Assembly (NCBI GenBank): GCA_020442665.1
Contig: JAGRJP010000109.1
Span: forward strand, 5,768-37,890
Reading direction: 5' to 3'
Source: Lysobacterales bacterium
GTDB lineage: Bacteria; Pseudomonadota; Gammaproteobacteria; Xanthomonadales; Marinicellaceae
Length of the DNA stretch: 32,123 nt
Each line of letters begins with the position of its first letter. The stretch's first letter is position 1. Below, in pieces: positions 1 to 32,123 of this stretch. The notes under the pieces were generated by a model. It saw only the letters and a program-made list of their open reading frames with translations. It had not been told where the DNA came from and did not search any database. The translations under genes and the position numbers were made by a program.

Positions 1-23
1 CTAACCAGCTGAGCTACATAGCC
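1..23 (-). tRNA. tRNA, 5' part only (probably tRNA-Met)
   Basis: The reverse complement reads as the acceptor 5' strand, D-stem and D-loop of a tRNA, with the A-box core TAGCTCAGCTGGTTAG. The gene runs off the window start, so the anticodon is not visible. The opening GGCTATGTAGCTCAG is closest, from memory, to elongator tRNA-Met (E. coli GGCTACGTAGCTCAG). That identity is inference. Confidence 0.8.
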
Positions 24-64
24 ATTGAATGGTCTGCAAATCAGTAAATGACTTGAGGGCGAGA

Positions 65-93
65 ATTTTCATATTTATCTAATATTTTGTCAA
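65..93 (-). promoter_or_regulatory. sigma70 promoter for the tRNA
   Basis: On the minus strand there is a consensus -35 TTGACA (88-93), a 17-bp spacer and a -10-like GAAAAT (65-70). A C-rich discriminator, TCTCGCCCTC, follows directly. GC-rich discriminators are typical of stable-RNA promoters under stringent control. The tRNA 5' end is about 35 nt downstream of the predicted start. The -10 matches only 4/6, so the exact start is uncertain. Confidence 0.55.
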
Positions 94-108
94 GTACAAA
101 TCTTCAAA

Positions 109-558
109 TTATGAATTTTCTTGTAATATTTTATCGGTTTGCTGATTAAGGATTTCAATTGTATTTCTGAAATCATTCAGTTGTTTCTCACTAAGCATAC
201 TTATCAATAATTGTTCATATTCCAATGCCTTTGGTTTAACAGCTTCTATCAGGTCATTTCCGGAGTTCGTAAGTTTGTATTTCTTGGAACGAGCATCATT
301 TTGGCAGACTTTCTGCGTGATCAGTTTTTTATCCAATAAAACTTTGACGGTTCTGCTGATACGAACTTTATCCATTTGACTATATTCGACTAACTCCTTA
401 GCCGTCTGCTCGCGGTTATCTGACAAAATAATCAAAACACGCCATTCTGAAATACTGATATTGTGCTGTTTCCTATAGGATTTGGAAATCCCCTGACTCA
501 CTTTGTTACTCAGCACTGAAAGCTGGTAAGGAAGAAATTTACTGAGTTGCATAATCAT
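109..558 (-). CDS. MarR-family transcriptional regulator
   Basis: A 149-residue protein with the MarR winged-helix layout: N-terminal dimer helix, helix-turn-helix around residues 45-75 (core TAKELVEYSQMDKVRISRTV), the wing near residues 80-95 (QNDARSKKYKLTNSG) and a C-terminal dimerisation helix. It is divergent from hpd-hmgA-fahA and is probably the local repressor of that operon and of itself. Two near-identical palindromes begin one base upstream of the annotated ATG. The next in-frame ATG (starting at 552) is an equally possible start, and neither has a clear Shine-Dalgarno. In Pseudomonas, homogentisate genes are controlled by the IclR-type HmgR, so a MarR regulator is a different arrangement. 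The ligand is unknown; homogentisate or a related aromatic acid is a guess. Confidence 0.85.
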   Translation of the reverse strand: MIMQLSKFLPYQLSVLSNKVSQGISKSYRKQHNISISEWRVLIILSDNREQTAKELVEYSQMDKVRISRTVKVLLDKKLITQKVCQNDARSKKYKLTNSGNDLIEAVKPKALEYEQLLISMLSEKQLNDFRNTIEILNQQTDKILQENS

Positions 559-635
559 TTAGTTTCATTTGTAACTAAAACCACAAATTTAGTTTCATTT
601 GAAACTAATTATGCTTAAAATGTTGCCAATTACAA
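559..635. promoter_or_regulatory. tandem palindromic operators between marR and hpd
   Basis: Two 20-bp inverted repeats are spaced 30 bp centre to centre. TTAGTTTCATTTGAAACTAA (589-608) has perfect 9-bp arms. TTAGTTTCATTTGTAACTAA (559-578) has one mismatch. Size and symmetry fit a MarR dimer site. A possible marR promoter on the minus strand is -35 TTGTAA (630-635), 16-bp spacer, -10 CATAAT (608-613), so a bound repressor would cover the start region. I find no equally good hpd promoter, but any would overlap these sites. Confidence 0.7.
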
Positions 636-652
636 GTTTGAGGTGAATTATT

Positions 653-1678
653 ATGAGTGAAAATACAATCAACGGATTTGGATTTGTTGAGTTTGCATCT
701 CCTGACGCACATGCTCTGGACACATTATTCAGAAGATTGGGGTTTAATGCTATTAAAAAGCATAAAACAAAAGATATAACACTTTATCGCCAAGGTGGCA
801 TAGATTTTATGCTGAATAATGAAAAAGCTTCGTTTGCAGAGTCATTTAAAAATCAACACGGTCCTTCTGCCAATGGCTTCTCGATTGTGTTTGATGATGC
901 TAAAACAGCCTTAAACCATGCTTTAGACAATGGTTCTGAACCCTTACAGGGTGACTTGGATTTACCGGCTGTTAAAGGGATTGGCGGTGCAGTTTTGTAT
1001 TTGGTTGATAAAGAAAACTATGGGCGTTTGCTCAAAAATGATTTTGTTGAGATTCCCGGAATGAACCAATACCCGAGTGGCTGGGGAATGACATTCATTG
1101 ATCATTTAACTCACAACGTTCACTATGGAAACATGGAAAAGTGGGGACAGTATTATGTTGATTTATTCAATTTCGAGCAAATTCGCTACTTCGATATTCG
1201 CGGACAACAAACAGGGCTGACCTCGAAGGCAATGAAGTCTCCAAATGGTTCAGTCAAAATTCCGTTGAATGAATCATCTGACGAGAAATCACAAATCAAT
1301 GAATATATCCATGAATACAATGGTGAAGGTATTCAACATATTGCTCTTTACACCGAAAATATTTACGAAACGATTGAGTCAATGAGAGCTACCGGAGTCG
1401 ATTGTCTGGTGACTCCCGATACCTATTACTCAATCATTGATCGAAGAGTTCCTAAGCATTCGGAAGATATTGAACGTCTGAGAAAAAATAAAATTCTTAT
1501 TGATGCTGATGAAGAAACCGGTGAGAAGATTCTGTTACAAATTTTCACCGAAAATTGCATTGGCCCTATCTTTTTTGAAATCATACAACGTAAAGGAAAT
1601 GAGGGTTTTGGTGAAGGAAATTTCCAGGCTTTGTTTGACTCTATTGAACTTGAACAACAAAGACGAGGTTATTTATAA
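653..1678 (+). CDS. hpd: 4-hydroxyphenylpyruvate dioxygenase
   Basis: A cytosolic Fe(II) enzyme converting 4-hydroxyphenylpyruvate to homogentisate, the second step of tyrosine catabolism. The 341 residues form two vicinal-oxygen-chelate halves. The C-terminal half carries the facial triad: H151 in DHLTHNV, H229 in GIQHIAL and E309 in GPIFFEIIQRKG. The GFGEGNFQALF stretch near residues 318-328 is the usual C-terminal signature closing the active site. Length is slightly under typical bacterial HPPD (about 350-360). The start has a GAGGTGA Shine-Dalgarno at 640-646. It is the first gene of an operon and its TAA overlaps the hmgA ATG by one base (TAATG), implying translational coupling. Probably repressed by the divergent MarR protein. 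Confidence 0.95.
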   Translation: MSENTINGFGFVEFASPDAHALDTLFRRLGFNAIKKHKTKDITLYRQGGIDFMLNNEKASFAESFKNQHGPSANGFSIVFDDAKTALNHALDNGSEPLQGDLDLPAVKGIGGAVLYLVDKENYGRLLKNDFVEIPGMNQYPSGWGMTFIDHLTHNVHYGNMEKWGQYYVDLFNFEQIRYFDIRGQQTGLTSKAMKSPNGSVKIPLNESSDEKSQINEYIHEYNGEGIQHIALYTENIYETIESMRATGVDCLVTPDTYYSIIDRRVPKHSEDIERLRKNKILIDADEETGEKILLQIFTENCIGPIFFEIIQRKGNEGFGEGNFQALFDSIELEQQRRGYL

Positions 1679-2811
1679 TGAAAAACTGGATTCAGACTTT
1701 TAAAAAAGAAGGAACAGTAGCCAGACAAGCTCATTATGATTTGCCTGAAGGAACTTACGAGAGAGAAGTCGGAAAAGAAGGTTTCTTTGGTCCGGTCGCG
1801 CATTTTTATCATAAAAACCCGCCAACAAATTGGTCAGAGTTTGAAGGTGAGTTGCAGCCACGTGCTTTTGATACTAACAAGTTCACTCAGGTTGATGACT
1901 GTCCATTCAAAGCTTCGGTGATGTTACACAATTCATCGATCAAGGTTCGGATGTTTAAAACAAACTCAAACATGGATCATTTAGTCAGCAATGCTGATGG
2001 CGATGACATGCTTTTTATCCACAAGGGAAACTTGGAGATTTTTTGTGATTATGGACATATTTCACTGGTTGAGGGCGATTACTTCACCTTGCCCCGTTGC
2101 ACTCGCTGGCGTTTGGAAACAACAACTGAATGTGAAGTTTTAATGATTGAATGCACCAACGGTCATTATCAGCTTCCTGACAAAGGATTGCTTGGACCTA
2201 ATGCCATTGTTGATCCGGCGGTGTATGGAGTTCCTGCGATTGATGAACAGTTTTTGGATCAACAAAGTGAGGATGAGGTATGGACTGTTTTGATTAAGCA
2301 TCGAAACAAAATCAGTCGTCAGGTTTTTCCTTTCAATCCTTTGGATGCTATAGGTTGGCGTGGAAATCTTATGCCGATTCAACTGAACTGGAGAGATATA
2401 TCTCCACTTCTCAGTCACAGATATCATGTTCCTCCATCAGCTCATACGACATTTATGGGTAATCGCTTTATCATTTGCACGTTTGTACCCAGACTTTTTG
2501 AGACAGCTGAAAAAGCATTGAAAATTCCATTTTTTCATAATAATGATGATTATGATGAAGTGCTTTTCTACCACATGGGAAACTTTTTCTCACGCGACAA
2601 TATTCATCCGGGAATGTTAACATACCATCCTCAGGGATTTGCACATGGCCCTCACCCCGGAGCTTTGAAAAAAGCCTTCAAGCAAGAAAACGCAATGACT
2701 GATGAGGTCGCCGTAATGATTGATACTCGCGACCCACTGGAGGTCAGTACTGAATTTGAACAGGTTGAGTGGACTGAATATGTTCATTCATGGAAACCGA
2801 AAGGAGAATAA
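1678..2811 (+). CDS. hmgA: homogentisate 1,2-dioxygenase (short form)
   Basis: Opens the ring of homogentisate to maleylacetoacetate, using Fe(II) and O2. The 377-residue cupin protein is shorter than the about 430-445 residues of Pseudomonas or human enzymes, so it belongs to a divergent short clade. Candidate iron ligands by spacing with human H335/E341/H371 are H287 (FFHNN), E294 (YDEVLFYHMG) and H323 (FAHGPHPG). The HPGMLTYHPQGFAHGPHPG block at 310-328 is the most recognisable motif. Position between hpd and fahA supports the assignment strongly. It overlaps the hpd stop codon and is followed after 2 nt by fahA. Confidence 0.9.
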   Translation: MKNWIQTFKKEGTVARQAHYDLPEGTYEREVGKEGFFGPVAHFYHKNPPTNWSEFEGELQPRAFDTNKFTQVDDCPFKASVMLHNSSIKVRMFKTNSNMDHLVSNADGDDMLFIHKGNLEIFCDYGHISLVEGDYFTLPRCTRWRLETTTECEVLMIECTNGHYQLPDKGLLGPNAIVDPAVYGVPAIDEQFLDQQSEDEVWTVLIKHRNKISRQVFPFNPLDAIGWRGNLMPIQLNWRDISPLLSHRYHVPPSAHTTFMGNRFIICTFVPRLFETAEKALKIPFFHNNDDYDEVLFYHMGNFFSRDNIHPGMLTYHPQGFAHGPHPGALKKAFKQENAMTDEVAVMIDTRDPLEVSTEFEQVEWTEYVHSWKPKGE

Positions 2812-2813
2812 CA

Positions 2814-3794
2814 ATGAAATTAGCAACTTTAAATAATGGCACTCGTGACGGACAGTTAATTGTTGTCAGCAGAGACAACAGCAAGGCAGTCGCTGTTAAA
2901 GATATTGCGGATACAATGCAGAACGCTTTGGATCATTGGGATGATGTTTCCTTAGAGCTACAAGAGGTTTTTACAAAATTAAACAACAATGAAGCCACAG
3001 ATGCATTTGATTTGAACACCAAAGATTTATTAGCCCCTTTACCAAGAGCTTACCAATTTCTTGATGGAAGTGCATATCTGGCTCATGTTGAGCGTGTGAG
3101 ACGTGCCAGAGGGGCTGAAATGCCTCCGAGTTTTTTGGAAGACCCGTTGATGTATCAGGCAACCAGCGACAGTTTTCTACCGGCGCATGCAGATATTGCA
3201 GTAACCAGCGAAGACTATGGAATTGACTTTGAGGCAGAGGTCGCGGTCATCGTTGATGATGTCCCAATGGCTGTTTCTGTGGAAGATGCTGCAAAACATA
3301 TCAAACTGATTTGTATTTTGAATGACGTTTCTCTGCGAAATCTGATTCCTGCGGAACTGGCAAAAGGATTCGGCTTTATGCAATCCAAACCGCCTACTTC
3401 ATTGTCTCCTTTCTTTGTGACACCGGATGAACTTGGTGATGCCTGGCAAGATTCCAAAGTCCACTTACCACTTCATAGCACATTAAATAGCGAGTGGTTT
3501 GGACACCCTGAAGCAGGCGTGGATATGCAGTTTAATTTCGCTCAACTGGTCGCTCATGCAGCTAAAACCAGACCTTTAGCCGCAGGAGCGATGATTGGTT
3601 CGGGAACAATTGCTAATGAAGATGAGTCATTAGGCTCATCTTGTTTAGCTGAAAAACGTGTTCTTGAAATCATCAATGAAGGAAAGGCAACTACGCCTTT
3701 TATGAGTTTTGGTGATGACATCGAAATTAAAATGCTGAGCAAAGATGGCAACAATATCTTTGGAACCATTCATAATACAATCGTAAAAGGATAA
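2814..3794 (+). CDS. fahA: fumarylacetoacetate hydrolase family protein
   Basis: Catalyses the last step of homogentisate degradation, fumarylacetoacetate to fumarate plus acetoacetate. The 326 residues contain the FAH fold with metal ligands visible as E140 and E142 (DFEAEVAVI) and D171 (ILNDVSLRNL), plus the MIGSGTIAN turn near 260-268 found in this family. The ATG at 2814 is preferred because AAAGGAG sits 5-11 nt upstream. An in-frame ATG at 2790 would lie inside hmgA and lacks that site. No maleylacetoacetate isomerase (maiA) follows, so that step must be encoded elsewhere or bypassed. A strong terminator follows. Confidence 0.92.
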   Translation: MKLATLNNGTRDGQLIVVSRDNSKAVAVKDIADTMQNALDHWDDVSLELQEVFTKLNNNEATDAFDLNTKDLLAPLPRAYQFLDGSAYLAHVERVRRARGAEMPPSFLEDPLMYQATSDSFLPAHADIAVTSEDYGIDFEAEVAVIVDDVPMAVSVEDAAKHIKLICILNDVSLRNLIPAELAKGFGFMQSKPPTSLSPFFVTPDELGDAWQDSKVHLPLHSTLNSEWFGHPEAGVDMQFNFAQLVAHAAKTRPLAAGAMIGSGTIANEDESLGSSCLAEKRVLEIINEGKATTPFMSFGDDIEIKMLSKDGNNIFGTIHNTIVKG

Positions 3795-3812
3795 ACCAAG
3801 AGCCCTTGATTT

Positions 3813-3847
3813 AAGCCACGACTTAACTCTTATTCGTGGCTTTTTTT
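3813..3847 (+). terminator. rho-independent terminator of the hpd operon
   Basis: A perfect 9-bp stem AAGCCACGA (3813-3821) / TCGTGGCTT (3834-3842) is followed by a T-run to 3847. On the other strand the right arm and T-run encode the last residues (KKSHE) and stop of the converging channel gene, so the hairpin doubles as coding sequence. Confidence 0.88.
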
Positions 3848-4828
3848 GTGTCTGATTTGAATATTATCCGAGTAATGTTCAATTTCGATGGGGTTTTCAC
3901 AATGCGGACATTGTAACTCGGTTACCTTTAGTTGCATTCTACTCACATCCCAGATGATATTCTTGGAATCTTGATACGGAATACCCAAGTCATATGCCAT
4001 TATTTTGAGTTTCTTTTGTTCTTTTTTATCCAAAATTCCATCGGATAGAAAATTAATCGCCTGATTTCTGAATAACTCCTTTCTGCGGTTTATTTCTTTT
4101 GTAAAACCGGATGCCAAAATACCAGCTGGCAATGCCGCCATGCCAATACCTGAAATCAGAATAACAATACCAAATATCCTTCCGGCTATGGTCATTGGAA
4201 CTACATCTCCATATCCAACAGTAGTTAGTGTGACAGTTGCCCACCAAATTGCTTTCGGAATCGTTCCAAACTCTTGAGGCTGATAATCACCTTCAACCAA
4301 ATGCATTCCCGTTGCTGCTATGATTATTAAAATACTGAGCACGAAAAAAGCTGAGAAAATATTTGCACTTTCATACCTCAAAACAGATGTTAGCAGATGC
4401 ATTGATCTTGAGTATCGAGTTAATTTGAAAACTCTCACAAGGCGTAAACCTCTTAGTATCATAAAATCACGATACATGATTATGCCAAACCACACAGGAA
4501 GAACCGCCAGTAAATCAATAATTGCCATAGGCGTTATCATGTATTTGATTCTGCCACGAAAACCTCTATATTTCTTGATTTCTGCACTTGACCAAACCCG
4601 TAAAATATATTCTATGGTAAAAATTATTAAACTAATAATTTCAAGAGTTTTGAAAAATAAAAAATATCTTTTGTACAATTCAGCATCACTTTCTAGAATA
4701 ACTGCAATCACGGTCAGCAAAATTAAAATCATTAACAAATAATGAACAAACTCTGCAAACTTGGAGTGAGACTCACGCTCAAGAACCATGAATGTTTTTT
4801 TTCTGAAAGTGTGTTTATTTTTTCGCAT
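3830..4828 (-). CDS. voltage-gated-type potassium channel
   Basis: A 332-residue inner-membrane protein of the six-helix ion-transport family. S1-S3 lie near 28-45, 58-78 and 98-118. An S4-like segment with regularly spaced Arg/Lys covers 125-143 (RGLRLVRVFKLTRYSR). S5 follows near 155-175, then the pore loop with the K+ selectivity filter TTVGYGD (202-208) and S6 near 215-240. The cytosolic tail has no RCK/TrkA domain. Instead it carries a lysine-rich helical segment (266-280) and a CPHC pair at 307-310, possibly half of a zinc site. The start overlaps the end of lgt by 14 nt, so the two are probably cotranscribed. The 3' end runs into the terminator of the converging hpd operon. Confidence 0.88.
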   Translation of the reverse strand: MRKNKHTFRKKTFMVLERESHSKFAEFVHYLLMILILLTVIAVILESDAELYKRYFLFFKTLEIISLIIFTIEYILRVWSSAEIKKYRGFRGRIKYMITPMAIIDLLAVLPVWFGIIMYRDFMILRGLRLVRVFKLTRYSRSMHLLTSVLRYESANIFSAFFVLSILIIIAATGMHLVEGDYQPQEFGTIPKAIWWATVTLTTVGYGDVVPMTIAGRIFGIVILISGIGMAALPAGILASGFTKEINRRKELFRNQAINFLSDGILDKKEQKKLKIMAYDLGIPYQDSKNIIWDVSRMQLKVTELQCPHCENPIEIEHYSDNIQIRHKKSHE

Positions 4829-5675
4829 GAGCTTTATTGCTAAAGATTCCCGAAATAAATACCAAACCGAGAATTAAAATAGGCACAGTTAATATCTGTC
4901 CCATTGTCATCCAGTCAAACAGAATATAACCTCGGTTTTCATCCGGTTCTCGGAAAAATTCAACGATAAACCTAGAAATTCCATAACATATCAGAAATGT
5001 GCCGGTAACAACGCCTTGTCTTTCTACCATTCTGGCAACTATCCAAACGATAATAAATGTGATTAAACCTTCAGAAAATGCTTCATATAACGGAGACGGA
5101 TGCCGTGCAAATTCATTTAAAACTCCTTGAGAATTAAGCTGATGCAACTGTTCAGTTGTAGCATCACGATAGGAAAAAGGTAGGGAATCCGGAAAAATGA
5201 TTCCCCAAGGTTTGTCTGTTAATCGCCCCCAAAGTTCACCATTGATAAAATTACCAACCCTGACCGAACCAATTCCTAAAGCACATAAAGGAGCAATAAA
5301 GTCTGAAATCTCAACAAATCTCTTACCCGTTTTGCGGTGGAAATAATAAATGGCAACAATCACCCCGAGCAATCCACCATGAAATGACATTCCGCCGTCC
5401 TGTACTTTAAATGGTAAAAACGGATCATCCAAAATTGAGGTGTCGTTATAAAAAAGAACCCAACCAATACGACCACCAAAAATAACACCCAAGGCCCCGT
5501 AAAACAAAAAGTCTGAAACCTGCTCCTTTGTCCATGAAGTTTGGTACTTTTTAACCTGATAATTCCCTAAAATTATGAATAAAGCAAAACCAATCAGATA
5601 TGTCACAGCGTACCAATGGATTTTAATTATTTTTAAGTCCAGAAATACAGGATCAAAATCGACTAAATAATGCAT
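4815..5675 (-). CDS. lgt: phosphatidylglycerol--prolipoprotein diacylglyceryl transferase
   Basis: Lgt moves diacylglyceryl from phosphatidylglycerol to the lipobox cysteine of prolipoproteins, the first step of lipoprotein maturation in the inner membrane. The 286 residues are strongly hydrophobic with about seven transmembrane segments. Conserved landmarks are the HGG motif (H99), the Lgt signature SVRVGNFINGELWG (137-150, containing R139) and the C-terminal block ISRFIVEFFREPDENRG (233-249). Length matches the family. Upstream, 40 nt away, is a pseudopilin gene in the same direction; downstream it overlaps the K+ channel gene. thyA, a frequent neighbour in Gammaproteobacteria, is absent here. 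The Shine-Dalgarno is weak. Confidence 0.96.
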   Translation of the reverse strand: MHYLVDFDPVFLDLKIIKIHWYAVTYLIGFALFIILGNYQVKKYQTSWTKEQVSDFLFYGALGVIFGGRIGWVLFYNDTSILDDPFLPFKVQDGGMSFHGGLLGVIVAIYYFHRKTGKRFVEISDFIAPLCALGIGSVRVGNFINGELWGRLTDKPWGIIFPDSLPFSYRDATTEQLHQLNSQGVLNEFARHPSPLYEAFSEGLITFIIVWIVARMVERQGVVTGTFLICYGISRFIVEFFREPDENRGYILFDWMTMGQILTVPILILGLVFISGIFSNKAHAKK

Positions 5676-5715
5676 AAATAAGATCTGGTGAAAATTTTAT
5701 TTTACCCTGAAATTA

Positions 5716-6243
5716 TTATCTTGTACAAACATTGCCTGAATTTGCATCAGATTGCCTCACTCGACCGGAATTATTTATTATCAAGTTTTTTGCATAGTCA
5801 ATGCCTCGATCATCACAAAACGTAATTGTGACATTGGTCCCAGGGGAAAAACCTGTTCCGTCATATCTGATTTTTGAGCGGTAAACCGATGAAGTTGCTG
5901 AAATTTGTGTTTTCATGGGATTTTCAAATCGCAGTATCTCATCAGTTGCATCCAGTTCTCGGTTTCTGTTCTCATCAATAAAAACAATCCAGCCGTTATG
6001 CCAGTTGGAGTCAGCATCACAAGATTCCCCCGAAATACTTGGGCAAACAACTGTATATTTTTGTGAGTTGATTGCGTAACTTCGGGCAAAAGTCATTGAT
6101 GTGCTTAAACGACTCCTTTCCGTATCCAAATAATTATTCAGCATAAAACCTGAGAAGTTTGGCAGACCATAACCCAATAATATTGCCATAACAGATAGTG
6201 TTACCATCAACTCAACTAAAGAGAAACCACTTACTTTTTTCAT
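5716..6243 (-). CDS. GspH/FimT-type minor pseudopilin
   Basis: A 175-residue protein with a class III (prepilin peptidase) leader: MKKVSG cleaved before F7, then the hydrophobic helix FSLVELMVTLSVMAILLGYG with Glu at mature position 5 (E11). The C-terminal beta-rich domain resembles GspH/FimT/FimU minor pilins, which prime type IV pili or type II secretion pseudopili at the inner membrane. Four cysteines (residues about 62, 69, 153, 173) could form periplasmic disulphides. A clear AGGAAA Shine-Dalgarno precedes the ATG. No other pilin gene is adjacent, so it looks like an orphan FimT-like gene. It is divergent from the antiporter gene across 160 bp. Confidence 0.87.
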   Translation of the reverse strand: MKKVSGFSLVELMVTLSVMAILLGYGLPNFSGFMLNNYLDTERSRLSTSMTFARSYAINSQKYTVVCPSISGESCDADSNWHNGWIVFIDENRNRELDATDEILRFENPMKTQISATSSVYRSKIRYDGTGFSPGTNVTITFCDDRGIDYAKNLIINNSGRVRQSDANSGNVCTR

Positions 6244-6403
6244 AAAATTTTCCTATATGTTTTGAATGTGTAAATGATAGTTTTTAGGAAAATATTTCAA
6301 ATAGGAAACTCCCTTTGCTTTCGTAGGAATTGGCTTTGAATGTTGTAGGAAAATTCGTATTTTTGTTGTAGAATGATATTGAATTCTAAGAGGTATTTTG
6401 TGA

Positions 6404-7642
6404 ATGCATCATGATTTAGCAATTTTAGCGGTAATTTGGTTTAGTGTTTTTATTGCTTCTTACATGGCTGATAAGACACGATTAACGCCAGTTCTTTGGT
6501 ACTTATTTTTGGGCTCTTTATTGGTGAATTTAGGGATAGTCCCAGAGCAAATGCCTGAATTCATTCATAATTTCTCTGAGTTAGGGATTATCATTATCAT
6601 GTTTGCTTTAGGGTTTGAAGAGAACACTGATAATTTCATATCTGGAATCAAAAGAAGTTGGGGCATCGCATTCTTTGGCGCATTAGTTCCTTTTGTGGTT
6701 GCCTATTCATTAACACTCTATTATTGGAATGACAAAAATATGGCATTGCTGTGCGGGCTTGCCATGACTGCGACTGCTGTATCACTCACTTTGGTATCTT
6801 TGAAAAGTGAGGGCTTAAACCGAACCATGGCAGCAACAGGAATTATGACTTCTGCTATATTGGATGATATTGCTTCTTTGGCACTAGTTGCTATCCTTGT
6901 ACCGATTGCCGCTGGCGAAACAGGAACTGATATTATCGGAATTGCAATTATATTGGCAAAAGCTGTTGGTTTCTTTCTTATTATTGCAGTGTTGGGCAAG
7001 TGGATATTCCCTTCTGAAAAAGGTGTGCTGAAATTTATTCCTGCTTTCAATCTTTTTAGCCTCAAGAATGTGTTATCCATGGGCAAAGGAGAATATGCAG
7101 TCTTAAGTTTATTATTGATTGCTGTTGCCGTTGGATTGCTTGCTCATTATTTTGGCTTCCATCCAGCAATCGGAGCTTACATGGCTGGTTTGGTCATCCA
7201 TTCCGATTATTTCGATTTTCATAAAGAACAAAACACCGACTACTTCGAACAATCCAGACGAATTGTTGATAATGTAGCTTTTACCTGGATTGGCCCGGTA
7301 TTTTTTGTGGCTTTAGGAACTAAGCTCATTTTTTATCCTGATGTCTTTATCTCAGTGTTACCTGAATCTTTACTGTTGTTCGCCGGGTTATTTATCGGAC
7401 AAATTGCCTCGGCTGCTATTGCTGCTTATTACACCGGTAAATTCGACTGGCCTTCGAGTTTGATGATTGGTTTTGGTATGTTGGGTCGAGCTGAGTTGGC
7501 ATTTGTCGTCATGAATATTGCATTCGTACAATACAAAATCATGACTTTGGAGGCATTCTATACACTCATGCTAACTGCATTCTTACTCAATATTTCTGTT
7601 CCATTGAGCATTCGATGGTGGAAAACCAAATTTAAAAATTAA
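6404..7642 (+). CDS. CPA2-family cation:proton antiporter (KefB-like membrane domain)
   Basis: A 412-residue, almost wholly hydrophobic protein with about 12 transmembrane helices, matching the Na+/H+ exchanger domain of the CPA2/Kef family. Visible family features are the TATAVSLTL stretch (122-130) in the cross-over helix region, the D154-D155 pair in AILDDIASLA and the GRAELAFVV motif (361-369). There is no C-terminal RCK/TrkN domain, unlike KefB/KefC, so nucleotide or glutathione gating is not expected. Probable role: K+ or Na+/H+ exchange across the inner membrane; the ion is not deducible. An AAGAGGT Shine-Dalgarno lies about 10 nt before the ATG. It converges on tyrA, and the two stop codons share the palindrome TTAA. 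Confidence 0.88.
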   Translation: MHHDLAILAVIWFSVFIASYMADKTRLTPVLWYLFLGSLLVNLGIVPEQMPEFIHNFSELGIIIIMFALGFEENTDNFISGIKRSWGIAFFGALVPFVVAYSLTLYYWNDKNMALLCGLAMTATAVSLTLVSLKSEGLNRTMAATGIMTSAILDDIASLALVAILVPIAAGETGTDIIGIAIILAKAVGFFLIIAVLGKWIFPSEKGVLKFIPAFNLFSLKNVLSMGKGEYAVLSLLLIAVAVGLLAHYFGFHPAIGAYMAGLVIHSDYFDFHKEQNTDYFEQSRRIVDNVAFTWIGPVFFVALGTKLIFYPDVFISVLPESLLLFAGLFIGQIASAAIAAYYTGKFDWPSSLMIGFGMLGRAELAFVVMNIAFVQYKIMTLEAFYTLMLTAFLLNISVPLSIRWWKTKFKN

Positions 7643-8751
7643 GGGGCACAGCGAGAATTACTATAAAGTTGCGCTTTTTGCATAATTTTCACGAAAGCCT
7701 GTTCTTGATTATTACTGATAACTGTGATGATTCTTTGTACAGCATCGCCAAGTGCATTGAGTGTCGAACTGGAATAATTATTCAATTTTTGAATTTCGAA
7801 GTATAAGTGCGGATTCTCTGAAACCACATTTTCGCCAATGGCAAATTGCGCATCAAACGTCGTACTAGATAGTTTAGACAAAGTTCCTGCGGCTTCACCG
7901 GATTCAGACAAAACCAGCATAAAGGCAATGTTTACAATATGAGATAGTCCGAGAATATAAGCAACCAAACGATCATGGTCCTCCAGTTGCATATCAATTT
8001 GCTCCGCCATGGTTGGCTTAAATAACTGTTTGACCTTTTCAACTGATGCCGAATCGCCCATATTTATAAAAATAACATGCTTATTGGAAAGTAATTTCAC
8101 ATCAGGACCAAACATCGGATGAATTGAAACGACTTTACAACCAGCATCCGATAATTGCATCAGTGGTAATTTTAGAGGACTCTTAATCGAGCCAATGTCC
8201 AATACAATTCCTTTCGGTTTAAGAGTTGCCAAATCTTTTAGAATCTTTCCGCTTGCATCAATGGGTGCAGCAACAATGATATAATCATAATCCAGTTTCA
8301 CTGTTTTATAATCGACATTATTCTCATCTTGATTTAAATCAGAGATATCAACTCTAAAACCTTGATTACTCAGAAAACGAGCAAACCATTGCCCCATTTT
8401 TCCGCAACCACCAATAATTAAAGCTGACTTTTCAAACCCGAAATCTGATGTGTTTATCTTTTGATTTTCCTGTTTTTCCAGAGAAGTCTTAATAATTAAG
8501 GTAAAAATTTGTTTAACAATATCACTGTCAACATTTTTTTCTTTTGCAACTTTTATAACATTATCAATAACTTGCTTCTCTCTCTCATAATCTCTTGTGG
8601 GAGATTTTGTGTCAAGTTTCACAGAACCAATTGCATCAACATTCATTTGTCGTTCAGCCAAAAGGGCTACAATTTGCTCATCAATTGTATCAAGGTTCTT
8701 TCGCAATTCATTGAGTTTTGATATATCCATTGGAGAGGGGTTTATCTTCAT
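7639..8751 (-). CDS. tyrA: chorismate mutase / prephenate dehydrogenase (T-protein)
   Basis: A bifunctional cytosolic enzyme of tyrosine biosynthesis: chorismate to prephenate, then oxidative decarboxylation to 4-hydroxyphenylpyruvate. Residues 1-95 form an AroQ-type chorismate mutase (LNELRKNLDTIDEQIVALLAERQ, then a YEREKQV segment). Residues 108-370 form the dehydrogenase with the NAD-binding GGCGKMG (114-120) and the HPMFGP motif (211-216). Domain order and the 370-aa length match the enterobacterial T-protein. The product is the substrate of hpd in this window, though the two are not in one operon. The start could be M1 or M8; neither has a recognisable Shine-Dalgarno. Confidence 0.95.
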   Translation of the reverse strand: MKINPSPMDISKLNELRKNLDTIDEQIVALLAERQMNVDAIGSVKLDTKSPTRDYEREKQVIDNVIKVAKEKNVDSDIVKQIFTLIIKTSLEKQENQKINTSDFGFEKSALIIGGCGKMGQWFARFLSNQGFRVDISDLNQDENNVDYKTVKLDYDYIIVAAPIDASGKILKDLATLKPKGIVLDIGSIKSPLKLPLMQLSDAGCKVVSIHPMFGPDVKLLSNKHVIFINMGDSASVEKVKQLFKPTMAEQIDMQLEDHDRLVAYILGLSHIVNIAFMLVLSESGEAAGTLSKLSSTTFDAQFAIGENVVSENPHLYFEIQKLNNYSSSTLNALGDAVQRIITVISNNQEQAFVKIMQKAQLYSNSRCAP

Positions 8752-8813
8752 TAAAAAATGGGTTAAGATTGTAGCAATTATTTACATTTATACTTAGCAT
8801 TTGAGGAATTATT

Positions 8814-9515
8814 ATGAAAAAAGTGTTGTTTGCATTATTTGCAGTAATGATGGCAGGCACAGCTCTGGCTGCTGATGACAGACCGGTTGTTGCCGTTTTA
8901 GAATTTAAGAATGAAACTCAAGCCTACTGGTGGCAAAGTGGTGTCGGCCGTGAATTGAGCGACATGTTATCCAATGAACTTATGAATACAGGTGTATTCA
9001 AAGTTGTTGAGAGAAGAAAACTGGATGGTGTACTTTCTGAGCAAGACTTAGGTGCATCCGGACGTGTTTCAAAAAGCAGTGCTGCAAAAATGGGACAATT
9101 AACCGGTGCAAAATACTTAGTTACCGGTTCTGTTTCCAATTTTGAAGAAACCGGCGGTAAAGGCGGCGGACTCAGTTTTAAAGGAATTTCTGTTGGTGGC
9201 AATAAGAAAACTTCAACAATCGGCATTGATATCAGAGTGATTGATTCAACAACAGGAGTTGTTGAATACGCAAGAACTGTTACAGCAACAGCTAAAAGTG
9301 GTGGAATGAGCTTGGGTCTGAGCCGTGGTGGCTTTGGCGGTGCGTTAGCTAGCGAAAAGAAAACTCCGGCCGGTAAAGCGATTCGTGCAGTTATCATTGA
9401 AATTACAGACTATCTAGCTTGCGCAATGTATGACCAAGACTCATGTATGGATGAATACAGAGACAAAGAACGCAGAAGACGTAACAAAGCAAAAGGTGAT
9501 GTTGATTTAGATTAA
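8814..9515 (+). CDS. CsgG-family secreted protein
   Basis: A 233-residue protein with a Sec signal peptide (MKKVLFALFAVMMAGTALA, cleavage after ALA at about 19) and a CsgG/HfaB-like core: PVVAVLEFKNET (24-35), the ELSDMLSNEL helix, the VVERRKLDGVLSEQDLG segment (62-78) and AKYLVTGSV near 100-108. True CsgG is an outer-membrane lipoprotein forming the curli pore. This one has no lipobox cysteine and no csgEF or curlin genes nearby, so it is more likely a soluble periplasmic CsgG-fold protein of unknown role. The C-terminus is highly charged (RDKERRRRNKAKGD). GAGGAATT precedes the ATG, a TATACT -10-like hexamer lies at 8789-8794, and a terminator follows, indicating a single-gene unit. Confidence 0.8.
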   Translation: MKKVLFALFAVMMAGTALAADDRPVVAVLEFKNETQAYWWQSGVGRELSDMLSNELMNTGVFKVVERRKLDGVLSEQDLGASGRVSKSSAAKMGQLTGAKYLVTGSVSNFEETGGKGGGLSFKGISVGGNKKTSTIGIDIRVIDSTTGVVEYARTVTATAKSGGMSLGLSRGGFGGALASEKKTPAGKAIRAVIIEITDYLACAMYDQDSCMDEYRDKERRRRNKAKGDVDLD

Positions 9516-9537
9516 TTATCGCATCAAACTTGATTGG

Positions 9538-9564
9538 AAAGCCGGATTGATTCCGGCTTTTTTT
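9538..9564 (+). terminator. rho-independent terminator of the CsgG-family gene
   Basis: A perfect 9-bp stem AAAGCCGGA (9538-9546) / TCCGGCTTT (9552-9560) with a TTGAT loop, followed by a T-run to 9564. It begins 23 nt after the stop codon. Confidence 0.92.
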
Positions 9565-9565
9565 A

Positions 9566-9851
9566 TGCTATTAAATATATAATTCAAAACATAATCAAAG
9601 CACTCCTAATGATTTATCAATTCATCGACAATTGGATATCGTAAATCTCTATTAAACCATTTGGAGCTTTCAATTACATTATACAAGGAACTGTTTTCTA
9701 AATACCTCTGGGTGTTTTTTTAATATTCAAATATCTGAAATGTAAAAATAGCTATACCGCTAATGATAGTATTTATGTCATTCGAGTATTTCCCCTGGAT
9801 TATGACCTATCAATTCATTTAATCTTATATGTACCCTTATAGATTCCCAAT
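9566..9851. other. AT-rich intergenic region without a convincing gene
   Basis: About 290 bp between two convergent terminators. No open frame here has a start codon with a ribosome site. The longest reading is a stretch of about 33 codons, without ATG, ending near 9721. An imperfect direct repeat (TGATTTATCAATTCAT at 9610-9625 and TGACCTATCAATTCAT at 9803-9818) is the only structure I see. It may be decayed sequence. Confidence 0.5.
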
Positions 9852-9880
9852 AAAAAACCCCTGAGTGCATCAGGGGTTTT
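9852..9880 (-). terminator. rho-independent terminator of the 986-aa secreted-protein gene
   Basis: A perfect 11-bp stem AAAACCCCTGA (9854-9864) / TCAGGGGTTTT (9870-9880) with loop GTGCA. The run of A at 9852-9857 is the U-tract on the minus strand. It lies 31 nt past the converging gene's stop. Being symmetric, it may also work from the other side. Confidence 0.9.
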
Positions 9881-9911
9881 ATTTAGGTATCTAATTCAGA
9901 TTAAACCCTGT

Positions 9912-12872
9912 TTATGGTGGTGGCGGAGAACCTTCAAAACCATCCATAAATATTAAATCAACTGGAACATCACAAGTTCCAAAAGAACCGGAATTAGTAA
10001 TAACAACATCATCTATTTTCCAGTCGCCGGCAGAAACACTCGAATCCGTACCCATTCTCCATCTAATTTGAGCGACTTGTGCTTGGTATGGAGATAAATC
10101 AACTTCGATTAGAGTAAATGATGCTTGTTGTCCATTCCATGCACGTCTTGCTCCTAATGGTTGACCAAACCCTCCATTCAAAGTGACATCGTAAGAACCT
10201 GTTGTCATATTGGACTCCAAATCAGTCCAGTTAGCGCCACCATCAACAGTTATTTCGAGAACACCACCATCATAACTCGTTTCAAAGTTATATTTATGAT
10301 AGAAACTCAAGACCGAAGTTGCTGAAGGAGAGAACTCCCTGGTTATTATTGATTTATCTGAAGAAGAACTTACATCAGTTGAAACAAAAGCAGCACCTGT
10401 GCCATTGGTATGATCATCCCCGATTTCGATACGCCAGTCATCGGCACCTGTTGCTGCATTATGAGACCAACCAGCAGCTTCAGCATCTGCAATTGTTGTA
10501 TAACTTTCTAAATTATCATCAAAAGGTTGTGGTGTAATTGGACCGGTTGGGAATGCAGAGTTCTCTGTGATATTGCTGTCTTCCACTGAATTATCAGTAT
10601 CATAAGATCTCACAACATAGAAATAATCAACATCAGAGGTCAAACCACCAATATTATCAAGGAATGTATTGGTATTAACTCCAGTTGCAATTTGATTTGC
10701 AAGTGATGGGGTAAAGCCACTTGTAGTCGAACGATAAACAGAGTAATTAAGTTCACCTACACTATTAGGACATTGCGAGTTCGCTGTATCCCAATTGAGT
10801 GTAATACTACAAGACTGAGTTGCATTGTTACTCGCAGAGGTAATTCCTGCAAAAGTTGGAGCTAAAGTACATAATCCTGTAGCAGTTGCATTCACTTCAT
10901 TTGAGTTTGATGTCAAACACGCCCCACCATCAGAGGCTTTAACAATGTAATAATAAACTGTACCGCCCGAAACTGTTGTATCATTATAAGTATATGATCC
11001 CGTGCTTCCGGTACCCGGACTAGTATCTGCTACCGTATCAATGAGCACATAACCAGTCCCCATTGTTGTTGAACGATAGATTCGATATTCAATCATTTCA
11101 GGAGTTGCTGAGTCATCCCATGAAACATCAATTTGATTGTCATTCGGAACCGTTGCTCCTGTTACATTAATGGTATCCAGTGAAAGCTGACATCCACATT
11201 GCTCAAATTTAAATGCTCCTATTCTTGTACTCCAATTTGACGAAGCATTATACTGAGCCGTGTACCAGAAGGTACATTCGTCAACAGGATCAACATTCAA
11301 AGATGAATAGTCACCATATCTTCCTGAACTATTTGAGCCACTGCCTTCAATAATTGAATTTTCACCTCGTGGCATTGTTCCGGCAGGATCATCTGTTAAT
11401 CGACCGGCATAACGCATACCCGGGAATACAGAACTACTGGATGTGTTATAACCGATTGCAATATTGCCATCACCATCCATAGCAGCTGATGCCATCCAAC
11501 GATGAACTCCATCATTGAGAGTATATGTTCCTTCATCTTTAAGAACCCAGTCATTACCATTAGTCGATGCTGCCGGTCTTTCCAACTGCCACCATCTCAC
11601 TCCATGATAATCATTACCGTCAACATCAGTAACCATATTACCGACTAGATATTGTTTGTCATCAATCGTTCTGTGTTGAACACGCCACATCAAAGGTTGT
11701 TTCAAAGGAAATAGATTGGTTGCTCCGTTTGGTTGTGGGACAGACAAATCACCAAAATTACTTCCGCCTAGATGTGTATCAAACTCGCTGACATGAATAT
11801 TTATCGGACCTGTTATGGCACTGTTTGCAGGAGTATCAAAATCAGTTGTGAACTCCCATAATTCCAATACATCATCCGGAGGGTTATCACCATGATACTC
11901 ACCATCACGGTGACGCATGAATATTCCCGGAGCTCCTTGTGGAGGTAAAGTTTCACCATCGGCATCCGCAGGCATCATGTGTTGAAAGCCAAAACCAGGT
12001 AATCCCGGAGAAGTGAACACCTGATAGCCTCTGGCAGGATTACCAAGTAGCATATTATCTCTATCGAATGCATATTGACGATTGCTTTCATTCGCACCGG
12101 CATAATAAGCATCACCCCAGACACCAAATTTAGGATAATCAGGCAAACCGCCGGATGCTGAAGTGAATTCATAGATATACCATGTACTACTACTTTGTCC
12201 TAATGGATCATGAGTTTTTGAAATGTACATACAAAATGAATTACTAGTAAACTCAGTAAACACCCAACGACCTTTAGGTTCACCGGGACCATTATCTGCA
12301 AACTGATCAAACAGAACAACTGGGTCACCTCGTCCACCACCGCAACCGGTACCTGAACCATTAGCTATCGTATCCATAACAAATTGAGCCGCTGTGGAAC
12401 CATCAGATTTGTCTATTATCAATATTATAGAGCTACTACTATTATTGATTGTTTGAACATAATAATTGATACCAACATCGCCATTCGTATCAGAAGGATT
12501 TACTCCGGTGAATCCGGCTCCATCCAAGTTATAGAGAAGATTATCAAACGGATCTGTTCCAAATGTAGAGGCAGCATCCACTTGTTTTTGCGCCAAAGCA
12601 TCAAAACCAAACCCACGGCCTGCAGGCTGAGGCCTAACCCAGTCTTTCGGACGATTGAACTTTAACGGAATTTCCTTTATCGGATCACCCGGTTTCCATT
12701 GAGTTGGAGCCGGTAAATTTTTCAAATTAACCGTCACCACAGCCGGCGTGACTGTGTCTCCAACAAATTCTGCGCCATAACGTGTCTGCGTGCTGTCAGC
12801 AGCAAATATCGTATTTGCAAATAACAAACCCAACACAGAAAGTATAGGCTGGCTTTTTTTTGATTTAATCAT
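9912..12872 (-). CDS. large secreted multidomain protein with fibronectin-type domains
   Basis: A 986-residue exported protein of unknown function. It has a Sec signal peptide (residues 1-24, ending TIFA). Residues about 80-555 form a large beta-rich domain with segments such as NPSDTNGDVGINYYVQTIN and PDYPKFGVWGDAYYAGANE, as in secreted propeller-like proteins. Two fibronectin-III-like domains follow at about 557-665 and 668-770, each with a YRIYRSTT- or YSVYRSTT-like strand. A jelly-roll-like domain spans about 780-965 (GGVLEITVDGGANWTDLE, then VDLSPYQAQVAQIRWRMGTDSS), similar to C-terminal domains of secreted metalloproteases. The protein ends in CDVPVDLIFMDGFEGSPPPP. No protease motif is visible. 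AGAGAGGT precedes the ATG, and it lies 12 nt after the upstream DUF4097-like gene, so they form an operon. Confidence 0.8.
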   Translation of the reverse strand: MIKSKKSQPILSVLGLLFANTIFAADSTQTRYGAEFVGDTVTPAVVTVNLKNLPAPTQWKPGDPIKEIPLKFNRPKDWVRPQPAGRGFGFDALAQKQVDAASTFGTDPFDNLLYNLDGAGFTGVNPSDTNGDVGINYYVQTINNSSSSIILIIDKSDGSTAAQFVMDTIANGSGTGCGGGRGDPVVLFDQFADNGPGEPKGRWVFTEFTSNSFCMYISKTHDPLGQSSSTWYIYEFTSASGGLPDYPKFGVWGDAYYAGANESNRQYAFDRDNMLLGNPARGYQVFTSPGLPGFGFQHMMPADADGETLPPQGAPGIFMRHRDGEYHGDNPPDDVLELWEFTTDFDTPANSAITGPINIHVSEFDTHLGGSNFGDLSVPQPNGATNLFPLKQPLMWRVQHRTIDDKQYLVGNMVTDVDGNDYHGVRWWQLERPAASTNGNDWVLKDEGTYTLNDGVHRWMASAAMDGDGNIAIGYNTSSSSVFPGMRYAGRLTDDPAGTMPRGENSIIEGSGSNSSGRYGDYSSLNVDPVDECTFWYTAQYNASSNWSTRIGAFKFEQCGCQLSLDTINVTGATVPNDNQIDVSWDDSATPEMIEYRIYRSTTMGTGYVLIDTVADTSPGTGSTGSYTYNDTTVSGGTVYYYIVKASDGGACLTSNSNEVNATATGLCTLAPTFAGITSASNNATQSCSITLNWDTANSQCPNSVGELNYSVYRSTTSGFTPSLANQIATGVNTNTFLDNIGGLTSDVDYFYVVRSYDTDNSVEDSNITENSAFPTGPITPQPFDDNLESYTTIADAEAAGWSHNAATGADDWRIEIGDDHTNGTGAAFVSTDVSSSSDKSIITREFSPSATSVLSFYHKYNFETSYDGGVLEITVDGGANWTDLESNMTTGSYDVTLNGGFGQPLGARRAWNGQQASFTLIEVDLSPYQAQVAQIRWRMGTDSSVSAGDWKIDDVVITNSGSFGTCDVPVDLIFMDGFEGSPPPP

Positions 12873-12884
12873 TTCTACCTCTCT

Positions 12885-13640
12885 TTATTTATAAATCTGT
12901 TCAATTTCAACCAGTTGAATTAAACCGGTATCTGTTTGAATTTTTGCTGTATCAAAAAATTTATCTTGATTGTAACTGGCTACTCTGTTTTCAATTTTTT
13001 TATTCTTTAAAATATTTATAGAATTACTAGTGACAACGCTCCCGGTAATAGTTTGCACAAATGGCCGGTTATCTTCATGAAAATATAAAGAAACACTTCC
13101 ATTGAATGTTTTCAAATTCACTTCATCTGATGATTCGTTACTCAACAATGTATATGAAATATTCCCATGTTTGGTAAATAAATCTGCGAACCCAGTCGAT
13201 TTTAGCTCAATATCTGAAGATTCTGAGACAACTTTTAATTGATTTTCCAGTTTTTTACTACTGAGATTGCCTTTCTCAATTTTTATGTCTAATTCAACTC
13301 CTTTGGGAACAACTATTGCCACATCCACTCTTTCCAATGATTTTTCTGTTGGCAGATTTTTATAAGAAACTTTTAACGATAAGACCCCATCTTTAAGTTC
13401 TTCATCAATACTTGCTCTGTGTGTTTTTGAGTATTGCGATACTGCATGAAATACCAAATTCTTTTCAGTCGTTTGCCTCAACCGAATATCGCCATGATTA
13501 TTTTCGATGATAACTTTTGAAATTTTAGCTGTATTTTTTTCTATATGAAAACGCTCTGCTTCAACTAAACTCTCCTCTGCAACAGCAACAGATAAAGCCA
13601 TAATCAGTAATATTGTTATTGTTTTCAACAATGTCTCCAT
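12885..13640 (-). CDS. exported DUF4097-like beta-solenoid protein
   Basis: A 251-residue protein with a signal peptide (METLLKTITILLIMALSVAVA). The rest alternates short hydrophobic strands and turns (ISKVIIENNHGDIRLRQ, VDVAIVVPKGVELDIKIEKGNLSSK, VVSESSDIELKSTG, FTKHGNISYTL). This is the pattern of DUF4097/adhesin-like right-handed beta-helices. Function unknown. The ATG at 13640 is chosen because TAAGGAT lies 9-15 nt upstream; an upstream in-frame ATG at 13688 would add 16 residues ahead of the signal peptide. It precedes the 986-aa gene by 12 nt and is divergent from the SorC-family regulator. Confidence 0.72.
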   Translation of the reverse strand: METLLKTITILLIMALSVAVAEESLVEAERFHIEKNTAKISKVIIENNHGDIRLRQTTEKNLVFHAVSQYSKTHRASIDEELKDGVLSLKVSYKNLPTEKSLERVDVAIVVPKGVELDIKIEKGNLSSKKLENQLKVVSESSDIELKSTGFADLFTKHGNISYTLLSNESSDEVNLKTFNGSVSLYFHEDNRPFVQTITGSVVTSNSINILKNKKIENRVASYNQDKFFDTAKIQTDTGLIQLVEIEQIYK

Positions 13641-13715
13641 TATAAACGCATCCTTACAATAATATCTTATAACAATATGTTTTAACAATTATTCCTTAAT
13701 TTTTATCATTTTGAG

Positions 13716-13768
13716 TTGCAAACAATGATTGTATGAAATATATTTCACTTATTGAAATTAATTACAAT
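13716..13768 (+). promoter_or_regulatory. promoter with overlapping palindromic operators for the deoC operon
   Basis: -35 TTGCAA (13716-13721), 17-bp spacer and -10 TATATT (13739-13744) give a start near 13751. Three inverted repeats overlap it: ACAATGATTGT (13722-13732) in the spacer, the perfect 14-bp TGAAATATATTTCA (13734-13747) across the -10, and ATTGAAATTAATTACAAT (13751-13768, one mismatched pair) just before the ATG. The last resembles, from memory, the B. subtilis DeoR operator of equal length (ATTGAA ... CAAT). Autoregulation by the SorC-family protein is inferred. Confidence 0.6.
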
Positions 13769-13769
13769 C

Positions 13770-14702
13770 ATGAATCAACTCGATTTAGCAACAAAAGCAG
13801 CATGGCTTGCATACATTGGTGGCTACACACAAAGTGAGGTCGCCCAAAAACTGAACATATCATCGGTGAAAGCTCATAGATTGATAGCCCAAGCCCATGC
13901 TAACAATATCGTCAAAATTTTTGTTGAGGGCGAAATTATTGAGTGTGTGGAACTTGAAGAAAAAATTTCAAAACAGTTTAACCTTGATTCGTGCATCGTT
14001 GCTCCAACAATTGAAGGTGTTGATTCTTTTAAGTCAGTGGGTGCTGCCGGTGCTTCTTTTTTATACAACTTACTTAAAAACAATAAAAACAAAATGGTCG
14101 GTGTGGGAAAAGGTCGGTCTTTATCGGCAGTTGTTGAAAACCTTCCGCATTTTCAAACTGAAAAAATCAAATTTGTTTCTGTTTCCGGCGGATTAACACG
14201 CCGATTTTCAACAAATCCCTACGATGTAATTCACAGACTGGCAGAAAGAACCAATTCGGAGGCTTTCTTTTTGCCGGTTCCTTATATGGCAAAAGACGAA
14301 TCCGAAAAACAGATGTTACTTGAGCAAAACAGTGTCAGGCAAATGTTAGATTTTGCCAAACAAGCAGAAATCTACTTAGTTGGAATTGGTTCGATTGAAA
14401 GTAATGCTCATGTTCATGAAAGCGGACTTGTTGAAGAATCCATATGGAATAAAATGATTGAAAATCATGCGGTCGGTGATTTTATGGGGCAGTTTCTTGA
14501 TACCAGTGGAAATGAAATAAAGGACAGCAGCAATAATTTATCACTGGGCTTAACCTCGGAAGATATCAGAGGAAAAAAAGTGATTGCGATTGTTGGTGGC
14601 AGTCAAAAAGGTAAAGTCACACAAGCCATTTTACAAAAAAATATCATCACCGATTTAATAATCAGTGAAGAATCAGCAAAAGAATTAATTAAATTAATGT
14701 AA
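13770..14702 (+). CDS. SorC/DeoR-type sugar-responsive regulator
   Basis: A 310-residue regulator of the SorC family, to which B. subtilis DeoR belongs. The N-terminal helix-turn-helix lies at about 17-42 (GGYTQSEVAQKLNISSVKAHRLIAQA). The C-terminal phosphosugar-binding domain shows VGVGKGRSLSAVVENL, VSVSGGL and the late VIAIVGGSQK motif. Family members bind phosphorylated sugars; with deoC directly downstream, deoxyribose 5-phosphate is the likely inducer. I chose ATG 13770 over an in-frame TTG at 13752, because the predicted transcript starts near 13751 and a palindrome fills the interval. No clear Shine-Dalgarno is visible. deoC begins 4 nt after the stop. Confidence 0.87.
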   Translation: MNQLDLATKAAWLAYIGGYTQSEVAQKLNISSVKAHRLIAQAHANNIVKIFVEGEIIECVELEEKISKQFNLDSCIVAPTIEGVDSFKSVGAAGASFLYNLLKNNKNKMVGVGKGRSLSAVVENLPHFQTEKIKFVSVSGGLTRRFSTNPYDVIHRLAERTNSEAFFLPVPYMAKDESEKQMLLEQNSVRQMLDFAKQAEIYLVGIGSIESNAHVHESGLVEESIWNKMIENHAVGDFMGQFLDTSGNEIKDSSNNLSLGLTSEDIRGKKVIAIVGGSQKGKVTQAILQKNIITDLIISEESAKELIKLM

Positions 14703-14706
14703 TCTT

Positions 14707-15666
14707 ATGAATAATAAAATTGAAAGAAATCCCGGAGTTCCTTTTAATCCGGATTGGGTTGAATGTATTCAAGTCAATAAAAGTGCGGTTGAACGTCGAG
14801 CTGCTTCTTATAGCGGAAGACGTTCGATCAAAAAACAACATCAGGCAGCGTGGCTGTTAAAAGCGATCAGTTGCATTGACCTCACGACGCTCGCCGGTGA
14901 TGACACCGAAAGGCGAGTTCGCAGACTTTGTGAAAAAGCTAAGAAACCGATTCGTAATGATATTGTGAAAGCTCTGGGAATTGAAAAGTTAAATCTGACT
15001 ACCGGAGCGGTTTGTGTTTATCATGAAATGCTGGAGTCTGCAAAAAAATACCTGCAAGGTACAAATATCGGATTGGCAGCAGTATCGACCGGCTTTCCGG
15101 CAGGCTTAACGCCGTTTGATATGCGTGTGGAAGAAATCAAACGATCGGTTGCAGCCGGAGCCACAGAAATTGATATCGTTATCTCTCGTCGCCATGTTTT
15201 TTCACAAAACTGGAAAGGACTATATGAAGAAATCGCAGCCTACAGAGAAGCCTGTGGTGAAGCTCACCTGAAAACCATTCTGGCAACCGGTGAAATTTCG
15301 ACACTCCGAAACGTCGCCAAAGCATCTATGGTTTGTATGATGGCAGGAGCAGATTTTATTAAAACATCAACCGGTAAAGAAAAGGTCAATGCCACTCTTC
15401 CGGTCAGTTTGGTGATGGTGAGAATGATACGTGAGTACTTCGACAGAACCGGATTTAAAATTGGATATAAACCGGCCGGTGGTATCAGCACCGCAAAAGA
15501 AAGTTTGCTATATCTCATTCTGATGAAAGAAGAATTGGGCAGAGATTGGCTCGAACCGGAGCTGTTCCGCTTTGGGGCATCGAGTTTACTCGGTGATATC
15601 GAAAGACAATTAGAACATCATGTGACTGGCAAATATTCCGCCGGATTCCGTCATGCGATCAGCTAA
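14707..15666 (+). CDS. deoC: deoxyribose-phosphate aldolase (long form)
   Basis: Cleaves 2-deoxyribose 5-phosphate to glyceraldehyde 3-phosphate and acetaldehyde in deoxynucleoside catabolism. The 319-residue protein is the long, animal-like DERA form, not the about 220-260-aa bacterial form. Class I aldolase residues are visible: Schiff-base K219 in DFIKTSTGK, K255 in GYKPAGGIS and D156 in EIDIVISR, equivalent to E. coli K167, K201 and D102. The N-terminal extension (1-50) is typical of the long form. It is the second gene of the operon, ahead of an aldehyde dehydrogenase that could oxidise the acetaldehyde released. Confidence 0.95.
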   Translation: MNNKIERNPGVPFNPDWVECIQVNKSAVERRAASYSGRRSIKKQHQAAWLLKAISCIDLTTLAGDDTERRVRRLCEKAKKPIRNDIVKALGIEKLNLTTGAVCVYHEMLESAKKYLQGTNIGLAAVSTGFPAGLTPFDMRVEEIKRSVAAGATEIDIVISRRHVFSQNWKGLYEEIAAYREACGEAHLKTILATGEISTLRNVAKASMVCMMAGADFIKTSTGKEKVNATLPVSLVMVRMIREYFDRTGFKIGYKPAGGISTAKESLLYLILMKEELGRDWLEPELFRFGASSLLGDIERQLEHHVTGKYSAGFRHAIS

Positions 15667-15709
15667 AACCTAAACATTAACAAGCAAACCAAATAATAAA
15701 GTGAAAACA

Positions 15710-18085
15710 ATGAGTATTATGAAAATTTTTGAAGAAATGGATTACGGAAAAGCTCCTGAAAGCATTGACGCTGCCAATGAATGGTTGAAAAGTCATAGTT
15801 CAAAATTTGGACTTTTTATTGATGGCGATTTTATCAACAGCAAGAACGCAAAATATTTCAACACTTACAATCCGGCAAACGGAGAAAAACTGGCACAAAT
15901 CACCCAAGCGAGTGCAAAAGATGTCGATATGGCTGTTACCGCTGCCAAACTGGCACAACCCGATTGGGAAAAACTAAGTGGTTTTGACCGTGCGAAATAT
16001 TTGTATGCCATTGCCCGCTTGATTCAAAAACACTCGCGCTTATTTGCCGTTTTGGAAAGTTTAGATAACGGTAAACCGATACGAGAAAGCAGAGATGTGG
16101 ATATTCCTTTGGTGATTCGACATTTTTATCATCATGCCGGCTGGGCACAACTCATGGAGGAAAAACTGGAAGATTATCAAGCTCTGGGAGTTGCCGGACA
16201 AATCATTCCGTGGAACTTCCCATTGCTAATGCTGGCATGGAAAATTGCTCCGGCACTGGCAGCAGGAAATACGGTTGTCTTAAAACCCGCTGAATACACC
16301 AGCTTAACGGCAATATTATTTGCTGAAATCTGCCAACAAGCCGGATTACCCAAAGGAGTTGTCAACATTGTGACCGGCGATGGCAAAACCGGTGCCGAAA
16401 TTGTCAAACACAATGATATTGATAAAATTGCATTTACCGGTTCTACCGATGTTGGTCGTATCATTCGTGAACAAACGGCAGGAACCGGCAAGAAACTGAC
16501 ATTGGAGCTTGGTGGAAAATCCGCATTCATCGTATTTGATGATGCTGATGTGGATTCGGCGATTGAAGGGCTGATTGATGCCATTTGGTTCAATCAGGGA
16601 CAAGTTTGTTGTGCCGGTTCTCGCTTATTGGTTCAGGAAAGCATTGCTGATCGTTTTCATGAAAAGTTGAAAGCCCGTATGCAAAAACTTCGTATCGGCG
16701 ACCCATTGGATAAATCGATCGACATCGGTGCAATTGTTGATGAAAGCCAAAAACAAAGGATTAGTGAATTAGTTAAGCAAGGTGTAGCTGAAGGTGCTGA
16801 ATTATACCAACCGGATATTCAACTTCCTGAGTGTGGTTGTTTTTATCCGCCAACACTGTTGTCAGAAGTTGACACTTCACATTATGTTGCCAACGAAGAA
16901 ATCTTCGGACCCGTACTGGTTTCGATGACATTCCGCACGCCGGCAGAAGCAGTTGAATTAGCCAATAACGTCCGATACGGACTGGCTTGCAGCATATGGA
17001 GTGAAAACATCAATCTGGCAATGGATATCGCTCCGCAAGTGATTGCCGGAGTAGTTTGGATTAACTGCTCCAATCATTTTGATGCTGCTGCCGGATTTGG
17101 AGGTAAGAAAGAATCCGGATTCGGTCGTGAAGGTGGAATTGAAGGCATGCATGCCTATCTCAAACCAAAATATGAAAAAGGTTTGAAAAACTCCAAAGCA
17201 GTCAAAATCAATGAACTCAATAACACAGAGTCTTTGTCATTTATTGACCGCACACCGAAATTTTATATTGGTGGAAAACAAGTCAGACCCGATGGTGGTT
17301 ATTCTCAAGCAGTGGCATCAAACGATGGTAAATTATTAGCTCATATTGGCAAAGGCAATCGCAAGGATATTCGAAATGCCGTAGAAGCCGCCCGTAAAGC
17401 CAATGGCTGGACAAGTACATCTGCCCATAATCGTGCTCAGGTCTTATTCTACATTGCTGAAAATCTGGCACTCAGAGCCAATGAATTTGCCGAAAGTTTG
17501 AAAAAACTCACAGGAGTTTCAACCAATCAGGCTCAAAAAGAAGTCAATACAGCCATTGAACGAATTTTTTATTATGCATCTTATGCTGATAAATTTGATG
17601 GCGCGGTTCATAATGTTCCACTCAGAGGTGTGGTACTTGCTATGCCGGAAGCCAATGGCATTATGGGAATTGCCTGCCCTGAAGAATCTCCATTTCTGAG
17701 TTTTGTATCATTAACCATATCCGCAATTGCTATGGGCAACCGTGTTGTTGTAATTCCTTCAGAAAATTACGGTTTACTGGCGTTAGAGTTTTATCAAATT
17801 CTCGAAACTTCTGATCTTCCGGGCGGAGTTATCAATATCATCACCGGAAACAAAAATGAGCTGACTAAGGTTCTGGCAGAACATTATGAAGTGGAATCGG
17901 TTTGGTACTTTGGCGATGCTGATGGTTCGACGGAAGTCGAAAAATGCTCGGCAAGCAATTTGAAAAAGACTTGGGTTAATTACGGAAAATCTCGCGATTG
18001 GTTCAACAATAAACAAGGTCAGGGCTTGGAATTTTTGAATCAGGCAACCGATGTTAAAAATATCTGGACTCCTTACGGAGATTAA
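15710..18085 (+). CDS. ALDH16-type two-domain aldehyde dehydrogenase
   Basis: A 791-residue protein made of a complete NAD(P)-dependent aldehyde dehydrogenase domain (about 1-490) followed by a second, degenerate domain (about 510-790), the layout of the ALDH16 family. The first domain has the general base E266 (TLELGGKSA) and nucleophile C300 (FNQGQVCCAGSR), plus the IPWNFPLLM and NEEIFGPVL signatures. The second keeps a Rossmann-like PEESPFLSFVSL region but has no recognisable catalytic Cys motif. In the deoC operon it most likely oxidises acetaldehyde or a deoxyribose-derived aldehyde. ATG 15710 is preferred over an in-frame GTG at 15701; both ribosome sites are weak. Confidence 0.88.
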   Translation: MSIMKIFEEMDYGKAPESIDAANEWLKSHSSKFGLFIDGDFINSKNAKYFNTYNPANGEKLAQITQASAKDVDMAVTAAKLAQPDWEKLSGFDRAKYLYAIARLIQKHSRLFAVLESLDNGKPIRESRDVDIPLVIRHFYHHAGWAQLMEEKLEDYQALGVAGQIIPWNFPLLMLAWKIAPALAAGNTVVLKPAEYTSLTAILFAEICQQAGLPKGVVNIVTGDGKTGAEIVKHNDIDKIAFTGSTDVGRIIREQTAGTGKKLTLELGGKSAFIVFDDADVDSAIEGLIDAIWFNQGQVCCAGSRLLVQESIADRFHEKLKARMQKLRIGDPLDKSIDIGAIVDESQKQRISELVKQGVAEGAELYQPDIQLPECGCFYPPTLLSEVDTSHYVANEEIFGPVLVSMTFRTPAEAVELANNVRYGLACSIWSENINLAMDIAPQVIAGVVWINCSNHFDAAAGFGGKKESGFGREGGIEGMHAYLKPKYEKGLKNSKAVKINELNNTESLSFIDRTPKFYIGGKQVRPDGGYSQAVASNDGKLLAHIGKGNRKDIRNAVEAARKANGWTSTSAHNRAQVLFYIAENLALRANEFAESLKKLTGVSTNQAQKEVNTAIERIFYYASYADKFDGAVHNVPLRGVVLAMPEANGIMGIACPEESPFLSFVSLTISAIAMGNRVVVIPSENYGLLALEFYQILETSDLPGGVINIITGNKNELTKVLAEHYEVESVWYFGDADGSTEVEKCSASNLKKTWVNYGKSRDWFNNKQGQGLEFLNQATDVKNIWTPYGD

Positions 18086-18111
18086 TAAGAGGTAATTTTT
18101 CACTGACAATA

Positions 18112-18140
18112 AAAAAACCCGGAACTCAGCCGGGTTTTTT
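18112..18140. terminator. bidirectional rho-independent terminator
   Basis: A perfect 11-bp stem AAAAAACCCGG (18112-18122) / CCGGGTTTTTT (18130-18140) with loop AACTCAG. It lies between the convergent aldehyde dehydrogenase and rpmA genes. The T-run on one strand and A-run on the other let it serve both. Confidence 0.92.
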
Positions 18141-18160
18141 ATTACATATTTTAAATTTGC

Positions 18161-18418
18161 TTACTCAGAAACAACACTCACATGCTGACGTTTTTGAGGT
18201 CCTTTTTTAGCAAATTGAACATGTCCATTTTTTAATGCAAACAATGTATGATCTTTACCGATTCCTACATTTTTGCCAGGATGAACTTTAGTTCCTCTTT
18301 GACGCACCAAAATATTTCCGGCTTGAACAGCTTCACCGCCATATTTTTTAACGCCAAGGTACTTAGGATTAGAATCGCGACCGTTCTTGGTACTACCCGC
18401 TGCTTTCTTATGTGCCAT
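18161..18418 (-). CDS. rpmA: 50S ribosomal protein L27
   Basis: An 85-residue protein with the full L27 signature: [16 protein letters not shown] at the start and [20 protein letters not shown] at 23-42. L27 sits near the peptidyl-transferase centre and its N-terminus contacts the tRNA ends. It starts directly with the AHKKA sequence, so it lacks the cleaved N-terminal extension of Firmicutes. AGGAG lies upstream and rplU precedes it by 10 nt. obgE, often the next gene, is not present; uvrA-independent convergent DNA follows the terminator instead. Confidence 0.98.
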
Positions 18419-18428
18419 TGCTTATCTC

Positions 18429-18740
18429 CTACGCTTTAATTGATTTGATTTTGATTTCAGAATAACTTTGACGATGTCCTTGTTGCTTCATGGAATGCTT
18501 ACGTCTTCTGAATTTCAAGATTTTAACTTTTTTAGCACGTCCGTTGCTCATTACTTCTGCTGAAACTTTTGCACCTTTAACATGAGGTGTTCCAACATTA
18601 ATTTTTTCGCCGTCTGATGTCATCAACACTTCATCAAACTCAACTTTTGAACCAGGCTCCAAACCTAGTTTTTCAACACGAAGGACATCACCTTCTTTAA
18701 CTCTGTATTGTTTACCACCAGTTTTAATAACTGCATGCAT
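18429..18740 (-). CDS. rplU: 50S ribosomal protein L21
   Basis: A 103-residue protein matching L21 over its whole length: [23 protein letters not shown] at the start and the conserved [22 protein letters not shown] segment (70-91) that includes the L21 signature. It binds 23S rRNA in the large subunit. GGAG lies 8 nt before the ATG. First gene of the rplU-rpmA operon, with a long leader that contains an inverted repeat and direct repeats. Confidence 0.98.
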
Positions 18741-18855
18741 GATTTTTCTCCAATAATTAAAATGTGAGGTTCAACCTCAAAACGCTACGACCCATGTATC
18801 AATGCGGACAAGGACGTAAGCTACAAGGACGGCGATTTTACTTGTTCCGACCCAA
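18741..18855 (-). promoter_or_regulatory. possible structured leader of rplU-rpmA
   Basis: Upstream of rplU is a segment visibly richer in G+C than its AT-rich surroundings. It contains TGAGGTTCAACCTCA (18765-18779), a 15-nt perfect inverted repeat just before the Shine-Dalgarno, a 9-bp direct repeat ACAAGGACG (18808-18816 and 18823-18831) and two CGACCC copies (18787-18792, 18848-18853) flanking the block. Ribosomal-protein operons are often autoregulated through such leaders. No known leader family is recognised, so this is inference. Confidence 0.4.
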
Positions 18856-19022
18856 AGTTTCAATAAATAAAGCATTAAATCCCTGATTTATGGAGATTCT
18901 TTAACTTAACAATTGGTTTGATAAAATGCTTTCATGAATATTTTATGACATTGTGATTTTGTTGAAGCAAACAATTTAAAAATCAGTTAAACTTATCGGT
19001 TTTCCGATATCAACCAATAATC

Positions 19023-21836
19023 ATGAAATACATTTCTTTACGCGGAGCGAGAACTCATAATTTAAAGAATATCGACATTGATTTACCTCGTAATCAATTG
19101 ATTGTGATTACCGGTTTATCCGGTTCGGGAAAATCCTCTCTGGCTTTTGATACCATTTACGCAGAAGGACAAAGACGCTATGTGGAGTCCTTGTCTGCTT
19201 ATGCCAGACAGTTCTTGTCGATGATGGCAAAACCGGATATCGACCATATCGAAGGTTTATCACCGGCAATTTCCATTGAACAAAAATCCACTTCGCACAA
19301 TCCGCGTTCTACTGTCGGAACGATTACAGAAATCAATGATTATCTGCGTTTGCTGTATGCCAGAGTCGGAACACCTTGCTGTCCGGAACATGGAATCAAA
19401 CTGGAAGCCCAAACGGTTTCGGAAATTGTGGATCGCATCATGCAATTAGATCCGTCCCGTAAATATATGTTGCTGGCACCTTTAGTCCGAAATCGCAAAG
19501 GCGAACACACTGCCATGCTGGAACAATTGATGGGTAGCGGGTATGTTCGCGTACGCATTGATGATAAAGTTTATTCATTAGAAGATTTGCCCAAAATCAA
19601 TCCAAAAACCAAACATACAATCGAAGCTGTTGTTGATCGTTTTCGCATTAAGGATGATATGGCGCAAAGACTGGCTGAGTCCATTGAGTCCGCTTTGGTC
19701 TTATCCGAAGGATTGGTACAAATCGCAACATTTGATGATGGTGAACCCATTGAACATCTATTTAGCGAGTTATTTTCCTGCCCGATTTGCGATTACTCTT
19801 TGGAAGAACTGGAACCTCGATTATTTTCTTTCAATAACCCCAACGGGGCATGCCCTGAATGTGACGGCTTGGGAATCAGCCAATATTTTGACCCAGACAG
19901 AATTGTACAAAGCTGGGATTTATCACTCGCGAATGGTGCTGTTCGTGGTTGGGATCGACGCAATGGATTTTATTATCAAATGTTATTGGCACTCGCAGAA
20001 CATTATAACTTTGATTTGGAAACACCATTAAAAGATTTACCAAAGAAAATCCAGGACATTATAATGTTCGGTTCAGATGAACAAATCATGTTCAAATACT
20101 CATCTGACAGCATTGAATTCAATCGCATGAGAGAATTTGAAGGCATTGCCAATAACATGAAACGACGCTATAAAGAAACCGAATCCAATATGGTTCGTGA
20201 AGAACTCAGCAAATACATCAGCAACAAAGAATGCGATGTATGTCATGGTGAACGTCTGAATGAAGCTGCCAGAAATGTCTTCATTGCCGATAAAACTTTA
20301 CCTTACATTAACAAACTATCCATTGAGGAATGCCATCAATATTTTCAGAATCTGAAATTAGAAGGCAAGAAAGGCGAGATTGCCGAAAAGATTCTGAAAG
20401 AAATCAAGGAGCGTTTGGAGTTTCTGGTGAATGTGGGTCTGAATTATTTAACATTATCCCGCAATGCCAACTCTCTGTCGGGAGGCGAAGCGCAAAGGAT
20501 TCGTCTGGCCAGCCAAATAGGTGCCGGATTGGTTGGCGTGATGTATGTTCTGGATGAACCGTCCATTGGTTTACACCAAAGAGATAATGAAAAATTACTG
20601 CAAACTTTGACACGTTTGCGTGATTTGGGAAATACTGTGATTGTTGTTGAACATGATGAAGATGCCATTGCCACCGCCGATCATGTAGTTGATATTGGTC
20701 CCGGTTCAGGAGTTCACGGTGGCGAAATTGTCGCGCAAGGCACACCGGAAGAAATTAAGTATAATGAAAAATCACTCACCGGACAATTTCTTTCAGGAAA
20801 ACAAAAAATTGAAATCCCCAAGCAACGCACTCAAATCGCAAAAGATAAGGTGTTTTCATTGAACGGAGCATCCGGTAATAATTTAAAAGGTGTCGATTTA
20901 CATCTCCCGGCCGGTTTATTCACCTGCATTACCGGAGTTTCCGGTTCCGGCAAATCAACACTTATCAATCGAACACTTTACAGGGTTTTGGCAAAAGAAT
21001 TAAACCGTAATCAAAGTCGTCCTGCCCCTTATAAAAATTTTGAAAATATCGACCTTTTCGATAAAGTTGTGGAAATCAATCAGAAAGCCATTGGCAGAAC
21101 ACCACGTTCAAATCCGGCTACATACACTCAGTTGTTTACACCGATTCGTGAATTATTTGCCGGTACTCAGGAAGCAAGGGCTCGCGGTTATAAATCAGGT
21201 CGATTCAGTTTTAACGTCAAAGGTGGTCGCTGCGAAGCCTGTCAGGGTGACGGACTTATCAAAGTCGAGATGCACTTCCTGCCCGATGTTTATGTCACCT
21301 GCGATGTGTGCAAAGGCAAACGCTACAATCGTGAAACCCTTGACATTCACTATAAAGGCAAAAATATTAATGATGTTCTGGAAATGACTGTTGAAGATGC
21401 GGCGGAGTTTTTTACTGCCATTCCGACTATTAAAACCAAACTCGATACATTAATGAATGTCGGATTGAGTTATATCACCTTAGGTCAAAATGCAACAACC
21501 TTGTCAGGAGGTGAAGCTCAACGTATCAAATTGGCAAAAGAGTTGTCAAAACGAGATACCGGTAAAACCATTTATATTCTGGATGAACCAACAACCGGAT
21601 TGCATTTTGCTGATATCAAACAATTACTGGCAGTTCTTCATGAATTGCGTGACCGAGGCAATACCATTATTGTTATTGAGCATAATCTTGATGTGGTTAA
21701 GACCGCTGACTGGATTGTGGATTTAGGACCGGAAGGTGGTGATGCCGGAGGCGAAATTGTTGCTCAGGGAACTCCGGAAGAGGTTGTTAAAAAATACAAA
21801 ACTCACACAGCAAAATTTTTAGCAAAAATGTTGTGA
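19023..21836 (+). CDS. uvrA: excinuclease ABC subunit A (UvrA)
   Basis: The damage-recognition ATPase of nucleotide excision repair, which loads UvrB at lesions. The 937 residues are normal for the family. There are two ABC ATPase modules: Walker A at 31-39 (GLSGSGKSS) and near 640 (GVSGSGKST), ABC signatures [14 protein letters not shown] and [14 protein letters not shown], and Walker [12 protein letters not shown] and [11 protein letters not shown]. Zinc-binding CPIC starts at C253 with CPEC later, and CEAC/CDVC pairs lie near 737-765. I see no CTG-N10-CAG LexA box upstream, so SOS control is not evident. Convergent with the CDGSH gene, 8 nt apart. Confidence 0.98.
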
Positions 21837-21844
21837 AAGATAAA

Positions 21845-22087
21845 CTATTCATCTTTTAGATGTGATTGATCACAGTAAGGCGGATTTTTTGTTTTTTTGC
21901 ACCCACAAAGATTGATGTAACTCAGTTCGTCCATACGGATCGGTACAGGCAAAAAATCGGTTCCCTTGTGTGACTCATTATCGCAATAGGGTGGGTTTTT
22001 ACTGCGTCCGCAAGCACACCACAAATAAGTTTTATTTTCTTGAAGCATCACCCCGTACGGACCATTTTTTGGACATTCCGGTTTCAT
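21845..22087 (-). CDS. double CDGSH iron-sulphur protein
   Basis: An 80-residue protein with two mitoNEET-type [2Fe-2S] motifs, each binding a cluster with three Cys and one His. The second is canonical: C61, C63, C72, H76 (CGCKKTKNPPYCDQSH). The first, C24, C26, C35 and H40 (CACGRSKNPPYCDNESH), has one extra residue between Cys and His. Such tandem proteins are redox or cluster-transfer proteins. No signal peptide. GGGGGA lies upstream. It is the last gene of the GTPase-roadblock-reductase-globin cluster, 34 nt after the globin, which suggests a place in that redox module. Confidence 0.88.
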   Translation of the reverse strand: MKPECPKNGPYGVMLQENKTYLWCACGRSKNPPYCDNESHKGTDFLPVPIRMDELSYINLCGCKKTKNPPYCDQSHLKDE

Positions 22088-22121
22088 AATTTCAATCCCC
22101 CAATAATTATTTTTTTAATTA

Positions 22122-22640
22122 TTAACCTCGGCATTCGTTACAAAACATCTCACCGGTTAAATCATGATAATGAACTTTTTCTCCAGGTGAAAGTTCTTTA
22201 TGGCAACCATCACAAATACCACCTATGTCCAGTATCATTTCTTCATAACCTTTAATCGGTTTAACTTCACCTTTATCAATTCTGGGCCACATTCTAGTTT
22301 TCACAATAGCGGCTCGATAACTTTCATTCAGCTCCAGCATTTGTGATAAAAAAGGCTCTTTAAATCCAAATTTAATACAACTATCAGCAAATAACTTTTC
22401 TCGATAATTAAACAACTTGTCCGAAATAATCATCCAATGATGTGCATTGCGAGGTCGGTCGCCAAAATAACAATCTTTTCCAGTAAAAACCTGATTCAAA
22501 AAAGCATACTGCTTGCCAACAATATGACTTTTTGTGACTCCTTTGAAAAATGGAGATAGTAAATCATCGGCTAATACTTTGTCATAAAAATCATTCAAAA
22601 TTTGATTGAGTAATTTACCCTCATCCAATGCTTTCCACAT
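22122..22640 (-). CDS. truncated haemoglobin with C-terminal zinc-ribbon-like tail
   Basis: A 172-residue protein. Residues 1-120 fit a truncated (2-on-2) globin: early helices DFYDKVLADDLLSPFFKG (17-34) and a proximal-His region NAHHWMIISDKLF (65-77), with H67 the likely haem ligand. Residues 143-170 add CDGC and CNEC pairs spaced as in a zinc ribbon, an uncommon extension. Truncated globins bind O2 or NO. Its position just after a ferredoxin-flavin reductase suggests NO dioxygenation or O2/NO sensing (inference). The ATG at 22640 has no Shine-Dalgarno; the open frame continues 11 codons upstream to a stop with no other start, so translation probably depends on coupling. Confidence 0.82.
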   Translation of the reverse strand: MWKALDEGKLLNQILNDFYDKVLADDLLSPFFKGVTKSHIVGKQYAFLNQVFTGKDCYFGDRPRNAHHWMIISDKLFNYREKLFADSCIKFGFKEPFLSQMLELNESYRAAIVKTRMWPRIDKGEVKPIKGYEEMILDIGGICDGCHKELSPGEKVHYHDLTGEMFCNECRG

Positions 22641-22673
22641 TTCAAGATCAGGAGTGAACTGACGTTTTTCTTC

Positions 22674-23681
22674 CTAAACAAACTCCATTTTATTGGAATC
22701 TTCTTCCGATTGGAAATACTCCGGGGTTTGCGCATATTCAAATGCATCACTGATAATTTTTTCTTCCAGAACTCCTTTATTTCTTGCTGTTTGAATAGAG
22801 GCTTTAACAAGTTTCGGATTTCCGTATAAATAAACCTCCCAATTTTCTAATAATTCAAATTTACCAAAAATCGAGTCCACACATTCTGATGAATCATTAT
22901 CAGTTAATATTTCAAATTGAAAATTTGGGTATTGATTGGATAAGTTTTTCAGTTCTTCAAGGTAGTAGGAATCTTCTTCGCTTTTTACAACATGCACCAA
23001 TTGAACTTCTTTGTGATATTCACCCATGAGGGATGCCTCTGCAATCGCAAAAGCAGCACCTAAACCGGAACCACTGGCAATTAATAATTTTCCCGCAACT
23101 GAATTATCATTACTGTCATAACTGGCACCCAAAGGATATTGAACTTGTAATTCATCACCAATTTCTGCATTTTCAAAGACCCATTGACTGAAAACACCAT
23201 TATCAATTCTTTTTACATGAATGGAAATAATACTTTCGCTACCTTGAAAATGATTGGTAATTGAGTAACTACGGACTTTATTATCAAGTTTTGTTCGAAT
23301 ATTAACAAACTGACCTGTTTTAAATTCAAGGGTTTCCGCATCCGGCTTAAATGATACTGAAAAAATCGTTTCCGAAAGCTCTTCAATTGAAGTCACTCTG
23401 GCTTGAGAGAAAATATCCTCAATCAAAGGCAGAGATAAAACCATATCACCTTCGGGATAACAGCGACATGGAAGAATATGATTTGACTCTTTTAACTGCT
23501 TGGATAGCCCAGATTGAGAAGGTTCGCAAATGCTGCCTGAGACAACTTTAGTAACACAGGCATGGCATGTTCCATTCCTACAGGAAAATGGAATATCAAT
23601 CTTATTCCTGAAAAAAGCATCCAGCAAATTTTCATTATCTTTACAATGAAAATGATGAGTGCCGAAAATTATTTTGGGCAT
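22674..23681 (-). CDS. ferredoxin-flavin NAD(P)H oxidoreductase
   Basis: A 335-residue electron-transfer protein with an N-terminal plant-type [2Fe-2S] ferredoxin domain (about 1-85; C34, C39, C42 and C72) followed by a ferredoxin-NADP+ reductase-type module. FAD-binding RSYSITN lies at 137-143, GQFVNIR at 123-129 and the NAD(P)-binding GSGLGAAFAIAEA near 204-216. This order matches reductase components of bacterial oxygenases (benzoate dioxygenase reductase type). No oxygenase is adjacent; the globin downstream is the obvious acceptor. The stop lies 33 nt before the globin ATG, and a roadblock gene ends 6 nt upstream. The ribosome site is weak. Confidence 0.88.
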   Translation of the reverse strand: MPKIIFGTHHFHCKDNENLLDAFFRNKIDIPFSCRNGTCHACVTKVVSGSICEPSQSGLSKQLKESNHILPCRCYPEGDMVLSLPLIEDIFSQARVTSIEELSETIFSVSFKPDAETLEFKTGQFVNIRTKLDNKVRSYSITNHFQGSESIISIHVKRIDNGVFSQWVFENAEIGDELQVQYPLGASYDSNDNSVAGKLLIASGSGLGAAFAIAEASLMGEYHKEVQLVHVVKSEEDSYYLEELKNLSNQYPNFQFEILTDNDSSECVDSIFGKFELLENWEVYLYGNPKLVKASIQTARNKGVLEEKIISDAFEYAQTPEYFQSEEDSNKMEFV

Positions 23682-23687
23682 GATAAC

Positions 23688-24089
23688 TTACATTAGGTTT
23701 TGTTCGTCTAGAACCTTATTGATTTCCTTAGTCGTTATTTTGGCAAATGTAATCATTTTCCCGAGGTTGACCAAACGATCACATATAACCCCAAAAAACA
23801 GAGAGTCTTCTTTATCCTGAACTTTAAAAAGCCCAAGGATATTTTTATCCATGATTACAATATTGTCTTGCAGAGTTTGTTTTAAAAGTTGCGAAGCTAA
23901 AGTCTCAGAAATACCCAAAACTGAACCTGCCATTGGTGAAACCTGGCCTAGTGGATGCTCGAATCGGGAGCGATCCAGTAATAAATGTCCATCTAATGTC
24001 GCAATAAAAACAGATTCCGTACTGCTGACGTTACCCAAATAGTCATTCAATACACGCTTCAATTCAACCAATAAATCTTTTTCTGACAT
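23688..24089 (-). CDS. roadblock/LC7 domain protein
   Basis: A 133-residue protein resembling the roadblock/LC7 fold, whose bacterial members (MglB, CvnB) act on small GTPases. Visible features are the N-terminal helix LLVELKRVLNDYLG, the strand-turn SVFIATLDGHLLLDRS (26-41), the central helix GSVLGISETLASQLLKQ (55-71) and paired strands NIVIMDKNILGLFKVQ and SLFFGVICD. Likely a regulator of the GTPase encoded upstream. AAGGGAG precedes the ATG. A hairpin in the 71-nt gap from the preceding roadblock-like gene may separate expression. The reductase gene follows after 6 nt. Confidence 0.8.
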   Translation of the reverse strand: MSEKDLLVELKRVLNDYLGNVSSTESVFIATLDGHLLLDRSRFEHPLGQVSPMAGSVLGISETLASQLLKQTLQDNIVIMDKNILGLFKVQDKEDSLFFGVICDRLVNLGKMITFAKITTKEINKVLDEQNLM

Positions 24090-24105
24090 AAAACTCCCTT
24101 AATCC

Positions 24106-24136
24106 GAGTACGCTGTGAAATGATTCAAGCGCACTC
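24106..24136 (-). other. intergenic RNA hairpin inside the GTPase-roadblock operon
   Basis: The transcript reads GAGTGCGCT (24136-24128), a 13-nt loop, then AGCGTACTC (24114-24106), a 9-bp stem with one G-U pair. No U-run follows, and the Shine-Dalgarno of the next gene begins a few bases later. It could be a processing or stability element, or occlude the ribosome site. Function unknown. Confidence 0.5.
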
Positions 24137-24160
24137 AGGTTACAAACATATATTAATAAT

Positions 24161-24556
24161 TTAGATACTATCGTTTTTAAGAATGGTACGCCCCTTAGTT
24201 ACCACTAACCCCAAATTAGCATCTATTCTACACACGACTGTAGCAACAATCTGTGGCATAGAGGGAACCCGCATAAATAAATGAATCAGGTTTTTTGAGT
24301 TCACAATTATTTCCTGAAAATAAGGATCAGTATTGGAATCACCTCTTGATTTCTTGAATGTTTTATCAATCATCATTGACATATCACCTTCAAATAGTTC
24401 TTTGGTGGCTGCAACCAGCATATCCATAATTTCTTGTGGATGTGAATCAGTCGTTTTAACCGCCAACAACATTTCGGTTTACATATCAACTAAACCGGCA
24501 GCCAATGCTTTAGGAACTTCTCCTAATAATGACTTACAAATTGAATCAGCACTCAT
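24161..24556 (-). pseudogene. roadblock-like gene interrupted by an in-frame TAA (possible restart)
   Basis: One reading frame of 132 codons starts at ATG 24556, with a good Shine-Dalgarno (GAGGAT) upstream. It encodes MSADSICKSLLGEVPKALAA then GLVDM and meets TAA at codon 26 (24479-24481). After ACC GAA, an ATG at 24472 continues the same frame for 103 residues (MLLAVKTTDSHPQEIMDMLV and onward). From memory, intact homologues read through here with a sequence like VDMxTGMLLAVKT, so the two pieces look like one small roadblock-like protein. Either the gene is broken, the stop is a sequence error or recoded, or the short gap allows translation to restart. No frameshift is involved and the downstream part shows no other damage. 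Confidence 0.7.
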
Positions 24557-24663
24557 GTTATTATCCTCAATATTTTAATAGAATTATTTTTAATGCAACA
24601 ACATATGTTACATAAATCATGTTATATGATTAGTCACGCTTTGCAAAGTGAAACATAGGCTTA

Positions 24664-24681
24664 TTGTGAAGTTCGTCACAA
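24664..24681 (-). promoter_or_regulatory. CRP-type binding site
   Basis: TTGTGAAGTTCGTCACAA is an 18-bp inverted repeat containing the exact CRP core TGTGA-N6-TCACA (24665-24680). On the minus strand a -10-like TATAAC (24626-24621) would place a transcription start near 24614, about 58 bp downstream of the site centre, close to class I spacing. It implies a second, CRP-controlled promoter for the roadblock-reductase-globin part of the operon. No crp gene lies in the window. Confidence 0.6.
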
Positions 24682-24723
24682 AAATATCCAACTTCAAATA
24701 ACTATCTTAAAATCATAGTAGCA

Positions 24724-25848
24724 CTATGACTTTATCAACTTAAATGCTTTCGGATTAGTAATATTTTGTTTATTTTCAATATCTTGAGATAAATCTGCAG
24801 AACTTAAATTATCAATAACATCTTCCAATAATATCATCACATCATCCTTGCTTCTAGGATCAATACTGTAGATTCCTGACAATTTAGGAAACTCACTTTC
24901 AATTAAATCTTTAAATGAAGCTAAGTCAACCGGAAACAAATCGCAATGAGTGAGTGCACAAAATACATTTTCGGAGTTCCCAATCTCGGTATGTAGAAAT
25001 CTGAGATAAAATTTAAGATACATCATTGGTTCCGGACGAGATAAATCCATTAATATCACAAATGCATCCGCTGACTTGCCAACCACATCCCACAGAAAAT
25101 TAAATTTGACCTGCCCGGGTGTTCCAAAAAGCTGTAACTTTAAACCATCATTAACCTGTACCTCTGAATAATCAATGCCAACTGTGGTTTTTTCTTTATC
25201 TTTTGCAACAATATCTGTGGCTGCCACTTCCGATCCCAGAGCTTTACCATCAGATACAGTTTGCAAAGCAGTTGTCTTACCTGAACCAGGACTACCTAAA
25301 AATACCACTTTTTTTAATTTTATTTGCTCAAGTTGAATTTTCTGTGTAATGCGGCTGATAAATTTTTTCTTTCGATCCTGTTCTATTTGAACCATTTCAC
25401 GGCCTTTTCGACCAAGGAAATTACTTCTAATACTCTCAAATGCTGATTTAAAGCGATTAGCCACTGACTTTTTCTCTAGTAGGTTCGATTCCTGAACTTC
25501 ATCATTACCAACAGGAGTGAAATGGACTTCACGAGAGATTCTGTTTAATACTCCCCGAATTGTTGTTGTATTAAGGGGAGGGGTAATTTGATATTTATAC
25601 TTATGTTCATCAACAGTTATATGCGGTGTCTTTTTTACAACAACCACCACTTGAGCCTGGCTTTTATTACTTTCAGCAATAGTTTCCAAATACTCATCAA
25701 GAATAAAACAGACGTGACAATCTACAAACTCATCGGCGAACAACCAATTGTCTGTCAGACTTCCTCGTATTAAATTGCAATAACTTCTCAGTTTTGTTGC
25801 ATTACTCGGACAAACTCCCGCCGTTGATAGAATTCTGTCTTTCTTCAT
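24724..25848 (-). CDS. Ras-like small GTPase with uncharacterised N-terminal domain
   Basis: A 374-residue protein. Residues about 178-355 form a small-GTPase domain: P-loop GSPGSGKTT (185-193), switch I TTVGID (221-226), switch II LFGTPGQ (240-246) and THCD (300-303) in place of the NKxD base-recognition motif. This resembles MglA/Arf-like and actinobacterial CvnD-type GTPases. The N-terminal about 175 residues are unassigned; the QVVVVVKK strand and the ITPPLNTTTIRGVLNRI stretch hint at a degenerate receiver-like fold. ATG 25848 is preferred: AGAGAGGTGG lies just upstream and a strong promoter overlaps the longer in-frame start at 25926. First gene of the roadblock/redox cluster. Confidence 0.85.
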   Translation of the reverse strand: MKKDRILSTAGVCPSNATKLRSYCNLIRGSLTDNWLFADEFVDCHVCFILDEYLETIAESNKSQAQVVVVVKKTPHITVDEHKYKYQITPPLNTTTIRGVLNRISREVHFTPVGNDEVQESNLLEKKSVANRFKSAFESIRSNFLGRKGREMVQIEQDRKKKFISRITQKIQLEQIKLKKVVFLGSPGSGKTTALQTVSDGKALGSEVAATDIVAKDKEKTTVGIDYSEVQVNDGLKLQLFGTPGQVKFNFLWDVVGKSADAFVILMDLSRPEPMMYLKFYLRFLHTEIGNSENVFCALTHCDLFPVDLASFKDLIESEFPKLSGIYSIDPRSKDDVMILLEDVIDNLSSADLSQDIENKQNITNPKAFKLIKS

Positions 25849-25897
25849 TCTTAGCCACCTCTCTTTTATATCCCCTTTCCCAACCAAGGATAGGCTC

Positions 25898-25926
25898 ATA
25901 TTAAAGCAGTTGCTAATATAAGTCAA
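25898..25926 (-). promoter_or_regulatory. sigma70 promoter of the GTPase gene
   Basis: On the minus strand: -35 TTGACT (25926-25921), 17-bp spacer, -10 TAATAT (25903-25898). Both hexamers match consensus at 5/6. The predicted start near 25891 leaves a leader of about 43 nt to the ATG at 25848. Confidence 0.75.
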
Positions 25927-25947
25927 TGTAACCCATCAGTGCTTTCT

Positions 25948-25963
25948 GTCAACAATTGTTAAC
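25948..25963. promoter_or_regulatory. palindrome upstream of the GTPase promoter
   Basis: GTCAACAATTGTTAAC is a 16-bp inverted repeat with a perfect 10-bp core AACAATTGTT and one mismatched pair. It is centred about 65 bp upstream of the predicted GTPase transcription start, a usual place for an activator site. The binding protein is unknown. Confidence 0.45.
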
Positions 25964-26006
25964 TCGAAGTAACATTTGTCATAATCTTAATTGGGCATAA
26001 AATCTA

Positions 26007-27539
26007 TTAAAGATCTAATGCATGTCGCATGATATGGTAAATCACATTTTGTTCTATGGTTCCATGGACTAACTGACTTCCGGCCCCTGTTGCAAATATT
26101 GCTACATCTTCGCCACTGTGAGTTTCTGAATACAAAGGAATCATCGCTGCTTGTTTATAGTCCGGAGTAGTAACATCAACATGAGACAAATCCGGTCGGC
26201 TATCACCATTCACATATCCCGGACCATTAGCATAGGATAATGTTGTATAGGGTTTTCCTTGATCATCTTTTGCGAGTTGACCGATTACATTTCCTTGTTT
26301 ATCAGGAGTTTTGACCAAACCCAAGATCGGATTCCCTCTTTGAGGATAACCTGAAATATTGAAAGTATGAGAGTGATCGGAGGTAACAATAACCAGAGTT
26401 TCGTTCAAATCGACATTTTCAACGGCAGTCTGAACCGCATTGCTGAGTTCAATGGTATCAACTAAAGCCCGATAAGCATTACCGGCGTGATGGGCGTGAT
26501 CAATTCGGCCGGCTTCAACCATCAGGAAAAAAGGCTTCTCTGTATTTTTCAAAATATCCAGCGATGTCTTTGTCATTTCCGACAAACTAGGCTCACCGGA
26601 TTGATCTTTTGGATTATCATGCTCATATTGCATGTGCGATGGTTCAAACAAACCAAGCAAATGTTTCGTTTTTTTTGTATCAAGAGCATTAAATTGTTCG
26701 CTGTTCCAGACCACTTGCGAATCGGAATGTTTATCTTTCCACTCCTCCATCAAGTTCCTTTGATCTAGTCTCGCTCCTTTTTTATTTGCATATTCGGGGT
26801 CATTCATTTCATTAGGAATAAAATGCTGGCGTCCTCCTCCCATTGCGACTTCGATTCCATCGCCATAATTAAAATCAATCAATTGACTGGCAATATCGTG
26901 ACATCCTTTATCTCTTTCTTGTTGTGGAATTTCACTATCCGACTCCCAACCACGACTCACTGTATGTGCGTAAGTTGCTGCCGGTGTCGCATGTGTTAAT
27001 CGTGCTGTAGAAATCACTCCTGTACTCATTCCAAGTTTTTCAGCTTGTTCAAGCAAAGTAATCTGGCTGTTATTTTTGCCTGAGTCACAATCTCCGACTT
27101 TGACGTTACCATTCACAGAAATCACACCACCTTTTGTTTTAATTCCCGTCATCATTGCTGACATAGTTCCTGCGGAATCAGGAGTTTGCAGATTGGTGTT
27201 ATAAGTTTTTGATAAGGCAGTTTGCGGAAATTTTTCAAAACTCAGTTGGTTTTCTTCTCCGCTTTCGCCTCGTCTTTGACCTTCTAAAATCCGAGCCGCA
27301 GTTATAGTGCTGATATTCATGCCATCGCCAATAAACAATATGACATTCTTGGCTTTCATCGGAAAATTTTGTTTCTGTGATAATTGTTTAACACGATTTT
27401 GTCCTTGTTGATACCACCATTCCGGAGATTCAACCTTTAAAGGAGCATTGGTTGCTTTTACAGATTCATTGCTGACAGTTTGTGCACATGCGATAAATTG
27501 CGTGCTCAAAAGCAACGGCATAAATTTTGAAGTTTTCAT
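26007..27539 (-). CDS. phoA: alkaline phosphatase (PhoA family)
   Basis: An exported phosphomonoesterase releasing phosphate from organic esters. The 510-residue protein has the PhoA-family active site: Ser nucleophile S122 in TPDSAGTMSAM, metal-site D72 in FIGDGMN, VEAGRIDHAHH (341-351), SDHSHT (387-392) and the C-terminal ETHSGEDVAIFATG (472-485). The N-terminus MKTSKFMPLLLSTQFIACAQ ends in a lipobox-like FIAC, so it may be a lipoprotein anchored at C18, although F at -3 is less usual. No Pho box is evident, and it lies 3 nt after the MAPEG gene in a run with ggt, so control appears operonic. No Shine-Dalgarno is visible. Confidence 0.94.
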   Translation of the reverse strand: MKTSKFMPLLLSTQFIACAQTVSNESVKATNAPLKVESPEWWYQQGQNRVKQLSQKQNFPMKAKNVILFIGDGMNISTITAARILEGQRRGESGEENQLSFEKFPQTALSKTYNTNLQTPDSAGTMSAMMTGIKTKGGVISVNGNVKVGDCDSGKNNSQITLLEQAEKLGMSTGVISTARLTHATPAATYAHTVSRGWESDSEIPQQERDKGCHDIASQLIDFNYGDGIEVAMGGGRQHFIPNEMNDPEYANKKGARLDQRNLMEEWKDKHSDSQVVWNSEQFNALDTKKTKHLLGLFEPSHMQYEHDNPKDQSGEPSLSEMTKTSLDILKNTEKPFFLMVEAGRIDHAHHAGNAYRALVDTIELSNAVQTAVENVDLNETLVIVTSDHSHTFNISGYPQRGNPILGLVKTPDKQGNVIGQLAKDDQGKPYTTLSYANGPGYVNGDSRPDLSHVDVTTPDYKQAAMIPLYSETHSGEDVAIFATGAGSQLVHGTIEQNVIYHIMRHALDL

Positions 27540-27542
27540 AAA

Positions 27543-27938
27543 TTAAATTGTTTTAAGAAGAAATTGATAAATATTGAGGCATGATAATCCAACAATTGAA
27601 ACCCAGGTTATTGCAGTTCCATAAAATCGACCAAAAGAAATCCCTGATGAACCGGAAAGTCCAAATGCATGCAAAATTCTGGCAAAAACGGAGATAATTC
27701 CTATGATATGTAATACCAACACAGCACCGCCATTCAACTCATAAATTGCCATCAAAATAATTAGTATCGGAATATATTCAGTGGCATTGGCGTGAACACG
27801 AATCGCTCGCATTCCAAGTTTATCACCATTATCACCTATTCCGACTCGCTTGGTTTTACGGAAATTTACAACTTTGTATGCAAGGAATATAATCAAAAAA
27901 CCAAGAATTGAAGCATATAGTCCTGTGATATGTAACAT
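27543..27938 (-). CDS. MAPEG family membrane protein
   Basis: A 131-residue inner-membrane protein with four predicted helices (about 5-22, 52-68, 72-92, 108-127) and the MAPEG motif RVHANATEYIP (47-57). Eukaryotic relatives are glutathione transferases and eicosanoid enzymes; bacterial members are mostly uncharacterised. It sits one nt after the MBL gene, with AGAGGAAAG as ribosome site, and 3 nt before phoA. Co-occurrence with gamma-glutamyltransferase fits a glutathione-related role (inference). Confidence 0.9.
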   Translation of the reverse strand: MLHITGLYASILGFLIIFLAYKVVNFRKTKRVGIGDNGDKLGMRAIRVHANATEYIPILIILMAIYELNGGAVLVLHIIGIISVFARILHAFGLSGSSGISFGRFYGTAITWVSIVGLSCLNIYQFLLKTI

Positions 27939-27939
27939 G

Positions 27940-28778
27940 TTATCTTTCCTCTAATAGAATTTTTTGTTCATCGGTCGTACTGAAACGCCCCTCATTGAGA
28001 ACCGTTTTTGCAACAGATATTTCGGGATCATGTGTAAAGAAAAAACGATGATTTAATTGGCTATGCTCGTTTAAGAAATTGGTCTTTTCATCAATCAATA
28101 ACTCAGGAAATCGGTCATAACCCATTGAAATCGGCACATGAATCCAAGCCTTTCCCGGTATTAAATCTGCACAAAAGACCACATCAGCAATGGTCGAATG
28201 CATCATGCCGGGCGTGTGACCATCGGTAAACTCAAAAGTCACTCCCGGAAGTAAATCACAACTGGAATCATTAACAAAAACCAATCGTCCGGATTGTTCG
28301 AGCAATGCATTTAATTTGGGAATAAATGATGCACGATCTCTGGGATGCGGTTTCACAGCTCTTTGCCAATGTTTTTCTGAAACCAAATATTTGGCATTCG
28401 GAAATAACAATTCCGGTTCTTTACCGTCTTCATAGGCAGACAATAATCCACCGGCATGATCAAAATGAAGATGGCTTAAAACCACAAAATCAATATCTTG
28501 ATGAGTCATTCCATGTTGTTTTAAAGAATCCAGCAAGACGTGGTTAGGCTCATTAACACCAAATCTTTGCTTTAATTTGGGTTCGAAAAATGCTCCTATA
28601 CCTGTTTCAAACAAAATATTCTTGCCATTAAAATCTGTTGCCAACAGACAACGACAGGCAATACTCATTCGATTTAACTCATCTGTCTCAACCCAACGAG
28701 ACCATAATGCTTTCGGCGCATTGCCGAACATAGCTCCGGCATCCAGCATTTGGGAGTTTCCTTGTAACGAAATCAGTT

Positions 28779-28782
<4 letters not shown>
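27940..28782 (-). CDS. metallo-beta-lactamase-fold hydrolase
   Basis: A 280-residue cytosolic hydrolase with the zinc-binding HLHFDH motif (104-109), followed by H189 (DGHTPGMM), D206 (FCADLIPG) and H251 (FTHDPE), a full dinuclear site. The overall layout, with VDFVVLSHLHFDHAGG-like core and the phosphate-free active site, is close to N-acyl-homoserine lactonase/SoxH-like members. The substrate cannot be told from sequence; with ggt and MAPEG, a glutathione thioester or lactone is a guess. Its ATG overlaps the ggt stop (ATGA). Confidence 0.88.
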
Positions 28783-30852
<2,070 letters not shown>

Positions 30853-30889
30853 TTTCCTATTATCAAATCACAAACAATATATATGGAGT

Positions 30890-31627
30890 TTAATTCTTTG
30901 AAATCCACGGTTTTCTTTGTTTATAGCTCTCAAGACGTTCCTTATAAGAGTTCATGGAATCACCATCACCTGAGGCTTCTTTAACAATTAATTCTTGTAA
31001 TTCAATCGCTTGAGTAAAATCAGAAACCGCCGCAAGCACAGCTGCTTTCGTATCCAATACGAACCAAGGAATCATTTCACCGGCATAAATTGCCATCAAT
31101 TCATAAATGATTTTCAAGGCTTTTTCAGGGTTACGGCAATTTTTATCAGGAGATGTCGCCAAAAACCAGGCATGATTATTAAATGCCAGCTCGTGATTTC
31201 GTAGTTGAGCTTGCTCAAAAAAACTGTATGCTTTATTGCAATCTTTTTCCAAACCCGCCTGACCGTTGTAATGGAGCATTCCTAATGATTCAAATGATGC
31301 GGCATGTCCTTTTTCAGATGATTTAAGCAACCAATCAAGAGCTTCCGTTTCTTTTTCCTGATAAATTAACTCTTCTGACAAATCGTACATTGCATGAGGG
31401 TTTCCCAACTCAGCCGCTTTTTTTAGCCACTCCACTCCCTTATCATAATTCGGGGCAAAAGAGTCATTACCTTCCAAAAATTGCAAAGCCACAAAATAAG
31501 CAATTTCATCATTTCCGCTTTCGACTTGTTTCAACAAATCTTCAGGTACAACAAACTCTTTATTCTCTTGCGCATTAGATGCCAATGAAAATAAAACAGT
31601 AAATATAATTGCTAAGCTAAATTTCAT
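30890..31627 (-). CDS. exported Sel1-repeat protein
   Basis: A 245-residue protein with a Sec signal peptide (MKFSLAIIFTVLFSLASNA) and alpha-alpha repeats of the Sel1/TPR type: YDKGVEWLKKAAELGNPHAM (60-79), then ETEALDWLLKSSEKGHAASF and CNKAYSFFEQAQLRNHELAF. The C-terminal part (about 165-235) reads like further TPR helices. Such proteins are periplasmic scaffolds or regulators; the partner is unknown. The start overlaps the end of the MurD-type gene by 11 nt, using AAAGAAG inside it as a weak ribosome site. Confidence 0.85.
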   Translation of the reverse strand: MKFSLAIIFTVLFSLASNAQENKEFVVPEDLLKQVESGNDEIAYFVALQFLEGNDSFAPNYDKGVEWLKKAAELGNPHAMYDLSEELIYQEKETEALDWLLKSSEKGHAASFESLGMLHYNGQAGLEKDCNKAYSFFEQAQLRNHELAFNNHAWFLATSPDKNCRNPEKALKIIYELMAIYAGEMIPWFVLDTKAAVLAAVSDFTQAIELQELIVKEASGDGDSMNSYKERLESYKQRKPWISKN

Positions 31628-32123
31628 ACTTCTTTAATTCTTGCTGAAAAAAATCTCCACGTTCAATATAAGACTTGAATTGATCAAAACTGGGAGCCCC
31701 TGGAGATAATAAAATAATATCATCATCATTTGATTTTTCATTAGCCATTTTAATGGCTTGAGCCAGCGTTTTACAATACGTGAAGCTAAATTTCGCGTCG
31801 ATACTTTGCAAGTGGTTATATATCGCTTTACCATTCGCTCCCGAAATTAACAATAATTTGGGTGGGCTTTCATTGAGGGACTCGGCAAATTCTGTCCAAT
31901 CATTGCCACGATCAAAACCTCCGACCAACAATATTGTTCGGTTTCGATCAACTGTTCCTAAGGCTGCCATCGTTGCAATCGGTGTGGTTGAAATGCTGTC
32001 ATTAATAGCATGATGTTTGCCGATTTTACCGAGATATTGCAAACGATGTGCTAAGGGCTGAAATGTTTTCACAGCTTCCAAACACTGGTTCAAATCCAGA
32101 TTGATGAGCTGACAAATAGTTAA
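31617..32123 (-). CDS. MurD-type UDP-N-acetylmuramoyl-alanine--glutamate ligase, C-terminal part
   Basis: The last 168 codons of a Mur ligase; the frame is open to the window edge and the 5' part lies outside. It carries the end of the central domain (FQPLAHRLQYLG, like the MurD glpHR segment) and the C-terminal domain, with LVGGFDRGNDW and ILLSPGAPSFDQFKSYIERGDFF, the latter strongly MurD-like. The usual MurD motif NDSKATN is replaced by NDSISTT (HAINDSISTTPIATMAAL), which lacks the lysine. Divergent MurD forms, including the L-Glu-adding MurD2 of Xanthomonas as I recall it, have such a motif. Hence MurD or MurD2 is left open. Overlaps the Sel1 gene by 11 nt. Confidence 0.85.
   Translation of the reverse strand, partial: LTICQLINLDLNQCLEAVKTFQPLAHRLQYLGKIGKHHAINDSISTTPIATMAALGTVDRNRTILLVGGFDRGNDWTEFAESLNESPPKLLLISGANGKAIYNHLQSIDAKFSFTYCKTLAQAIKMANEKSNDDDIILLSPGAPSFDQFKSYIERGDFFQQELKKYEI

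Follow-up and report, generated by a model that had tools for sequence, protein, structure and literature searches.

An apparently damaged copy of a widespread gene module that may feed a haem/iron-sulphur redox signal into a small-GTPase switch

The window, by which we mean the whole 32,123-nucleotide stretch of Lysobacterales DNA analysed here, carries a minus-strand cluster in which a Ras-like GTPase gene is followed by two roadblock-type genes (RB1 and RB2), a reductase-globin gene and a gene for a CDGSH protein.

25925..25952 (-): promoter-like site, TTGACA-16-TACATT, 5' of the GTPase gene (10/12 consensus matches)
24724..25848 (-): Ras-like GTPase (Pfam Roc/Ras/Arf), Group 3 MglA type as judged by its motifs
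24161..24556 (-): RB1, predicted divergent roadblock-fold protein (alignment with intact relatives, structural model, fold search, profile comparison with RB2)
23688..24089 (-): RB2, roadblock/LC7 protein by family profile against solved structures
22122..23681 (-): reductase-globin fusion, a single gene and a single ORF in relatives
22674..23681 (-): reductase half of the fusion, with Fer2, FAD-binding and NAD-binding domains (Pfam)
22122..22640 (-): globin half with a C-terminal CxxC...CxxC tail (PF01152, E 6.7e-7)
21845..22087 (-): double CDGSH iron-sulphur protein (PF09360, two zf-CDGSH stretches, E 2.8e-15)

A first-pass annotation had described six minus-strand features, and both their order and their coordinates were borne out, with the exception that the reductase and the globin, taken there for two genes, belong to one reading frame split by a TAG codon. 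About 170 nt separate the GTPase gene from RB1, and RB1 lies 71 nt from RB2; the reductase follows RB2 after 6 nt, and the CDGSH gene lies 34 nt downstream of the globin. The GTPase ORF is open up to a TTG at 25926; its likely start is the ATG at 25848, picked by alignment with L161, and the protein carries an N-terminal extension of ~170 aa. Promoter-like sites number 20 in the region against 16.4 expected from shuffled sequences, and the site at 25925..25952 is weak evidence for a putative promoter ahead of the GTPase gene. Rfam and tRNA scans across the window returned no matches.

In close relatives, the fusion comprises a 2Fe-2S/FAD/NAD reductase, a group-1 truncated globin and a four-cysteine, zinc-ribbon-like tail, encoded by one uninterrupted ORF in the sister genome (L040), in a genome of the same genus (L041) and in L033, L034 and L036. 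A globin-profile scan of public genomes yielded 157 relatives, of which the best 80, a sample skewed toward the window's relatives, were analysed; among these, the complete fusion is present in 47, a ferredoxin-globin form in 10, a form with a partial reductase in 7 and only the globin part in 14. Sequence match (E 3.7e-12 to the Tetrahymena group-1 truncated haemoglobin in the PDB), proximal His and distal Tyr all identify the globin as a group-1 truncated haemoglobin. All of the 38 fusions compared share a Phe-Tyr pair, the F8-type His, which is the predicted haem ligand, and the four tail cysteines, whereas the distal position is Gln in 28, Val in 9 and Ser in 1. We take the residue names F8 and B10 from alignment with solved truncated globins and from general knowledge of the family. 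The modelled reductase finds its fold matches in GcoB and benzoate dioxygenase reductase, and it can also be aligned with flavohaemoglobin. The flavohaemoglobin architecture of an N-terminal 3/3 globin joined to FAD and NAD domains was not found in the fusion, where the globin is truncated and lies C-terminal to the reductase.

The proposal that two roadblock-type genes accompany the GTPase holds for both genes. Judged by its family profile, RB2 is a roadblock/LC7 protein (7f8m, E 1.6e-26; CvnB5, E 1.2e-15), although RB2 alone has no match in Pfam. RB1 has no match in Pfam or NCBIfam, and a sequence search of the PDB returned nothing significant. Its AlphaFold model (pLDDT 90.9), with MglB/roadblock structures as best PDB matches (E ~1e-7, TM ~0.7), predicts a roadblock fold, and profile comparison relates the RB1 family to RB2 (probability 95%, E 4e-8). 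A Pfam Robl_LC7 search of the window's genome missed both proteins.

The window's copy of this cluster is interrupted twice. An in-frame TAG at 22676-22674 ends the reductase ORF, the same frame running on through the globin, and an in-frame TAA at 24481-24479 interrupts RB1, of which the window's genome holds a single copy. No other long gene of the window is interrupted. Stops at these two positions occur in no other surveyed genome; programmed recoding was accordingly rejected, relatives being free of the stops there, and decay specific to this lineage or an error of assembly gives the better fit. The sister genome, Lysobacterales MAG HKST-UBA248, whose globin is 99% identical to that of the window, retains an intact fusion and is damaged elsewhere: its GTPase gene contains an in-frame TAA, the contig breaks off in transposase-like sequence just past that gene, and no RB1 was found in a search of this genome. 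Between window and sister, omega is 0.09 for the fusion and 0.10 for the GTPase, values that indicate purifying selection, with 0.07 for alkaline phosphatase and 0.01 for uvrA as comparison genes.

These observations suggest recent decay in the window's lineage or an assembly error. That the window copy instead works as split proteins, through restart or readthrough, with reductase and globin as separate subunits, appears improbable. ATG codons follow shortly after both stops, globin-only relatives do lie beside RB1 (L035, L043, L085), and the purifying selection on fusion and GTPase would suit functional genes; yet the RB1 stop takes away the conserved first 25 residues, the stops are private to the window among the genomes surveyed and the sister's lesion is of another kind, and low omega implies only that any damage is recent. 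The GTPase genes of window and sister are unusually diverged, with a dS of ~1.2 against ~0.25 for their neighbours.

The motifs of the GTPase place it close to a described family. It has GxxGxGKTT, TT in G2, GTPGQ, a Lys-less G4 and D-x-R in G5, which we compared with the motif criteria for Group 3 MglA given by Wuichet and Sogaard-Andersen (2014, PMC4316618). In G2, Thr replaces the arginine of Group 1 (TTV in the window; TT in 30/30 relatives). In G3, the window's GTPGQ is shared by 23/30 relatives, the others having G[VAS]PGQ; G4 reads TRM/THC where [NT]KxD is canonical; and G5 is IDPR in the window and mainly VDAR/VDGR in the family. One to two roadblock genes beside the GTPase are a further Group 3 feature, represented in the window by RB1 and RB2. 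On these motifs and neighbours, the GTPase core appears to match published Group 3 MglA systems, which are conserved, of unknown function and proposed to have a transcriptional output (PMC4316618). Relatives of the window also share with Group 3 the distribution in beta/gammaproteobacteria and, to judge from weak receiver matches, may have its type of partner, with a receiver-like N-terminus and a winged-helix-like C-terminus (A8), which lies near 25/35 beta/gamma loci. The window GTPase differs in having its N-terminal extension and no separate receiver/winged-helix gene nearby; none was found beside the cluster, and matches elsewhere in its own genome are weak. Reading the extension as a fused receiver found no support, the alignment being collinear but not significant (probability 3.6%).

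An initial comparison with Streptomyces conservons (CvnA-D, Group 2 MglA) is sound insofar as the features of the GTPase are those given for both conservon and Group 3 MglA in PMC4316618. The conservons likewise combine a GTPGQ-type GTPase with a CvnB-like roadblock, sometimes with redox genes adjacent. The four-gene conservon set was not found in the window cluster, which lacks a CvnA histidine kinase and a CvnC homologue, and the redox partner is a truncated globin-reductase rather than the conservon P450.

The set of genes recurs across genomes. One HMM was built per family, and 53 loci among the best 80 of the 157 relatives have at least 3.5 kb of sequence on both sides of the globin. Within 3.5 kb of the globin, these 53 loci contain RB1 (36), a gene for an ABC-ATPase/dual-specificity-phosphatase (36), the GTPase (28), the receiver-like/winged-helix protein (25) and RB2 (23). 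The 35 flanked loci of beta/gammaproteobacteria account for 30 of the RB1 genes, 29 of the ABC-ATPase/phosphatase genes, and all of the GTPase (28), receiver/winged-helix (25) and RB2 (23) genes, and their commonest order is receiver/winged-helix, GTPase, ABC-ATPase/phosphatase, RB1, RB2, fusion. The recurrent ABC-ATPase/phosphatase was absent from the gene list of the first-pass annotation; in the window's genome it lies on another contig, together with a second GTPase, a roadblock, a PAS protein and a phosphonate-binding-like protein. Other recurrent neighbours are receiver/PAS/kinase-type signalling proteins and a CxxCxxCC protein, and denitrification genes are not prominent among the recurrent neighbours. 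Flanked loci outside the beta/gammaproteobacteria have no GTPase near the globin, while RB1 and the ABC-ATPase/phosphatase are sometimes still close.

Linkage of RB1 and globin extends beyond shared location. Twenty genomes (Acidobacteriota, Nitrospirota, Myxococcota, Bacteroidota, alpha-, beta- and gammaproteobacteria) have no RB1 within 3.5 kb of the globin; 18 of them carry a close RB1 elsewhere, where it mostly adjoins an ABC-ATPase/phosphatase gene, the baseline frequency of RB1 being taken from gammaproteobacteria only. Among 369 evenly sampled gammaproteobacteria, 8 have a close RB1, and the 5 with the globin-tail protein all belong to these 8 (p 1e-9, phylogeny ignored). The dependence is one-way: RB1 is near-obligate where the globin is present, and 3/8 RB1-positive gammaproteobacteria have no globin. 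Distances of globin, RB1, ABC-ATPase/phosphatase, GTPase and RB2 correlate (r 0.74-0.91), as joint descent would likewise predict.

The association of these genes is real, widespread and well above chance, and the view that they are mere neighbours of unrelated function, brought together by chance or joint transfer, has already been largely refuted and is now very hard to credit. The CDGSH gene does behave as such a neighbour, and in about one third of flanked loci, mostly outside the beta/gammaproteobacteria, the globin has none of the others nearby. Against this stand an identical order in many beta- and gammaproteobacterial genera, a GTPase within 3.5 kb at 28/35 loci where chance would place one at ~1% (assuming five GTPases per genome), and the co-occurrence of RB1 and globin when unlinked. 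The adjacency of GTPase, roadblock and haem-redox genes anticipated by the first-pass annotation therefore recurs across genera, and the homologues do not usually lie apart in beta/gammaproteobacteria. Its inclusion of the CDGSH protein in the set does not survive: among the loci surveyed, only the window, L040 and L041 clearly have this gene beside the fusion, and it was rejected as a core part in favour of a lineage-local neighbour.

In our reading, the window cluster is a damaged representative of a widespread module whose small-GTPase switch takes its input from a haem/iron-sulphur redox protein, and we put the probability of this reading at roughly 0.5. In the scheme that we infer for binding between the parts, direction of signalling, ligand and output, electrons from NADH would pass through FAD and the 2Fe-2S cluster to the group-1 truncated globin, which would bind O2 or NO. 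RB1 would then receive the haem's ligand or redox state, probably via the invariant zinc-ribbon-like tail, and act with the ABC-ATPase/dual-specificity phosphatase. Together with RB2 it may, in beta/gammaproteobacteria, determine which nucleotide the Group 3 MglA GTPase carries; the partner of this GTPase would be the receiver-like/winged-helix protein. Because the GTPase is paired with roadblock proteins and with this receiver/winged-helix protein, the output is probably gene expression, that is, transcriptional. The recurrent association of these genes points to oxygen, nitric oxide or redox state as a likely input to the switch. More tentatively, and at somewhat less than even odds, the module may represent an undescribed class of haem signalling in which a truncated globin with NADH/2Fe-2S supply and tail controls RB1, as a new roadblock family, and the ABC-ATPase/phosphatase and, by way of these two in beta/gammaproteobacteria, a Ras-like GTPase, gated by O2, NO or redox state.

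The principal competing explanation places the fusion at the other end of the pathway, as the output: a flavohaemoglobin-like enzyme based on a truncated globin, serving as an NO dioxygenase or another haem oxidase driven by NADH, with its expression or activity under GTPase/phosphatase control. Its reductase, FAD and ferredoxin parts are suited to turnover, an enzyme would need just such a fused NADH reductase, and this reductase resembles oxygenase reductases and aligns with flavohaemoglobin too. Truncated haemoglobin and ferredoxin reductase are moreover known partners, sharing one NsrR-controlled operon in Legionella (PMC3820574), and the distal site has Tyr and mostly Gln, as in HbN-type globins. 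However, that Gln is substituted in 10/38 fusions, an enzyme would have no need of the invariant tail, and RB1 and the phosphatase still neighbour globin-only and ferredoxin-globin forms, which lack a full reductase. What stays constant across loci is the globin with its cysteine tail, while the electron supply varies among full reductase, ferredoxin only and none, a pattern in keeping with the haem state being read out. The NO-metabolism marker NnrS is not enriched in globin-positive genomes (23/31 against 24/35), and NO specificity argued from its co-occurrence was rejected. The sensor model has difficulties of its own, in that RB1 occurs without globin in those 3/8 gammaproteobacteria, and the GTPase, missing near the globin outside the beta/gammaproteobacteria, may not be its direct target. 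On balance, RB1 reading the redox or ligand state of the haem fits better than an enzyme needing its own reductase, short of proof, and we regard the enzymatic output as possible but unlikely.

The first-pass annotation had also known of no described system with this set of genes. The GTPase core appears to be of the known Group 3 type; the extension formed by haem-reductase, RB1 and ABC-ATPase/phosphatase may be new, and neither it nor a described system with the gene set was found in the open-access literature searched (full text). The Group 3 survey makes no mention of globin/reductase or ABC-ATPase/phosphatase as system parts (PMC4316618). The nearest precedent for a haem globin joined to a roadblock is HGbRL of Methylacidiphilum, a proposed sensor with globin and Roadblock/LC7 in one protein (PMC4476040). 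HGbRL is a single fused protein with a flavohaemoglobin-type (3/3-like) globin and no reductase, confined to Methylacidiphilum, whereas here a group-1 truncated globin is separate from the roadblock protein and spans many phyla. Hmp flavohaemoglobin and truncated haemoglobin/ferredoxin-reductase pairs likewise deliver NADH electrons to a globin via an FNR-type reductase; the present fusion differs in its C-terminal truncated globin, extra 2Fe-2S domain and four-cysteine tail, and in its linkage to roadblock, phosphatase and GTPase genes.

Beyond motility and the conservons, the input signals of MglA-type switches are largely an open question, and a near-obligate haem/redox partner offers Group 3 systems a concrete, testable input. 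The association also supplies a second link between globin and roadblock beside HGbRL, and a more widespread one, and gives context to the unannotated RB1 family and to the ABC-ATPase/phosphatase fusion. In 15 further genomes, a distantly related RB1 family is mostly accompanied by GTPase, RB2 and receiver genes and often adjoins a gene whose product has a calcineurin-like phosphoesterase domain, so that phosphatase partners may be a general feature.

In the sister, a near-identical genome, an in-frame TAA interrupts the GTPase gene. Compared with the window copy, this gene has a dS of about 1.2, a much greater divergence than the value of about 0.25 for its neighbour genes. The contig end of the sister carries transposase-like sequence adjoining this gene. 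In a same-genus genome the extended GTPase occurs in tandem copies, one of them split by an in-frame stop.

L156:1-1625, sister GTPase region at the contig end
L158:1224-3534, tandem extended-GTPase copies, same-genus genome
L037 (G000:C356:3000-12000), a second locus of the window's genome
L052:926-1324, L034:10421-10867 and other loci, CxxCxxCC protein
window 653-1678, 4-hydroxyphenylpyruvate dioxygenase-like gene
window 1678-2811, homogentisate dioxygenase-like gene

The second locus, L037, is retained in the sister at 99% and partly in G378 (L161). It contains genes for an ABC-ATPase/phosphatase, an extended GTPase, a roadblock protein, an Aer-like PAS protein and a phosphonate-binding-like protein, adjoined by a winged-helix/roadblock-like gene and an unknown of 140 aa.

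The CxxCxxCC protein, putatively zinc- or iron-chelating, recurs between RB2 and the reductase-globin fusion gene at about a dozen loci, and its gene is absent from the window. Members of a distant RB1 family (L170-L184) lie among genes for a GTPase, RB2 and receiver-like proteins. In many cases they also adjoin, in place of the ABC/phosphatase and globin, a protein of ~480 aa carrying a C-terminal calcineurin-like phosphoesterase domain.

Elsewhere in the window, the homogentisate dioxygenase-like gene, which matches the two HgmA domains weakly, adjoins the 4-hydroxyphenylpyruvate dioxygenase-like gene; the two are an ordinary catabolic pair with no relation to the GTPase/globin finding.
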